Under the pieces are notes generated by a model. That model was not told the origin of the DNA, did not search any database, and saw nothing but the letters and a program-made list of their open reading frames with translations. Shown here piece after piece: positions 1 to 64,000 of a stretch of 64,000 bases of DNA; within the stretch, counting starts at the first letter, position 1, and each line of letters starts with the position of its first letter. Made by a program: the position numbers and the translations under genes. Location: contig NZ_CP084098.1 of the NCBI RefSeq assembly GCF_036345015.1, forward strand, positions 1,687,326 through 1,751,325, in the 5' to 3' direction. The DNA comes from Cyanobacterium sp. Dongsha4 (GTDB taxonomy: Bacteria > Cyanobacteriota > Cyanobacteriia > Cyanobacteriales > Cyanobacteriaceae).

Positions 1-988
1 TATCCCCTGCTACTAATTGGGCGATACTGTCTGGCGGTGGTACGGGGCGAATGGTAACGTCCACATCTGGATTAATACCCCCTGTGGCTAAATAGTAACG
101 TAAGAGTAAATTGTGCATAGAATAGGGGAAAGGTACTCCCAACACAAAACCCTTAAAGTCCGCAGGACCGTTGATTTTACCCTTATACTTATTAGAAACG
201 GTGATGGCTTGTCCGTTGATATTTTCGATACTTGCCAATCTTACCCCAAAGGTAGCCGAACCTAATCCCAAAGTCATGGCAATGGGCATGGGTGCTAACA
301 TATGATATGCGTCTAACTCCCCTGCGATCGCAGAATCCCTCACCGCCCCCCAACTCGGCATTTTTACAACCTGAGTGTTTAAGCCGTACTTTTGATAAAA
401 ACCTAAAGGCTCAGACATAATAATCGGAGTAGCACAGGTAATGGGTATAAAGCCCACCTTTAAATCTGTTTTTTCTAAGTTAGAAGTATCAGGGGGAGGG
501 GCATCGGGTTGAGACTCAGGAGTACCAGCATTGTTGCCACAGGCATTAACAAGGGTAACTAAAGCCGCTCCAATGGCTACATTTTGCAAAAATTTACGAC
601 GACTAAATTCACCACTGCGGATAGCATCACCAAAAAATTCTCCAGCTTTTGCACCAAAGGCGGCGGAAAAAGCATTATCCAAACCACCTGCTTGTTTTGC
701 CAATTCTAAGACCAATTTCTCTCTTTTCGGGCTTCCTTTTCCAGCCATTTTTAAGAATAATTCTTTCCTTAATTCTGCGGTGCTTAAGGAGTTGGCAATA
801 TCGAAAGTAACGGGTTTATAAACCCCCATTTTTGTCAAATCACTAATCATCTCAAGAGGATCTTGAGGCATAGTTTGCATAAATTCCCAGTGACTTTGAC
901 TAGGGTGAAATTTACCACATTGGACGCAAAAATTTTCTGCTGTTTTCCATTCATCTCTAGGAGATAAAATTGTTTTTGTTAATGCCAT
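1..988 (-). CDS. ABC transporter substrate-binding protein, NrtA/CmpA-like, partial (3' end off window)
   Basis: The reading frame opens at an ATG at 988 and stays open to the left edge, so the C-terminus is missing. About 200 residues after the lipobox resemble the NrtA/CmpA/SsuA family of periplasmic binding proteins for nitrate, bicarbonate or sulfonates (segments such as KVGFIPITCATPI and LDAYHMLAPMPIA). The N-terminus is odd. A Tat-like SRRKFL (Arg130-Arg131) and a lipobox ending at Cys150 lie about 130 residues in, after a cytosolic-looking segment with a CxxC (CVQCG). The substrate cannot be told from sequence, and no permease or ATPase gene is visible in the window. Family call is firm; substrate is open. 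Confidence 0.8.
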   Translation of the reverse strand, partial: MALTKTILSPRDEWKTAENFCVQCGKFHPSQSHWEFMQTMPQDPLEMISDLTKMGVYKPVTFDIANSLSTAELRKELFLKMAGKGSPKREKLVLELAKQAGGLDNAFSAAFGAKAGEFFGDAIRSGEFSRRKFLQNVAIGAALVTLVNACGNNAGTPESQPDAPPPDTSNLEKTDLKVGFIPITCATPIIMSEPLGFYQKYGLNTQVVKMPSWGAVRDSAIAGELDAYHMLAPMPIAMTLGLGSATFGVRLASIENINGQAITVSNKYKGKINGPADFKGFVLGVPFPYSMHNLLLRYYLATGGINPDVDVTIRPVPPPDSIAQLVAGD

Positions 989-1329
989 AATTACCCAATA
1001 TTAGCAATTTGTATGGGGATATTAAACGGGTTTTTAAGATTAAGTTTTGTAAAGATAAATACAATTATAGAAAATCTTTTCAACAATCAGAAAAAATGTA
1101 AGTTAAATCCGTCTTAACTTAATACCAATGTTTGATGATGTTTGATAACGTTTGCAAATTTCTAGCCGAAAACTATAAACCTGAGTTCGGAGTTCGGTTT
1201 TCGGAGTTCAGAGTTAAAATAGCTAGATGCAGATTCTCTCATCTTATTACAATCAGAAAACCTCGTTTTACCAGAAGTCTAATAAAGTAGAATGAAGAAA
1301 TAGCAATTATTTATTCCGCAATTATTCTC
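989..1329. other. Divergent intergenic region with a heptamer repeat
   Basis: This 341-base AT-rich spacer lies between the leftward transport gene and the rightward MBL gene and should hold both promoters. I see no convincing operator. It contains five GAGTTCG-type heptamers at 1183-1217. Confidence 0.6.
1183..1217. repeat. Heptamer tandem repeat, GAGTTCG family (5 units)
   Basis: Five consecutive 7-base units read GAGTTCG, GAGTTCG, GTTTTCG, GAGTTCA, GAGTTAA. The same family recurs at 17575, 26592, 43182 and 47802, and inverted at 30095. It resembles the short tandemly repeated repetitive (STRR) heptamers known from cyanobacteria. Confidence 0.85.
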
Positions 1330-2088
1330 ATGCAATTAACTTGGTTAGATAGCAACTCATGGTTGATCGAAATGTCTAATACAAGGATTTTACTAGATCC
1401 TTGGTTAGTGGGTTCTTTGGTTTTCGGTAATCTTAAATGGTTACTAGAAGGGAAAAAGAAGACATCTCGCCCTATTCCTGACAATATTGATTTTATTCTT
1501 CTTTCTCAGGGTTTAGAAGATCATGCTCATCCCCCTACTTTAAAGGTTTTAGATCATAATTTACCTGTGGTGGCTTCGGTAAATGCGGGAAAAGTTTGTC
1601 AGGATTTTGGTTATACCAATATCACTACTCTTAAGCATAATGAAAGCTACATTTTTAATGATAAAATTCAAATAGATGCGATCGCAGGTTCTCCCGTTGG
1701 GCCGGGTGTAGTAGAGAATGGATATATTCTTAGAGATTTAATGACTGGGGAATCCATTTATTATGAACCCCACGGCTTTCACTCACCCAATTTACAAAAA
1801 CAAGAATCAATTACCACAATTATTACTCCTTTAACTAACATCAAAATTCCTTTCCTTGGCCCTGTTATTAAAGGTCAAGAAACTGCGGTAGAAGTCTGCC
1901 GTTGGCTTAATCCTCAATATATTCTGTCCACAGCCGCAGGAGGAGATATAGATTTTGACGGTTTATTGGTCAATCTTTTAAAACCTGATGGCACTATTGA
2001 AAGACTGCGTAATTTGTTAAAAGAGGCTAACTTATCTGTAAATGTTATTGAGCCTCAACCCGGAGAAAAGATAGTTATTACCAAGTAG
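1330..2088 (+). CDS. MBL-fold (UlaG-like) protein with degenerate metal site
   Basis: The 252-residue protein has the opening of a metallo-beta-lactamase fold: WLDSNSWLIE, then RILLDPWL, as in UlaG-like hydrolases. The metal-binding motif, normally THxHxDH, here reads SQGLEDHAH (Ser59-His67). Asp64 and His65 remain, but the two upstream histidines are Gln60 and Leu62. Activity as a zinc hydrolase is therefore doubtful; it may bind a single metal or none. It stands alone between two leftward genes. The fold assignment is fairly sure; no substrate can be named. Confidence 0.75.
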   Translation: MQLTWLDSNSWLIEMSNTRILLDPWLVGSLVFGNLKWLLEGKKKTSRPIPDNIDFILLSQGLEDHAHPPTLKVLDHNLPVVASVNAGKVCQDFGYTNITTLKHNESYIFNDKIQIDAIAGSPVGPGVVENGYILRDLMTGESIYYEPHGFHSPNLQKQESITTIITPLTNIKIPFLGPVIKGQETAVEVCRWLNPQYILSTAAGGDIDFDGLLVNLLKPDGTIERLRNLLKEANLSVNVIEPQPGEKIVITK

Positions 2089-2138
2089 GCAAAGTCAAAG
2101 TTAAAAGGGCAATAAACAAAGATAATTAATTAGTTTAT

Positions 2139-2218
2139 CCCTAATACCCCAACACCCCAATACTCCAACACCCTAATATCCTAATAACCCAAAACCTCAA
2201 ACCATCAACACCCCAAAA
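2139..2218. repeat. Octamer tandem repeat, CCCCAAYA-like (10 units)
   Basis: Ten successive 8-base units with consensus CCCCAACA/CCCTAATA fill most of the spacer between the convergent MBL and phosphomutase genes. The period is 8, not the 7 found elsewhere in this window. The last unit ends 11 bases before the stop codon of the phosphomutase gene. Confidence 0.85.
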
Positions 2219-2229
2219 TCAAGCTATTT

Positions 2230-3666
2230 TTATCCTTTCGTTGCCCATTCTTTTGCCCAATGGAGATTTTCTTGGACTATTTTTAAAGTAGGTGCTTCTG
2301 AATATAAACGCAATAATGGTTCAGTACCACTGAAACGAATTAATAGCCAACTATTATCTTCAAGACGGTATTTATAGCCATCAATGGCAAGGCAATCGAT
2401 TACTTTCTTTCCCGCTATTTCTGTAAGGGGATTGTCTGAAAGTTTCTGTTGTAAGAGGTTTTTTTGTTCCAAATTTTTCAAAGGTAGATCGATGCGATCG
2501 TACTCTGAGGTAAAATTGACTTGTTGACGGAGGTTATTGTATAAATCACTAATATCTTTTCCTGATTCTACCACTGCTTCAAGGACATATAAAGCAGATA
2601 ACAAAGCATCCCTTTCGGGGATATGATTACTGTAGCCCACTCCTCCTGATTCTTCTCCTCCTACTAAAACTTGATTTTGTAACATTCTTTCTGCAATGTA
2701 TTTATAACCGATCGCAGTCTCGGAGATAGGAATATTCATAAACTGAGCTATTTTGGGTATTAAGTCCGATCCGCTCACCGTTTTGACAATTTCCCCCTTC
2801 ATTCCTTTTCTTTGGGCTAAATGCTCAATTAAAACGGGAATCAAAATTTGCGTACTACAGAAGTTTCCCTGTCCATCAACTGCGGCAATGCGATCGCAAT
2901 CTCCATCGAAGACTAAGCCCATTCGCAACCCATGAGGGTTATTTTTAGTATCTTCCTTGACTCTACGGAATAATTCAGAGATATAACGAGGTAAAGGTTC
3001 AGGCGCACCACCATCGAAAAGAGGATCTCGATTAGCGTTAATTTCTTCTATATCACAGCCTAATAAACGACGTAGCCCCCCAGAAGCCGAGCCGTGCATC
3101 ACGTCTACAAATATTTTTAATTTGCCAGATGCGATCGCATCTCTGATAATATTAACATTGACTTGAGAACTTAATTGTTGACAGTAGCTTTCCCAAGGAT
3201 TAAATAATGTAATACTACCTTCTTTATTGCTAGTAATAGCTTCATCCTTAGCGATTAAGGCTTCAATTTTCTGAGTTACATCTTCAGTGACAGAACCACC
3301 AAAAGCTCCTTTTACCTTTAAGCCTAAGTATTTTGCAGGATTATGACTAGCGGTTAAAACTAAAGCACCTAAAGCATTTTTTTCCTTCGCCGCCCAACTA
3401 AAAGCAGGAGTTGGAGCAAAACTATCTGATAACAACACATCAAAACCAGCTTCCTGTAAGCTATCGGCCGCCAACCTCGCAAAATCTTCCGCTAAAAAAC
3501 GGCGATCGAATCCTACAATCATTAAATTAGAATTGGGGTTATATTCCCGTAAAACATGAGCCGACAAAGGTGCTAATTTTGCCACTCGCTCAAAAGTAAA
3601 ATCGGCGGCAATAACTCCGCGCCAACCGTCTGTACCAAATTTGATCGGATTTACTGTAAAAGCCAT
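2230..3666 (-). CDS. Phosphoglucomutase/phosphomannomutase family protein
   Basis: A 478-residue alpha-D-phosphohexomutase that interconverts hexose 1- and 6-phosphates in the cytoplasm. All family landmarks are present: the phosphoserine loop TASHNP with Ser107, the Mg-binding loop DGDCDR at 254-259, the sugar-binding GEESGG at 337-342, and the phosphate-binding RFSGTEP at 444-450. Length is near the family norm. The start is the first ATG, just before FGTDGWRG. Substrate (glucose, mannose or glucosamine) is not decided by these motifs. Single gene, with repeats on both sides. Confidence 0.92.
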   Translation of the reverse strand: MAFTVNPIKFGTDGWRGVIAADFTFERVAKLAPLSAHVLREYNPNSNLMIVGFDRRFLAEDFARLAADSLQEAGFDVLLSDSFAPTPAFSWAAKEKNALGALVLTASHNPAKYLGLKVKGAFGGSVTEDVTQKIEALIAKDEAITSNKEGSITLFNPWESYCQQLSSQVNVNIIRDAIASGKLKIFVDVMHGSASGGLRRLLGCDIEEINANRDPLFDGGAPEPLPRYISELFRRVKEDTKNNPHGLRMGLVFDGDCDRIAAVDGQGNFCSTQILIPVLIEHLAQRKGMKGEIVKTVSGSDLIPKIAQFMNIPISETAIGYKYIAERMLQNQVLVGGEESGGVGYSNHIPERDALLSALYVLEAVVESGKDISDLYNNLRQQVNFTSEYDRIDLPLKNLEQKNLLQQKLSDNPLTEIAGKKVIDCLAIDGYKYRLEDNSWLLIRFSGTEPLLRLYSEAPTLKIVQENLHWAKEWATKG

Positions 3667-3694
3667 GATTTTTAATAAGTAATGAAATTAGACA

Positions 3695-3722
3695 GGGGTT
3701 TGGGGTGTTGGGTGTTGGGACA
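3695..3722. repeat. Heptamer repeat, GGGGTGT family (4 units)
   Basis: Four 7-base units (GGGGTTT, GGGGTGT, TGGGTGT, TGGGACA) lie just upstream of the phosphohexomutase start codon. Confidence 0.7.
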
Positions 3723-3826
3723 GTAAATAAGTAAGGAGTAATCGATAGGAGTCAGAAGTTCAGAGTTTGTGTTATTGACTATTTATTATTTTATTATTCA
3801 CTCCATCACTACCTAAACCGAATAAT

Positions 3827-4339
3827 TTAATCTTGAACTGAGGTAAAGTCATTAAACGCAAGGCGAATTTGCTCTAAGCGACGACGATTCACCCCTAAAT
3901 CAGACTCTCCCAAACGAGAAGCTGATCGCCATTGTACTACTTTTTCATCTTCAGGAAAATAAAATTCGGCATCATCCACAAAGCCCATAATTTTACTTCT
4001 TGATTCAGTGCGGATATAGTTATCTGTTTTTTCTACTATCACGGTATCAGGTACAACAGAAAGGATTTTGAGAAAATTATTGTAAGCAGAAGTGCGATCG
4101 CTGTTATACTTTAACGGTTTGATGTAGTGAGTTTCATCCTCTGTTTGACTAATAACACAATTAGGAGAAGGAGGACATTGTTTTAATTTACCATCTTTTA
4201 CCCCTAAATTCGTAGGCACACTCCCCTCAAAATGGAAAATAGAAGCCATTGCAGGTTTTTCCCATGAAACAGAGAAAAGCAAGGATAATACGATAATTAA
4301 TGAACCAACAAAGGAAATGAGTGCAGACATATTCGACAA
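3827..4339 (-). CDS. DUF1499 family protein, membrane-anchored or secreted
   Basis: A 170-residue protein with an N-terminal hydrophobic segment (about residues 8-30) that could be a signal peptide or anchor. The DUF1499 domain follows and includes the CPPSPNCV signature and the end segment FRSASRL-like QWRSASRLGESDLGVNR. The function of DUF1499 is not known. It is often found as a small lipoprotein-like or thylakoid/periplasmic protein in phototrophs. Single gene. The start shown is the first ATG upstream of the hydrophobic segment. Confidence 0.85.
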   Translation of the reverse strand: MSNMSALISFVGSLIIVLSLLFSVSWEKPAMASIFHFEGSVPTNLGVKDGKLKQCPPSPNCVISQTEDETHYIKPLKYNSDRTSAYNNFLKILSVVPDTVIVEKTDNYIRTESRSKIMGFVDDAEFYFPEDEKVVQWRSASRLGESDLGVNRRRLEQIRLAFNDFTSVQD

Positions 4340-4760
4340 AAACTAAATCAGGTTTGCCCATAAGTTTACTGGTGTAAGGGGTGAATGGGCAATAGTCATA
4401 AACATGAAGATGAATTTCTATGGGGAAATAATTAATTTTCTTAACTCTTGCTTCTCACCCAACTTTTACAAAAAGTTTATTACCTGAATCCTAATACCTA
4501 TCATCGCTTCATCGCTTATAAGTTATTTTTGCTTAAAGTAAATGATAAAAAATTGCAACAACTCTTGAAAATATTTTTCAACTGATCTAAAATATAAACA
4601 TTGAAAAATAATCATAATAACTATTGAAAATTATCTGAATCAAAAATAGTAAAAATAGACTAACTAGGAAACAAAAAAGTAAAAATACGGTAGTTATTAT
4701 CGAAAAAAACTATGCAAAACTCTAAGACGAAAAGTCTAAATTGCGAGGCAAAGAAATAAA
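4340..4760. other. Long AT-rich spacer upstream of split feoB
   Basis: This 421-base spacer contains no credible gene. It should carry promoters for the DUF1499 gene (left) and feoB (right), and it includes a Fur-box-like site at 4607-4624. Confidence 0.6.
4607..4624. promoter_or_regulatory. Fur-box-like site upstream of feoB
   Basis: Three adjacent hexamers AATAAT, CATAAT and AACTAT approximate the NATWAT array definition of a Fur box. The site lies about 137 bases before the feoB start. The region is AT-rich, so chance matches are likely; position before an iron transporter is the main support. Confidence 0.35.
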
Positions 4761-5357
4761 ATGAATTGTCATCAATGTCAAAGCAAAACTTGTCATTCTC
4801 ACAACAAAAATAATTGGTTTTCATCTCTATTTAAGAAAAAAAAGACTAAAGCTATTGAGAGAGAAACTACAGGAAAAATTGCTTTAGTAGGAATGCCAAA
4901 TGTAGGAAAAAGTGTTTTATTTAATACCTTAACTGGTATTTATGTTGATGTATCTAATTATCCCGGCACAACGGTAGAAATTTCTCAAGGAAAATGTCAA
5001 ATAGATAATGATTATTTTTCCATTATTGATACTCCGGGGATGTATTCTTTACTGCCTATCACCGAAGAAGAAAGAGTGGCTAGAGATTTACTATTGCAAG
5101 ACTCTTTGTCTCTTGCTATTCATGTGGTTGAAGCTAAAAACTTAGCCCGAATGTTAACCCTTACTTTTCAGTTAATTGAAGCTGGTTTTCCTACTTTATT
5201 AGCAGTGAATATGATTGATGAAGCAGAGAAATTAAAAATAAAAATTGATCCCCTTACTTTAGAAGATAAATTGGGGATTCCCGTAGTCAAAATGTCTGCG
5301 GCAACAGGTTTCGGAGTAGATCAATTAAAACGGAGAATTTTAAGTTATGTCAGCTAA
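4761..5357 (+). CDS. feoB: FeoB GTPase domain (N-terminal half of split FeoB)
   Basis: A 198-residue G protein that corresponds to the cytosolic domain of the ferrous iron transporter FeoB. The G motifs are clear: G1 GMPNVGKS (44-51), G2 around Thr70-Thr71, G3 DTPG (90-93), G4 NMID (150-153) and G5 SAAT (179-182). The N-terminus is cysteine- and histidine-rich (MNCHQCQSKTCHSH), a possible metal-binding tail. The membrane domain is on a separate frame that starts 11 bases before this stop. In most bacteria both halves are one protein. The split point falls exactly at the end of the G domain, so it could be a natural split, a programmed frameshift or a mutation. Confidence 0.88.
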   Translation: MNCHQCQSKTCHSHNKNNWFSSLFKKKKTKAIERETTGKIALVGMPNVGKSVLFNTLTGIYVDVSNYPGTTVEISQGKCQIDNDYFSIIDTPGMYSLLPITEEERVARDLLLQDSLSLAIHVVEAKNLARMLTLTFQLIEAGFPTLLAVNMIDEAEKLKIKIDPLTLEDKLGIPVVKMSAATGFGVDQLKRRILSYVS

Positions 5358-6810
5358 TATTACCTATCCTAATATTATTGAAAAAGGTTTAGAAAAAATA
5401 GAATCTTTTTTAAGTCAAGAAGCAGAATTATTTTTTCAGCAAAATCCCCTAATTTCTCGCCGTAGCTTAGCCTTATTAGTCATTCAAAGAGACAGAGAAG
5501 TTATCGCTAATTTGCAACAATATATTCCTAGTATTTCTCCTATTGAAGAAATTATCTATGATGTACAAACTCAATTAGGTAAATCTATCACAGAGGCGAT
5601 CGCATTTACTAGACAACAGAAAGCCTTAGAAATTGAACAACAAGTATTGCAAGATAATAGCGATAGTCAGAGAGGAATTGGAGAAAAACTACATCAATGG
5701 ATGATTAATCCTCTCACAGGATTTCCGATTTTAGCCCTCGTGCTTTACTATGGAATTTATCAATTTGTCGGTAACTTTGGTGCAGGCACATTAGTTGATT
5801 TAATTGAAGGGTTTTTCGAGGAGAATATTAACCCCTTTGTTAACCATATCGTTGCCCAAATTTTTCCATGGGTAGTAATTCAAGACTTATTCGCCAATGA
5901 CTACGGTATCGTCACCCTAGGTATTCGCTACGCTACAGCGATTATTTTACCCATTGTTGCAACTTATTTCCTCATGTTTTCCCTTTTAGAAGACACAGGA
6001 TATTTACCTCGTTTATCTCTCATGTTAGACAGAGTCTTTAAAACTATGGGATTATCAGGAAGGGCCGTCATTCCTATTGTTTTAGGCTTGGGCTGTGATA
6101 CTATGGCGACAGTGGTTACTCGCACTCTCGAAACTAAAAGAGAAAGAATTATTGCAACCTTCTTACTTGCCCTAGCCATACCCTGTGCGGCTCAATGGGG
6201 CGTTATCTTAGGGTTATTAGCAAAAAATCCCCTTGCTTTATCAATATGGGCAGTAGTGGTTTTAGGTATATTTTTGTTAGCAGGATTTTTAACCTCTCGT
6301 TTCTTACCAGGTAAACCTGCTCAATTTTATATGGAAGTGCCTCCTTTGAGGATGCCCAAAATTGAAAATATTATCACTAAAACCGTGATTAGAATGAAAT
6401 GGTATTTCTGGGAAATTATCCCCCTATTCATTTACGCATCTATTCTTATTTGGTTTGGTAAATTAACAGGTTTATTTAGCTTAATCATTAGTTGGATTAA
6501 TCCCATCACCCTTGCATTAGGTTTACCTGAAGAAGTATCCCCTATTTTCTTATATGGATTTTTCCGCAGAGACTATGGTGCGGCAGGATTGTTTGATATT
6601 CAAAGCAATGCAGGATTAACAGGTAATCAGTTGGTGGTTTGTGCCATTATTTTAACTCTGTTTTTACCCTGTATCGCTCAATTTCAAGTGATGTTGAAAG
6701 AGAGAGGATGGAAAACTACTTTAGCAATGGTATCTTTTATTTTTCCCTTTGCCTTTTTTGTTGGTTATTTAGTCAATCAAGGCTTAAATATTATTCACCT
6801 CACTATCTAA
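5347..6810 (+). CDS. feoB: FeoB membrane domain (C-terminal half of split FeoB)
   Basis: A 487-residue membrane protein. Residues 1-115 look like the rest of the cytosolic helical domain (NIIEKGLEKIESFL matches the usual FeoB post-GTPase helix). Then come several membrane spans with LLEDTGYLPR (213-222) and two Gate-like motifs, VLGLGCDTMATVVTRT with Cys250 and LALAIPCAAQWG with Cys280. Both Gate cysteines are kept, but the first motif lacks the proline of the common GCTVPA form, so this is a divergent FeoB. Start codon overlaps the GTPase gene by 11 bases, which favours translational coupling. Probably Fe(II) import across the plasma membrane. Confidence 0.88.
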   Translation: MSANITYPNIIEKGLEKIESFLSQEAELFFQQNPLISRRSLALLVIQRDREVIANLQQYIPSISPIEEIIYDVQTQLGKSITEAIAFTRQQKALEIEQQVLQDNSDSQRGIGEKLHQWMINPLTGFPILALVLYYGIYQFVGNFGAGTLVDLIEGFFEENINPFVNHIVAQIFPWVVIQDLFANDYGIVTLGIRYATAIILPIVATYFLMFSLLEDTGYLPRLSLMLDRVFKTMGLSGRAVIPIVLGLGCDTMATVVTRTLETKRERIIATFLLALAIPCAAQWGVILGLLAKNPLALSIWAVVVLGIFLLAGFLTSRFLPGKPAQFYMEVPPLRMPKIENIITKTVIRMKWYFWEIIPLFIYASILIWFGKLTGLFSLIISWINPITLALGLPEEVSPIFLYGFFRRDYGAAGLFDIQSNAGLTGNQLVVCAIILTLFLPCIAQFQVMLKERGWKTTLAMVSFIFPFAFFVGYLVNQGLNIIHLTI

Positions 6811-7039
6811 TTTTTCTAACCCTGTGAGAAGTTTTACTTTCTATTTACAGGCAAAATACCTGCTGTAGGGTTTTAATATGCGAAAGTCTATTAAGTTGGA
6901 TAATATCTAACTCCTACGCACTAAATATTAAGTTTTGTAACAAGTAATTGTTAACAATTCCTAGCTGTAAGTGCAAATTAAAACCATTATCTATAAACAT
7001 AAAACCCAATTTTGTTAAATTCGTTTTACAGATAGTTTC

Positions 7040-7480
7040 ATGTCAGGAGTTTCTCAAGTTAATATTATAGAGTCGATCGCAACTTTAAAAACCTTATTAA
7101 ACGAGCAGAAAACTTCTGATAACTTTCAGAAAATCCAAGTTTTATATCTACTCAAAAGTAAACAAGTAAAAACCATCACAGAAGTAGCCAAAATAGTAGG
7201 CAAACATCGAGTAACAATTCAATGGTGGTTAAGATGTTATCAACAACAAGGAATACAACAGTTTTTAAGAGATAAAAAAGATAAAAATAGCGGCGGCAGA
7301 AAATCAATTATTTCCGATAGTGTTATCAAAATATTAACAGAAAAGCTGAAAGACACTCCCGATTTTAAAACTTATAAAGACATTCAACACTGGCTAAATC
7401 AAGAGTTTCAAATTCAAGTTAGTTATGATGTGGTTTATTATTTAGTCAGAAAAAAACTTAAATACACTCTCAAAAAATGA
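7040..7480 (+). CDS. Winged-helix/HTH protein, IS630 transposase N-terminus-like
   Basis: A 146-residue protein with a helix-turn-helix of the type found at the N-terminus of IS630-family transposases (EVAKIVGKHRVTIQWWLRCY, then GGRKS and a second winged segment). The DDE catalytic domain is absent and no terminal inverted repeats are seen, so this is not a complete insertion sequence. Its stop overlaps the start of the next gene by four bases (ATGA), which suggests a kept operon and a DNA-binding role. It could still be a domesticated or eroded transposase half. Confidence 0.7.
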   Translation: MSGVSQVNIIESIATLKTLLNEQKTSDNFQKIQVLYLLKSKQVKTITEVAKIVGKHRVTIQWWLRCYQQQGIQQFLRDKKDKNSGGRKSIISDSVIKILTEKLKDTPDFKTYKDIQHWLNQEFQIQVSYDVVYYLVRKKLKYTLKK

Positions 7481-7814
7481 AATTGCCTCAAGATGCAATC
7501 ATTACCGAAGCAAAGCTAACAAAATATTTATTAAAATGGAAACCTATTGATGATAAATCACAATTTTTATTAAAAGCAGGTTATACGATAACAACTGCAA
7601 AACAATTAGAAAAAGATTTACGAGAACAAATTTTACCTTTAAATGCCGTTTATACTGAAAGTAATAATTTTGGAGAGAAATATGAAATTAAAGGACAATT
7701 AAAAGGAATTAATGGAGTCATTTTAATTGTAATTACTATCTTATCTGGATGATAGAATTTGACTCAGAAAAAACCAAGTTCATTACACTATATCCTAATA
7801 AGGAGATAAAATGA
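7477..7814 (+). pseudogene. DUF6883 protein, frameshifted near its 3' end
   Basis: The frame from ATG 7477 encodes 91 residues typical of DUF6883 (LLKAGYTITTAKQLEKDLRE) and stops at TGA 7750-7752. A different frame of the same strand continues from 7746 with WMIEFDSEKTKFITLYP, which looks like the normal family C-terminus, and ends at TGA 7812-7814. That stop overlaps the ATG of the next gene (7811). A one-base insertion or two-base deletion near 7735-7746 would explain this. The first frame may still be translated into a shortened protein. The function of DUF6883 is unknown; it is often paired with DUF4926. Confidence 0.7.
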
Positions 7815-8062
7815 TGAAATTTGAATTATTTACAAGAGTTGCCTTAAAAGAAAATATACCGAAATATAATTTATGTGAGGGAGATATTGCCACTATTGTT
7901 GAATATCATCCCGTTAAAAATGGGGAAGATGGCTATAGTTTAGAAGTATTTAATACCATCAGTGAAACCATTGCCGTTATAACTATTGAGGAATCGAAAA
8001 TCGAATATTTAAGAGAAAATAAGGTGCTTTCAGTAAGAATTTTACAACCGATTTTTACCTAG
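7811..8062 (+). CDS. DUF4926 domain protein
   Basis: An 83-residue protein with a small SH3-like beta pattern (FTRVALKENIPKYNLCEGDIATIVEY, then GYSLEVFN) that matches DUF4926. A purine-rich AAGGAGATAAA precedes the start; either ATG 7811 or ATG 7814 could serve. It overlaps the restored DUF6883 frame by four bases (ATGA), as expected of coupled partners. The pair recurs in cyanobacteria and may be a toxin-antitoxin or immunity-type module, but that is inference. Confidence 0.7.
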   Translation: MMKFELFTRVALKENIPKYNLCEGDIATIVEYHPVKNGEDGYSLEVFNTISETIAVITIEESKIEYLRENKVLSVRILQPIFT

Positions 8063-8079
8063 TTAATACACTTCAAAAA

Positions 8080-8096
8080 TCGGGCTAGAAGCCCGA
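8080..8096. terminator. Hairpin between convergent genes
   Basis: A perfect 7-bp stem (TCGGGCT/AGCCCGA) with an AGA loop lies between the convergent DUF4926 and frp genes. Neither side has a long T-run, so it is a weak or bidirectional terminator candidate. Confidence 0.45.
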
Positions 8097-8153
8097 AATA
8101 CGGTTTTATAATGTGGGGAAATTTCTTTCGACACTTAAGCTAAAACCTAAAAC

Positions 8154-8486
8154 TTAAATTTTTGATAAAGACGAAATTTTTGCTAATTTTGCCGAGTCTA
8201 AACCAGTTAATTCTTCCAAACTAATCCAACCTTCTTTTAAAAGTTGAGCAAAGGTAAACACTAACATTCCCTCTCTAGTGTCATATTTCCCATCAAGATC
8301 ATAGCGCTTGGCACTCAATAGATCATGAATTTGCCATAATTGCTCCATGTCTGACATATCCTCAATCTGATTTCTCACTTGTGCCATTAAAGTTTCTGTT
8401 TCTCTTTGATAGGCTTTTTTTAAAACTTTTTGACTAATTTCTATTTCGGTATGATTCCATCCTGTTGTATTAATAGTTGTGGACAT
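8154..8486 (-). CDS. frp: Fluorescence recovery protein
   Basis: A 110-residue, mostly helical protein that matches FRP, the regulator that speeds return of red, active OCP to its orange form and detaches it from the phycobilisome. The diagnostic block LWQIHDLLSAKRYDLDGKYD is present, with Trp51, His54, Asp55 and Arg61, which correspond to residues important for OCP contact in the Synechocystis protein. Length equals the family norm. It lies 279 bases downstream of ocp on the same strand, but a terminator separates them, so frp probably has its own promoter. Confidence 0.92.
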   Translation of the reverse strand: MSTTINTTGWNHTEIEISQKVLKKAYQRETETLMAQVRNQIEDMSDMEQLWQIHDLLSAKRYDLDGKYDTREGMLVFTFAQLLKEGWISLEELTGLDSAKLAKISSLSKI

Positions 8487-8610
8487 AGTAGATAATTAAA
8501 TGATATATATAAGGAAATTTAAAGATTTCTATCATCATATCAATATCTTTCTGTAAAACGCAAAAAAAAGGTGTCACCTCAGTTCGATACACAAATATTT
8601 GGTTTAGGTA

Positions 8611-8638
8611 GGTTTCAGGTTGCAGGTTGCGGGTTAAA
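8611..8638. repeat. Heptamer repeat, GGTTGCA family (4 units)
   Basis: Units GGTTTCA, GGTTGCA, GGTTGCG and GGTTAAA lie between ocp and frp, in the likely frp promoter region. Confidence 0.75.
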
Positions 8639-8698
8639 CAAAAATCCCTTCATCCCCCTATCTGCCTATCTCCCCTTCTTTTATCTTTCTCAAAAATG

Positions 8699-8723
8699 AA
8701 AAAACCCCCTTAACAAAAGGGGG
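8699..8723 (-). terminator. Rho-independent terminator of ocp
   Basis: Read on the minus strand, a 7-bp stem CCCCCTT/AAGGGGG with a five-base loop is followed by six T. It lies 43 bases after the ocp stop. Confidence 0.85.
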
Positions 8724-8765
8724 ATTATGATTATATATTTATTGCTCAATTTATAAAAAAATCTC

Positions 8766-9725
8766 TTAACGGATAAAATTTAATAACTCTTTAGGAGATG
8801 CTAATAAGTCAATAGCAACAAAAAAGATTTTATTCTCAGGATTAAGTAAAAAGCGCCAAGCAATATCCATACCGACGTTACCACCAAACCAAGGGGTTTG
8901 CACTTTCCCAGTTACTTTAATTTGAGTATAGCCATCTTCGGCAGGTTCAGAAACTCCTTGTTGGGGAATTAACTTTAAATTTTGACATTCTTCTTTGAAA
9001 AAGCGATAAACATTTTCTTTGCCAACAATGGGGCGTTTGAAAGGAGGTTGCAATGCACCATCTTCAACAAATAAACTGATTAAAGCATCAAAGTCATTAG
9101 CGTTTAAGTTATCCATGTAATCAAGTACAGTTTTGTTAGTAACTCCTTCAATGGTTACTTTTGTACGCTTACTCATGTCGGTAGGAGGGGCTACAGGCTC
9201 GGCTACTCTGGTAAAGTTACCTAGCTTATTGACATCATAACCCATATCTACCACTGCGTTACGAAGTACAGTGATTTGTTGTCCAGATTCTAACTTTTTA
9301 ATGGCATCTAATACTGCATTGGCGTTGGCTGAGAGTTGATAACCTTGAGGAATAGGGGCGACAATTCCTTCTTCCATGAATTTTCCTAATTGATACCAGA
9401 AACCAAGTTTGATATTAGGAGACCAAACTGCATAAGTACGACAAATAGGAGTATCTGCACGGTTAGCTAAATCACACATGACTTGAGACTGTTGTTGAGG
9501 AGACATCCCTTTGATTTCGTTGAGGGTGGATTCGGCTAATACCATACTAGCGGCACCGGGGGCGGCAATGGTAATGGTTTTCCCCATCTCTAAGTAAGCA
9601 AACCAAATTAAGGCTAATTGGTCTTCTGCACTTAATTGAGAAAATCTTGCTATAGTTGCAGGTACAACATCGGCGGCTAAAGTCTGGGGAAAAATTGTCC
9701 GCGCGGTATCAATGGTAAAAGGCAT
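8766..9725 (-). CDS. ocp: Orange carotenoid protein (OCP1-type)
   Basis: A 319-residue blue-light photoreceptor and quencher of phycobilisome energy. The N-terminal helical domain (about 1-165) and C-terminal NTF2-like domain (about 195-319) are both complete. Residues known to hold the keto-carotenoid in Synechocystis OCP are conserved: Tyr44, Trp41, Trp110, Arg155, and, shifted by two because of a longer linker, Tyr203 and Trp290. The Arg155-Glu246 interdomain pair is also kept. The neighbouring crtW and frp supply its pigment and its reset factor. Divergent from crtW across 183 bases. Confidence 0.97.
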   Translation of the reverse strand: MPFTIDTARTIFPQTLAADVVPATIARFSQLSAEDQLALIWFAYLEMGKTITIAAPGAASMVLAESTLNEIKGMSPQQQSQVMCDLANRADTPICRTYAVWSPNIKLGFWYQLGKFMEEGIVAPIPQGYQLSANANAVLDAIKKLESGQQITVLRNAVVDMGYDVNKLGNFTRVAEPVAPPTDMSKRTKVTIEGVTNKTVLDYMDNLNANDFDALISLFVEDGALQPPFKRPIVGKENVYRFFKEECQNLKLIPQQGVSEPAEDGYTQIKVTGKVQTPWFGGNVGMDIAWRFLLNPENKIFFVAIDLLASPKELLNFIR

Positions 9726-9908
9726 ATAATGACCTCATCTATTTTTTTGTTAACTTATGTAAAGATTCTACCATTGTTTATTAAATAAATCTTTAAAAAT
9801 AAGGTGTGGATTTTGCTACCCTGAGAAACAAAAAAATCGTGTTACCCTAGTTTTTATGGCTATTCTGACCCTCAACAGTCTTTTTTTTCTTACATACAAG
9901 CAATATTT

Positions 9909-10628
9909 ATGCTCAATCATATTAGTTTGTTAGTTGCTTTACTAATTATTCTTTTTTGGGGGATGACAATTTCTTTCGCCTTAGTGGTGGATTTCACTAA
10001 TCTCACTTTTTTAGCAATTATTTTTCTTATATTTCTACAAATCTTTTTCAATACTGGTTTGTTTATCGTTGCCCATGATGGTATGCACGGTATTCTTGTT
10101 CCTTATAATCAAAATATTAATGATGCGATCGCACGTTTAGCTTTAATCTTATATGCAGGGTTATCTTTCAAAGATTTAAAGGAAAAACACTATTTGCATC
10201 ATCGTTTCACTGGTACGAGTCTTGATCCTGACTTCCATGAGCATAACCCAAATTTTTGCTTTTGGTATTTGAGATTTATGGGAAAATATGTCAGTTTTTT
10301 AAATTTATGTCGTCTAGCTTTATTAATTTTAATAATTGTTAATATTTTTCAAATTCACTGGTTAAATTTACTATTATTTTGGGCTTTACCTTTAATTTTT
10401 AGTTCTTTACAATTATTCTTTTTCGGTACTTTTTTACCTCACCGTCATCATCATGATAATCAATTTAATTTATCTTGTTTAAGTACTATTAAGAGTCTTC
10501 ATTTACCGATATTATTATCTTTCATCACCTGTTATCATTTTAGTTACCATCAAGAACATCATCGCTATCCCTTTCTTGCTTGGTGGCAATTACCTTTTAC
10601 CACGAGATTTATACAGTCGTATTTTTAA
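9909..10628 (+). CDS. crtW: Beta-carotene ketolase CrtW
   Basis: A 239-residue membrane di-iron oxygenase that adds 4-keto groups to beta-carotene to give echinenone or canthaxanthin, the pigment class bound by OCP. The histidine clusters are visible: HDGMHG (56-61), HYLHHRF with TGTSLDPDFH (94-110), HRHHHD, and HQEHH near the C-terminus. Four or so hydrophobic spans fit the family. Divergent promoter region with ocp suggests co-regulation under high light. CrtW rather than CrtO by size and motifs. Confidence 0.93.
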   Translation: MLNHISLLVALLIILFWGMTISFALVVDFTNLTFLAIIFLIFLQIFFNTGLFIVAHDGMHGILVPYNQNINDAIARLALILYAGLSFKDLKEKHYLHHRFTGTSLDPDFHEHNPNFCFWYLRFMGKYVSFLNLCRLALLILIIVNIFQIHWLNLLLFWALPLIFSSLQLFFFGTFLPHRHHHDNQFNLSCLSTIKSLHLPILLSFITCYHFSYHQEHHRYPFLAWWQLPFTTRFIQSYF

Positions 10629-10958
10629 TAAGCACATCTTCATTGAAATTGAAAATACGAAAATCAATTCAGATAACCTCAGTTGATTCTGTGATTCCGC
10701 ATAATGTCTGTTATTTATTACGACTCATCTAGGATTGCTATATTCACATTAAATAAATAATCTATGTGTAAAGGTATTTTTTCAAATTAATAAAAGTTTA
10801 ATTTTTTGATTGATAAAAATAGTTAATAAATGGTTAAGGAAGAAGTATTTATAATTGATCAAAAAAGAAAATCCTGTTACTATTATTAGTAGGATATTCA
10901 GAATTTTGATTATTCATTAGATAATAATTAACAACTTTTTCTTAAGTAGAGGTTCTAT
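10629..10958. promoter_or_regulatory. Spacer upstream of feoA with Fur-like AT-rich dyad
   Basis: No gene is seen in this 330-base spacer. At 10908-10927 the sequence has GATTAT and GATAAT hexamers and the inverted pair TTATT/AATAA (10910-10914 and 10923-10927), 32 bases before the feoA start. This fits a promoter-overlapping Fur operator, but AT-richness makes the match weak. Confidence 0.35.
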
Positions 10959-11189
10959 ATGTCGGATGCTATTCCTTTGTCAAATTTAAAAATAGGAACA
11001 AAGGCAATTGTTGCGAAATTAGAAACTAAAGATGAAGGGATTATTCGTCACTTAATGGCTATGGGAGTTATCCAAGGAGTTGATATTTCTCTTGAAAGTA
11101 AGTTTCCTTCCTATGTAGTTTCTGTTGGTAAAAGTAGAGCCGCTTTAGATAAAGAAACAGCTTCTATTATCTATGTAACTCAAGACTAA
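10959..11189 (+). CDS. feoA: FeoA-domain protein
   Basis: A 76-residue SH3-like protein typical of FeoA (PLSNLKIGTKAIVAKLETKDEGIIRHLMAMGV). FeoA is the small cytosolic partner of FeoB and is needed for Fe(II) uptake in several bacteria. Here it is not beside feoB (about 4 kb upstream) but leads a gene run with DUF5132, an HMA2-like protein and a P1B ATPase. It could therefore serve either the split FeoB or the ATPase locus. Start is the ATG after a weak AGAGG. Confidence 0.85.
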   Translation: MSDAIPLSNLKIGTKAIVAKLETKDEGIIRHLMAMGVIQGVDISLESKFPSYVVSVGKSRAALDKETASIIYVTQD

Positions 11190-11264
11190 TATAAGGCAAA
11201 CAATAACCTTCTTTAATCGATACTTTCATCAGTATTTACTAAGTTAATTTCTAAGGAGAAAATA

Positions 11265-11549
11265 ATGCTAGATAAAATAAAAAATATGTACCAAAATGAC
11301 CCTCTTAAAACCATTGCTATCGGTGTAGGTGCGGTGATTATTGCTCCGACAGTAGCTTCTTTACTCAAGCCAGTGGCTAAAGCTACTATTAAAACAGGAG
11401 TGATTTTATATCAAAAAACAAAAGAAACCATAGCTGAAACAGGCGAACAATTGGGAGACTTAGTGGCAGAAGCACAAGCCGAAGTGTTGGCAGAAAAAGC
11501 AGAAAATAGAGACAAAATTACAGTTTTAAATCCCTCTTCTAATGATTAA
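11265..11549 (+). CDS. DUF5132-like small membrane protein
   Basis: A 94-residue protein with one hydrophobic stretch with small residues (about 17-35, TIAIGVGAVIIAPTVASLL), then a basic amphipathic helix and an acidic, Ala/Glu-rich tail. This fits DUF5132, a family often next to HMA2-domain proteins and P-type ATPases. Strong ribosome-binding site (AAGGAG) seven bases before the ATG. It lies 75 bases after feoA. By analogy with ferrosome or magnetosome-type loci it could shape or associate with a metal-storage membrane; that is inference. Confidence 0.7.
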   Translation: MLDKIKNMYQNDPLKTIAIGVGAVIIAPTVASLLKPVAKATIKTGVILYQKTKETIAETGEQLGDLVAEAQAEVLAEKAENRDKITVLNPSSND

Positions 11550-11637
11550 AAAAGATAAAAATAATTGGCTATCTTACTTATTCAGAAAAAGAGATACTTA
11601 TCTTCATATATATATTTTTGATGAGGAGAAATAAATT

Positions 11638-12165
11638 ATGACTAATGCAACAGTAACAGCAGTAAATTCGGCTATTACTACCACAGAAAATAAGGAACAA
11701 ATTGCGACTTTTTTAAAAGAACATGAAGAAGTTGAAATGATTATTCCTGTTATGTTTGGACTGTTTGTAACCAGCCAATTTCAGCTACGGGGGGCAAAGG
11801 CTTTATTAGTCAATTTAGGAGTAGCAACGGTTTTTCGTCAACTATTCAAGGAATTGAAAAAAAGCCCTTCTCAAGACACACAATCACCGACACAAAATCA
11901 AACCAAAGTTTCCGAAGATGACGAGGAAATGTCGATTCTTCACTCTGTTAAAGGTAGAGTTAGATTGCGTATTCCTCAAATCAAAAAAGATGCACTATTT
12001 GCTAAACGCCTAGAAAGATTACTCAATGATGATGATAACGTTTTAAATGTGCGTATGAATCGCACCGTTTCCTCTGTGGTAATCAAATATGATGCGGGAA
12101 ATTTATCGGATATGGATTTAGGCTTTAAGTTGATGAGTATTATTGATGCGGCAAAGGGAGAGTAA
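11638..12165 (+). CDS. HMA2-like membrane protein with GRVRLR motif (FezA/FezC-like candidate)
   Basis: A 175-residue protein. Residues about 33-70 form a hydrophobic hairpin-like region, 75-98 a polar linker, and 99-175 a ferredoxin-like HMA2-type domain. The domain opens with LHSVKGRVRLRIP (Arg107, Arg109, Arg111) and lacks any CxxC. The same motif opens the N-terminal domain of the P1B ATPase encoded at 13602. GAGGAG lies upstream of the start. The two proteins probably work together at a membrane. The toxin-antitoxin genes that follow on the other strand interrupt the run. Confidence 0.75.
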   Translation: MTNATVTAVNSAITTTENKEQIATFLKEHEEVEMIIPVMFGLFVTSQFQLRGAKALLVNLGVATVFRQLFKELKKSPSQDTQSPTQNQTKVSEDDEEMSILHSVKGRVRLRIPQIKKDALFAKRLERLLNDDDNVLNVRMNRTVSSVVIKYDAGNLSDMDLGFKLMSIIDAAKGE

Positions 12166-12182
12166 GAAGTATTAGTTGTTAA

Positions 12183-12543
12183 TTATATTTCTGGTGGCAT
12201 AGGGGGGATAATTTTTTCTAATTCAATAACAAGATTAGGAATATCAACAGTGATTACTTGCCAAATTCTTTTTTGATTAACTTTTTCATATTGATGGGCA
12301 ATAATATTCCTTTGCCCAATAATATCACTCCAAGGAATTTGCTTGTTTTCTTGCTGAAAATCATCGGATATTCGTCTTGCCGCTTCCCCTAATATTTCTA
12401 ATTGTCTCTCGATCGCACTTTGTAATAAGATAGATATTATTGCGGTATTCTTGCCATGAGGTATTTTCGGTAAAAAAAATAATTCTTTGACTCGATTGCC
12501 ACATATCCCAAAGAAAAGCATAATTTCTATTAATTTGACTCAT
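12183..12543 (-). pseudogene. HepT-type toxin gene, frameshifted
   Basis: The first frame (ATG 12541-12543) encodes the normal HepT start MSQINRNYAFLWDMWQSSQR through EYRNNIY. The family then needs LLQSAIERQLEILGEAARR, which is found in another frame from about 12432 downward, with the HEPN motif RNIIAHQY (Rx4HxY) near the end. One extra base or a two-base gain near 12432-12436 separates them. The toxin RNase or AMPylation target is thus probably not made at full length. It overlaps the mntA-like gene by 14 bases, the usual arrangement. Confidence 0.75.
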
Positions 12544-12841
12544 AAATAATTTTATGATTATTGATAATTTCGTAACGAATAAAAGGATTAGATAATGCTG
12601 ATTTTTCTACTAAGTCAACTTCCTGTTTGAATAGGTTTTTTAACTCATTTTTTAGTCTAACAATATCAAATAGACTCCACATAGCATTATCATCAAACGT
12701 GACTAAAAGATCAATATCACTATTCTCATCAAATTTATTAGTCAAAATTGAGCCAAATAAAGCTAATTCTTTAACTAACCATTTTTGACAAATTTTTTCT
12801 AACTTATCTTGAGGTATTTTATCAATGTTAATTAAACTCAT
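12530..12841 (-). CDS. MntA-type nucleotidyltransferase antitoxin
   Basis: A 103-residue minimal nucleotidyltransferase with the motif GSILTNKFDENSDIDLLV, that is GSx10DxD, and a third acidic residue in QEVDLVEK. MntA AMPylates and silences the HEPN toxin HepT. The partner immediately downstream is broken, so this antitoxin may be a leftover or may act on a shortened toxin. Opposite strand to the surrounding iron/metal genes. Confidence 0.85.
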   Translation of the reverse strand: MSLINIDKIPQDKLEKICQKWLVKELALFGSILTNKFDENSDIDLLVTFDDNAMWSLFDIVRLKNELKNLFKQEVDLVEKSALSNPFIRYEIINNHKIIYESN

Positions 12842-12852
12842 TATTTTTCATT

Positions 12853-13158
12853 TTAACTGGCAATATATTCTTTAATTTGGGCTAATACTTCCTTTTCTTT
12901 TGTTTGAGTGTGGAATAAATCCCAACGTAGTTGAAGGTTAAGCCAAAAGTCTGCTGATGTGCCGAAAAATTTGGCTAGGCGTAAAGCTGTACTAGGGCTA
13001 ATGCCCCGACGACAATTTACTATTTCATTTACTCTCTGGTAAGGCACTCGGATTTTATCCGCTAATTCTCTTTGTGATATACCCATAGGCTCTAAAAACT
13101 CTTTCAGTAGCATTTCTCCGGGATGGGTTGGTTGTCTATGAGTAGGAATGTTGATCAT
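12853..13158 (-). CDS. higA: HigA-type antitoxin (Xre family)
   Basis: A 101-residue HTH protein of the HigA/VapI group (HPGEMLLKEFLEPMGIS, then QRELADKIRVPYQRVNEIV). I chose ATG 13158 since the in-frame upstream alternative at 13179 is TTG. It binds and neutralises HigB and represses its own operon in characterised systems. It follows higB by 126 bases on the same strand, the order usual for higBA (toxin first). Confidence 0.87.
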   Translation of the reverse strand: MINIPTHRQPTHPGEMLLKEFLEPMGISQRELADKIRVPYQRVNEIVNCRRGISPSTALRLAKFFGTSADFWLNLQLRWDLFHTQTKEKEVLAQIKEYIAS

Positions 13159-13284
13159 GTTTATTCTATTCTCTATCAATATCTAAGATTATGGTTTTAT
13201 CTCGCAAAGGAGCAAAGACGCAAAGGGGTTAATCATCAATTATCGGTGTTGTCTAAGCAAGAGAAAGAAGTATGTAATTAATTC

Positions 13285-13578
13285 TTAGTGATAATCGATT
13301 ATTTCAACTTCCCAAATATGGTTATTTTGCCAAGAGAAACAGATACGGTATTGTTGATTAATTCTAATACTATATTGTCCATCTCGATCGCCCTTTAGGG
13401 GTTCAAATTGATTACCTGGCGGTATTTTTAATTCAGCTAAAGAAATTATAGAATCTAATTGATCTAATTTTCTTCTTGCTATTTGCCAAAGATTTTGAGG
13501 ACAAGTTTTTCGGGCTAATTTACTATTTTCCCCATAAAAAATATCCTCTGTGCCTTTATTTTTAAATGATTTAATCAT
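13285..13578 (-). CDS. higB: HigB/RelE-family toxin
   Basis: A 97-residue mRNA interferase of the HigB type: MIKSFKNKGTEDIFYG at the start, KIPPGNQFEPLKGDRDGQYSIRINQQYRICF in two pieces in the core, and a WEVEIIDYH end. It would cleave ribosome-bound mRNA unless held by HigA. Only 23 bases separate its start from the divergent ATPase start at 13602, so the two promoters must overlap if the ATPase has one here. Confidence 0.88.
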   Translation of the reverse strand: MIKSFKNKGTEDIFYGENSKLARKTCPQNLWQIARRKLDQLDSIISLAELKIPPGNQFEPLKGDRDGQYSIRINQQYRICFSWQNNHIWEVEIIDYH

Positions 13579-13601
13579 AATAACATATTATCACGGTTTC
13601 C

Positions 13602-15821
13602 ATGACATTAATTCAAGCAACAATCAATCATTCTCACAATAATCATCTCGGTGAATATTCCCTTGTCCATAGTATTGAGGGGAGAATCCGCCTTCGCACT
13701 CCTGTCTTAACAAAGGCTTTACAAGAACAATGGGCAAAACGTTTGATGGCGATGGAGGAGGTTAAGGATTATCGTTTCAATGTGTCCGCTTCTTCAATGG
13801 TGATTACTTATCAAAGAGAAATTTCTCAAGATGTTTTTTTAAATAGTCTCTTTTTAGGGTATAATTCAGATAAAAATGGGATATTGTTGTCAAAAATTGC
13901 ATCTGACTCTACAAGTATTAATAATCCCACCTCTGACACTGCCTCTCAAAATGAAGAATGCGATCGCCCCTCATGGTCTAATTTAACTTTACCATTAGTA
14001 TCCACTGGTTTAGCTATTGTTGCTAATCGTTTCCCCTCCAGTTTAATTACCTTTTTGGCTAGAAGTGCCTTAATTACGGCTGGTTTGCCCGTTGCTACTA
14101 GGGCGATGGAAAGTGTTTTTATCCATCATAAACTCAATATCGACTGTCTCGATTTAATGGCTTTGGTGTTGAGTGGTTTACAGGGTAAGTTGTTGACTCC
14201 CTCTCTGGTGATTACCCTTCATGAGTTAGGGGATTTGATTCGGGAATATACGGCGCGATCGACAGAACAAAAAACTGCTAGTCTATTAGATACCATCGGG
14301 CGTTTTGCGTGGGTAGAAAGAGAAGGGGAAATAGTGCAAATTAAAAGTGATGAGGTAATAGCAGGGGAAACCGTCATCGTCTATCCGGGAGAACGCATCC
14401 CCGTTGATGGTATGGTAACATTTGGAGAGGCTACCGTTGATCAACAGCAACTCACTGGGGAATCCATGCCCATTGTTGCCCAAATCGATACCTATGTCTA
14501 TGCTTCCACTTTGGTTCGTTCTGGTAAAATAAAAGTAAAATCTGAAAGGATAGGCACTCAAACAAGGGCGGCGGCTAGTATAGAATTATTAGAAAAAGCT
14601 CCTGTCCATGATACCAGAATGGCAAACTATGCGGCAAAAGTTGCAGATAAGTTGATCATTCCTTCCATGATTTTAGCAGGAATTGTCTTCGCTACCACAA
14701 AAGATCCCACTCGCACCGCTTCTATTTTAACCCTCGATTTCGTTACTGGTATCCGTGTTTCTATGCCTACGGCTTTCTTGGGTGCATTAAATCATACCAC
14801 CCGTCACGGTATTTTAGTTAGAAGTGGGCGCACGATGGAATTGTTAGGGGAAATTGATACCATTGTTTTTGATAAAACAGGCACTCTGACGGAAGGTAAT
14901 ATTAAGGTGGTTGGGGTGGAAACTGTCAATGATAATATCACCCCTCACAGATTATTGCAGTTAGCGGTATCTGCGGAACAAAGAATCACTCATCCTGTGG
15001 CGGAAGCTATCGTTAACTATGGTAAACAAGAGAAAATCGAAGTTTTACCCCGTAATAGTTGGGATTATAGCGTAGGTTCGGGCATGACGGCAGAAATTGA
15101 CGGTTTAACGGTGATGGTAGGTAGTGAAAAGTTTTTACGCTCTCAGGGAGTAAATTTTGCTATTATTCCCGAAAATGAGGATAAATTAGATGTTTTAGAG
15201 GGTTTATCTTTTGTTTATATTGCCTGTGATGGTGAGTTAATGGGTTATCTGGAATATACTGATCCTTTACGCCCTGAAAGTGCTAGTTTATTGTATGATT
15301 TACAAAATCTTTACGGCTTAGAAGTACATCTACTCACTGGTGACAATCAAACAAGGGCGCATCAGGTGGCAAAAGTGCTTAATATACCCCCTCAGCAAGT
15401 TCATGCGGATGCTTTCCCCGAAGATAAGGCGAAAATTGTCAGAACTTTGAGTAGAGGTGGTAAAACGGTGGCTTTTGTGGGAGATGGTTTAAACGATTCT
15501 GTGGCTTTAGCCTATGCGGATGTGTCTATTTCTTTCGCTGATGGTTCGGATATAGCACGGGAAACGGCGGATGTTGTCTTAATGAATAATGACCTGAGTA
15601 GTATTTTAGAGGCGATCGCCATTGCGAAGGAAACTCAGAATTTAATTGAACAGAATACCATGTTAGTGGTTGCTCCTAATCTCATCGGCTTGGGTTTTGC
15701 TTCCACCATCGGTTTAAACCCTTTATTAGCTACTATAATCCATAATGGAACTGCGATCGCAGCTGGGTTGAATAGTTTACGCCCGTTAGTGCAACACCAA
15801 TTGGAAACTAGGGAAAATTGA
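13602..15821 (+). CDS. P1B-type metal ATPase with N-terminal HMA2/RxR domain (FezB-like candidate)
   Basis: A 739-residue P-type ATPase. Residues 18-85 form an HMA2-like domain with HSIEGRIRLRTP (Arg28, Arg30, Arg32) in place of CxxC. The ATPase core is intact: LTGES (284-288), phosphorylated Asp424 in DKTGT, the P1B-specific His464-Pro465, TGD (579-581) and GDGLND (627-632). The intramembrane metal motif, CPC or SCA in relatives, is DFVTGIRVSMP (379-389) without cysteine. No Shine-Dalgarno is obvious. The architecture resembles P1B-6 ATPases of ferrosome loci, which are linked to iron loading of storage vesicles. Metal specificity is inference. Confidence 0.85.
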   Translation: MTLIQATINHSHNNHLGEYSLVHSIEGRIRLRTPVLTKALQEQWAKRLMAMEEVKDYRFNVSASSMVITYQREISQDVFLNSLFLGYNSDKNGILLSKIASDSTSINNPTSDTASQNEECDRPSWSNLTLPLVSTGLAIVANRFPSSLITFLARSALITAGLPVATRAMESVFIHHKLNIDCLDLMALVLSGLQGKLLTPSLVITLHELGDLIREYTARSTEQKTASLLDTIGRFAWVEREGEIVQIKSDEVIAGETVIVYPGERIPVDGMVTFGEATVDQQQLTGESMPIVAQIDTYVYASTLVRSGKIKVKSERIGTQTRAAASIELLEKAPVHDTRMANYAAKVADKLIIPSMILAGIVFATTKDPTRTASILTLDFVTGIRVSMPTAFLGALNHTTRHGILVRSGRTMELLGEIDTIVFDKTGTLTEGNIKVVGVETVNDNITPHRLLQLAVSAEQRITHPVAEAIVNYGKQEKIEVLPRNSWDYSVGSGMTAEIDGLTVMVGSEKFLRSQGVNFAIIPENEDKLDVLEGLSFVYIACDGELMGYLEYTDPLRPESASLLYDLQNLYGLEVHLLTGDNQTRAHQVAKVLNIPPQQVHADAFPEDKAKIVRTLSRGGKTVAFVGDGLNDSVALAYADVSISFADGSDIARETADVVLMNNDLSSILEAIAIAKETQNLIEQNTMLVVAPNLIGLGFASTIGLNPLLATIIHNGTAIAAGLNSLRPLVQHQLETREN

Positions 15822-15854
15822 CTATTAGATGTAAACCTAGTTAATTGTTATTTA

Positions 15855-16013
15855 CGGCAAAAGGGGGACTCGAACCCCCACTCATTACTTAAGCGTGACA
15901 ATTTGGATAACGCGCTTCCCTACACTCAGTCGATTAAGTTTCGGTGCATCTGCAACCTTTGTCTGCAACTCCCTCACGTTTTAGGGATGCTCTGCCTTTT
16001 GAGCTATTCTGCC
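15855..16013 (-). tRNA. tRNA-like gene with about 80-nt internal insertion
   Basis: Read on the minus strand, GGCAGAA at the 5' end pairs with TTTTGCC at the 3' end. TA and a canonical D arm follow (GCTC, loop AAAAGGCA, GAGC), and a perfect T arm (GGGGG, TTCGAGT, CCCCC) stands just before the 3' acceptor strand. The total is 159 nt, roughly twice a tRNA. Between D and T arms there is no standard anticodon arm: a TCCCT/AGGGA hairpin has an eight-base loop without U33. Group I intron core elements are not visible. It could be a tRNA with an unusual intron, a disrupted tRNA, or a tRNA-mimic RNA. CCA is not encoded. Confidence 0.55.
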
Positions 16014-16041
16014 ATTTTTTATAGTTAAGTTAATTGTTACA

Positions 16042-17151
<1,110 letters not shown>

Positions 17152-17177
17152 TTAGTCAACAATAAAAAATAATAAAC

Positions 17178-17462
17178 TTAAAAACCCTTAATGATTTTCT
17201 GAATTTCCTCAGCTAGATCAAAATCTTTTTGAGTAATTCCCCCAGCATCATGAGTAGTTAAATGGATTGTTACCTTATTATAGGATATTTCGATGTCAGG
17301 ATGATGTCCTGCTCTTTCCGCCGGTTCAACCAGACGATTGACAAATTCAACGGCTTGGATAAAGTCTTTAAACTTGTAGGTAGTACTAATAGACTGTCCG
17401 CTAGTAACCCAATCAGGATAATTAGCTAGTTTTTGTCTGACTTCTGTTTCGTTTAAAACCAT
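17178..17462 (-). CDS. Pterin-4a-carbinolamine dehydratase (PCD/DCoH family)
   Basis: A 94-residue protein when started at ATG 17462 (MVLNETEVRQKLANYPDW). An in-frame upstream extension to 17567 exists but has no counterpart in the family. The catalytic signature AERAGHHPDIEISYNKVTIHLTTHD is seen across residues 52-78 in pieces, including the His-His-Pro. The enzyme recycles oxidised pterin cofactors; in cyanobacteria its hydroxylase partner is often unclear. 26 bases from tgt on the same strand, so they may be co-transcribed. Confidence 0.88.
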   Translation of the reverse strand: MVLNETEVRQKLANYPDWVTSGQSISTTYKFKDFIQAVEFVNRLVEPAERAGHHPDIEISYNKVTIHLTTHDAGGITQKDFDLAEEIQKIIKGF

Positions 17463-17574
17463 GTTTTGCGTGATAATGAGCTTCGGTTCTATAATAACGT
17501 TACTTTTCTCTAATGGTAAATAACTAGAGTCTATCAAAGAGAAATAAAAAATAGGTAGCATAGTCATAGTACGT

Positions 17575-17637
17575 GAGTTAGGAGTTCGGAGTGAGGAAAG
17601 AGGTGTCAGGTGTTAGGTTTCGGGTTTCAGGTGTTTT
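17575..17637. repeat. Heptamer repeat array, mixed (9 units)
   Basis: Nine consecutive 7-base units, each beginning with G: GAGTTAG, GAGTTCG, GAGTGAG, GAAAGAG, GTGTCAG, GTGTTAG, GTTTCGG, GTTTCAG, GTGTTTT. The array drifts from the GAGTTCG family to a GTTTCAG family without losing phase. Confidence 0.85.
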
Positions 17638-17763
17638 TAATTCCTAATTATCAACTATAAACTATTCTCCTTTGCCTATTGCCCTTTGATTGTTAATGAC
17701 TAAAATTTCCAGAATCAGTGGTAAAATAAACCAAAACTTTTGGCTGATCAATAATTTGTAATT

Positions 17764-17967
17764 ATGGAAACAAAAAAAGTTAATTGTCAAATAGAGTGCG
17801 TCAACGGATGTATCTTGGGGGAAGAATGTCCTAATCAAACTTATGTTAAAGAAACAGCCAATTTTATCGAAAATACATCTTTAGATAAGATGCTAGAAAT
17901 GGCGGAAATAGCTAGATTAAAAAAATTAACTGAGCCACCTAAGTGGGTTATTCCAGATGAGTTGTAG
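17764..17967 (+). CDS. Small four-cysteine protein, unknown function
   Basis: A 67-residue protein I do not recognise by name. Cysteines 8, 12, 16 and 22 are spaced CxxxCxxxCxxxxxC, which could bind a metal or cluster. A helical middle (LDKMLEMAEIARLKKL) and a proline-rich end follow. Its last 20 bases overlap, tail to tail, the end of the histidine kinase gene on the other strand. The tail-to-tail arrangement and clean start support a real gene, but no function can be given. Confidence 0.65.
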   Translation: METKKVNCQIECVNGCILGEECPNQTYVKETANFIENTSLDKMLEMAEIARLKKLTEPPKWVIPDEL

Positions 17968-19402
17968 AAACTTTATAAGCGTAAGACTTTGAACTTCCAA
18001 GGGGTAAAAATATGGTTAATATTTCCCCTTTATTTGGTTTTTGTTTGATGGTAAATTTCCCTCCTAGAGCATGAAAAATATTTCTGGTTACGTCATTGCT
18101 AAGGGATAAACTACCAGTTTCTGGTTGGAAAAGTAAGAGTTTGCCCAAACATTTACTATGGCTATAATTAAAGCTGGATTCAGATAAGAATTGTAATTTC
18201 AACTGATTACCTACAGGTAAAATAATTAATTGAAAGTGGCAACCACTAGGCAAACTGCGAGTAAATTTTTCCATTAATCCACTCAATATTTGGCTCAAAA
18301 TTGCTGGATCACTGATAATTTGAGGTAGTTTTTTTGGTACAATTACATCAAGAATTATATTTCTCCGTTGGGCTTGTTTCTGCCAAGTGGGAATGGTTTG
18401 ATTTAAAATAGTTTCTAATGAGGTTGGCACTAGGTGAATGGAGTCATTAAGGGGAGAAGATTTTGATTCTAATTCTACCGCCTTAAAAATTAGCTCCATA
18501 CGATTAATTTGCTCTGTGCATTCTTGTTCAATGGTTTCTAAATATTTACCTAAATCAGGATTTAATTTAGCTTTTTTTTGTAACAATTTTGTGATAGTTT
18601 TAATGGTGGTAAGAGGTGTTCTTATTTCATGGGTTAACGCTTGTAACAATTCTAGTTCTGGGTAAGGAGGAATAGGCGTTTTCTTTAGAGAAATACTTTG
18701 TTTTCGTTGATAATTAGTTTCTCTTTCAGAAGATTTTATATCAGAAGTACCCTGTTTTTTGATATGTTTTAATAGGTTTTTATTAAAGGTTTCAACAATT
18801 TTATAATTGGGGGACGTTCCTAATAGGTAGTTTACTGATTCTTTTAGATATTTAAAGCTATCATAACTAGATGATCTTGTCAATCTATTTAATAGAATTT
18901 GCCATGCTTTTTCTGTAACTATTGGGTCAAAAGAAAAATGAAAACTGTCTGGTTTATCATAGTTAATTTCTTTGACCATTAATAGAGAAAATTGTGCGGT
19001 GAAAACAAGGCAAAATTGTTCTTGATTTAAAATATCATTATTGTCTAAGTTGATATTAATTAAAGACTGTTGATTGTCTTCGAAAACCTGTTGATTATCA
19101 CTGGGCATTAGTGCAGTTTTTTGCTGAAATGAAGGAGAAAAAACTACAGTTGTTAAATGAGAAATTATATTTAAGTTATTAATAACTGGCGTGGGAGATG
19201 AGATTACTATCCCCTGTTTTGAGGAGAAATATTTATCTGTGTTTATAGTTGTAGATAGGAGTTTTTCCAAGGATGCGATCGCACCTTCCCATTCATGATG
19301 TGCTTTAATGGAAGTATGGATGCAATCATCTACATCGGAGTCCCATTCCTCTTCGAGGATTAAATCAACTAATTTGGTGGATAGACATTCAGATATAATC
19401 AT
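17948..19402 (-). CDS. Sensor histidine kinase with degenerate ATP-binding domain
   Basis: A 484-residue protein without membrane spans. Residues 1-210 form an unrecognised, GAF-like cyanobacterial input region. HisKA lies at about 248-315, with the H box LTHEIRTPLTTI (His258). The HATPase part (about 325-480) is recognisable, but the N box reads DPAILSQILSGLMEKF without the usual Asn, and the G1 Asp is not visible; a G2-like region ends GGKFTIKQKPNKGE. It may autophosphorylate poorly or act as a regulator. No response regulator gene is adjacent. sipA lies 211 bases upstream. Confidence 0.8.
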   Translation of the reverse strand: MIISECLSTKLVDLILEEEWDSDVDDCIHTSIKAHHEWEGAIASLEKLLSTTINTDKYFSSKQGIVISSPTPVINNLNIISHLTTVVFSPSFQQKTALMPSDNQQVFEDNQQSLININLDNNDILNQEQFCLVFTAQFSLLMVKEINYDKPDSFHFSFDPIVTEKAWQILLNRLTRSSSYDSFKYLKESVNYLLGTSPNYKIVETFNKNLLKHIKKQGTSDIKSSERETNYQRKQSISLKKTPIPPYPELELLQALTHEIRTPLTTIKTITKLLQKKAKLNPDLGKYLETIEQECTEQINRMELIFKAVELESKSSPLNDSIHLVPTSLETILNQTIPTWQKQAQRRNIILDVIVPKKLPQIISDPAILSQILSGLMEKFTRSLPSGCHFQLIILPVGNQLKLQFLSESSFNYSHSKCLGKLLLFQPETGSLSLSNDVTRNIFHALGGKFTIKQKPNKGEILTIFLPLGSSKSYAYKVSTTHLE

Positions 19403-19613
19403 TCCTCTATTATGAAAAATTCCTTCTACAGCAATTTATGATAACTTTTTCGTGAAAGCAATTGAAGTGTTATAACCGAACCAATTTTATCCTAATTACC
19501 GTTGTGTTTGACAAAAAAATTACAGGATTTATTTTACATTAATTAGTTATAACCACTGTAGAAGAACCATACGTTATTATTTGATTTATCTGAAAATATC
19601 AATAATTCTACTC

Positions 19614-19844
19614 TCATTTGTCTGCAAAAGTAAGATACTTTGATTCTAGTAAATATGCTCCTTGAGTAAAACGAATGCTATAGTAACCACCAAAATTTTG
19701 TTTCAGGATAATCCCTTCTTCTCCAAGTGCGATCGCACTATTAGGACGTAGCATAGGCATAGGATCAGCCGTTTTTAAGTAGGGAGGTAATGCTATAATT
19801 TTTACTTTATCACCTGTTTTAAACACTGGTAAATTTTTCTCCAT
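19614..19844 (-). CDS. sipA: SipA, NblS-interacting regulatory protein (DUF3148)
   Basis: A 76-residue SH3-like protein with the family blocks FKTGDKVKIIALPPYLKTADPMPMLRP, read in two parts, and GEEGIILKQNFGGYYSIRF. SipA binds the ATP-binding domain of the kinase NblS (Hik33) and tunes the high-light and nutrient-stress response. Small single gene, upstream of a different histidine kinase. Whether SipA also touches that kinase is open. Confidence 0.92.
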   Translation of the reverse strand: MEKNLPVFKTGDKVKIIALPPYLKTADPMPMLRPNSAIALGEEGIILKQNFGGYYSIRFTQGAYLLESKYLTFADK

Positions 19845-19923
19845 AAATTATAATTATTCTTGAGTTTTTAATCAGCAAATATATTAGTTTATTGCCTATT
19901 ATTCAATTTTTGTTTAATAATGA

Positions 19924-20613
19924 TTAAATAAATTTTTCAGCCATTTCTTCTGCCACTTGATTAATTTCCTCCGCTAAATTAAATAATTCTCTCCCTGTGT
20001 GTAAATAAGATTCATCATAAGTTTGAGTAAATCTATTCAACTCCTCCAAACCGTCATTAAGATGATTTAAGCCATAGTAAAGATTTGCCGCTATTCCTGC
20101 ATATAAACTAGGATTTTTTTGAGAAGTCAATATATTTTGTGCTTGATTACAGGCTTGTTGGCAATTTTCTAAATATTCCATAAAAAAAGACATTAACTCA
20201 TCATCAAAAATATCTGCTGATAATTCTTCAATCTCCAGTTCTAGGGGAGAAATAATTGAATTAATTAAGTTTTTTACAGGAAAATAGACTTCTTTTAACC
20301 ACTGAAATTGAGAAAATTCTGTATTTTTTTGCTGTTGTCTATTATATCGATAAAATTCACTAGCACTATTACTTTTACCATGACGATATTGAACAGAATT
20401 AGCAATACTTTGTTTCAGGGTTTGATCATATATATAACGATTTTCTGGGTCACTTAGTATTTCATAAGCGGCATTTAAAGAGACAATTTTTTCATGATCT
20501 GCATTATTATTTTGACTATCAGGGTGAAATTTCTTGGCTAAACGACGATAGGCTTGTTTTATTTCTTGGGCAGAAGCATTATGTCTTATTTCTAAAATTT
20601 CGTAGTAATTCAT
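19924..20613 (-). CDS. J-domain (DnaJ-like) co-chaperone
   Basis: About 229 residues from ATG 20613 (MNYYEILEI); an ATG 15 bases upstream is also in frame. Residues 1-65 are a J domain with HPD (His30-Asp32 with this start) and EILSDPENRYIYD. The glycine/phenylalanine and zinc-finger parts of DnaJ are missing. The remaining region is helical and unfamiliar. It should stimulate an Hsp70, with the C-terminal part as a client- or site-specific module. 104 bases downstream of the cysteine synthase gene. Confidence 0.88.
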   Translation of the reverse strand: MNYYEILEIRHNASAQEIKQAYRRLAKKFHPDSQNNNADHEKIVSLNAAYEILSDPENRYIYDQTLKQSIANSVQYRHGKSNSASEFYRYNRQQQKNTEFSQFQWLKEVYFPVKNLINSIISPLELEIEELSADIFDDELMSFFMEYLENCQQACNQAQNILTSQKNPSLYAGIAANLYYGLNHLNDGLEELNRFTQTYDESYLHTGRELFNLAEEINQVAEEMAEKFI

Positions 20614-20732
20614 AAATACATTTATCAAAGAATAATGGGTTTAAAAACCCGTCTTTTATAACGAGTAATTTTTGGCTTTGAAAAATCACCTTTGCCCAAG
20701 GTATCGCTTAACGAATGCCTTTTTACTTTCTC

Positions 20733-21674
20733 TTAATTAGGTAGATTTTGGAATAATGGGGTACTTAAATAACGCTCTCCAAAACTCGGTTGAATCATCA
20801 CTATTAATTTACCCTCATTTTCTTTTCTTTGGGCTAATTTTATTGCCCCTGCTAACGCCGCCCCAGTAGAAATACCCGACAATATACCCTCTTCCTTCGC
20901 TAGTCTCTGCCCAAATGCGATCGCATCTTCGTCACTAACTGTAATTATTTCATCAATTAAATCAACCCTTAAAACTTCAGGAATAAACCCTGCACCAATA
21001 CCTTGTATTTTATGAGGTCCGGGTTTTCCACCCGATAATACAGGACTATTTATCGGTTCAATGGCAATAGTTTTGAAATCAGGTTTTTTTTGTTTAATAA
21101 CTTCGCTAACTCCTGTAATTGTACCTCCTGTACCGACTCCAGCCACCAGAAAATCAATTTTCCCATCTGTATCTTCCCAAATTTCTTCGGCGGTAGTTTG
21201 ACGGTGAATTGCAGGATTTGCAGGATTTTGAAACTGTTGCAACATATAAGCATTAGGTAAAGTTTCAGCTATTTCTTGAGCTCTTTCAATACAACCTGCC
21301 ATACCCTCTACACCAGGAGTTAACTCTAATTTTGCCCCATAAGCCCTTAACATTGCTCGTCTTTCCGCACTCATGGTTTCAGGCATCGTTAAAATTAACT
21401 TATATCCTTTTGCCGCCGCCGCCATAGCTAAAGCTATACCTGTATTGCCTGATGTGGGTTCAACCAAAATAGTTTTACCCGGTTGAATCAATCCTTGTTT
21501 TTCGGCTTCATTAATCATATTTACCCCAATTCTATCTTTAACAGAAGCTGAGGGATTCATTCCTTCTAATTTAACTAATATTTCTCCAACACAACCTTCT
21601 GCTTGAGGAATACGATTGAGTTTTACCAGAGGAGTGCGTCCAATTAATTCAGTAATATTATTTGCGACTTTCAT
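20733..21674 (-). CDS. cysK: Cysteine synthase A-type (O-acetylserine sulfhydrylase)
   Basis: A 313-residue PLP enzyme that makes cysteine from O-acetylserine and sulfide. The PLP lysine is Lys46 in [11 protein letters not shown]. The phosphate-binding loop TSGNTG and VGTGGT loop are present, as is GISTGAA. Length and motifs fit CysK, though CysM cannot be fully ruled out by eye. Single transcription unit on the minus strand, with its own promoter region upstream (21675-21890). Confidence 0.93.
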
Positions 21675-21890
21675 GCTTTTATTTTTATTTCCAATACTAA
21701 AGTATTTTAACCTGAGTTCGGGTTAAGCAGATTGAGGTAAAAATCATTTGATACTAACTGTTCTGTTAAGCATAACTTAGATCTAGGTAACGGTAGGCAA
21801 AAGCAACAGACAACGCTGATAGGCAAAAGTTTTCTTGTAGCATAAACACAAAAAGGGGATCTTTCACTCACATTAAGATAATATAATTAT

Positions 21891-21918
21891 GAAAAAAAAT
21901 CCCCCTATACTTAGGAGG
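21891..21918 (-). terminator. Terminator of the sigma factor gene
   Basis: On the minus strand, CCTCCTA pairs with TAGGGGG (one G-T pair) around a four-base loop, followed by A and eight T. It lies 32 bases after the sigma gene stop. Confidence 0.8.
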
Positions 21919-21949
21919 AAAAAATATTACAATTTTTGATAATTTTCGA

Positions 21950-23041
21950 TTAAGAAAGCCATCCTTTTAATCTTCTTGCAACTTGTGGTCTTCTTAATTT
22001 ACGCATAGCTTTAGTTTGAATTTGTCTGACTCTTTCCCGAGATAAATCAAAAATCTTACCCACTTCTTCTAAAGTATGAGCTTTAGAACTAGCTAAACCA
22101 TAACGCAAAACAATTACTTCTTTCTCTCTTTCACTTAAAACATCACTCAACACTGACACAATTTCTTGGTGCATCATCGCTTCATTCATTTTGTCTTCGG
22201 GTAAAAGGAGATTAGTGTCTTCTAATAATTCCATCAATTCCGTATCTTCACCCTTGCCCACACGATGATTTAAAGATAAAGACTGTCTTTTCAACTGCAA
22301 TAATTGATGTAACGCCTGACGAGTAATACCCATTTCTTCCGCTAACTCTTTTTCCGTCGGCTGACGTTGCAAATCTTGTTTAAGTATTCGCTGGGCTTTT
22401 TTTAGTTTATTGAGTTTTTCAACGATATGAATGGGAAGTCTTATGGTACGAGAATCATTAGCGATAGTTCTGGTGATCGCTTGTCTGATCCACCAATAGG
22501 CATAGGTAGAAAATTTATAGCCTTTATTTGGATCAAATTTTTCCGCCGCACGATTTAAGCCAATTGCTCCTTCTTGAATTAAATCTAAAAATGGTACTCC
22601 TCGATTTAGATACCGTTTTGCAATTGAGACGACTAGACGCAAATTAGAGCGAATCATTTTTCTTTTTGCTGTTCTTCCTTTATAAAGGCGATTGTCTAAT
22701 TGTCGCTCACTTTCTAGCCCCATTGCTTTGGCTAATTCCATTTTGGTAGGAGTTCTTTCCAATTGACGATGTAATTCTTGTTGTTTTTCTTCACAGTCGC
22801 TCAGAAATTTGACGGCATAGGCAAGATTCACTTCTTCTTCGGCACTTAAAAGAGGATAACGAGCCATTTCTTTAAAAAATGAGCCGATCGAATCCTCAAT
22901 TTTGGTTTTTTGTCTCCGAGATTTAGTTCCACTATCATCTTCTATGACCGAAAAATGAGCTATAACTTGATGTAAATCCTCGTCAAGAGGTTCGTTTACT
23001 AACCCATTCTGATAATCTACAGTACTGCTGGTTCGATTCAT
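21950..23041 (-). CDS. Group 2 sigma-70 factor (SigB/SigD/SigE-like)
   Basis: A 363-residue RNA polymerase sigma factor. Region 1.2 (DSIGSFFKEMARYPLLSAEEE), region 2 with the promoter-melting block YAYWWIRQAITRTI, region 3 and region 4 HTH (TLEEVGKIFDLSRERVRQI) are complete. The long non-conserved insert of RpoD is absent, so this is a non-essential group 2 factor, as used in cyanobacterial stress and circadian or nitrogen responses. Which paralogue it is cannot be fixed by eye. A 615-base AT-rich leader lies upstream. Confidence 0.92.
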   Translation of the reverse strand: MNRTSSTVDYQNGLVNEPLDEDLHQVIAHFSVIEDDSGTKSRRQKTKIEDSIGSFFKEMARYPLLSAEEEVNLAYAVKFLSDCEEKQQELHRQLERTPTKMELAKAMGLESERQLDNRLYKGRTAKRKMIRSNLRLVVSIAKRYLNRGVPFLDLIQEGAIGLNRAAEKFDPNKGYKFSTYAYWWIRQAITRTIANDSRTIRLPIHIVEKLNKLKKAQRILKQDLQRQPTEKELAEEMGITRQALHQLLQLKRQSLSLNHRVGKGEDTELMELLEDTNLLLPEDKMNEAMMHQEIVSVLSDVLSEREKEVIVLRYGLASSKAHTLEEVGKIFDLSRERVRQIQTKAMRKLRRPQVARRLKGWLS

Positions 23042-23656
23042 TTGATAACTCCTCTTTTTCGCACTGAATCAATTTGCTATCACCATGATGTTAACTAAAT
23101 CACTTTTTTATGAGTTATTTTGTGATGGTTAATACCAAAAATATTTAGTCAATGATAATAACAGATCTATAGATTCTAATTTACCTAAAAAAAGTCCTTT
23201 TTGACTACAATTAGATGAGAGATTGTATATTTTCTTAAGGTTTTCTTAAAACTTAATATTTTGTAATAATAATTCTCTTAAAAAATAAGTCAATCATTTA
23301 ATTAATTTATATAAGGTATTTAAGATAATATCTTATTAAGAATTTATATGATATGTATTGATATTTATTTTTATTGGGTATTTATTATATTTAATATATT
23401 GTTAATATGCTAATTTTTCAGGGTAAGTATTATTCTGATTGATTATTTCAGTTGTTTTTACATTTGACCTCATATTTACTTATAAATTGGGGTCTTTGTT
23501 CATAACATAAGTTTTTAATCTAAGGGGAATATCAGCTATTTTTCAACTCAATATTTCACCCAATCAAACTAATGGGGAAAATCCCTCTACTAAGTTTTTT
23601 TGAGCATTAATCAAACAATCGAGTCTGTAATTGATATGAGTTGATATAATTACAAT
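23042..23656. other. 615-base AT-rich gene-free region
   Basis: No gene, repeat array or tRNA is evident. It must hold the promoter of the sigma factor gene. The very high A+T (tracts at 23270-23420) and the distance suggest a long regulated leader or a degraded gene, but I see no coding remnant. Confidence 0.5.
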
Positions 23657-23926
23657 TTATTGATAAGTTCCCTGAGTTTTGACTAATTCTACTTCTTTCT
23701 CGTCTCCGGGTTCAAAACGAATAGCAGTACCTGCCGGGATATTTAGACGCATACTGATAGTTTTTTCTCGATCGAATCTGAGGGCAGAATTAACTTTAGC
23801 AAAGGGAAAATGTGAACCAACTTGAATAGGGCGATCTCCTGTATTGGCGACAGTAATTTTGACGGTTTCTCGTCCTTGGTTAAGTTCGATCGAACCTTCT
23901 GGGGTAAATATTTCACCTGGTATCAT
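23657..23926 (-). CDS. ureB: Urease beta subunit, short orphan copy
   Basis: An 89-residue protein that matches UreB from MIPGEIF to [19 protein letters not shown]. The usual C-terminus, about 12-15 residues with a GF(N/H)G-like segment, is missing: the frame stops after KTQGTYQ. The pair of histidines in GSHxH is GSHFP (His39, Pro41). No ureA, ureC or accessory gene is nearby. It could be a functional dispersed subunit, as in some cyanobacteria that scatter urease genes, or a decaying copy. Confidence 0.8.
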
Positions 23927-23969
23927 AACTTAGCTCTAAAATAAAATATATCAATAATATTTTAATCCC

Positions 23970-24012
23970 AAAAAAAGAAAACCCCCCACCAAAAACAACA
24001 GTGAGGAGTTTT
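23970..24012 (-). terminator. Terminator of the ribosomal supercluster
   Basis: On the minus strand a 12-bp imperfect stem (two mismatches, arms 24001-24012 and 23978-23989) is followed by TTTTC and a run of T. It lies 26 bases after the rpmE stop. Confidence 0.8.
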
Positions 24013-24037
24013 AATCGATTTATTTTGGTAACGAGTC

Positions 24038-24274
24038 TTAACTTTCTGAATCTTTCTTTTCCTGTTTGCCAAGCATACCGTACTTACGTAAGAAGCGATC
24101 GACTCTTCCTTCCGTGTCAATAATTTTCTGAGTACCAGTGTAAAAGGGATGATTACCAGACCAAACCTCTACATTAATTTCAGGCTGGGTAGAACCCACA
24201 CGCATTACTTCTTCACCGTTACAAATAACTTTGGCATCAGGATACCATTGGGGGTGTATTCCTTCTTTGGGCAT
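24038..24274 (-). CDS. rpmE: Ribosomal protein bL31 (zinc-free type)
   Basis: A 78-residue large-subunit protein (MPKEGIHPQWYPDAKVIC, then SGNHPFYTGTQKIIDTEGRVDRF). It carries one cysteine in place of the four zinc ligands, so it is the C-minus form. Last gene of the supercluster, 172 bases after rpsI and before a strong terminator. Confidence 0.95.
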   Translation of the reverse strand: MPKEGIHPQWYPDAKVICNGEEVMRVGSTQPEINVEVWSGNHPFYTGTQKIIDTEGRVDRFLRKYGMLGKQEKKDSES

Positions 24275-24446
24275 TGTTGTATCTCCTAAAAATTTATAAA
24301 TTTGTTGAGGAGTCAGGAGTCATAATTCACCGAGTCTGGAGTGTAATCTAAAAACCCATTACCGTGATTGATTCCCTATTCCTACTTGAATTAAATTAAC
24401 TAAATCTAATCGATAAATCGGAAAAATAGGCAAAAACTGCCAAAAA

Positions 24447-24845
24447 TTAACGTTTAGAGAATTGAGGTGCTTTACGAGCCTTGCGTAAACCATATTTCTT
24501 ACGCTCTTTTGCACGAGGGTCACGGGTTAAGTAACCTTCAGCTTTCAAAGGTTGGCGATTATCAGGATCTAACTGACACAACGCACGAGCAACCCCTAAT
24601 TTAACCGCATCAGATTGACCAGTTAAGCCGCCACCATGAGTATTGACGATAATATCATACTCATTTTCCAAACCTAAAGTTTCTAAAGGTGCTTTTAAAG
24701 TTTGAATATAGTTAGGAATTAACTGAAAATACTCAGAACCCTCTCTGTTATTAACCTTAATCGCTCCATTTCCCGGAACAAGACGCACTCTTGCAATAGA
24801 AGATTTACGACGACCTGTTCCTAAATAAACTACTTGATTAGACAT
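24447..24845 (-). CDS. rpsI: Ribosomal protein uS9
   Basis: A 132-residue small-subunit protein with the family start [17 protein letters not shown] and the basic C-terminus ending QFSKR that reaches the P-site tRNA. Its ATG shares one base with the rplM stop codon, so the two are translationally coupled. Confidence 0.97.
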
Positions 24846-25300
24846 TATTTGTTACCTCCTGCAATAGTATTAACGGTTAAAGTTTCAGGTTGTTGAGCTT
24901 CATGGGGGTGATTAGGTCCAGTGTAAACTTTAAGTTTTGTAAACAAACTTCTACCTAAGCTATTTTTAGGCAACATACCCTTAACAGCCTTTTCAATAAT
25001 TCTTTCAGGAATACGCTTTTGTAACTGAGCGAAAGTTTCTACTTTCATCCCACCGGGGCGGCCAGAATGACGACGATAAAGTTTTTGTTCACTTTTTCTG
25101 CCTGTAACAACTACTTTTTCTGCATTAACCACAATCACATAATCCCCAGTATCTAAATGGGGGGTGTAGGAGGCTTTATTTTTACCTCTTAAAACATTGG
25201 CAATTTCAGTGGCTAATCTACCTAAACGTTGGTTTTCGGCATCCACTACATACCATTTCTTTTCTATACTGTCTATAGCTGGAACTATTGTTTTATTCAT
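24845..25300 (-). CDS. rplM: Ribosomal protein uL13
   Basis: A 151-residue large-subunit assembly protein ([38 protein letters not shown]). Placed between truA (18 bases upstream) and rpsI (one-base overlap), the common cyanobacterial order. Confidence 0.97.
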
Positions 25301-25318
25301 TTTCGTTTTAGACTCTTA

Positions 25319-26143
25319 TTAACTAAAAGTAAAAATAGGTTGAGCATTGAACCAAACTGATTCGGGAAAGGGAAATTCGGGATAACCTACTCTTAACAAA
25401 CATAATCCTTTAGCAGGGGCTGAATATTTCACTTCTTCCCGACGACAATTCATCCAAATATCTTGGAACTGTGTCAGGGATTTTGTCCCCGCACCAACCT
25501 CTACTAACATCCCTACCAGTAATCTCACCATGCCGTATAAAAAGCCACTAGCTTGTATTTCAATGTTGATTAGATCTTGTTCGTATCTAACACAACTAAC
25601 TTCTTGTACTTCTAGCAAAGAGTGAGAACGTTTTGAACCAGCTCGACGAAAGGCACTCATATCATGGTGTCCGAGCATAGGCTTCAGTGCTTCTGCCATC
25701 AAATTTTCATTTAATGGTTGATAATAGTAATGCCAAGTAAAGGGTTGTAAAAATAGGTTGGGAATTTTACCAGTATATATAGTATAACGATAACGACGAT
25801 AAGTAGCGGTAAAACAGGCGTGCCAATGGGGGTCAACTTCGGAGGAAGCTCTAATTAAGATACCATCGGGTAAACAACTGTTTAAAACTTTCGCCCATTT
25901 TTGTGCTGGAATAGGAGAACACACTTCAAAATGTGCCACTTGTGCCGAAGCATGAACTCCACTATCAGTTCTTCCCGCTCCATAAATCGTTACTTTATGT
26001 CCTACTATAGATGCGATCGCATCTTCAATTTCTGCTTGTACACTGCGATAGTGTGGCTGTCTCTGCCAACCATGAAAGTTAGTACCGACATATTGAATTA
26101 CTAAAGCAATTCGCTGTTTATTTGTGGAACTAGAATCAACCAT
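25319..26143 (-). CDS. truA: tRNA pseudouridine(38-40) synthase TruA
   Basis: A 274-residue enzyme that isomerises uridines 38-40 in the tRNA anticodon arm. Catalytic Asp60 lies in GAGRTDSGVHA. Other family blocks are FHGWQRQP and GSGFLYGMVRLLVG-like ASGFLYGMVRLLVG. It sits between rplQ (21 bases) and rplM (18 bases), so it is part of the ribosomal transcript, an arrangement known in many bacteria. Confidence 0.95.
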   Translation of the reverse strand: MVDSSSTNKQRIALVIQYVGTNFHGWQRQPHYRSVQAEIEDAIASIVGHKVTIYGAGRTDSGVHASAQVAHFEVCSPIPAQKWAKVLNSCLPDGILIRASSEVDPHWHACFTATYRRYRYTIYTGKIPNLFLQPFTWHYYYQPLNENLMAEALKPMLGHHDMSAFRRAGSKRSHSLLEVQEVSCVRYEQDLINIEIQASGFLYGMVRLLVGMLVEVGAGTKSLTQFQDIWMNCRREEVKYSAPAKGLCLLRVGYPEFPFPESVWFNAQPIFTFS

Positions 26144-26164
26144 GAATCAGAGACTAAAGAGAAA

Positions 26165-26515
26165 TTAAACTAATTGAATAATCGCCATTTCCGCATTATC
26201 CCCACGGCGGCTCTTTGTGCGAACAACACGAGTATAACCACCATTTCTATTTCCATAACGCTCTGTAGCTTTAGCAAAAATATCGTTAACTAAATCTTTG
26301 TCATAGATATATCCTAAAGCCTGACGACGAGCAGATAAAGAACCATCCTTTGCTAAGGTAATCATTTTATCCGCAGTAGTGCGAACAGCTTTGGCACGAG
26401 CCTTAGTGGTTACGATTTCGCCTTCTCTGAGCAACTGGGTAGTTAAAGCACGGAGAAGGGCTTTACGTTGGTCAGCAGGTAAGCCTAATAAAGGCACTTT
26501 ACGACGGTGACGCAT
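26165..26515 (-). CDS. rplQ: Ribosomal protein bL17
   Basis: A 116-residue protein with [20 protein letters not shown] and a C-terminal [20 protein letters not shown]-type end. It follows rpoA after 259 bases, a wide gap that holds a heptamer array and perhaps an internal promoter. AGGAGG precedes the start. Confidence 0.97.
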
Positions 26516-26591
26516 AATTTCCTCCTAAAATATTAAGAAACTAAGAATTTTAAAAATTAAATATTGTTGCTGAATTCAGCCAGTATTACTG

Positions 26592-26626
26592 AAGTTCGGA
26601 GTTCGGAGTTCGGGGTTCGGGGTTAT
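26592..26626. repeat. Heptamer repeat, GAGTTCG family (5 units) in rpoA-rplQ gap
   Basis: Units AAGTTCG, GAGTTCG, GAGTTCG, GGGTTCG, GGGTTAT lie inside the essential rpoA-rplQ operon spacer. Confidence 0.85.
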
Positions 26627-26774
26627 TTAATTACCAATTATTAACTGACAATTAAAGTAACTACTTTTTTCAGCATCGAACTTCGGTAAACACGATTAAA
26701 TTTCACGAATCCAGAGTCTTTGACTTGAATCAGTGAAATCATAATCTATTCTTTATACCTATAAATTATCGAAT

Positions 26775-27764
26775 TTAAGGACTGGTGACAGGTTCAGCAC
26801 TTTGGATCAACTCCCCGGCTGGAGGATCTTTCATTTTACCCTCTCCAAGAGTAATTCCTAAACGTTGCTGTAAAGCCTCAATAACCTCTTCTGCTGATTT
26901 TTGACCGAAGTTTTTAATTTCGAGTAAATCATCTTGAGAATACTCCAATAAATCCGCCACAGTGTTAATTTGAGCCCGTTTCAAACAATTGTAAGCACGG
27001 ACAGATAAATTTAACTCCTCGATGGGAATTTGACTGGTGGGGTCTTCTGGCTCTACTGTTTCTTCCTGTTGTCCTGAAATTGTTGTGGCATCTGTTAAAG
27101 GAGAGAATAGATTAACTAAAATCTCTGATGCTGAAGAAAGGGCTTCCTCTGGCTTAATACTACCATTAGTCCAGATTTCTAAAATCAGACGGTCAGCAAT
27201 TTCCCCTTCATAACGGATTTCTTCCGCCACAAAGTTTACTTTTGAAACAGGCATAAACACTGAATCAATTTGTAAAAAGTCGAGGGAACTATTTTCATCT
27301 TTGCCTTTATCTACAGCACGATAACCCTTTCCTTTCTCGACCCGAAATTCCATCTCTAACTTACCACCCTTCCCCAAAGTACAAATATACTGACTTGGTT
27401 CAACTACTTCTATTTCCGAAGGGAGATCGAATTGAGCGGCAGTAATGGTACAAGGACCAGTGGCTACAACACGACCAATTTGAGGGGAATCGCTATAGCT
27501 TTTGAAAATAACCCCTTTCATATTGAGCATTATTTCCATCACATCTTCTCTTACCCCTTCGACAACAGCAAACTCATGATTAACACCGGCGATTCTAACG
27601 GCAGTTACTGCTGCACCTTCTAAATTAGATAAAAGAACTCGTCTCAAGGAATTACCCATAGTTATGCCCTGTCCTTTGTCTAAGGGTTCAAGCACGAACT
27701 TTCCGTATTGACCTTGATTTTTTTGAGTTTTACTTGCTACGCAGTCGATTTTAAACACAGCCAC
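26775..27764 (-). CDS. rpoA: RNA polymerase alpha subunit
   Basis: A 329-residue subunit. The N-terminal dimerisation domain (to about residue 230) contains GNSLRRVLLSNLEGAAVT. The C-terminal domain (about 248-315) contains LSVRAYNCLKRAQI and NFGQKSAEEVIEAL and binds UP elements and activators. Follows rpsK as in nearly all bacteria. Confidence 0.97.
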   Translation of the reverse strand: MAVFKIDCVASKTQKNQGQYGKFVLEPLDKGQGITMGNSLRRVLLSNLEGAAVTAVRIAGVNHEFAVVEGVREDVMEIMLNMKGVIFKSYSDSPQIGRVVATGPCTITAAQFDLPSEIEVVEPSQYICTLGKGGKLEMEFRVEKGKGYRAVDKGKDENSSLDFLQIDSVFMPVSKVNFVAEEIRYEGEIADRLILEIWTNGSIKPEEALSSASEILVNLFSPLTDATTISGQQEETVEPEDPTSQIPIEELNLSVRAYNCLKRAQINTVADLLEYSQDDLLEIKNFGQKSAEEVIEALQQRLGITLGEGKMKDPPAGELIQSAEPVTSP

Positions 27765-27874
27765 AGTGGTTATTTCCTCAGTTGATGAAGTCAGGTTTCA
27801 GATGTTGGTGATAATCTTGACTTTTCTCTGGCTTTAATTTTGCCTTAGCAGATTATCCGAATTTTGTTTTTTGA

Positions 27875-28267
27875 TTAGACTCTACGTCTTTTGGGAGGGC
27901 GACAGCCGTTGTGGGGAATGGGGGTAATATCACGAATTAAAGTGATTTCTAATCCTGCTCCTTGTAATGCTCTGATAGCAGTTTCTCGTCCTGCACCAGG
28001 ACCACTTACCATCACTTCCACTTGTTTCATTCCATTATCCATTGCTACTCGAGCGGCACTATCAGCAGCAGTTTGAGCCGCAAAAGGTGTTCCTTTTTTT
28101 GCTCCTTTAAAACCACTAGACCCGGCGGTTGCCCAAGAAATAACGTTACCAGTGGTGTCGGTAATAGTTACAATGGTATTATTAAAAGTGGATTTAATAT
28201 AAGCTGTACCACTAGGGATATTTTTCTTTTGTTTTTTTGGTCCTCCCCTTTTGGTGGGTTTTGCCAT
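27875..28267 (-). CDS. rpsK: Ribosomal protein uS11
   Basis: A 130-residue protein with the family core [16 protein letters not shown] and C-terminal [18 protein letters not shown]. Forms part of the mRNA exit-channel platform. Between rpsM (132 bases) and rpoA (110 bases). Confidence 0.97.
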
Positions 28268-28399
28268 GGTATATTTACCTCTTTAACTAATTAGTTTCAA
28301 TTACTGTGGTTAATAGAATTAGTAAGTTTATTGTTATTTTTAGTTAACAAATAAGATTGCATCTGCCAAAGGCAAGATTTAAGTTTGATGGGATTTATG

Positions 28400-28780
28400 T
28401 TATTTTTTACCCGGTTTTTTCTTACCTGCGATCGCAATTCTGCGTCCTCTACGAGTTCTGGCATTAGTTTTGGTTCTCTGTCCACGCACAGGTAAACCCT
28501 GACGATGACGACGACCTCTGTAAGTACCAATATCGCCTAAACGCTTGATGTTCATTGCTTCTAAACGACGCAAATCCCCTTCAATCTGGAAGTTTTCTTC
28601 GATGTAGTTTCTTAATTTGGTAACATCTTCGTCGCTGAGATCTCTTACTCTGGTGTCAGGATTTACCCCTGTTGCCGCTAAAATTTTTTGGGAGGTGGTC
28701 AAGCCAATACCATATAAATAAGTTAGTCCGATCTCTACTCGTTTGTCACGAGGCAAATCAATACCTGATATCCTAGCCAT
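28400..28780 (-). CDS. rpsM: Ribosomal protein uS13
   Basis: A 126-residue head protein with [20 protein letters not shown] and [20 protein letters not shown] in the C-terminal part. The lysine/arginine tail (GKKKPGKK) contacts tRNA. Follows rpmJ. Confidence 0.97.
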
Positions 28781-28867
28781 GTTTTCGTTTCCTTTCTTTG
28801 TCTTGCTGTAGTTGGCAAAAAATTTGGTTGTTTTTTAAACAATAAGCTAAACTGTTGTTAACAGTTC

Positions 28868-28981
28868 TTATCCTTGACGTTGTTTATGTTTGGGGTTAGA
28901 ACAAATAACCATTACCCGTCCACGACGACGAATAACTCGGCATTTGTCACAAATCTTTTTAACTGATGCTCTTACTTTCAT
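28868..28981 (-). CDS. rpmJ: Ribosomal protein bL36 (zinc type)
   Basis: A 37-residue protein between infA and rpsM. Translation gives [19 protein letters not shown] followed by a basic stretch and [12 protein letters not shown]. Three cysteines and the histidine of the CxxC...C...H zinc ribbon are all present, so this is the zinc-binding form. Confidence 0.95.
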
Positions 28982-29127
28982 AATCGTAGTTTACACTGCA
29001 AGCTTTTGATTATAACAGGATTTGGGATCTCTGTCAAACATAAATAGGTGATCTAAGTCAAGATCTTTTTTGAGTAAATTTCTACTCTTTTCTTGATCTT
29101 TCGATTAGATTTACTTATTAGTGATTT

Positions 29128-29355
29128 TTATTTTTTCCCTTTAAGTCGATAAGTGATTCGACCTTTAGTCAAGTCGTAGGGAGTTAGTTCGACTTTGACG
29201 CGATCGCCTGGTAGAATTTTGATGTAGTTACGACGAATTTTACCCGCAATATGAGCTAAAACGTTGAAACCGTTATCTAAATCCACTCTAAACATGGCAT
29301 TAGGCAGTGATTCTGTCACTGTGCCTTCCATTTCAATTAGGTCTTTTTTAGACAT
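29128..29355 (-). CDS. infA: Translation initiation factor IF-1
   Basis: A 75-residue OB-fold factor ([41 protein letters not shown] split over residues 3-66). It blocks the ribosomal A site during initiation. Between adk and rpmJ, a typical position. Confidence 0.97.
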
Positions 29356-29493
29356 AGTTAATTATCCTCTTGATTTTGTCTATAATTTTTGTCAATTTTA
29401 TCAAACAGTTTTTTCTGAGATTAAACCTTGTATATGATAGCGAATGACTAAGATATTAAAGTTTTAACCCCATATTTGACAGAAATTAATTTT

Positions 29494-30048
29494 TTAGGAT
29501 TTAACTATGGTTGTGATTTCTGCGGTGATTTCCTCCATAGAGCGATCGCCATCTACTGTTTTCAAGAGATTGCTCTGTTGATAATAATCAATTAGAGGAG
29601 CAGTTTGTTGACGGTAAACATCAAGACGATTATTGATAGTTTCTTCGTTATCATCTTTTCTGCCTCTGGCCAACAAGCGTTGTAAAATCACTTCATTTGG
29701 CACGTCTAAATTAACTACTGCATCACAGTTTTGGTCTAACTTCTTGAGTAAACCCGTTAAAAATTCCGCTTGAGGTACATTACGGGGAAATCCATCGAGA
29801 ATCCATCCTTTTTGAGCATCATCTTGTCCTAATCTTTCTTCAATCAAGTCAAGAATCAACTCATCAGGTACTAAATCGCCATTATCGACATAACTTTTAG
29901 CCTTAACCCCCAAAGGAGTTTGAGCTGCGATCGCACCTCTGAGAATATCTCCGGTGGAAATATGAGGAATACTATGTTTTTCAGCTATCAAAGCCCCTTG
30001 AGTACCCTTGCCAGACCCCGGAGGACCTAAAAAAATAATTTTTGTCAT
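29494..30048 (-). CDS. adk: Adenylate kinase, short-lid type
   Basis: A 184-residue nucleotide kinase (AMP + ATP to 2 ADP). The P-loop is GPPGSGKGT (8-16), and the AMP-binding region has STGDILR and DGFPRN. The lid is short and has no zinc cysteines, as in cyanobacterial Adk. Directly downstream of secY, separated by a spacer with two heptamer families. Confidence 0.96.
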   Translation of the reverse strand: MTKIIFLGPPGSGKGTQGALIAEKHSIPHISTGDILRGAIAAQTPLGVKAKSYVDNGDLVPDELILDLIEERLGQDDAQKGWILDGFPRNVPQAEFLTGLLKKLDQNCDAVVNLDVPNEVILQRLLARGRKDDNEETINNRLDVYRQQTAPLIDYYQQSNLLKTVDGDRSMEEITAEITTIVKS

Positions 30049-30064
30049 ATTCTAATAATTAGAT

Positions 30065-30115
30065 ATTAGGAATTAGGAATTGGGTTTTAAAACACTCCGA
30101 ACTCCGAACTTTTAC
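30065..30115. repeat. Two adjoining heptamer repeats (ATTAGGA and CTCCGAA) in secY-adk gap
   Basis: ATTAGGA, ATTAGGA, ATTGGGT at 30065-30085, then CTCCGAA, CTCCGAA, CTTTTAC at 30095-30115. CTCCGAA is the reverse complement of a phase of the GAGTTCG family. The second array ends one base before the secY stop codon. Confidence 0.75.
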
Positions 30116-31429
30116 CTATTGTTTAACCATACCCTCATAGCGTTGAGAGATAACATAGGTTTGTACTTGTTTTGCAGTATCGATGGCAACCCCCACTAAA
30201 ATAAGTAAAGAAGTAGCACCAAAACCCTGAAAAGTAGTAACTCCTGTCGCCCTTTCCACAAAAGTAGGTACTGTGGCCACTACTGTTAAGAAAATCGCAC
30301 CCAAGAGAGTTAAACGATTTAAAACCCCTTCTAAGTAGGCAACTGTTGCTTTTCCCGGTCGAATACCTGGGATGCTTGTTCCCATTTTCTTCAAATTTTG
30401 AGCAATATCTTCGGGATTGGAGACCAAAGACGCATAAAAATAACTGAAAAAGAGAATTAGTAAAGAGTAAACCACCACATACCAAATAGTACCGGGGCGT
30501 AAAGCTAAAGCTATCTGATTAACAGCACCACTGAAGGCGGTATTTTCTGCAAAACCAGATACAGAAGAAGGTAATACCAACACCGCCGAAGCGAAAATAA
30601 TTGGCATTACCCCACCCTGATTAAGTCTTAATGGTAAATAGCTAGTACGTTCCCGATAAAGCCTTCTGCCCACTTGACGACGAGCGGAAATAATGGGAAT
30701 ACGACGAGTTCCTTCTTGCACAAACACAATGCCCACAATCATCACTAAAAATACTAGGACTAGAATTGTCACTTGTGCGATCGCCTGACGACCACCTGTT
30801 TGAGCATAATCAATTGTATTAGCTAAAGTTTGAGGTAACACTGCCACGATATTGACAAAAATCAACAAAGAAGCACCATTACCCAGACCTCTTTCAGTAA
30901 TTACTTCAGAAATCCACATCACAAACATAGACCCTGCAGTAATAGCCAATACAGTTTCAATAACAAACCAAGGACTATCATTTAAGGCATAAGGACGCAA
31001 CAAACCAACCGTTACCCCAGTACTTTGGATAATTGCCCACCCTAAAGCAACATAACGAGTAATTTGGGCGATTTTCCTACGACCCATTTCACCCTCATTT
31101 TTCTGTAAATCTTCCAGTGCAGGTACTGCCGAAGTCATCAACTGCATGATAATAGAAGCGTTGATGTAAGGTAAAATACCCAGAGCGAAGATTCCAATCG
31201 TGCTTAAACCTCCCCCTGTAAAGATATTCAAGAACCCTAAAAAGGGAAGATTTTGAATTGCCGCCGCAAAAGCCTCTCTATCTATACCCGGAACAGGAAT
31301 ATAAATACCAAGTCTCACTAAAATAAGTAAACCTAGAGTTATCAGCAAACGACTGCGTAGCCCTGCAGCCTGAGCCATCTGCAAAAAAGTTTCTTGGGCG
31401 GTTGGAGTTTTTTCTCTACTAACAACCAT
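30116..31429 (-). CDS. secY: Preprotein translocase subunit SecY
   Basis: A 437-residue membrane channel with about ten spans, matching SecY from the N-terminus (GLRSRLLITLGLLILVRLGIYIPVPGID) in pieces, through GILPYINASIIMQL to the C-terminal RYEGMVKQ. It forms the protein-conducting pore in plasma and thylakoid membranes. Between rplO and adk. Confidence 0.96.
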   Translation of the reverse strand: MVVSREKTPTAQETFLQMAQAAGLRSRLLITLGLLILVRLGIYIPVPGIDREAFAAAIQNLPFLGFLNIFTGGGLSTIGIFALGILPYINASIIMQLMTSAVPALEDLQKNEGEMGRRKIAQITRYVALGWAIIQSTGVTVGLLRPYALNDSPWFVIETVLAITAGSMFVMWISEVITERGLGNGASLLIFVNIVAVLPQTLANTIDYAQTGGRQAIAQVTILVLVFLVMIVGIVFVQEGTRRIPIISARRQVGRRLYRERTSYLPLRLNQGGVMPIIFASAVLVLPSSVSGFAENTAFSGAVNQIALALRPGTIWYVVVYSLLILFFSYFYASLVSNPEDIAQNLKKMGTSIPGIRPGKATVAYLEGVLNRLTLLGAIFLTVVATVPTFVERATGVTTFQGFGATSLLILVGVAIDTAKQVQTYVISQRYEGMVKQ

Positions 31430-31490
31430 GACTTAATTAATTATTGATAGTGAATAATAGAAAATGAATACAGAGTTAGAAAAACTCATA

Positions 31491-31518
31491 GTCAATTGTC
31501 AATGGTCAATTATCAATT
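31491..31518. repeat. Heptamer repeat, GTCAATT family (4 units) in rplO-secY gap
   Basis: Units GTCAATT, GTCAATG, GTCAATT, ATCAATT are in strict 7-base phase between rplO and secY. Confidence 0.85.
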
Positions 31519-31541
31519 ATTCCATACTATCTTGACATTAA

Positions 31542-32015
31542 TTAGTCATTATTGCTTGACTCAGTTTGAGTCGAAGTAGAGGAGATAGAACCTCCGGCCG
31601 CTTCTATTTTCGCTTGAGCAGATTTACTCCAAGCCGCAGCTTTAATATTCAGAGCAACGTTGATTTCACCGTTACCTAAGATTTTTAAAGGACCATCATT
31701 AGCTGTAACAATACCTTGATCCATTAAAGACTCTAAAGTCACTTCAGTATTAGGAGCTAAATTAGCCAATTTCTCCACATTGATAATGGTGAAATTCTTA
31801 GGATTGATGATCTTGAAGTGTTTTAATTTAGGTACACGACGATAAAGAGGCATTTGACCCCCTTCAAACCCCGGCTTAGTACCTGTACCAGAACGAGATT
31901 TTTGACCTCTCATCCCAAAACCGCCGCTAGCACCTTGTCCAGCAGAAATACCTCTACCGATACGGCGACGACGTTTTTTAGATTTGGGATTGGGCGCTAT
32001 TTGATGAAGTTTCAT
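31542..32015 (-). CDS. rplO: Ribosomal protein uL15
   Basis: A 157-residue protein with the family start [21 protein letters not shown] and glycine-rich [20 protein letters not shown]. The serine/threonine-rich tail ([13 protein letters not shown]) is longer than usual. In most bacteria rpmD (uL30) lies between rpsE and rplO; it is absent here, as expected of cyanobacteria. Confidence 0.97.
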
Positions 32016-32043
32016 AATAATCGCAAAGTATGATTAAGACTGT

Positions 32044-32583
32044 TTAGGAGAAAATTTGTTCTAAAGGAATATCTCTTTCTTTGGCAACAGAGGAGAAACT
32101 ACGAATTTGTTGAAGGGCATTGATTGCCGCTCTTGCGTTGTTTAAAGGATTATTAGATCCCTGTTGTTTTGCCAAGATATTTTTAATACCTGCTAACTCT
32201 AACACAGTACGCACTGCTCCCCCCGCAATTACCCCAGTACCGGGAGCGGCAGGACGCATAAATACTTGAGATCCTCCAGCCATGCCAGTACTAACGTGAG
32301 TAATGGAGTTAGATTTATTAATGTTAACGTTAACAATATGTTTTTTACCGTCAGAAACAGCTTTACGCACAGCGTTGATAACATCTCCTGCTTTACCAAC
32401 ACCTACGCCCACTTGTCCTTTTTCGTTACCGACAACAACGATCGCACGGAAGCTAAGTTTTTTACCCCCTTTCACAACCTTACTAACTCGGCGAATTTGT
32501 ACTACTCTTTCTTGCCAAGAGTTGTCTTTTTTTTCCTTATTACGTTTTCTTTGTTTGCCTTTGCGTTCTTGTTCTTTTGCCAT
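32044..32583 (-). CDS. rpsE: Ribosomal protein uS5
   Basis: A 179-residue protein with [20 protein letters not shown] and [16 protein letters not shown]. The N-terminal 15 residues are highly charged ([17 protein letters not shown]). It helps decoding fidelity. 11 bases after rplR. Confidence 0.97.
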
Positions 32584-32594
32584 AATAAATACCT

Positions 32595-32963
32595 TTAGAA
32601 GTTAAGACCTGATTCACGAGCGGCATCAGCAAGGGCTTTTACTCGTCCGTGATAAAGATTACCACCGCGATCAAATACCACTTTATCAATGCCTTTAGAT
32701 AATGCTCTTTGAGCGATTAATTTACCAACTTCTGCTGACGCATCACAGTTAGAAGTGGAAGCCTCACTTAATTTTTCTCTTAACTCTTTGTCAAGGGTAG
32801 AAGCCGCAACTAAGGTATGTTGAGCAACATCGTCAATAATTTGAGCGTAGATGTGAAAGTTAGAGCGGAAAACCGCTAACCGAGGACGCTCAGGAGTACC
32901 TTGAACTTTTTTACGGATGCGTAAATGACGACGCTTAACGAGATTTTTACGATTAATGGTCAT
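32595..32963 (-). CDS. rplR: Ribosomal protein uL18
   Basis: A 122-residue 5S-rRNA-binding protein ([21 protein letters not shown] and [21 protein letters not shown]). Only two bases separate it from rplF. Confidence 0.97.
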
Positions 32964-32965
32964 GG

Positions 32966-33505
32966 TTATTTCTTACCTGCTTTACCTACTTTACGTCTTA
33001 CATATTCACCAGCGTAGCGAATACCTTTACCTTTATATACTTCAGGGGGACGAACGGCACGAATTTTAGCGGCAACATTTCCCACTAATTCTTTATCAAT
33101 ACCAGAAACAACAACTTCAGTATTGTTATTAACGGCAACGGAGATACCTTGAGGCATTTCCATTTCTACTGGCTTAGAATAACCCACGTTAAGAGTAAGT
33201 TTTGACCCTTGAGCTTGAGCCCGATAACCAACCCCTTGAATTTCTAGTTTTTTCTCGAATCCTTGGCTAACGCCTTGGATCATGTTATCTACCAAAGTGC
33301 GACACAATCCATGTCTTTCTCTGGCTTTACGGGAATCGTTATCCCGAACTACTTTGATTTCTTGTCCCTCTTGAGTGAGAGTTACCAAAGCTGGTAAGGT
33401 TCTTGATAAATCACCTTTAGGTCCTTTGACTTGAACTAATTGCCCGTCAATAGTCACCTCTACTTTGGTTGGTATCGTGATAGGACGTTTTCCAATACGA
33501 GACAT
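32966..33505 (-). CDS. rplF: Ribosomal protein uL6
   Basis: A 179-residue protein of two related domains ([13 protein letters not shown]-terminal [21 protein letters not shown], slightly shortened here). It supports the factor-binding site. Between rpsH and rplR. Confidence 0.97.
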
Positions 33506-33550
33506 GATTTGTTAATTGATAATTGATAATGGACAGTTAATATTCGACTC

Positions 33551-33952
33551 TTACCAAACGTAGCAAAGGATTTCACCGCCAATGCCTTGTTTTCTTGCCT
33601 CTCGATCGGTCATGATACCGCTAGAGGTGGAAATAATGGCTACGCCAATACCGCCTAAGACTCTGGGTAAGTCTTTTTTCTTGCTGTAAACCCTTAAACC
33701 AGGGGTGCTTACTCGGCGAATGTTATGGATTACGGGTTGACGATTTCTTCCTTTGTATTTCAAGGAAACAACGATATTCTTCTTGACTCCTTCACCTACT
33801 TCTTCATAACCACCGATGAATCCTTCTTCTTGGAGTACATCGGCGATATTACGGGTCATTCTCGTACTAGGAATAGCAACGGTGGAATGACGTACCGCAC
33901 AGGCGTTACGAATACGAGTCAGCATATCTGAAATAGTGTCGTGTGCTGGCAT
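33551..33952 (-). CDS. rpsH: Ribosomal protein uS8
   Basis: A 133-residue protein ([19 protein letters not shown]-terminal [13 protein letters not shown]). It binds 16S helix 21. rpsN (uS14), which lies between rplE and rpsH in many bacteria, is absent, as usual in cyanobacteria. Confidence 0.97.
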
Positions 33953-33980
33953 TCTTTTTTTCTTCCTCTGTTACCTCTGT

Positions 33981-34523
33981 TTATTTATCACGAAAGGGCA
34001 TACCCATTTCTTTGAGTAATGCGCGTCCTTCCTCATCGGTGTTAGCGGTGGTAATGATAGAAATATCAAAACCACGAATTTGATCAATGGAATCATACTC
34101 AATCTCAGGAAAGATGAGTTGTTCCTTAACACCTAAGCTATAGTTGCCTCTACCGTCAAAACTTTTAGGACTAATGCCTCGAAAGTCACGGATTCGGGGG
34201 AGAGAAAGGTTGATTAAACGCTCTAAGAAAGCATACATTTTATCGCTTCTAAGTGTCACCATTGCCCCTACAGGCATTCCTTGACGAATTTTAAAACCAG
34301 CGATCGCTTTTTTAGCACGGGTAACAACGGGTTTTTGTCCGGTAATCACAGCTAGTTCACTCAGAGACGACTCCAGTGCTTTAGCATTCTGTGATGCTTC
34401 CCCTAAACCTCGGTTAATAACAACTTTAGTTACTTTAGGTACTTGGTGAATGTTGGTGTACCCAAACTGCTCTTTTAATTTTGGAACAATTGTCTCTTGA
34501 TAGTAAGTTTTTAATTTGGACAT
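33981..34523 (-). CDS. rplE: Ribosomal protein uL5
   Basis: 180 residues when started at MSKLKTYYQ (ATG 34523). An upstream in-frame start at 34574 would add 17 unsupported residues. Core blocks are [33 protein letters not shown] and RDFRGI. It binds 5S rRNA and the P-site tRNA elbow. Confidence 0.96.
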
Positions 34524-34588
34524 TACGGTATTAATTGATATTGATAGATAAACCGTTAAAGAACTTGTTGACAAAAACTAACTGATAA

Positions 34589-34945
34589 TTAATCAATTAT
34601 TTCGCCTGTTTTTTTCAGTTTTCTTACTTTTTTGCCTTCCTCTGTGATCACATAATTAATGCGACTAGCTACTTTTTCTTTTTCAGAATAAAGCATCACT
34701 TTAGAACTATGAATAGGAGCTTCATAGGTAACAATTTGCCCAGATTCTCCTTCTTGACGAGGTTTTTGGTGTTTAGTTCTAATATTTACTCCCTTAACAA
34801 TAACAGTGCTGTCACTAGGGATGGCTTGAAGAATTTCACCAACTTTACCCTTGTCTTTGCCAGAGATTACTTGCACGGTGTCACCCTTTTTGACGTGCAT
34901 TTTATAACGGGCGGGTTTTTGTTTGCTTGTTTTTAATGATCTCAT
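34589..34945 (-). CDS. rplX: Ribosomal protein uL24
   Basis: A 118-residue assembly-initiator protein with a KOW motif ([20 protein letters not shown]). The first 15 residues ([15 protein letters not shown]) form a basic extension common in cyanobacterial uL24. Three bases after rplN. Confidence 0.96.
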
Positions 34946-34948
34946 GGA

Positions 34949-35317
34949 TTAAATTACCTCCGGTGCCAGAGAAATAATTTTGGTGAAGTTTTTGTCACGT
35001 AACTCACGAGCTACAGGACCGAACACACGAGTTCCTCTGGGGTTGTTGTCTTTATTAATAATCACGGCGGCATTGTCGTCAAAACGAATGCTCATACCGC
35101 TCTCACGGCGCAAAGAATGTTTAGTTCTTACAATAACCGCACGGACAATATCGGATTTTTTTACAGCCATGTTAGGGATGGCGTCTTTTACTACGGCGAT
35201 AATAACATCTCCAATGCCTCCGTAGGTACAGTTACCAGTGGATAAAACCCTTAAGCACATAATCTTACGAGCACCACTGTTATCAGCTACATTGAGATAA
35301 CTTTGTTGTTGAATCAT
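34949..35317 (-). CDS. rplN: Ribosomal protein uL14
   Basis: A 122-residue protein ([41 protein letters not shown]). It forms an intersubunit bridge and is the binding site of ribosome silencing factors. 87 bases after rpsQ. Confidence 0.97.
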
Positions 35318-35404
35318 GGTCGTTTACTAATGGTTTAAATGAGAGGGTGAAAATGATTATTTGTCCTATTTTTCAACCTAGGAAGGCTGAACTGGTTTCA
35401 ACCC

Positions 35405-35653
35405 CTATAGAGCTTTACGACTAATTATTTCAGCGATTTCCCAACGTTTGGTTTTGCTGAGGGGACGAGTTTCTCTGATTCTCACGCGATCGCCTTCTAA
35501 ACATTGGTTCTGTTCGTCGTGAGCTTTGTATTTTTTCGTTTTAACGACAATTTTGCGGTATTTGGGGTGAGGGGAACGATTTTCAACGGCAACTACTGCG
35601 GTTTTATCCATTTTGTTGCTGACAACTACCCCCACTCTTTCTTTTACTGCCAT
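35405..35653 (-). CDS. rpsQ: Ribosomal protein uS17
   Basis: An 82-residue OB-fold protein ([37 protein letters not shown]). 12 bases after rpmC. Confidence 0.97.
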
Positions 35654-35665
35654 TAATTTTTACTC

Positions 35666-35899
35666 CTATGCTTGAGTATTGCTAGTGGTTTTTCTGACAA
35701 TTCCTTTTTGACGTTCAGTCTGGATGGTGAGCAATTGAGCAACCCAGCGTCTGGTGTGCTTGAACTCATGGGGTTTTTCTAAACGTCCAGTGGTTTGAGC
35801 AAGTCTTAATTGAAAGAGTTTTTGTTTCCCAGAGGTAATTTCTGCGGTCAATTCCTCATCGCTTAAGTTTCTTGCTTCGGCAATGCTTTTATAAGCCAT
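35666..35899 (-). CDS. rpmC: Ribosomal protein uL29
   Basis: A 77-residue helical protein near the polypeptide exit (LSDEELTAEITSGKQKLFQLRLAQ). Three bases after rplP. Confidence 0.96.
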   Translation of the reverse strand: MAYKSIAEARNLSDEELTAEITSGKQKLFQLRLAQTTGRLEKPHEFKHTRRWVAQLLTIQTERQKGIVRKTTSNTQA

Positions 35900-35902
35900 A
35901 AT

Positions 35903-36319
35903 TTAGTATTCCTCCGCTCTGGTAATAAATTTGGTCTTAATGGGTAACTTTTGAGCCGCTAAACGCATAGCTTCTCTTGCGGTTGCTTCGGGAATACCAG
36001 CAATCTCAAACATGATGCGACCGGGTTTGACTACGGCTACCCAAAATTCAGGATTACCTTTACCAGAACCCATACGGGTTTCAGCAGGACGCATAGTAAC
36101 GGGTTTATCAGGAAAGACACGAATCCAAAGTTTACCGCCTCTGCGAACATAACGGGTAATAGCCCGTCTTGCGGCTTCAATTTGGCGGGATGTAATCCAA
36201 CAAGGTTCGATCGCCTGAAGTGCAAAATCACCGAAATTAATGGAATTACCACGATAGGCATTCCCTTTCATTCTGCCCCGATGTTGTTTGCGGAATTTAG
36301 TTCTTCTTGGACTTAACAT
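35903..36319 (-). CDS. rplP: Ribosomal protein uL16
   Basis: A 138-residue protein ([43 protein letters not shown] split over residues 73-94) that orders the A-site tRNA elbow region. Separated from rpsC by about 94 bases filled with two heptamer arrays. Confidence 0.97.
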
Positions 36320-36326
36320 GATTTCT

Positions 36327-36384
36327 AGTTAATAGTTGATAGTTAATAGTTGATAGTCAATAGTTGGATAGTTGAGAGTTAATA
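36327..36384. repeat. Heptamer repeat, AGTTGAT family, in rpsC-rplP gap
   Basis: Units AGTTAAT, AGTTGAT, AGTTAAT, AGTTGAT, AGTCAAT in strict phase (36327-36361), then looser copies with one 8-base step. Confidence 0.85.
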
Positions 36385-36388
36385 ACTT

Positions 36389-36420
36389 TTCACTGTTCAC
36401 TATTCACCATTCACTATTCA
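36389..36420. repeat. Heptamer repeat, TTCACTA family, running into rpsC
   Basis: Units TTCACTG, TTCACTA, TTCACCA, TTCACTA plus TTCA. The fourth unit contains the rpsC stop codon (36414-36416, TAG on the minus strand), so the array enters the coding region. Confidence 0.9.
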
Positions 36421-37136
36421 GAGCGATCCTCAAATTTTTGACGACGGGGTTTTTTCCGTGAGGGTTTGTTACGATTGGCAGTGAGATTCAAGTTTTCTTC
36501 ACCGGGGATGATTTCACCTTTGAAAATCCAAACTTTAATCCCTAAAATACCGTAGATAGTACTAGCGGTTTTGTAACAGTAATCAATGTTAGCTCTTAGG
36601 GTATGAAGAGGAACACGCCCCTCTCTAATCCACTCAGTACGAGCAATTTCAGCACCGTTGAGACGACCACTGACCTGAATTTTGATCCCTAACACTTCTG
36701 CTTTTTGTGCTCTTTGAATGGCTTGTCTGACCACACGACGGAAAGAGACACGTCTTTCCAATTGTGAAGTTAAAAACTCTGCCATTAAAGCGGCACTAGC
36801 ATCAACGTTAGTTACCTCAATTACATTAACTCTGAACTGACGCTGATTCTTGAGGAGAGCTTGTAAATCGGTACGGATTTTTTCAATACCCTGACCACCT
36901 TTTCCTACAACAACTCCAGGACGGGCAGTATGAATAGAAAGGTCAATTTGGTCTGCTTTACGCTCAATTTTGACATCAGCAATACTAGCGTTTGCTAAGT
37001 TTTTGTCAATGTACTGACGAATTTTGTGATCTTCTTGAAGAAGTTTTGGGTAATTTCTTTTATCGGCATACCAGCAAGAAGAATGTTCTTTGGTAATACC
37101 GAGTCGAAAACCAATTGGATGTACTTTTTGTCCCAT
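36414..37136 (-). CDS. rpsC: Ribosomal protein uS3
   Basis: 240 residues from [13 protein letters not shown] (ATG 37136); an in-frame upstream start exists but is not supported by the family. The KH domain includes [14 protein letters not shown] (GxxG). The C-terminus ([12 protein letters not shown]) ends inside a heptamer array, so its last residues may be shaped by the repeat. It forms part of the mRNA entry helicase. Confidence 0.97.
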
Positions 37137-37165
37137 GTTATCTTTATTCAATAAGTGCAGGTTGA

Positions 37166-37540
37166 CTATGCCATTGGAGCTACTGCCACGGTAATATGAC
37201 AGGTGCGCTTACGGATTTGATAAGCACGACCCTGCGCTCTAGGACGGTAGCGCTTTAAGGTAGGTCCACCGTCAGCAAAGGCTTGAGAAATGACTAAGTC
37301 ATTGGGATCTAAGCCTTGATTATTTTCTGCATTAGCTACAGCAGAGCGAAGGACTTTAACAATTGGCTCACAAGCACGATAGGGCATAAACTCGAGGAGG
37401 ATTAAGGCTTCTCGATAGCTACGCCCACGAATTTGGTTCAATACCCGTCTCACCTTGAAGGGTGACATTCTGATATAACGGGCGATCGCTTTTACTTCTT
37501 GGGAGGTATCTACCTCAATATTTGTCTTAGATTTAGCCAT
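37166..37540 (-). CDS. rplV: Ribosomal protein uL22
   Basis: A 124-residue protein ([39 protein letters not shown]) whose loop lines the nascent chain tunnel. Between rpsS and rpsC. Confidence 0.97.
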
Positions 37541-37624
37541 AGTTATTAATTGATGGTTGATAGTTAATAGATGACCTGATTATTATTGCAGTCAACTATG
37601 TCCCTAGTCAGTTAACCAAAACTC

Positions 37625-37903
37625 TTAACGTTTCGCTTTTTTGTCACTTTTAGCGTGACCACGAAATGTACGAGTAGGTGCAAATTCCCCTAACTTGTGT
37701 CCTACCATTTGATCAGTGATAAAGATAGGAACGTGTTGACGGCCATTATGAACAGCAATAGTGTGACCAATCATTTGGGGAATAATAGTAGAGGCTCTTG
37801 ACCAAGTTTTAACTACTTGCTTATCTCCTTTACTGTTCAATTTTTCAATTTTGGAGAGTAAGCTGTCGGCAACAAAAGGCCCTTTTTTCAGTGAACGACT
37901 CAT
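37625..37903 (-). CDS. rpsS: Ribosomal protein uS19
   Basis: A 92-residue head protein ([35 protein letters not shown]). 42 bases after rplB. Confidence 0.97.
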
Positions 37904-37945
37904 GAATTTTTTTCCCTATTTTGCGGTTAAGCTCTCAGACTTAAT

Positions 37946-38788
37946 TTACTTGCCTTTACCAGCATTACGACGGCGAACAATGTATTTATTGCTGAGTTTT
38001 TTCTTCTTACGGGTTTTCTTACCTAATGCAGGTTGACCCCAAGGAGAAACAGGTCCAGAACGACCGATAGGCGCACGTCCTTCCCCACCACCATGAGGGT
38101 GATCGCAAGGGTTCATCGCACTTCCTCGGACATGAGGTCTGATACCTAAGTGACGACTCTTACCCGCTTTACCCAATTTGAGGTTTCTGGCTTCGATGTT
38201 ACCGACTCTACCAATGGTGGCATAGCATTCTTTACGCACCATACGCACTTCTTTAGAAGGAAGTCTGAGAGTAACATAGTCACCATCTTTTGCCATTAAT
38301 TGAGCAAAACCACCAGCCGCACGGACGATTTGACCACCTTTACCTCTGGTGAGTTCAATGTTGTGAACTTCTGTACCGAGGGGAATTTTTTCGAGGGGTA
38401 AAGCGTTTCCAACTTCATAGGGTGCAGTTTCACTGGCGATGATGGTTGCACCTACTTGGATTCCTGCGGGGGCGAGGATGTATCTTTTTTCACCGTCTTC
38501 ATACTGCACTAAGGCAATACGAGCGTTGCGGTTAGGATCGTATTCGATGGCTAAGACTTCAGCTTTGATGTCTCGCTTATCTCTTTTAAAGTCAATAATA
38601 CGATAGAGTTTTTTATGACCACCGCCACGATGACGAGAGGTAATTACTCCTCGGTTGTTACGACCTTTTTTACGATGAATATATTTAGTTAGTGATTTTT
38701 CCGGAGTACTTTTGGTAATTTCCGAAAAGTCGGAAGATACCGCTTGTCTTCGACCCGGTGTATATGGTCTATATGTACGAACACCCAT
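37946..38788 (-). CDS. rplB: Ribosomal protein uL2
   Basis: A 280-residue protein near the peptidyl transferase centre ([38 protein letters not shown] with the conserved histidine). Follows rplW by 65 bases. Confidence 0.97.
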
Positions 38789-38853
38789 AGTTCCATTAAT
38801 TAATTATATTGGCGATGAGCAAATCCCTTTTCTTGACTAATTCCAGAGGGGAA

Positions 38854-39192
38854 TTATAAATCAGGGAAGAATGTGCTTTGCAGAGAATCACCTTCTGCTA
38901 AAGTGACGATCGCTTTTTTGTATTGGGGTTTGTAGCCAACATTTTGACCAACACGACGTTGTTTACGGGGTTGATTCATGGTGTTAACTTTAACTACCTT
39001 TACATCAAATAAGCTCTCGATCGCAGCTCTGATTTCTGGTTTGGTTGATGTTTTAACTACTTCAAAAACATACTTATTATCTTCCATCATATAGGTGGCT
39101 TTTTCAGTCACAATAGGACGGATGACAATATCAGCAAGTTCAGCAGTAGTTTTTCTGACTTTGGTTGTTTTTCCGTATCTGCTATTCGCCAC
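38854..39192 (-). CDS. rplW: Ribosomal protein uL23
   Basis: A 112-residue protein ([22 protein letters not shown]) that docks trigger factor and SRP at the tunnel exit. Its start overlaps the end of rplD by 11 bases. The N-terminal 15 residues are a lineage extension. Confidence 0.96.
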
Positions 39193-39817
39193 AGTAAACC
39201 TCCTGTATTTTGGTTATTGCCTCAGAGGTAGCTACAATTTTGTCAGCGTACAAAATATCATAAACATTTAAACAATCGTGTTTAATCATTTTGACGGTGG
39301 GCAAATTACGAGCTGATAAGTAGAGATTTTCAGGGATAGAATCATTAACAACGATCAAAACCTTTGCATCTTTTTCCACACCAAAACGGGTGAGGGCAGA
39401 TATTACTTCTTTGGTTTTCGGGGTTTCAATTTGATCGAAGTTTTCTACCACGATTAAATCTTCCACACGATCCATAAAAGCGGTTCTGATGGCTAATTTT
39501 CTTTCCTTACGGTTCATTTTCATGTCGAAATCTCTGGGTTTAGGTCCAAAGATGACACCACCACCACGCCAAAGGGGCGATCGGATCGAACCTGCTCTTG
39601 CTCTACCAGTTCCTTTTTGCCTCCAGGGTTTACGTCCACCCCCTCTAACTTCTGCTCTAGTTTTAGAGGAAACAGTACCCTGACGCTGATTATGTAGTTG
39701 ACGAACTAAGGCACGATGAACAATATGTTCAGCGGTTTCTGCTTTAGCGACTTTCATCTCTAAAGTAGTTTCGCCTACTTGCTCTCCTTGCCAATTTTTG
39801 ACTACACAATTAACCAT
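39182..39817 (-). CDS. rplD: Ribosomal protein uL4
   Basis: A 211-residue protein ([40 protein letters not shown]) with an arginine-rich tunnel loop. In E. coli this protein controls its own operon; whether that holds here is not known. 43 bases after rplC. Confidence 0.97.
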
Positions 39818-39860
39818 AATATTTTAATTAAGTGTTATATTCTAAGCCGATTTAGTTAGT

Positions 39861-40544
39861 TTACTGTTGACCTACAATGGTTGCAGGGGTGATACTAACT
39901 AAGTTTCCGGGTTTACCGGGGATTGATCCTTTAACTAAGATTAAATTGCGTTCAGAATCAATTTTGACTACAGTTAATTTACGGACTTTAATTTGAGTAT
40001 TACCATAACGTCCTGCCATTCTCTTACCGGGGTAAGTACGTCCGGGAGTTGTACCTGCACCAGTCGAACCGGGTAAGCGATGGTTTTTAGAACCGTGAGT
40101 CATATTACCTCTTTTGAAGTTATGACGCTTTTGATAACCAGCAAAACCTCTACCGATGGTTTTACCACCAACATCCACTATCTGCCCTTCAGAGAAGAAA
40201 TCAGCACCGATGGTTTGTCCTAGTTCATAACCAGAAACATCATCGAGACGATATTCTTTCAAATGGCGTAATGCAGGAAGTCCTTTAGTAGCCAAATGAC
40301 CTGCTTCAGGAGCGGTGAGATATTTATTGATTTCTCTAGGTTCTTTTGTGTTTAAGGTACGTTTACGATCTGGTAACTCGTCGTATCCTATCTGTAAAGC
40401 GGTATAACCGTCTTTTTCTTGTGTTTTAATTTGAGTAACTCGACATGGACCAGCTTGAATAACAGTTACAGGGATTGCGTTTCCTGTTTCTGTGTCAAAA
40501 ATGGTAGTCATACCGAGCTTTGTACCGAGTACGCCTAAGCTCAC
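39861..40544 (-). CDS. rplC: Ribosomal protein uL3
   Basis: A 227-residue protein, first gene of the supercluster visible here ([36 protein letters not shown] with the modifiable glutamine). rpsJ, which precedes rplC in many bacteria, is not upstream. The promoter should lie in 40545-40960. Confidence 0.97.
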
Positions 40545-40970
40545 GGGATTTATCCCTCTATATTTCTAAACTACAGGATAGATCTTGTATCAATTTAAGA
40601 GCAGTATTTTCTTCTCTGACATATAATTACTCTGGTTAAGTCAAGGATTAATTAACCGAGTTGTCATGACAGAGGCATTTTTGTTACTGTCTTTGTTGAT
40701 TACTGATTTGTTAACAGACTGTTGTAATCAATTACTAATCTAGTTTTTAGATTAGACATAGCCTTGTTTCTCAACAGACTTAAGATAGAGACTTCATTAA
40801 AAGTCTTTTTTACCTCAGTATCTTTGAGAGGCTAATTTATGTACTTTTAGTCACAAATAATCATTATAGGTCATCAGTGACGAATAACGCAAGAGTTAAT
40901 TTTTAAAAGTTTGTCAATCGTACTCTAATATTGAAGTTAATATAAGGTTATTTAATGTTTAGTGTCAAAA
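40545..40970. promoter_or_regulatory. Divergent promoter region of the ribosomal supercluster and SRAP gene
   Basis: No gene is seen. At 40739-40757 an AATCTAG...AGATTA-type dyad lies in the likely leader of rplC. I cannot place the promoter itself with confidence. Confidence 0.5.
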
Positions 40971-41696
40971 ATGTGCGGTCGATTTGTTCTTTCCGTTTCT
41001 TCTGTTTCCATTAAACAAACTTTTTCTTTGAAGAGTTGCCCTATTTTCTCTCCCAGTTACAATGTAGCACCTACTCAAAAAATACTGGCGATTTTAGAAG
41101 AAGAAGAATCTTCATTAAATCCACTTTCTGAAAATAAAAAATGGAAGCCTCATTTTCTTCATTGGGGATTAATTCCTTCTTGGGCAAAAAATAGTAAAAA
41201 TTCATCAAATTTGATTAATGCTAGGTTGGAAACTCTGGGGGTAAAACCGTCTTTTAAACAGGCTTTTTCTCGGCGAAGATGTTTGATTCCTGCGAATGGT
41301 TTTTACGAGTGGAATAGAGAAGTTTATGGTAAAAATCCTCTATTATTTTATAAGCATAATAGGGAGGTATTTGCTTTTGCTGGATTATGGGAAAAGTGGC
41401 AATCTCCTACAGGAGAAATCATTGAAAGTGCGACGATTATTAATACTCAAGCAAGAGGAATTATGGCAGAAATTCACCCTCGAATGCCTATTATTTTGAA
41501 GAAATGTGCTTATCAAATTTGGTTAAACAACAGTATTCAAGATCCAACATTATTATCAGATATTTTGCAGTCTAATTTGGAAGATAATTTACATTTTCAT
41601 ATTGTTAGTGAAGCGGTTAATTCTGTTAAAAATAATTATCCTGAGTTACTCAAACCAGAAAAAGTTAGTAAATGTAAGCAACTAAGTTTATTTTAG
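40971..41696 (+). CDS. yedK: SRAP-domain (HMCES/YedK) abasic-site crosslinking protein
   Basis: 241 residues from ATG 40971, which places the catalytic cysteine at position 2 (MCGRF). An upstream in-frame GTG (40962) would bury it and is rejected. Other active-site blocks are YNVAPTQ, NARLETL, CLIPANGFYEW and the histidine in HPRMPIIL. The protein traps abasic sites in single-stranded DNA as a thiazolidine crosslink and so limits strand breaks. Single gene, convergent with the antiporter. Confidence 0.95.
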   Translation: MCGRFVLSVSSVSIKQTFSLKSCPIFSPSYNVAPTQKILAILEEEESSLNPLSENKKWKPHFLHWGLIPSWAKNSKNSSNLINARLETLGVKPSFKQAFSRRRCLIPANGFYEWNREVYGKNPLLFYKHNREVFAFAGLWEKWQSPTGEIIESATIINTQARGIMAEIHPRMPIILKKCAYQIWLNNSIQDPTLLSDILQSNLEDNLHFHIVSEAVNSVKNNYPELLKPEKVSKCKQLSLF

Positions 41697-41741
41697 TAAA
41701 AATTTTAAGGGGTGAATATTATTCAACCCCTACTCATGTAA

Positions 41742-43124
41742 TTATTTAGTTGAAGTTAATTCCTTAAGAGAGTTATCAGTTGTTGAAACTTCTGTTTCAG
41801 GTTTCTTCAGAACTAATTTTAACAAAGGTGGTGCTAAGAAGGTGGTTAGAATGACCATAATAATAATAGCCGCTTCTAAAGGTTTGCTTAATACGCCACT
41901 GGTTGAACCAATACCTGCAAACACTAACCCTACTTCTCCTCTAGGTATCATACCAATACCGATGGCTAAACGATTAATATTGGGTTGTCCAAATACTGCC
42001 CATCCTGTGATAACTTTACCAATAATTGCTACCACAATTAAGAAAGATGCGATCGCAAGTCCTGCTCTGTTTTCGGGAATAAGAGGATTAAGTACACTTA
42101 AATCAACCCTAGCACCAACGGTAACGAAGAAAACAGGTACAATTACATCGGCAATGGGAATAACTTGTTTATCTAACTCCTTACGTTTATCGGTTTCATC
42201 TAATACTAATCCTGCGGCAAACGCCCCTAAAATCGCTTCCAAGTGAATGACGTTGGCTAAAAATGCCATTAATAAAGCAAAGGTGAAAGCAGGAATTACT
42301 AGATTACCTCTAGTTTTGAGCTTATCTGCGATCGCCATGAAGGATTGATTAAAGAATTTACCGAGTAAAATCGAACCAATAAGGAAAGCCGAGGCACTAA
42401 CAATTAAGAGGATAACTTGAGTGAGATTAACTTCACCAGTTTTTGCTAAACTAGCCACTACCGCTAAAACAATGATACCTAAAACGTCATCAATTACCGC
42501 CGCACCGACAATAATTTGTCCTTCTTTTGCTTTTAAATAGCCTAACTCTGACAATACCTTAGAAGTAATACCAATACTGGTGGCCGTTAAAGCCGCCCCA
42601 GCAAAAATAGCGGGAATAGTGGGAAAATGGAAAAAGTAAATTAAGCCTACTGTACCTAAAGCAAAAGGTGCAACCACACCCACTACAGCTACGATCGCAG
42701 CTTGAGAACCAACGGACTTTAGCTCTCTTAGATCAGATTCTAAACCAATTTCAAACAGTAGAACCACCACTCCTAGCTCTGCTAAAACCGAAATAACTTC
42801 ACTCTGAGAAGCAAATATCTCTGAGAGAAATTCTGGATTCATAGGAGTGAAAAACTGCAAGAAATTCATGATTTGCGAACTACTCGCTTCACTGGTTTCG
42901 GGAAAAACCACTAGATTGAGAGCCGAAACCCCAACTATTACACCGCCCACTAATTCGCCTAAAACAGGGGGAAGATTAACTAAACGGGACAACTCACCGC
43001 CTAATTTACTGGTGATATAAATAATAGCAAGAGTGAGCAAAACCCCTGTCAAAACCAAAGGAGCTTTATCAGCTTCCGTTGCCGTTGCAAAAAATAAATT
43101 TGGTACAGAAAAATTAATCATCAT
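41742..43124 (-). CDS. Na+/H+ antiporter, NapA/CPA2 type
   Basis: A 460-residue membrane protein with 12 or so spans. The paired aspartates of electrogenic CPA2 exchangers are Asp212-Asp213 in GAAVIDDVLGIIVL. MIPRGEVGLVFAGIG in the last third is typical too. No RCK/TrkA_N domain is attached. It lies next to bicA on the same strand, 401 bases downstream. It would restore the Na+ gradient that drives bicarbonate-sodium symport. Confidence 0.92.
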   Translation of the reverse strand: MMINFSVPNLFFATATEADKAPLVLTGVLLTLAIIYITSKLGGELSRLVNLPPVLGELVGGVIVGVSALNLVVFPETSEASSSQIMNFLQFFTPMNPEFLSEIFASQSEVISVLAELGVVVLLFEIGLESDLRELKSVGSQAAIVAVVGVVAPFALGTVGLIYFFHFPTIPAIFAGAALTATSIGITSKVLSELGYLKAKEGQIIVGAAVIDDVLGIIVLAVVASLAKTGEVNLTQVILLIVSASAFLIGSILLGKFFNQSFMAIADKLKTRGNLVIPAFTFALLMAFLANVIHLEAILGAFAAGLVLDETDKRKELDKQVIPIADVIVPVFFVTVGARVDLSVLNPLIPENRAGLAIASFLIVVAIIGKVITGWAVFGQPNINRLAIGIGMIPRGEVGLVFAGIGSTSGVLSKPLEAAIIIMVILTTFLAPPLLKLVLKKPETEVSTTDNSLKELTSTK

Positions 43125-43525
43125 GATTATTGATTGAAAAAAAATTGTTAATGTTGATAAATTGGGTACACGAAACTATCTGAGTTCGGAGTTCAGAGTT
43201 CGGAGTTCGGAGTTAAACTAAAAAGACATTGATCTAAATAAATAAAAATGTTTCAATCAATTATTTATTGTCACTTTTCCCTCTTTCCTCTTATGTACCT
43301 TAATCAGAGTAGAAAGTAAAACTGAGCCTTACCTGCGACTAAGTGCTTTGAGAAAAACAGATTAGCCCAATCAAGAACAGCAATTTATAATTTAATTGTC
43401 AACTTTTAATTAGCAATACATCTTTTAGAGTAGGTATTGTCAACCAAAAAGACGGAAATAACCATAAAAAATCCTAATTCCTCCCTAAATCCCTAGAATT
43501 CCTAACACTCTAAAACTTTAATAGT
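43125..43525. other. Spacer between bicA and the antiporter gene
   Basis: This 401-base region has no gene. It includes a five-unit GAGTTCG array at 43182-43216. An antiporter promoter is likely here, but none stands out. Confidence 0.5.
43182..43216. repeat. Heptamer repeat, GAGTTCG family (5 units)
   Basis: Units GAGTTCG, GAGTTCA, GAGTTCG, GAGTTCG, GAGTTAA. The closing GAGTTAA is the same as in the copies at 1183 and 47802. Confidence 0.88.
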
Positions 43526-45211
43526 CTAAATTTTGGAAAGAGAAGGATCAACATCAATATCATTGCTTTGTTTTTCCCTCACCACATTTAAACCTTCCTG
43601 TAATGCAGTGAGGCGATCGCTCATCCAGTTATATTCAGGAATTAAACCAGCAATACCAAGTTTTTCCAAACGACTTCTGACTTTTCCAGTTGCCCCTACG
43701 ATAAACACTTCATGCCCATTATCCACCGCTTCTTGAATGGCATTTTCTAAAGCAAGGGAAGAAGTAACACCGAGTAAAGGCACTTGACTTAAATCAACAA
43801 TTAAAACATCATAGTTAGAGATAGCGTTATGTTCACGGGAAATCGCTTTCGCTACACCGAAAATCATAGGACCATCTAAATGGAATAGTAATACACGTCC
43901 TCCAGCTAAATCCAACACCTGTTTTTCTTCTGGATTTAAAGTGATTTCATCATCGGCGGTACTAACCATTTTCACTGATTTAGAACGTAATTCCGATAAT
44001 TTTTCAATGGTCATAATGTTAGCAATAAACACACCAACACCGACAGCCACCATCAAATCAACGAATACCGTTAGAGCGATAACAGTGTAAACAATTGCTG
44101 TTGCTTTCCAAGAAATTTTATGAACCCTTCTTAAGAAGCCCCAGTCCATAATATTGATACCAACTTTTAAGGCAATTCCTGCTAATACTGCCAAAGGAAT
44201 ACTAGAAGTTAAAGGAGCAGCCCAAACAACGATAATGAATAAAACAAAAGCACGAGTTAAACCAGATAAGGCAGTGCGTCCACCGGTTTGAATATTTACA
44301 ACTGTACCCATTGTTGCTCCTGCACCAGCAATACCACCAAATAAACCAGAGAATAAGTTACCTAAACCCTGTCCGATTAACTCTTTGTTAGAATTATGTT
44401 CGGTACGAGTTAAGCTATCTGCCACAACAGAAGTTAACAACGCATCGATACAACCTAACATACCTAAAACCATGGCATCAAATACCATTTTCTGGAATTG
44501 AGAAGCATCGATAGTAGGTATTTGTAAAGCAGGTAAACCAGTGGGAATTTCGCCAATACGACGAATATCTGCATCTCCAAAGAAAATGATGGAAACCACC
44601 GTACCAACAATTAAAGCTAATAATTGGGGAGGTACAACTCTTCTATAACGGGATGGAACAACGTAAAGAATTACGACAGTCAACACCGCTAAAATGGTTT
44701 CTAACGGGTTGGTATTGGAAATTAAATTAGGAAGGTTTTGGATAGTACCAATAACGCCACCTTTGGGGTTAGCTTGGCCTAAAAACGGTGCAGTTTGTAA
44801 GATAATTAATATTATCCCAATCCCTGACATGAAACCAGAAATCACCGTATAGGGCATCATGGTGACATATTTACCCAACTTTAAAAACCCAAACAGAATT
44901 TGAAAACATCCTGCCATCATCACTACTGTAAATGCGATCGCCATTCCATTTTCTTGGGCGGCAAAATTAGCAATTACAGCAGTCATCACCACAGTCATTG
45001 GCCCTGTAGGCTCAGAGATTAAAGTAGGAGTGCCACCAAATAAAGCGGCAAAGAATCCCACTAATACAGCACCCCACAAACCAGCCGAAGCTCCTGCACC
45101 AGAAGCAATACCAAAAGCTAAAGCCATAGGTAATGCTATAACCGCCGCCGTTAGTCCACCAAATATATCACCTTGTAAATTTCGAAAATGTATTTTATTC
45201 GTTATTTGCAT
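43526..45211 (-). CDS. bicA: Bicarbonate transporter BicA (SulP family)
   Basis: A 561-residue low-affinity, high-flux Na+-dependent bicarbonate importer of the plasma membrane, part of the CO2-concentrating mechanism. The start (MQITNKIHFRNLQGDIFGGL) and the LISEPTGPMTVVMTAVIA, MMPYTVISGFMSGIGIIL and EHNSNKELIGQGLGNLFSG blocks match characterised BicA closely. A C-terminal STAS domain (about 420-545) follows the 14-span core. Upstream spacer of 380 bases to tRNA-Asn. Confidence 0.95.
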   Translation of the reverse strand: MQITNKIHFRNLQGDIFGGLTAAVIALPMALAFGIASGAGASAGLWGAVLVGFFAALFGGTPTLISEPTGPMTVVMTAVIANFAAQENGMAIAFTVVMMAGCFQILFGFLKLGKYVTMMPYTVISGFMSGIGIILIILQTAPFLGQANPKGGVIGTIQNLPNLISNTNPLETILAVLTVVILYVVPSRYRRVVPPQLLALIVGTVVSIIFFGDADIRRIGEIPTGLPALQIPTIDASQFQKMVFDAMVLGMLGCIDALLTSVVADSLTRTEHNSNKELIGQGLGNLFSGLFGGIAGAGATMGTVVNIQTGGRTALSGLTRAFVLFIIVVWAAPLTSSIPLAVLAGIALKVGINIMDWGFLRRVHKISWKATAIVYTVIALTVFVDLMVAVGVGVFIANIMTIEKLSELRSKSVKMVSTADDEITLNPEEKQVLDLAGGRVLLFHLDGPMIFGVAKAISREHNAISNYDVLIVDLSQVPLLGVTSSLALENAIQEAVDNGHEVFIVGATGKVRSRLEKLGIAGLIPEYNWMSDRLTALQEGLNVVREKQSNDIDVDPSLSKI

Positions 45212-45498
45212 TAAGTTTTCCTCTTTATTATTAATCTATTTTTTATAGACTTGTATCAATGCAATTATAGTTAAAATAGAAAAAAATCAATACGAGTATC
45301 TTAAAACAAAAGAAAGGAAATGGAAAGTAAGATTAAATTATTTTTTATTATTTATTAGATAAGTTTTAGTTATTAAAATGATTTAACGATTTTTGGAGAA
45401 GTCAGGTAAAAGCAATTAACAGAAATCTACTCGAATTAGATATTCTTATGCTGAACTGAAGTTAAATAAGGTTTATTGAATAAATTAAAAAATGCAGA

Positions 45499-45523
45499 TA
45501 AAAAAAGAGGCTATGAAGCCCCT
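45499..45523 (-). terminator. Terminator after tRNA-Asn
   Basis: On the minus strand GGGGCT and AGCCTC form a hairpin around TCAT, followed by seven T. It lies about 70 bases after the tRNA. Confidence 0.7.
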
Positions 45524-45558
45524 TGTATAAGTACATTTACTTGTATAACTACATTTAA
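45523..45558. repeat. Tandem 18-bp duplication
   Basis: Two adjacent 18-base copies (45523-45540 and 45541-45558) agree at 16 positions. They lie between the tRNA-Asn gene and its terminator. Confidence 0.8.
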
Positions 45559-45591
45559 TTTGTTAACTGATGTACATATCTAGTTGTTATA

Positions 45592-45663
45592 CTCCCCGAG
45601 TAGGATTCGAACCTACGACCAATCGGTTAACAGCCGACCGCTCTACCACTGAGCTATCGAGGA
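45592..45663 (-). tRNA. trnN: tRNA-Asn (anticodon GTT)
   Basis: A 72-nt cloverleaf: acceptor TCCTCGA/TCGGGGA, D arm with GCTCAGTGGTAGAGC, anticodon arm GTCGGCTGTTAACCGAT, and T arm GTAGGTTCGAATCCTAC. Discriminator G; CCA is not encoded. It is a normal tRNA, unlike the element at 15855. Confidence 0.97.
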
Positions 45664-45892
45664 TTGCTTTGCTTAACACATTTACTTATTATAGCTAGAT
45701 AAATAAAAAAAAGCAAGAGAGAAAAGAAATTTTTTTATAGTTTCTTGTTTGTTTCGATTTGAGAAAAACCATAAGGATGAGACAGGAAAAGGGATATAGA
45801 GAATTAGGGAATAATGAGTAATAAATGGAAGTCAGAAGTTAAGGTATTAGGGTGTTAGAGAGTAGTAATGAGTAGAGAGAAAGGAGATGAGG

Positions 45893-46717
45893 CTATTTAA
45901 GAGGTACAAACATTTTAGTGTCTTCTATATATTGCCAAGGAATGCCGTCTGGATCACGGCTTTGACTCCATAAACCAAAATCTCGATCGCTCTTTCGTTT
46001 TCCCACTGTACTCGGATGTACTTCTAAACGTTTGGCTAAGTCACTTTGATTAAGACTCATGCCATTTTCTTCTTGACTGTCAAGGGTATCAGATTTGTCT
46101 TCTTCTTGAGTTGAAGTTTCAACTTCTGGGGAAGTGTTAGAAACGGAATCATCATTAACAGGGGGAGGAGAAGAAGGAGGATTTTCTGGAGGCGTGATGG
46201 TAACAGATTCTAATTTTACTTCTGGAGTTGGAGAAGATGCTGGAGAAATACTAGAATAAGATGAAGAGCTTTGCTGTGATGAAGATGCTATGTTTATATC
46301 CTCATCAGTATCACTGTCGTCAGGTTCACTATCATCAAGAATACTGCCTAAAGTACTTGCAGTTAAGAAGTAATAAACAATTCCTTTATCTTCGTATTGT
46401 CTTTTGACTGCACCATACTCTTCTGCTTTTTGATCTAAATACCAACGGGCAGTTTTCGATTTTAATTCAGTTTTGTTGGTAAGATCGAGTACGGTTACAC
46501 AACCTTGATGCGCTTGTATTAAATTATTGAAGTAAGGGTCTATTTCTTCTGATAATTGTTGCAATCGAAATCTTTCCCAAAGTTTCAAGCCAAGGGCAAA
46601 TATAAATATTGCCACTAATAATGGCCATGCAACAAATACAATAATAATGATGAACGCTAAAGGCAGTAACACTAATGGAATACTGTTAGCACCACTATCT
46701 ATTACTTTTCCATTCAT
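45893..46717 (-). CDS. Membrane-anchored protein with C-terminal HTH-like segment
   Basis: A 274-residue protein without a known name. A long hydrophobic N-terminus (about 13-45) suggests one or two membrane spans. A folded part follows (50-120, with LKSKTARWYLDQKAEEYG). The middle is a disordered Ser/Pro/Asp/Glu linker (about 125-215), and the end has MSLNQSDLAKRLEVHPSTVG, which looks like a helix-turn-helix, then DPDGIPWQY. It may be a membrane-tethered DNA- or protein-binding regulator; this is inference. Confidence 0.65.
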   Translation of the reverse strand: MNGKVIDSGANSIPLVLLPLAFIIIIVFVAWPLLVAIFIFALGLKLWERFRLQQLSEEIDPYFNNLIQAHQGCVTVLDLTNKTELKSKTARWYLDQKAEEYGAVKRQYEDKGIVYYFLTASTLGSILDDSEPDDSDTDEDINIASSSQQSSSSYSSISPASSPTPEVKLESVTITPPENPPSSPPPVNDDSVSNTSPEVETSTQEEDKSDTLDSQEENGMSLNQSDLAKRLEVHPSTVGKRKSDRDFGLWSQSRDPDGIPWQYIEDTKMFVPLK

Positions 46718-46942
46718 AGTGTTAAGTGGTTAGGTGAATAACAGACCAACAGTTATTTTTAACTAGGTCTAAATACTTGAACAATTATAAGTTAAAACTT
46801 TTGAAAATTCAAAATAAACTCGGATTTTGTGCCTTAATTAACAGGAAAAAAAGAGAGAAGTTGAGAAGAGGAATGAACAATCTACGATGTAGAATAAATA
46901 ATCGGTAATAAATAAGAGATTAAAAGCTAGGTGTTAACATCT

Positions 46943-46977
46943 AATTTTCAATTCTTAATTTTTAATTTTTAATTCTT
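46943..46977. repeat. Heptamer repeat, AATTTTT family (5 units)
   Basis: Units AATTTTC, AATTCTT, AATTTTT, AATTTTT, AATTCTT end five bases before the start codon of the GatD-like gene. They replace a normal ribosome-binding site. Confidence 0.8.
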
Positions 46978-46981
46978 TCCT

Positions 46982-47764
46982 ATGTCCATGCAGTTAACTA
47001 TTGGTTGGCTTTATCCCAAATTAATGAGCACTTATGGCGATCGCGGTAATGTGATTTGTTTACAAAGACGTTGCCAATGGCGAGATTTAGATGTTTCTAT
47101 TTTAGCCTTAGATCAAGAGAGTTCGATCGCATCTTTTGAGGAATTTGATTTGATAGTGGGAGGAGGGGCGCAGGATAGACAGCAGGAGATTGTGATGCGT
47201 GATTTACAGGGAGAAAAAGCCCAAATTATCAAGGAAAAATTAACTTCAGGAATTCCGGGGGTGTTTACTTGTGGTTCTCCTCAATTATTAGGGAAATATT
47301 ATGAACCTGCTTTGGGGCAAAGGATTGAGGGATTAGGTATTTTAGATTTAGTGACAAAACATCCTGGCATAAATGTACCCCGTTGCATTGGCAATGTGGC
47401 TTTTGATATTGTTGCTCCTACTTTAAAAGCAGATTTAGAAGAAATGTTGGGGGAAGTACCTACTGTTGTGGGATTTGAGAATCATGGCGGTAGAACTTAT
47501 TTAGGAGATGTTTCTCCTTTGGGTAAGGTAGTTAGTGGTTATGGTAATAATGGGGAGGATGGTTATGAAGGGGCTTTTTATCAAAATGCGATCGCAACTT
47601 ATGCCCATGGGCCTCTTTTACCCAAAAATCCTTTTCTCGCAGATTGGTTAATCATAAAGGCGATCGAACACAAGTACCAAGAAAAAATCACTCTTAATCC
47701 CTTAGATGATTATTTAGCCGATAATGGCCGCAAGGCCATGCTTAAAAGAATGTTAAATCAGTAA
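46982..47764 (+). CDS. GatD-like type 1 glutamine amidotransferase
   Basis: A 260-residue class I glutaminase of the CobB/CobQ type, with nucleophile Cys97 in GVFTCGSPQLLG and a histidine in YAHGPLLPKNP. The start LTIGWLYPKLMSTYGDRGN is typical of GatD, which with MurT amidates lipid II glutamate. In many bacteria murT is adjacent; here no Mur ligase gene lies nearby, so a partner elsewhere is needed. No Shine-Dalgarno is visible, since a repeat fills the leader. Confidence 0.85.
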   Translation: MSMQLTIGWLYPKLMSTYGDRGNVICLQRRCQWRDLDVSILALDQESSIASFEEFDLIVGGGAQDRQQEIVMRDLQGEKAQIIKEKLTSGIPGVFTCGSPQLLGKYYEPALGQRIEGLGILDLVTKHPGINVPRCIGNVAFDIVAPTLKADLEEMLGEVPTVVGFENHGGRTYLGDVSPLGKVVSGYGNNGEDGYEGAFYQNAIATYAHGPLLPKNPFLADWLIIKAIEHKYQEKITLNPLDDYLADNGRKAMLKRMLNQ

Positions 47765-47801
47765 ATTTCAGGAAGGGTAAGGGGCAAAAGGCAATCATTA
47801 T

Positions 47802-47836
47802 GAGTTCGGAGTTCGGAGTTCGGAGTTAGGAGTTAA
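47802..47836. repeat. Heptamer repeat, GAGTTCG family (5 units)
   Basis: Units GAGTTCG three times, then GAGTTAG and GAGTTAA, between the convergent GatD-like and PstS-like genes. Confidence 0.9.
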
Positions 47837-47885
47837 AATAAAAAAGAAATTTCCCCCTAATACCCCTATCTAACCCCGTTACTTA

Positions 47886-48932
47886 TCAATACACATAACC
47901 TTCTTTATCCTCAGAGGCATAAGTTTTGGTTAAAAGTTCATTAATACTAGCATTTAATACGGGTTTGCCATTAAAAACTGTACCAACACGATTCTTTTCA
48001 AAGTGAATTAAAGCTAAATTATAAGCAGATTCTGGTAGGGGTAGATAACCAACTTTATCAACAACATTTTGAGCTTGTGCTAGATAAAATTTGACGAATT
48101 TCTGCAAAGCGGGGTTATCTTGAGCTTTTTTGGCGTCAACATAAATAAATAAAGGGCGAGTCAAAGGGCGATAGGTATTATTCTTGATGGTTTCGTCAGA
48201 GGGCAAAATACCTCCATTACCGTTATCGATGGCTACTGCTTTTAATTTATCTTGATGTTGTTCATAATAAGCAAAACCAAAATAGGCTAAAGCATTAGGG
48301 TCTTGTATTACACCCTGAACTAAAGCCTCATCATTTTCACTAAATACATAGTCATTACGGCTACTATCTTCAACTCCGACGATAGCAGAAGTGAAAAATT
48401 CAAATGTACCAGATTTTTTGTCAGGACCAAATAAATTAATTGTCTTATCTGGCCATTGACTGTTTACCTGATTCCAATTTTCAATTTTGTTTTCTGCTGA
48501 TGGTTGCCAGAGAGTTTTTAATTCTTCCACTGTCATGGTGTTTGCCCAATCATTACTGGGATGAATAACCACCGTTAAGGCATCAAAAGCAATGGGTAAT
48601 TCAATATAGGCAATATTATTTTTTTTACATTCTTCCATAAAACGTTGAGGTATCGGCACAGAAGAATTGTTTATATCTGTTTCCCCTTGACAAAATTTTT
48701 CAAAACCTCCTATCGAACCTGACAAGCCAACTTTGACTTCCACAGGGGCATTTTCTTTTTGATTAAAATTAGATGCGATCGCTTCTGTAACTGGATATAC
48801 TGTACTTGAGCCATCAATAAGAATTGCCCGATTTTCCTGAGAAGATTGATTGCTACAGGCAGAGACAATACCTAAAAAACCGGCAACAATCAAAGATTTT
48901 GTTACCCCCGTCAGAAAATTTCTCTTGAACAT
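47886..48932 (-). CDS. Phosphate-binding lipoprotein, PstS/SphX family
   Basis: A 348-residue periplasmic protein. Signal peptide with lipobox IVSAC (Cys26), then the phosphate-binding pocket blocks IDGSSTVYPVTEAIA, GLSGSIGGFEKFCQGETDI and FGPDKKSGTFEFF. The size and the orphan location (no pstCAB) fit SphX, which feeds the Pst importer in cyanobacteria. A Pho-box-like site lies 108 bases upstream. Confidence 0.9.
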   Translation of the reverse strand: MFKRNFLTGVTKSLIVAGFLGIVSACSNQSSQENRAILIDGSSTVYPVTEAIASNFNQKENAPVEVKVGLSGSIGGFEKFCQGETDINNSSVPIPQRFMEECKKNNIAYIELPIAFDALTVVIHPSNDWANTMTVEELKTLWQPSAENKIENWNQVNSQWPDKTINLFGPDKKSGTFEFFTSAIVGVEDSSRNDYVFSENDEALVQGVIQDPNALAYFGFAYYEQHQDKLKAVAIDNGNGGILPSDETIKNNTYRPLTRPLFIYVDAKKAQDNPALQKFVKFYLAQAQNVVDKVGYLPLPESAYNLALIHFEKNRVGTVFNGKPVLNASINELLTKTYASEDKEGYVY

Positions 48933-49418
48933 ATTTTCATTTCAACTTTTTTTGATATATCTTTAATATTATCTATATTATGATTAAATAATCAAAAATT
49001 TCATCGTTTTTAAGTTTCTCTTTAACAAAAAATAATACCTTTAACTTAATCTTAATCTACAGAGATTTACCACCGAGGTAATTAATATCAGTTCTTGCAA
49101 ATAACAAAAGTAATAAAGCAAAAAAAATCATATATTTAGACAATTTATTATCAATAATTGATTTAATAGATATTTTTAATTATTATTTAATTCGATTTTG
49201 TTATAAGTTCTCCTTTCACTATAATCGTTAAACTTTCGTTAACCTTTACATAATTCTTTGATACAGAAATTTCCCACTTTCCCAAGAAAAAAACTGGCAA
49301 TCAAACAATAATATCTTCTAATTCCCTACTCAGGTAAACTTTAAACCACATAAGAAGTAAACGAAGTGAGATAATTCTCAGTAATATAAAGAAATGTAAC
49401 GAAAATAGAAATAAATAC
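48933..49418. other. Divergent spacer between PstS-like and DMT transporter genes
   Basis: No gene is seen in these 486 bases; they are very AT-rich. The one feature that stands out is the Pho-box-like repeat at 49040-49058. Confidence 0.55.
49040..49058 (+). promoter_or_regulatory. Pho-box-like direct repeat
   Basis: Two octamers, TTTAACTT and CTTAATCT, both fit PyTTAAPyPyT and are three bases apart, as in the cyanobacterial SphR (PhoB) box. A third octamer is not seen. It lies 108 bases upstream of the phosphate-binding protein gene, though the repeat reads on the other strand. Confidence 0.5.
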
Positions 49419-50432
49419 ATGAATCTCAAGGTAACGTCTGATTGGTCATTATTCAAGCCAATAATTTTAATTTCTCCTTTTTTTTTCTGGGGCACAGCAA
49501 TGGTAGCAATGAAAAGTGTCATACCCCAAACAACTCCGTTATTTATGGCAGGAGTGAGGATTTTTCCCGCAGGGTTATTAATTTTGTTAGTGGCTTTGAT
49601 GTTGGGCAAATTTCAACCTATTTCCCGTCGGGGTTGGTTATGGATTTGCTTTTTTGCTTTGATAGATGGTTGCTGTTTTCAAGGGTTTATCGGAGAGGGG
49701 TTGATGCGTACTGGTGCTGGTTTGGGTTCTGTGATGATTGACTCTCAACCCTTAGCAGTGGCGATTATGTCTCGTTGGCTATTTAAAGAAGTTATCGGTT
49801 TTTGGGGATGGTTAGGCTTATTAACGGGGATTGTGGGTATTAGTTTAATTGGTTTGCCTGATGAATGGATTTTAAGGGGTTTACAAGGGGATTTTACTGG
49901 GTTTAATTGGAGTTGGAATGGTTTATTTGATAATGGTGAATGGTTAATGTTATTGGCTTCTTTATCTATGGCTGGAGGCACTATTATGATTCCTTTTGTC
50001 TGTCGTCATGTGGATGCAGTGGTAGCGACTGGTTGGCATTTGGTTATTGGTGGTTTAGTTTTATTTTTATTTAGTTTTCAGTATGAAGCGAATCAATGGA
50101 TTAATCTTGATTTAAACTCATGGCTACTTTTATCTTATGCTACTATTTTTGGAAGTGCGATCGCATATGGGGTATTTTTTTTCCTCGCTTCTAAAGGAAA
50201 TTTAACTAGCCTTAGTGCTTTAACTTTTTTAACTCCCGTATTTGCCCTAACTTTTGGTAATTTATTACTAGAAGAAAAACTTTCTGATCTACAATGGCAA
50301 GGGGTATGGTTAACCTTAGTCAGTATTTATTTGATTAATCAAAGAGAAAAAATCAGTAAATTTATGTTTAGGGAAAACCTGTATATTTTTTGGCAAAAAT
50401 TAAAACAAATACAAATTCTAAATAAAGAATAA
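49419..50432 (+). CDS. EamA/DMT-family transporter
   Basis: A 337-residue protein with ten predicted spans in two EamA halves (SPFFFWGTAMVAMKSVIP; later LSALTFLTPVFALTFGNLLLEE). The family exports amino acids, sugars or other metabolites; substrate cannot be told. Followed by a basic cytosolic tail. Glutaredoxin gene starts 66 bases downstream. Confidence 0.9.
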   Translation: MNLKVTSDWSLFKPIILISPFFFWGTAMVAMKSVIPQTTPLFMAGVRIFPAGLLILLVALMLGKFQPISRRGWLWICFFALIDGCCFQGFIGEGLMRTGAGLGSVMIDSQPLAVAIMSRWLFKEVIGFWGWLGLLTGIVGISLIGLPDEWILRGLQGDFTGFNWSWNGLFDNGEWLMLLASLSMAGGTIMIPFVCRHVDAVVATGWHLVIGGLVLFLFSFQYEANQWINLDLNSWLLLSYATIFGSAIAYGVFFFLASKGNLTSLSALTFLTPVFALTFGNLLLEEKLSDLQWQGVWLTLVSIYLINQREKISKFMFRENLYIFWQKLKQIQILNKE

Positions 50433-50497
50433 TCAAAATTTAAGCATTAGTCTTATGTTTTATTAATTAACCCTAATTATTTACCTAAATATTAATA

Positions 50498-50806
50498 ATG
50501 TCTAATATTATCACTAAGATTTTAGGTCAACAAAATTCCTATCAAGCACAAGTAGAGATTTATACATGGCAAACTTGCCCCTATTGTATTGGTGCTAAAT
50601 TATTACTATGGTGGAAAGGATGTAGTTACATTGAATATAAAATTGATGGGGATGACAAAGCAAGACAATTAATGATAAAAAGAGCAGAAGGGAAAAAAAC
50701 CGTACCTCAAATTTTTATTAATAATAAATCTATCGGTGGTTGCAATGAATTATATCAATTAGAAAATGAGTCAATACTTGATTTTTTACTTAATCAATCT
50801 CCATAA
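50498..50806 (+). CDS. grxC: Glutaredoxin (dithiol, GrxC type)
   Basis: A 102-residue thiol oxidoreductase with the active site CPYC in TWQTCPYCIGAK (Cys27, Cys30), the glutathione-binding KKTVPQIFIN (cis-Pro) and GGCNEL. Reduced by glutathione, it reduces protein disulfides in the cytosol. The N-terminal 17 residues are longer than in E. coli GrxC. Confidence 0.93.
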   Translation: MSNIITKILGQQNSYQAQVEIYTWQTCPYCIGAKLLLWWKGCSYIEYKIDGDDKARQLMIKRAEGKKTVPQIFINNKSIGGCNELYQLENESILDFLLNQSP

Positions 50807-50840
50807 CTTAGTATATTAATTCTTAAATTTAGAAGCAATT

Positions 50841-51803
50841 ATGACAGCCGATGAGATACTTAGATTATATGATCAAGGGGAAAGAAATTTTAGTAATTCT
50901 GATTTATCCAGAGAAGATATAATTGGAGCAAACCTAACCCAAATTGACTTAAATAGAAGTAATTTAAGTTGGGCTAATTTAAGTGGAAGTGATTTAAGTG
51001 GTGGAAATTTATCTCGTGCTGATTTAATTCATAGTCGTTTTATCAGTGCAAAATTAATCAGCGTAAACTTAAGTAATAGTAATCTTAGTTATGGGGATTT
51101 AAGTTGGACAAATTTGAATAGTGCTAATTTATCTCAGGCAGATTTGAGTTACTGTAATTTGAGTAAATCTTCATTAATTAATAGTGATTTTAGTTATGCT
51201 AATTTACAAAATTGTAAACTAACAAAAGCTAATTTTATGGGGGCTAATTTTACTAGGGCTAATTTATCGGGGGCAGATTTATCGGGGGTAAATTTAACGG
51301 GGGCAGATTTTACACGGGCGGATTTATCAGGGGCAAATCTTCAAGGATGTGATTTAGAGGAAGCTAATTTGCGTTGTGCTGATTTGTCTAAAAGTATTTT
51401 ACGAAATGCGGATTTGAGTGAAAGTATTTTACAGGGAGTAAATTTAGAAAATGCTAATTTGAGAGGAGCAAATTTCAGTGGTGCAATGTTAAAAAATACT
51501 AATGTTGATCATCAAATAAAGTTATCAAAATTAAATATTAAATCTCCTAACAAAAATAAAATTATTTTTACGGGGGCAAATTTACAAGGAGTTGTTTTAG
51601 AAAATGCCGTTGTCAAAAATAGTATTTTTAGCTATGCTTGTTTGTTTAAGGTTAATTTAACAGAGGCATCTTTTCACCGTGCAAGTATGATTGATGCTTA
51701 TTTATCTCATGGAGATTTAAGGGGGGCAAATTTACGTAGTAGTGCTTTAAGTGGTGTTATTTTGACTGGTACAACTATGCCAGATGGTTCAATTCATCCT
51801 TAG
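50841..51803 (+). CDS. Pentapeptide-repeat protein
   Basis: A 320-residue protein made almost wholly of A(D/N)LxX repeats (for example ANLSGSDLSGGNLSRADL), which fold as a four-sided beta-helix. One break near residues 215-245 (KLSKLNIKSPNKNK) splits it into a long and a short helix. No membrane anchor. Such proteins are abundant in cyanobacteria; function is not known. 34 bases after grxC. Confidence 0.92.
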   Translation: MTADEILRLYDQGERNFSNSDLSREDIIGANLTQIDLNRSNLSWANLSGSDLSGGNLSRADLIHSRFISAKLISVNLSNSNLSYGDLSWTNLNSANLSQADLSYCNLSKSSLINSDFSYANLQNCKLTKANFMGANFTRANLSGADLSGVNLTGADFTRADLSGANLQGCDLEEANLRCADLSKSILRNADLSESILQGVNLENANLRGANFSGAMLKNTNVDHQIKLSKLNIKSPNKNKIIFTGANLQGVVLENAVVKNSIFSYACLFKVNLTEASFHRASMIDAYLSHGDLRGANLRSSALSGVILTGTTMPDGSIHP

Positions 51804-51832
51804 ATTTAAGATTAAGTTTTCAATTTTTTCAT

Positions 51833-52282
51833 CTAGTTAGCTAAAGATAATTTTTTTCTAATAGTTAAACAATTACGATCATCAGAGATGCGATCGTATC
51901 TTAAATCATCGGCTATTTTTTGCAAAATTTCAACCCCTCTCCCCCCCGTTGCAAATTCTCCTTGATGGTTAATCTTCTGTTTCAAAGATTCTAACTGGAA
52001 AGGTTGCCCAAAATCCCATACCTGAATTTTGATTTCTTCTTCACTGACATCAATCTCTATTTCAATAATAGTTTCAGGGGGTTTATTTTTATGAGCATGA
52101 CGCACGGCATTGGTAAAACCCTCGGCTAAAGCTAATTGAGACTGTAACCAATCTTTCTCGCTAATCCATTCTTGTCTAAGAGTTTCAAACTGAGACAAAA
52201 CTTCTTTGAGATAGATTAAATCACTTTTTACTCTAAATGATATGTGTTGAGTAACTTCCAATTTTCCCACAATCCCCCGCAA
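51833..52282 (-). CDS. Anti-sigma factor/serine kinase-like ATPase (RsbW family)
   Basis: A 149-residue GHKL ATPase. The N box is EGFTNAVRHAHK (Asn58), G1 is DFGQPF (Asp90), and G2 is GGRGVEIL (113-120). The fold fits the RsbW/SpoIIAB switch kinases that phosphorylate STAS antagonists. No sigma factor or antagonist gene is adjacent, so the partner is not known. Convergent with the pentapeptide gene. Confidence 0.88.
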   Translation of the reverse strand: MRGIVGKLEVTQHISFRVKSDLIYLKEVLSQFETLRQEWISEKDWLQSQLALAEGFTNAVRHAHKNKPPETIIEIEIDVSEEEIKIQVWDFGQPFQLESLKQKINHQGEFATGGRGVEILQKIADDLRYDRISDDRNCLTIRKKLSLAN

Positions 52283-52360
52283 TTTTTCGCTCTTGTCTCA
52301 ATCTAAATTAAACTACTATTAGATAAAGTTATTCTAGCCTAAATTAATACCAGCCATATT

Positions 52361-53266
52361 ATGACTATTACACCTTCAACTCAGTATTACAATTGGAACA
52401 AATATAAGTGTGCTTACACCAGTTATAATACAGAATCGGATTTTCCTTATGCCATAATTTTAATTCATCCTATCGGAGTTGGTTTGTCGGGTATTTTTTG
52501 GCATCGTTTCCTTTCAAATTCAGCAGTTTCTGAGGCACAAATTCCTATCTATAACCCTGATTTATTAGGATGTGGTGAAAGTGATTTAGTGCGTTTAGCG
52601 TATGATCCAAAAGACTGGGCTAGTCAGCTTAATCATTTTATAACAAATGTGGTCAAAAAACCAGTTATTTTAGTTGTCCAAGGGGCTTCTTTCCCCATTG
52701 CAATTTATATGAGTTCTGGGGATTTAAAATGTGATTTAATTAAAGGGTTAATTTTGTCGGGGCCTCCTGCTTGGAATATTATGATTAATGGGGGAAATTT
52801 AAGGGTTAGTGAAATTATTTGGAATCTGTTTTTTGATAGTTTTATTGGTTCTTTATTTTATCAGTATGCCCGTCGTCGAGATTTTATTAAGTCGTTTTCT
52901 GTCAAGGAATTATTTGGAGAAGAAAAGGATGTTGATGATGAATGGTTAGATATGTTAGAAAAAGCCGCTACTAATTCTATGAGTCGTTATGCTGTTTTTT
53001 CTTTTCTAGCTGGTTTTTGGCGTAAAGATTACTCAAAATTAATGGCAAAATTAGACCAAAAAATTTTATTGTTAATGGGAGAAAAAGCTACCAGTGTGAG
53101 TAAAGAAGGCTTTAAAGAAACACCTGATCAAAGAATAGAATTATATCAGAAAAATATTCCTAGTTTAACAGGTAAGAAGTTAAAAGGAAGAAATGTTTTA
53201 CCCTACGAGTCAACTGAAGATTTTGTCAGAGAAACAATTAATTTTTGTCAATTTTTTACCGATTAA
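52361..53266 (+). CDS. Alpha/beta hydrolase
   Basis: A 301-residue protein with the oxyanion-hole block ILIHPIGVGLSG, strand-turn NPDLLGCGESD, and a likely nucleophile serine in VVQGASFPIA, where the usual GxSxG is GASFP. A cap region follows. Substrate is unknown; cyanobacterial relatives are often near lipid or pigment genes, but nothing here points to one. Confidence 0.83.
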   Translation: MTITPSTQYYNWNKYKCAYTSYNTESDFPYAIILIHPIGVGLSGIFWHRFLSNSAVSEAQIPIYNPDLLGCGESDLVRLAYDPKDWASQLNHFITNVVKKPVILVVQGASFPIAIYMSSGDLKCDLIKGLILSGPPAWNIMINGGNLRVSEIIWNLFFDSFIGSLFYQYARRRDFIKSFSVKELFGEEKDVDDEWLDMLEKAATNSMSRYAVFSFLAGFWRKDYSKLMAKLDQKILLLMGEKATSVSKEGFKETPDQRIELYQKNIPSLTGKKLKGRNVLPYESTEDFVRETINFCQFFTD

Positions 53267-53489
53267 TAATAGTAATAGTAAAGGTTATATTACTTTGAGT
53301 ATGTAAATTATTGATTAAGGTAGGTAAGGCCATATCTGGCAATGGGCAACAGGAGATTTTTAAATAGTGAAAGATAAAATTTGGGTTTTAATCTATAGCA
53401 TTGCTTTTGTGACAATAATTTGAAGCTCTCATTTTCTATTAAATTATCATAACTACTATAAAATAAGGAATCATAAATTCTTCATCGTG

Positions 53490-54698
53490 ATGAAAATAGC
53501 TTATTTAATTAATCAATATCCGAAAGTTAGTCATAGTTTTATTCGGCGAGAAATTCTTGCTTTGGAATCTTTAGGAGTCAATATCAAAAGATTTTCGGTG
53601 AGAAAAATTGCTGATGAATTAGTTGATGATGAAGATAAGAAAGAATTATTAAAAACAAGATTTATTCTTGAGTTGGGAATTACTGGATTATTGCTTTATC
53701 TACTGAGAGTGATTTTATTTCAACCTCTTAATTTTATAAAAGCCTTGATTATTACTCTCAAAATAGGTTATCGTTCGGAACGAGGAGTTGTCATCAATTT
53801 AATATATTTAGCGGAGGCTTGTGTTTTATCGTTTTGGCTAAAACAAGAGGAAATAAGACATATACACGCCCATTTCGGCACAAATTCAACGACGGTTGCT
53901 ATGCTCACAAGTCTGTTGGGAAATTTCTCCTATAGCTTTACTATTCATGGCCCCGAAGAATTTGATAAACCAAGTGCGATCGCACTTTCAGAAAAAATCA
54001 AGAGAGCTACATTTGTGGTGACGATTAGTAACTATGGCAAAAGTCAAGTTTATCGGTGGTGTGATTATCAAGACTGGCAAAAAATCCATGTTATTCATTG
54101 TGGTTTGGATAAGAAGTTTATTCAAGCAGAAATTACTCCTATTCCTTCAGAAAATAATTTAGTTTGTGTTGGTAGGTTATGTCCACAAAAAGGGCAATTG
54201 TTATTATTAAATGCGATCGCAAGATTAAAACAAAAAGGAATAATTTGTCAACTTACCCTTGTTGGGGATGGAGAATTAAGGCAAGAAATAGAAATATTAG
54301 CAGAAAAATTACACATCAAATCACAAATAAATATTACGGGATGGGCTAGTAGTGACGAGGTGAAAATGAAAATTAACGAAGCAAAATTAATGGTAATGCC
54401 CAGTTTTGCCGAAGGTTTACCCGTAGTCATCATGGAATCTTTAGCACTCGGAAGACCTGTTATTAGTACATACGTTGCAGGAATTCCTGAATTAGTAGTT
54501 GAAAATGAATCAGGCTGGTTGTGTTTTGCGGGAGATGTAGAAAGTTTAACGGAAAAATTAGAAAAGGTATTGAGTTTATCCCCAGAAAAATTAAATCAAA
54601 TAGGAATAATGGGCAAGAAAAAAGTTAAGTATAATCATGATATAGAAACAGAAGCGAAAAAGTTAAAAAACTTGTTTGAGATAGTAGTTACAAACTAA
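53490..54698 (+). CDS. Glycosyltransferase family 4
   Basis: About 402 residues (ATG 53490; the ATG one codon before is equally possible). The GT-B fold shows YLINQYPKVSHSFIRREI at the start, HAHFGTNSTT, and the nucleotide-sugar site VGRLCPQKG followed by PSFAEGLPVVIMESLALGRPVI. Relatives (WcaL-like) add hexoses to exopolysaccharides. One-base overlap with the next gene suggests joint translation. Confidence 0.92.
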   Translation: MKIAYLINQYPKVSHSFIRREILALESLGVNIKRFSVRKIADELVDDEDKKELLKTRFILELGITGLLLYLLRVILFQPLNFIKALIITLKIGYRSERGVVINLIYLAEACVLSFWLKQEEIRHIHAHFGTNSTTVAMLTSLLGNFSYSFTIHGPEEFDKPSAIALSEKIKRATFVVTISNYGKSQVYRWCDYQDWQKIHVIHCGLDKKFIQAEITPIPSENNLVCVGRLCPQKGQLLLLNAIARLKQKGIICQLTLVGDGELRQEIEILAEKLHIKSQINITGWASSDEVKMKINEAKLMVMPSFAEGLPVVIMESLALGRPVISTYVAGIPELVVENESGWLCFAGDVESLTEKLEKVLSLSPEKLNQIGIMGKKKVKYNHDIETEAKKLKNLFEIVVTN

Positions 54699-56845
54699 TG
54701 GCTCCAAAAGCGGATAAACTAGCACAGAATATAGATAGTATCAAAAGTTTTCTCAGAAGAAAATTAGCCACTTATCCTGAATTAAATGAAGTAATTGAAA
54801 AAATTAAATATATAGAAAAAACATTAAGTGAAAAAAAACTAACTCTACAAATTATTAGTAATAATGAAACCCTTAATCAGGGATTGTTTGACTTAATTAG
54901 TAATTATCCAGAATTTACGCAAACCTATCATATTAAATATGATTTAACTCCTTCTTCTCCCTTACCCATTTCTCCTCAAATAAAAAATACTCTAACTCTG
55001 AAAAGATTAATAGTTGATTCCACAGAAATTATAGAAGAATATATCCTTCAAAAAGATCATAATTATTTAATAGGCAGATGTCCTGAAAATCCTATATTTT
55101 TAGATAACACTATTTATCAAGGAATTTCATGGAAACACGCTGAAATAAATCCTATAGAAAATAAGCAAGGAGAAACAAGATGGCAAATTACAGACTTAAA
55201 TAGTAGCAATGGAACTTTTATTAACGGAGAAAAATTAAATGGTAGTATTATTTTAAATAATTGTGATAATATTACCCTTGCTTACCCAGAATTAAAAGCA
55301 AATATTCCTTGTTTTGAAATTAAACAAGAATCAATTAATCCGTCAGAAAATATAAATAATGAATATCGAGATATTATTGACTGTGATTTACTTTTGTTAA
55401 TTTTGGAAAATAATAATTTGAATCAGAATGAAAAAGAATTTTTAGTTAACTTAGATGTTTCTTTTCTCTCTAAAGTTTTTATCATAGTAGATTTTGCTGA
55501 AGAAAAAAATATTCATTTAGAAGAAACCAATACTAATTTAGAGAATCAAATAAACTTGTTAAACATAGAATATAAACCAGAATTATTGTTTCTTAATTTA
55601 AAGGCTTATTGTCAAGAAGAAAGGCAAGAGAATTTAAGCAAAATAGAGCAAAAGAATCAAGATAAATTTATCAAAGTATTGACTAATATTATTAAACGTC
55701 AACCGGAAAATATCTTAGCAAAAAGATTAATTGCTAAATTAAATCCTTTAATATCACCTTTAGAACAAATTTTAATTCAAGAGGATGAAGAATTAAAAGA
55801 AAAAATTAAAGAATCTCAAGATAAACTCACTAAAATTACTCAAAAAAATTGGAAAGAAATAAGTAAAAATGCTCTAAGTAATGTAAAAGAAGAAAAAGAT
55901 AAATTTTTTAAGCAAATTAAATCAGATTTAGCTCAAGCAAAAAGTTCAGTTTTAGATAATTTTAGTAAACGCAGTATTGTTGGAAAAATTCAAAATTTTG
56001 TAGATGAATTACAACCAACAATTTTTAAAAAACAAGGACAACCTCATGTAAAATTGCTTCCTACTCATGGGGATGTTAATGCTGATTTGAATGAAGTCTT
56101 GATAAAATTCACAACCAATAGTGTAGAAAAATGGGCTTTAAAAGAATGGGATAAAATTATTAATCACTATAATCATGGAGGCTTAAATGATTTATTAAAA
56201 AGAGTTTATACCTATGTTGATGTTATACCTGATTTATTTTCTGAATCTCCTTTTCTTCCCCCTGCTGAATTAGATATTGCTAATAATTTTCTGATTTCTT
56301 TTATGGGTATTGAAAGTGAGGTGCGTCATAAACAAGTTTCTATGGGAGGCTATATTATGAAAACCTTACGGGCAAATATGATGCAAATTATGATGATGGC
56401 AACCATGCTGTTAGCAATATTAGGGCAAAAAATGGGAAAAAATGAAATTTTTGGACAACTTTCTCAATGGTTTCAACGCTTTCCTTTCTTACTTGGTTTA
56501 GCTGTTTTTGCTCTTATTTTTTTCTTGACTAATTCTTATAATCAAGATAATAATTTAAAGCTAGAAGAAGCAGAAGATAAACTCAAAAAAGAAGTTAATA
56601 CTTATTATCAGTCTCTGAGCAAAAATCTAATTGAAAAAGTAATTCAAGATATAAATTTAGCTCTCGAATATGAAGGGAATAGAATTGATAGTGCTTTAGA
56701 AAGAGTGCAAGAAATTTATGGTGACTATATATCAGAAATGGAAAAACAACAAGTTATAATTAAAGCCAATTTAGAATCTTTAAAAGAAAAAGAAAAAAGT
56801 TTAAGTAAGGAAATTATAGAATTTAAAAAGTTAGCAAAGACTTAA
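54698..56845 (+). CDS. FHA-domain membrane protein with dynamin-like degenerate core
   Basis: A 715-residue protein. Residues 98-208 are an FHA phosphothreonine-binding domain with Gly-Arg (126-127), SWKH (144-147) and NG (171-172). Residues about 225-300 (CDLLLLILE...SKVFIIVDF) resemble the later strands of a dynamin-type GTPase, but P-loop and NKxD are absent. A coiled coil follows, then a hydrophobic hairpin (about 547-615) and a coiled-coil tail. TAATG overlap with the glycosyltransferase. It could be an inactive dynamin-like membrane remodeler; this is inference. Confidence 0.7.
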   Translation: MAPKADKLAQNIDSIKSFLRRKLATYPELNEVIEKIKYIEKTLSEKKLTLQIISNNETLNQGLFDLISNYPEFTQTYHIKYDLTPSSPLPISPQIKNTLTLKRLIVDSTEIIEEYILQKDHNYLIGRCPENPIFLDNTIYQGISWKHAEINPIENKQGETRWQITDLNSSNGTFINGEKLNGSIILNNCDNITLAYPELKANIPCFEIKQESINPSENINNEYRDIIDCDLLLLILENNNLNQNEKEFLVNLDVSFLSKVFIIVDFAEEKNIHLEETNTNLENQINLLNIEYKPELLFLNLKAYCQEERQENLSKIEQKNQDKFIKVLTNIIKRQPENILAKRLIAKLNPLISPLEQILIQEDEELKEKIKESQDKLTKITQKNWKEISKNALSNVKEEKDKFFKQIKSDLAQAKSSVLDNFSKRSIVGKIQNFVDELQPTIFKKQGQPHVKLLPTHGDVNADLNEVLIKFTTNSVEKWALKEWDKIINHYNHGGLNDLLKRVYTYVDVIPDLFSESPFLPPAELDIANNFLISFMGIESEVRHKQVSMGGYIMKTLRANMMQIMMMATMLLAILGQKMGKNEIFGQLSQWFQRFPFLLGLAVFALIFFLTNSYNQDNNLKLEEAEDKLKKEVNTYYQSLSKNLIEKVIQDINLALEYEGNRIDSALERVQEIYGDYISEMEKQQVIIKANLESLKEKEKSLSKEIIEFKKLAKT

Positions 56846-56878
56846 ATACAATTATCATTACACTTAGTATTAAAAATT

Positions 56879-57211
56879 ATGAAAAAAATATTAGTAAGTT
56901 TTCTTTTTTCAACCTTATCCATAGGTGTTAATTCAACTTTCCCAATATTAGCAATTCCGCCGACAATAGCAACTATTATCAATATGAGTACAGGCGATCG
57001 CGCTTGCTATATTGAACTTTTAGATATGGAGGGGAATATTACCATTGAATTAGCAGATTTTTCTATTTGTGAACAATCCAATTTAATCAATAAAAAAGTA
57101 GAACTATTGTATAAACAAACTAATATTTTAGCTTCAGAATGTCAAGGTAATATCGATTGTAAATTAAGTGATCAAGTAATGTTAATTATTGACGTAAAAA
57201 TAGTTAATTAA
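56879..57211 (+). CDS. Small secreted protein, unknown
   Basis: A 110-residue protein not recognised. The N-terminus (MKKILVSFLFSTLSIGVNS) is a clear signal peptide, probably cleaved near residue 25. The mature part has four cysteines, which could form two disulfides. 33 bases after the FHA gene on the same strand, so it may belong to that operon. Confidence 0.7.
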   Translation: MKKILVSFLFSTLSIGVNSTFPILAIPPTIATIINMSTGDRACYIELLDMEGNITIELADFSICEQSNLINKKVELLYKQTNILASECQGNIDCKLSDQVMLIIDVKIVN

Positions 57212-57318
57212 GAACAAACACTTCTTATTAAGTACAATAATATTAAAGACTAGATGTCAGATTTATAATTATTTTTAATTTCTCTGAAAGTCTCTTTTTT
57301 TTATGATTTTATTATAAT

Positions 57319-58218
57319 TTAATCTAATGTACTGTTAGTTATCAATAATTCGTTTAATAAACCTCTTTTTAAACCATTAGAATTGATATTTCTTCTAGCA
57401 AGAATTCGGTTAATTTTATATTCTTTATATAACTCATCAAAAAAATTATTTTCAGAATTAACACTCCTAACATCAGAGTTACTTAAAATCCATTTACAGT
57501 CTAATTTGTCTAATTTATCACAAAATTTTTTAAGTCTTATTTGCTCATAATCATTAAATTTTTTGTTAGCATAAGAGTTGAAATTTGATGTTTCATTTAA
57601 TGGTTTATAAGGAGGATCTAAATAGAATAAACTTTTGTCCTCGGCATATCTTAAAGTTTTCTCAAAATCACCATGAATAATCTCAACTTTTTTAAGGGAA
57701 TTACTAACAAATCGCAGGTTATTTTTGTCACAAATAATGGGTTTTTTATAACTGCCAATAGGAACATTAAATAGATTACTTTTATTGACACGATACAATC
57801 CATTAAAACAAGTCTTGTTTAAAAAAATAAGTAAAGCTGTATGTTTAATTTGGTCAGAGTTTCTTTGATTAAATAAATCTCTTTTTTCATAAAAATACTT
57901 TTTTCTGTCCTCTTGATTATGCTCCAATGAATAGTATTCATTTTGCCATTTTTCCAAAATAAAAATCAAATCATTCACATTTTCTTTAATTATTTTATAG
58001 GCATTAATCAAATCTAAATTAATGTCATTAATTATAGCCTTTTCGATATTGTGATAATTATTTAAAACCCAAAATAAAACAGCACCACTACCAACAAAAG
58101 GTTCAATATAAATAAATTCATCTTCGTTTTTATAAGGAAAATTTGATGTGATTATTTCCAATAATTGGGTTTTGCCTCCTGCCCATTTTAAAAAAGGTTT
58201 TGCTTTTGATTTATTCAT
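57319..58218 (-). CDS. Dam-type DNA adenine methyltransferase
   Basis: A 299-residue N6-adenine methyltransferase of the alpha (Dam/DpnM) class. FLKWAGGKTQLL and SAM motif I EPFVGSGAVLF (39-49) are followed by the Dam-class signature NKTCFNGLYRVN and motif IV DPPY (201-204). Target is probably GATC, which is the centre of HIP1, so it may mark HIP1 sites. No restriction gene is adjacent. The local base composition is more AT-rich than most neighbours. Confidence 0.88.
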   Translation of the reverse strand: MNKSKAKPFLKWAGGKTQLLEIITSNFPYKNEDEFIYIEPFVGSGAVLFWVLNNYHNIEKAIINDINLDLINAYKIIKENVNDLIFILEKWQNEYYSLEHNQEDRKKYFYEKRDLFNQRNSDQIKHTALLIFLNKTCFNGLYRVNKSNLFNVPIGSYKKPIICDKNNLRFVSNSLKKVEIIHGDFEKTLRYAEDKSLFYLDPPYKPLNETSNFNSYANKKFNDYEQIRLKKFCDKLDKLDCKWILSNSDVRSVNSENNFFDELYKEYKINRILARRNINSNGLKRGLLNELLITNSTLD

Positions 58219-58430
58219 CTATTATTTTTATGTATTTTTAAACTTATACTATAAATTTATAACCTAATAAAATTGATATACATATTATTTTTACACAATA
58301 TGGTTAGCTTAAATATTTCTTTATTTGTTCTCTTTTGAAAAACATTAATCTGAGGTTAGTTTATTGAAAGGATTATTTCCATTATAATTATTTACCTATA
58401 ATAAGTAAAAAAATTGCATATACTTAAATT

Positions 58431-58907
58431 ATGATCAGAATTGGTAACGGCTACGATTTACACAGGTTGGTTGAGGGTAGAAAACTGATTCTTGGCGGTG
58501 TAGAAATTGAGCATCATCTTGGTTTATTAGGTCATAGTGATGCAGATGTTTTAACTCATGCAATTATGGATGCTTTATTAGGTGCTTTGAGTTTAGGTGA
58601 CATAGGGCATTATTTTCCCCCTTCTGATCCAAAATGGGCCGGTGCTGATAGCATGGAGTTATTGTATCAAGTAGATAAGTTGATTAAAGATAAGGGATGG
58701 AGTATTGGTAATATTGACAGTGTTATTGTAGCGGAACGTCCAAAGTTAAAGCCTCATTTACCTGCCATGATAAAGTCTTTAGCTGATAAAATTGCGATCG
58801 CACCTGAACAAATTAGTATTAAAGCCACCACTAACGAAAAATTGGGTCCTGTGGGTAGAGAAGAAGCCATTTGTGCCTATGCAGTAGTATTGTTAATCAA
58901 AGAATAA
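58431..58907 (+). CDS. ispF: 2-C-methyl-D-erythritol 2,4-cyclodiphosphate synthase
   Basis: A 158-residue zinc enzyme of the MEP isoprenoid pathway. Metal ligands Asp9, His11 and His43 ([18 protein letters not shown]) are present, and [17 protein letters not shown] is the C-terminal signature. Length is normal. Supplies precursors for carotenoids, chlorophyll phytol and quinones. 38 bases before the ABC-F gene. Confidence 0.96.
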
Positions 58908-58945
58908 ATTTATCTAAACCGAATTATTAAAAATTATTAAAAATA

Positions 58946-60886
58946 ATGACCGTATTAACCGTTAAATCCCTCAAAAAAGACTTTGGAATCAAAGAAATAT
59001 TAAAAGACGCAAATTTCAGTATCGAAGAAGGTGATAAAGTTGGCTTAATTGGAGTTAACGGCAGTGGAAAATCCACTCTCCTCAAAATGTTAGCAGGATG
59101 GGAAGCCAATGATGGGGGAGAAATGCAGGTAAAATCTGGAGCAAAAATTATCTATTTACCTCAACAACCAGAAATAGACCCAGAAAATACAGTTTTACAG
59201 CAAGTTTTAGCCTATTGTGGCGAACAAATGCAGTTGATACTTGAATATGAAGACTTATCCCATCGATTGGCAAGTGTAAGGGAAGAAAAACAACAGGAGT
59301 TAATGGCAAAATTGGCAACGGTGACAGAAAAAATTAACCAAGAAAATGCTTGGGATTTAGAAACTAACGCCAAAATTGTCCTTGATAAATTGGGTATTCA
59401 GGATTTTGAATTAAAAATGGGAGGCTTATCGGGGGGCTATCGTAAAAGAGTCGCCTTGGCGGCCGCTCTGATGGCTGAACCTGATTTATTATTAATGGAT
59501 GAGCCGACAAACCATCTTGATGCAGAATTAGTGGAATGGTTACAAACCTATCTGCAAAAGTTTTCTGGTGCTATCTTATTAATAACCCATGATCGCTACT
59601 TTTTAGACCAAGTTACTAATCGTATTTTAGAGATCGATCGCGGAGATATGTACAATTATAGTGGCAATTATAGTTATTACTTAGAGAAAAAAGCCCTAGC
59701 AGAAGAATCCATCGCCAGTAGTCAACAAAAACTCAAAGGAATCCTCAGAAAAGAACTAGAATGGCTCAAAAGAGGAGCAAAAGCCCGTAGCACAAAACAA
59801 AAAGCCCGTATTCAGCGCATTGAGCAAATGCAAAATAAGGAATTTAAGGCTAAACAAGGAAAAGTAGAAATTGATACTCCCTCTCGTCGCATCGGGAAAA
59901 AAGTTATTGAAATACATAATATTTCTAAATTCTGGGAAGGCTATCCTCTCATTAAAGACTTTACCTATTTTTTTGAACCCGATGACAGAGTCGGCGTTAT
60001 TGGCGGTAATGGGGTAGGAAAATCAACCCTTATGAATTTAATAATGGGTAAAATTGAACCCGATGAAGGTAAAATCGAAATTGGTAGCACCATAAAAATC
60101 GGCTATTTTGATCAATACTCAGAAAATCTAATTACCGCCACAGAAAACCAACAGAGAGTTATAGAATATATCAAAGACATTGCCAGTTATATCGAAACAG
60201 GAGATGGAAAGCAAATCAGTGCTTCTCAACTTTTAGAAAGATTTTTATTCACCCCAAATCAGCAATATGCACCCATAGAAAAACTATCAGGAGGGGAAAA
60301 ACGTCGTCTTTTTCTGCTTAAAATTCTCATGGGGAATCCCAACGTTTTAATTCTTGATGAACCCACCAACGATTTAGACGTACAAACTTTAGGGGTATTA
60401 GAAGAGTATCTCGAATCTTTTAAGGGTTGTGTAATTATTGTATCTCACGATCGCTATTTTCTCGATCGCACTGTGGACACAATTTTTGCCTTTGAAGGAG
60501 AGGGAATAATTAGGGAATATCCGGGAAATTACTCTCTTTATTTAGAATATAAAACCAGAGAAGAAAAAGAAAACAAAGTAGAAAAAATAAATGAAGTAAA
60601 GGAAAATAAAACAGTAGAAAAGAAAGAAAAATATCAAAGTAATACTGAGCAGAAAAAAAGAAAAATATCTAACTTTCAAAGGAGAGAATTAGAAAAATTA
60701 GAAACAGTAATTATACCTGAATTAGAAGATAAAAAAGCTAATTTAGAAAAAAGAATTTATGAAAACGGCGGTAAAGATTATGAGCAATTAAATATATTGA
60801 CAGAAGAATTAAACCAATTAATCAAAGAAATAGATCATCAAACAGAAAAATGGTTGGAGTTATCAGAGTTAGAAAATAATAGTTGA
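58946..60886 (+). CDS. ABC-F family ATPase (Uup-like)
   Basis: A 646-residue soluble protein with two ABC cassettes: Walker A GVNGSGKST (36-44), signature LSGGYRKR, Walker B LLMDEPTNHLD; and GGNGVGKST, LSGGEKRR, LILDEPTNDLD. A linker and a C-terminal Uup-type coiled coil rich in Lys/Glu follow. No membrane domain. ABC-F proteins act on stalled or assembling ribosomes; Uup-like members also affect DNA. The exact paralogue is open. Confidence 0.93.
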   Translation: MTVLTVKSLKKDFGIKEILKDANFSIEEGDKVGLIGVNGSGKSTLLKMLAGWEANDGGEMQVKSGAKIIYLPQQPEIDPENTVLQQVLAYCGEQMQLILEYEDLSHRLASVREEKQQELMAKLATVTEKINQENAWDLETNAKIVLDKLGIQDFELKMGGLSGGYRKRVALAAALMAEPDLLLMDEPTNHLDAELVEWLQTYLQKFSGAILLITHDRYFLDQVTNRILEIDRGDMYNYSGNYSYYLEKKALAEESIASSQQKLKGILRKELEWLKRGAKARSTKQKARIQRIEQMQNKEFKAKQGKVEIDTPSRRIGKKVIEIHNISKFWEGYPLIKDFTYFFEPDDRVGVIGGNGVGKSTLMNLIMGKIEPDEGKIEIGSTIKIGYFDQYSENLITATENQQRVIEYIKDIASYIETGDGKQISASQLLERFLFTPNQQYAPIEKLSGGEKRRLFLLKILMGNPNVLILDEPTNDLDVQTLGVLEEYLESFKGCVIIVSHDRYFLDRTVDTIFAFEGEGIIREYPGNYSLYLEYKTREEKENKVEKINEVKENKTVEKKEKYQSNTEQKKRKISNFQRRELEKLETVIIPELEDKKANLEKRIYENGGKDYEQLNILTEELNQLIKEIDHQTEKWLELSELENNS

Positions 60887-60923
60887 ATAGAGCAGGTAAA
60901 ATTGTTCTATCAATCAATAGTGA

Positions 60924-60957
60924 CAAAAAAATATCCCCCCACAGGGCGGCAGGGGGT
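60924..60957 (-). terminator. Terminator of the hpsA gene
   Basis: On the minus strand CCCCC and GGGGG pair around an 11-base loop, followed by GGATA and seven T. It is 43 bases after the hpsA stop. Confidence 0.7.
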
Positions 60958-60999
60958 GAGGGCAAGAAATGCCGATTCGAATAGATGAAACTCTTAAAA

Positions 61000-63555
61000 C
61001 TATTGATCAAAACTACGGATAAAGGATTCCTGTTTCATAGCACTAAATCGAGGAGTGAGAGGGGGTAGATTTCTCGCATCATTAAATTCGGTATCATAAC
61101 CCCACTGTCTATTTGGTGCATTATAAAACTTTCCTCCTGTACCAGGCCATTTACCGTTAACGTGATTTGGAGTTCCTAAACTAACAAAAGAACCTCTATA
61201 ACGTAAAGGAGTGCCGCTCCAACTCTCATGGAGACGAGGATAGTTTTCTAAACCTCCATTATATTGATTCCCTTTAGTCACATCATTTCCAGCTAAAAAC
61301 GCCAGATTCATTACTGTTTGACTTGCACCACCTAAACTATTGTTATTATTTTTAGTGCTATCATTACAGTTCATATTATCTTCTTTATTTATAACCTTGT
61401 TCGGGTCAAAGCATTTGTTAGAAAGAACATTTAGAGAATCACTAAGAATAGAAGCAGGTTGTTTATTTCTGGTGTTGTAATCTCCTTGAAGATAAACAGC
61501 TTGATCACTAGCAATAGTTAACCCTGTGGGATCATTAAGATTAAAAGTATTATTTGCTCCTAAACCGGGTAACTGATTTCCTTCGACAATAGCGAAACCA
61601 TAGGGGCTCGTATTGCCTCCTGCATTGGGGTAAGAGTCACTATCAATAGTCAAATACATTACTAAACCATCATCAGAAGTATCCCTTGCCGCCATACCTA
61701 AAGCCTGAAATGAATTTGTCGGGGCTGTATTATCGGCTGGTGCTGTTTTGAATAATAGTTGATTAGCAGATTTGAGTTGAGAGCCATCTAAATATATTCC
61801 CTCATAATTCCATATAGTCAGACTTTTCATGTTAATTTGTAACAACCGCATATCTCTACCATTGTTATTATTCTCCCGATTATTAAAAAATCGAAATGGG
61901 GGTTTATTATGATTAGACGCATCTCTACCAATATCAGTTAAAGGAGCAGGTACAAAACATCTTTGCACGGTATTTCCACTGGCATCAGGATAAGGAAGAG
62001 CAGCAATTTCATTTGCTGTAAGAGAATTTAATTTTGCGACTAAATTAGTTTGTAATGATTGAGGAATATTAGGAATATTGGTAAAAGTTAAGCCATCAAC
62101 TCCATTATTTCCAACTAAGTCTAAATCAGTAAATTTCAGAGGATTTTCTTCTTCTTGGACTTTTGTGACCAATAGTTGATGAGCAAATTGTGCCGCATCT
62201 CTTTTCTGTTGAGGGGTTAAACTGTTCCAAGTACTCGGAAAGGCTGATTTAATATTTTTCCTCATATTCGAAAAATCAGCTTTATATACAGGTTGACAAG
62301 CACTGAAGTCTGGATTTTGTGCCTTAGAATAGAATTGATTGCTTGTATTGTTATTAAAAGATTCGTTACTACTGGGAATAGAAGCTAATTGCTCACTCAC
62401 TAATATAGGTTGTCTTAAACTGTGTCTTTGAGAAGAAGTTAGAGAAACAGCCACAGGAGCTGACACGGGAGAATTATTTGCTTGGGTTCGTTCAATGACT
62501 TCAATAGTGAAAGGTATATCTTCACCGTATTTTGATTGATTTGTACCTGTGGGGATAAATTTAATTCTAATATCAGCTTTGGTAAAATATTCACCTGATG
62601 AGTCTAAAAAGTCTGGTTCAGGTAATCCTAAAGGGTCTATGCCGACTCTTAAATCTGTAATACTGAAAGGCACTTTAACCTGACTATTATAATTATTGGG
62701 ACTAACAGGAGAGGGGTTATTTCCTTTTTTCGCACTATCATTTCCTTTACTTGCAAATATATCATCCCCTGCGGTGGTAACATCACCATCTACTGCTAAT
62801 TGATTTCCTATATATAAATCTCCATTGGTATGAACTGGCCCGCTTAGAGTCATGGTTGCACCGGGGAAGATTTCTAAGTCATCCTTATAAAAAGCGGCAA
62901 ATTGAAACAGAGGAATTAAGCGGTTTTTAATGTCCATTTGCAGAATTGCGATCGCACCTCTTCCCTGACCATTTCCCTGTTGTTGTCTTTGCTGTACATC
63001 ACTATCTTTAAAAGCTAAAGCAATAATAGAATGTCCATACTCAATCATATTCAATCCAGCATGATTATCCCCCGGAGGAACATTGCCAACTTTACCAACA
63101 CCGCCATCTTTTTCTAAAACATAAGTGGTGGCAGAGTAACCACTACGCTCACTATCTCCCCCTGAAAATTGATAAGTTTTACATTGATAATCCCCTGTAC
63201 CATCACTAATACTATTATCAAAACAAGCCATTGTACTTTCTGGACTTGTACCACTAGGAACGCTATTACTTTGATATATTTTCGTAATTTCGTTAGCTCT
63301 TTCATTCAAAGCCGCTTCTGCCCCATAAAAACCGCTAGTGCTATCCACCGTTGCAGTATTGCTTACTTGTTCTATACGACTACTTCTGGCATAAACTAAA
63401 ACTAAACCTGCCAAACCAAATAAAATAGCAAGAGCAATTACTAAAACATATCCTTTTTCAGAATCAGTTTTGAGTAACTTAGATAAAAACCAGCATTTAA
63501 TAAACGATAAACCATCTTTTTTTAGAATTAATTGCTTTTTAGTGTTATTTTCCAT
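61000..63555 (-). CDS. hpsA: HpsA-family pilin-like protein
   Basis: An 851-residue protein. After about 35 residues comes a type IV pilin-like hydrophobic helix (YVLVIALAILFGLAGLVLVYA), then a long extracellular region with GPVHTNGDLYIG-like segments typical of HpsA. In filamentous cyanobacteria the hps locus exports hormogonium polysaccharide, and HpsA is a pseudopilin-like surface protein; the family also occurs in unicellular forms. A second pilin-like gene lies upstream on the same strand. Confidence 0.83.
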   Translation of the reverse strand: MENNTKKQLILKKDGLSFIKCWFLSKLLKTDSEKGYVLVIALAILFGLAGLVLVYARSSRIEQVSNTATVDSTSGFYGAEAALNERANEITKIYQSNSVPSGTSPESTMACFDNSISDGTGDYQCKTYQFSGGDSERSGYSATTYVLEKDGGVGKVGNVPPGDNHAGLNMIEYGHSIIALAFKDSDVQQRQQQGNGQGRGAIAILQMDIKNRLIPLFQFAAFYKDDLEIFPGATMTLSGPVHTNGDLYIGNQLAVDGDVTTAGDDIFASKGNDSAKKGNNPSPVSPNNYNSQVKVPFSITDLRVGIDPLGLPEPDFLDSSGEYFTKADIRIKFIPTGTNQSKYGEDIPFTIEVIERTQANNSPVSAPVAVSLTSSQRHSLRQPILVSEQLASIPSSNESFNNNTSNQFYSKAQNPDFSACQPVYKADFSNMRKNIKSAFPSTWNSLTPQQKRDAAQFAHQLLVTKVQEEENPLKFTDLDLVGNNGVDGLTFTNIPNIPQSLQTNLVAKLNSLTANEIAALPYPDASGNTVQRCFVPAPLTDIGRDASNHNKPPFRFFNNRENNNNGRDMRLLQINMKSLTIWNYEGIYLDGSQLKSANQLLFKTAPADNTAPTNSFQALGMAARDTSDDGLVMYLTIDSDSYPNAGGNTSPYGFAIVEGNQLPGLGANNTFNLNDPTGLTIASDQAVYLQGDYNTRNKQPASILSDSLNVLSNKCFDPNKVINKEDNMNCNDSTKNNNNSLGGASQTVMNLAFLAGNDVTKGNQYNGGLENYPRLHESWSGTPLRYRGSFVSLGTPNHVNGKWPGTGGKFYNAPNRQWGYDTEFNDARNLPPLTPRFSAMKQESFIRSFDQ

Positions 63556-63611
63556 GACATTAAATAAATCAAATAAAAGTTTAATATTGGTTAATAGTAA
63601 GAAATATAAAT

Positions 63612-64000
63612 TTAAAAATTTAAACGGTTACGAGGAAGAAATTGCTGTGATAGAGTTAAATCCTCTGCACTTAATTTCGCAAAATTACCTTTATCTTGGG
63701 GAGCTAAAGCCGTCACTTCAACATCAAGAGACTTAATGAGATTCCACGTATAGTCCCCCGAAAAACTTGGGTTACAGTTACTTACCCCTGTTAGGTCAAT
63801 AGTTTTACACTCTGACGGGGTTGCACTCACATTTTCCTGAATAATCGCTGTAATATCTAATTTTTCTACGTCTTCCACTAAGTCAAAAACCTCCCCATTC
63901 CTAATTAGTTGTAAGGTGTTATTCATAACTTTGTATGTACTTTCGTCAAATAGATAAATTGCCGTTGTCCCCGCCGAATAATCATTTGCCCAAGTATGAC
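63612..64000 (-). CDS. Pseudopilin-like protein, partial (5' end off window)
   Basis: The frame is open from the right edge to a stop at 63612; there is an internal ATG at 63926, but codons before it are in frame and plausible (WANDYSAGTTAIYLFDES), so the true start lies beyond the window. The visible 129 or so residues (LQLIRNGEVFDLVEDVEKLDI; SLDVEVTAL) look like the C-terminal half of a PilW/HpsB-HpsC-type minor pilin. It precedes hpsA by 56 bases. Confidence 0.7.
   Translation of the reverse strand, partial: HTWANDYSAGTTAIYLFDESTYKVMNNTLQLIRNGEVFDLVEDVEKLDITAIIQENVSATPSECKTIDLTGVSNCNPSFSGDYTWNLIKSLDVEVTALAPQDKGNFAKLSAEDLTLSQQFLPRNRLNF

Follow-up and report, generated by a model that had tools for sequence, protein, structure and literature searches.

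What is the gene at positions 15855-16013 of the window (the whole 64,000-nt stretch of Cyanobacterium sp. Dongsha4 DNA analysed here)? An initial annotation, made from the letters alone, had described a 159-nt tRNA-like gene with canonical acceptor, D and T arms, an eight-base loop without U33 at the anticodon position and a long insertion between the D and T arms. That description stands: the coordinates are exact, all three arms are present, hairpin enumeration agrees on the loop, and about 85 extra bases precede the T arm. What such an object is for is another matter, and a new small intron, a broken tRNA and a tRNA mimic had all been offered. On balance we think it probable that the gene belongs, as an intact copy in the chromosome, to a phage-associated family of non-coding RNAs built on a tRNA scaffold, and that it serves as adaptor or decoy, outside translation. 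The structure of the family RNA is well supported; its function as a tRNA mimic (adaptor or decoy) we infer.

A tRNA frame around an insert

On the minus strand, where RNA position i is window position 16014-i, the order of elements within 15855-16013 is GGCAGAA-UA-GCUC-AAAAGGCA-GAGC-A-UCCCU-AAAACGUG-AGGGA-(insert)-GGGGG-UUCGAGU-CCCCC-UUUUGCC-G (Table 1). The Rfam tRNA model matches this entire interval (38.5 bits, E 1.4e-4, gathering score 29) and leaves the insert unaligned; the acceptor, D and T arms are of standard size, as judged from that match and from the covarying stems. Single-sequence folding of the window copy recovers the same arms, with an energy modestly better than that of shuffled sequences (z -1.6). 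ARAGORN calls no tRNA at 15855-16013, hairpin enumeration of the window copy shows no standard 7-nt anticodon arm where the anticodon should be, and this copy does not encode its 3' CCA. A functional elongator tRNA has a 7-nt loop with U33 and an accessible anticodon: the window copy has the 8-nt AAAACGUG, and this loop is predicted to be paired with the core of the insert.

Table 1. Elements of the tRNA-like RNA in window coordinates (A4 is the alignment of relatives described in the text)
Element	Position	Strand	Basis and remarks
Whole tRNA-like RNA, 159 nt	15855..16013	(-)	Rfam tRNA 38.5 bits; phage-only covariance model 101.6 bits, E 7.3e-24
Acceptor stem, 5' strand GGCAGAA	16007..16013	(-)	Pairs with 15856-15862; both-side changes in 6/7 pairs (A4)
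D arm GCUC-AAAAGGCA-GAGC	15989..16004	(-)	Sequence, hairpin enumeration, A4
Anticodon-position hairpin UCCCU-AAAACGUG-AGGGA, 8-nt loop without U33	15970..15987	(-)	Both-side changes in 5/5 pairs (A4)
Anticodon-position loop AAAACGUG	15975..15982	(-)	AACG is the pseudoknot 5' strand, complementary to 15909-15912
Insert-closing helix, 5' strand GACAA	15959..15963	(-)	Pairs with 15897-15901; both-side changes in 6/6 helix pairs (A4)
Conserved core block 1 GGUUGCAGAUGCACCGAA	15940..15957	(-)	Near-invariant in relatives
Core hairpin ACUUA-AUCGAC-UGAGU	15924..15939	(-)	Phage copies GGCUU/GGGUC: letters differ, pairing kept
Conserved core block 2 GUAGGGAAGCGCGUUAUCC	15905..15923	(-)	Near-invariant in relatives
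Pseudoknot 3' strand CGUU	15909..15912	(-)	Pairs with AACG of the anticodon-position loop
Insert-closing helix, 3' strand UUGUC	15897..15901	(-)	A4
T arm GGGGG-UUCGAGU-CCCCC	15863..15879	(-)	Rfam tRNA match; A4
Acceptor stem, 3' strand UUUUGCC	15856..15862	(-)	A4 covariation; 15855 is a discriminator-like G

The family's two core blocks, GGUUGCRGAUGCACCGAA and GUAGGGAAGCGCGUU, are almost invariant in the alignment of relatives, and the window copy has them both, together with the tRNA frame, the anticodon-position hairpin and the closing helix that characterize the family. Two details of the insert had been singled out before. Both GTTGCAGA repeats exist, at window 15969-15962 and at 15956-15949, and a conserved block holds only the second. 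The AAGCG/CGCTT stem can be drawn on paper; it is not conserved among relatives, and it is probably spurious, since AAGCG is part of the invariant core GUAGGGAAGCGCGUU while CGCTT lies in a length-variable stretch that the relatives lack.

Relatives in phages, and a solitary copy in a cyanobacterium

Unannotated relatives occur in the Streptomyces phages Alone3, pSt2308, Comrade, Kela and Quantum, and in more than 25 viral contigs of IMG/VR (which may be fragments). In blastn against annotated phages, RNA positions 10-113 match Alone3, LuckySocke, GiJojo and pSt2308 at about 74-76% identity (E 5e-8 to 3e-5); the match to the Comrade group covers the core, and a viral member used as query brings E down to 1e-39. 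Relatives were gathered by core-pattern scans of IMG/VR followed by a mechanical search for the acceptor/D/T frame around the core, which yields 28 distinct full-length scaffold-bearing sequences, the window copy included; adding Kela, Quantum and one more locus (L202) made a working set of 31, and there are further copies beyond it. Members are 152 to 243 nt long. An exact 20-mer of the core, searched against genome contigs, gives one unrelated match without the RNA's other features, and matches of the RNA to plasmids are at chance level only.

These RNAs keep the company of tRNAs: ordinary tRNA genes lie within 2 kb of 28 of the 30 phage members, always on the same strand and often separated by 1-14 nt. 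In Kela and Quantum the RNA occupies an unannotated gap between tRNA-Arg and tRNA-Asp; in Alone3 it is likewise unannotated between tRNA genes. In LuckySocke (OR725497.1, 7782-7888) it has been annotated as part of gene 22, a hypothetical protein; in the sister phage Alone3 the corresponding place carries no gene, and the protein call may be spurious. A subtype that replaces ACCGAA by ACCGGA and has more nucleotides ahead of the core is seen at L197:2160-2291 (-), L192:2800-2944 (-) and L191:3567-3712 (+), the first of these contigs holding both subtypes.

Other RNAs at the viral loci deserve a separate word. Genes resembling tRNA-Asn(GUU), with about 70 nt inserted between the D and anticodon arms, stand in viral tRNA arrays at L177:8282-8421 (-) and L188:11710-11859 (+); their inserts contain GAGUUACUUC, as do the Y RNAs near the Alone3 Ro gene, and perhaps they are tRNA/Y-RNA fusions. 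Upstream of the Alone3 Ro-like gene (L146:5290-5920) a series of CGAUGCGYAG...UACUUC repeats looks like several Y RNAs, one of which reaches 33.8 bits with the Rfam YrlA model, below that model's cut-off.

The initial annotation had proposed aligning homologues in search of covariation, and the acceptor, anticodon-position, insert-closing and T helices do covary. In alignment A4 (ten short phage copies plus the window copy) standard pairs fill 96.2% of cells and 24 pairs change on both sides, 4 of the 5 T-stem pairs among them along with the pairs counted in Table 1; none of 500 shuffles reaches any of these measures, and sliding the partners drops pairing to 30-48%. A covariance model (R2) built from the phage copies only, so as to avoid circularity, finds the window copy at full length (1-155) with the score and E value of Table 1, while host tRNAs and T4 RNAs reach 38.6 bits at most: the resemblance is thus far beyond chance. 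(A technical note: with the first covariance model, R1, ordinary tRNAs scored up to about 43 bits, so that R1 alone cannot part weak members from tRNAs.)

Cyanobacteria tell a much shorter story. Among 386 cyanobacterial genomes the RNA is found only in the host (G000) and, as a decayed remnant, in its one congener (G001); the weak blastn matches in the others are pieces of 19-25 nt, such as T-arm matches. The congener's homologous locus lies beside the same P-type ATPase gene, its acceptor/D/anticodon half gone and its T stem lost, and the phage-only model gives the remnant 30 bits, all of which marks it as a broken copy. An 87-bp fragment of tgt is joined there to the insert (an intact tgt lies elsewhere in that genome). 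The rearrangement (L079:9228-9603 compared with window 3125-3620, 15966 and 16298-16384) joins pieces of the window's 3.1-3.6 kb region to the tgt fragment, and its junction, adjoining the decayed RNA, is an 18-bp overlap that holds a GCGATCGC (HIP1) palindrome. Another member of the bacterial family with the same ATPase (G008) has no RNA at that gene. Occurrence in the host and one decayed copy in a congener, among so many genomes, suggests that the window copy was probably acquired from a phage, and its loss of integrity in the sister species suggests that the RNA is dispensable in this genus.

In the window the tRNA-like gene follows tgt (queuine tRNA-ribosyltransferase, PF01702) by 28 nt on the same strand and converges with the P-type ATPase gene. 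No tRNA lies within 2 kb of it, and the locus shows no conspicuous promoter- or terminator-like site. Gene pairs of the HepT/nucleotidyltransferase and HigB/HTH-antitoxin types adjoin the ATPase gene (window 12183-13578); HepT-like ribonucleases act on tRNA. The host genome has at least 43 other tRNA genes, which serve the usual amino acids without the tRNA-like gene. Missing from the host's list is tRNA-Leu(UAA), which in cyanobacteria is usually split by a group I intron; its usual sequence is unlike the window RNA.

A loop probably tied to the core, and what it argues

In the family, the consensus of the anticodon-position loop, AAAACGGA, complements a CGUUUU that comes right after GGAAGCG in the core. 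Over 21 distinct loop/core combinations the complementary runs sum to 103; shuffling the loop letters gives 72.0 +/- 3.7 (0/2000), and swapping the cores between members 88.7 +/- 2.5 (0/20000). These counts are not strict probabilities, as family members share ancestry, and they come from a loop-restricted test in which the boundaries of a few divergent loops were set by hand. (An earlier scan with a 25-nt loop window gave p 0.03 for run length and 0.009 for pairs; it was too permissive, mis-parsed one member, and is superseded by the loop-restricted test.) Clear cases are divergent members that keep the pairing with other letters: L110 (AAACAGG/CCUGUUU), L156 (AAAUGC/GCAUUU) and L162 (UAAACG/CGUUUA). 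Pairing is weaker in L155, L163, L165 and L220, and in the window copy, whose loop AAAACGUG differs from the consensus, it comes to just 4 contiguous Watson-Crick pairs (AACG/CGUU). Alignment A4 speaks neither for nor against, because the four pseudoknot pairs hardly vary in it. From comparison of sequences, then, a pseudoknot that covaries in divergent members and would close off the "anticodon" is well supported.

The loop also reads ...ACGGA or ...ACGAA, like the CUACGGA and CUACGAA loops of tRNA-Arg(ACG) at the same set of loci, and the core with which it pairs reads CGU, the codon for that anticodon. (Descent from tRNA-Arg(ACG) itself was considered and finds no support: the loops are alike, yet acceptor and T sequences match many isotypes.) Does the RNA, then, carry its own codon, loop ACG pairing with core CGU(UU) in imitation of a codon-anticodon helix within a full tRNA frame? 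We regard this as very unlikely. Were it true, such an RNA might sit in one of the ribosome's tRNA sites with no mRNA present; ribosomes could thereby be stalled, sheltered or redirected in the course of phage infection.

If the frame is so complete, why should the gene not be a tRNA from which a new type of small intron is removed? An insert with a conserved, ribozyme-like core between two complete tRNA halves invites the suggestion, which the initial annotation had made and which now appears extremely improbable: 1) the hairpin is already complete 5' of the insert in all 31 parsed members, with an AAAACGRA-type loop that lacks U33 in nearly all, so that removing the insert would give no working anticodon; 2) the "anticodon" is nearly identical everywhere though the acceptor stems differ; 3) the insert is only about 85 nt long and gives no group I or group II match; 4) the host's tRNA set is already full. 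A variant in which the exons are rejoined at the anticodon loop was also discarded, since the 5' strand of the anticodon stem finds no partner in the 3' exon ahead of the T arm. Decay of a tRNA around random inserted sequence deserves as little credence: a single solitary copy and a broken remnant in the sister species are what one would expect of it, but phages of other bacteria share the conserved insert, and pairing is upheld by compensatory changes. For the family as a whole that reading is already refuted, and the "broken tRNA" of the initial annotation describes the congener's copy, not the window copy, in which every conserved motif and covarying helix is retained.

Two further proposals accept the RNA as a mimic and give it a particular adversary or partner. 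By imitating the tRNA-Arg(ACG) anticodon arm it might serve as a decoy against defence nucleases or toxins that cut tRNAs. That phage tRNAs can counteract anticodon nucleases is established, the family RNAs are placed in phage tRNA arrays, and their loop letters are those of positions 34-38 of the tRNA-Arg(ACG) loops; we nonetheless judge the proposal decidedly unlikely, because the predicted pseudoknot would tie up the ACG, L110 and L156 have other triplets yet keep the pairing (so that it is pairing that looks like the conserved feature), acceptor and T sequences resemble no single isotype, and a decoy has no need of an invariant core. Or the RNA might be a partner of Ro/Rsr (TROVE) proteins, a non-permuted relative of Y RNA whose insert tethers the Ro ring and whose tRNA-like part holds an exonuclease: a Ro-like protein is encoded in 12 of the 21 viral records of 90 kb or more that bear the RNA and in 1 of 8 controls, the five annotated Streptomyces phages are all positive, and YrlA, a Y RNA, is a known tRNA mimic (PMC8394870). 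Many of the positive records are, however, related Streptomyces phages; the other 9 large records show no Ro-like protein, and both cyanobacteria, host and congener, lack a TROVE protein. Nor is the RNA a neighbour of the Ro gene (80.6 kb as against 69-71 kb in Comrade, 122.6 kb as against 85-86 kb in Kela), the Rfam YrlA matches at these loci fall elsewhere than on the family RNAs, and the topology differs, the ends forming an acceptor stem here and a Ro-binding stem in YrlA. Partnership with Ro is possible, not established, and as an account of this RNA we consider it unlikely.

The reading that we prefer, a phage-associated mimic working as adaptor or decoy, takes up the tRNA-mimic option of the initial annotation and extends it to a family with a pseudoknotted anticodon loop. 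The tRNA frame and the placement in tRNA arrays imply that the RNA would be cut out of tRNA transcripts by the enzymes of tRNA maturation; it might then be stabilised as an L-shaped tRNA mimic. Its anticodon sequestered and U33 lacking, it should not be able to decode. The tRNA surface may be shown to a tRNA-binding factor while the core, whose invariance implies a specific partner, would hold that second one; its role would belong to infection, as adaptor or decoy, and not to translation.

The family among known RNAs

A lack of homologues, or a clear match to a known Rfam family, had been set down at the outset as what would speak against an unusual RNA. Homologues exist, and Rfam recognises only the generic tRNA scaffold: its tmRNA and group I models, which the initial annotation had recommended trying, do not match the window copy. 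At permissive thresholds neither that copy nor any of the members in L146, L147, L151 and L155 is matched by the YrlA, tmRNA or group I models of Rfam 15; elsewhere in the same loci, outside the family RNAs, there are YrlA-like, tmRNA-like and tRNA matches. The family has no Rfam entry, and no description of it was found in the open-access literature (a scope that leaves aside subscription papers and preprints). Streptomyces phages that are sequenced and can be cultured carry it, unannotated, in their tRNA arrays, which makes its role directly testable. It also bears on why large phages keep tRNA arrays, which evidently hold non-decoding RNAs that gene finders miss, and it records what is probably the passage of one such RNA into the chromosome of a cyanobacterium.

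How does it compare with what is already known? YrlA (RF02553) shares the D, T and acceptor-like arms and the possession of a second domain, and is found in the same phage loci near the Ro gene. The 5' and 3' ends of YrlA pair to make the Ro-binding stem (PMC8394870). Those of the family RNA form instead a covarying acceptor stem, and identity with YrlA is ruled out by the model, which gives no match, as well as by topology. T4 rnaC and rnaD (species 1 and 2), stable RNAs of 119-139 nt in a phage tRNA array whose role is not known (PMC3014915), are alike in kind and in placement but have no conserved core; nor do they qualify as members, rnaC scoring 14.9-16.2 bits, under several ordinary tRNAs, and rnaD not being listed by the model. 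With tmRNA (RF00023) the family has in common its tRNA-like ends, a pseudoknot and the want of a usable anticodon. tmRNA has no standard D arm and no anticodon-position hairpin, and it carries a reading frame; the family RNA, in contrast, has both D arm and hairpin and is not matched by the tmRNA model, and Comrade encodes a separate tmRNA. In pseudoknot I of the dicistrovirus intergenic IRES an anticodon-like loop pairs with a codon-like sequence of the same RNA, as the loop of the family RNA is predicted to do; we know of no sequence relation between the two, and the family RNA, which phages and bacteria carry, has its pairing within a complete tRNA frame. If the RNA did carry its own codon, it would be a cellular and phage analogue of that codon-anticodon mimicry. 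As matters stand it appears to be an undescribed structured family that joins the small set of tRNA mimics: tmRNA, the Y RNAs and the viral tRNA-like ends.
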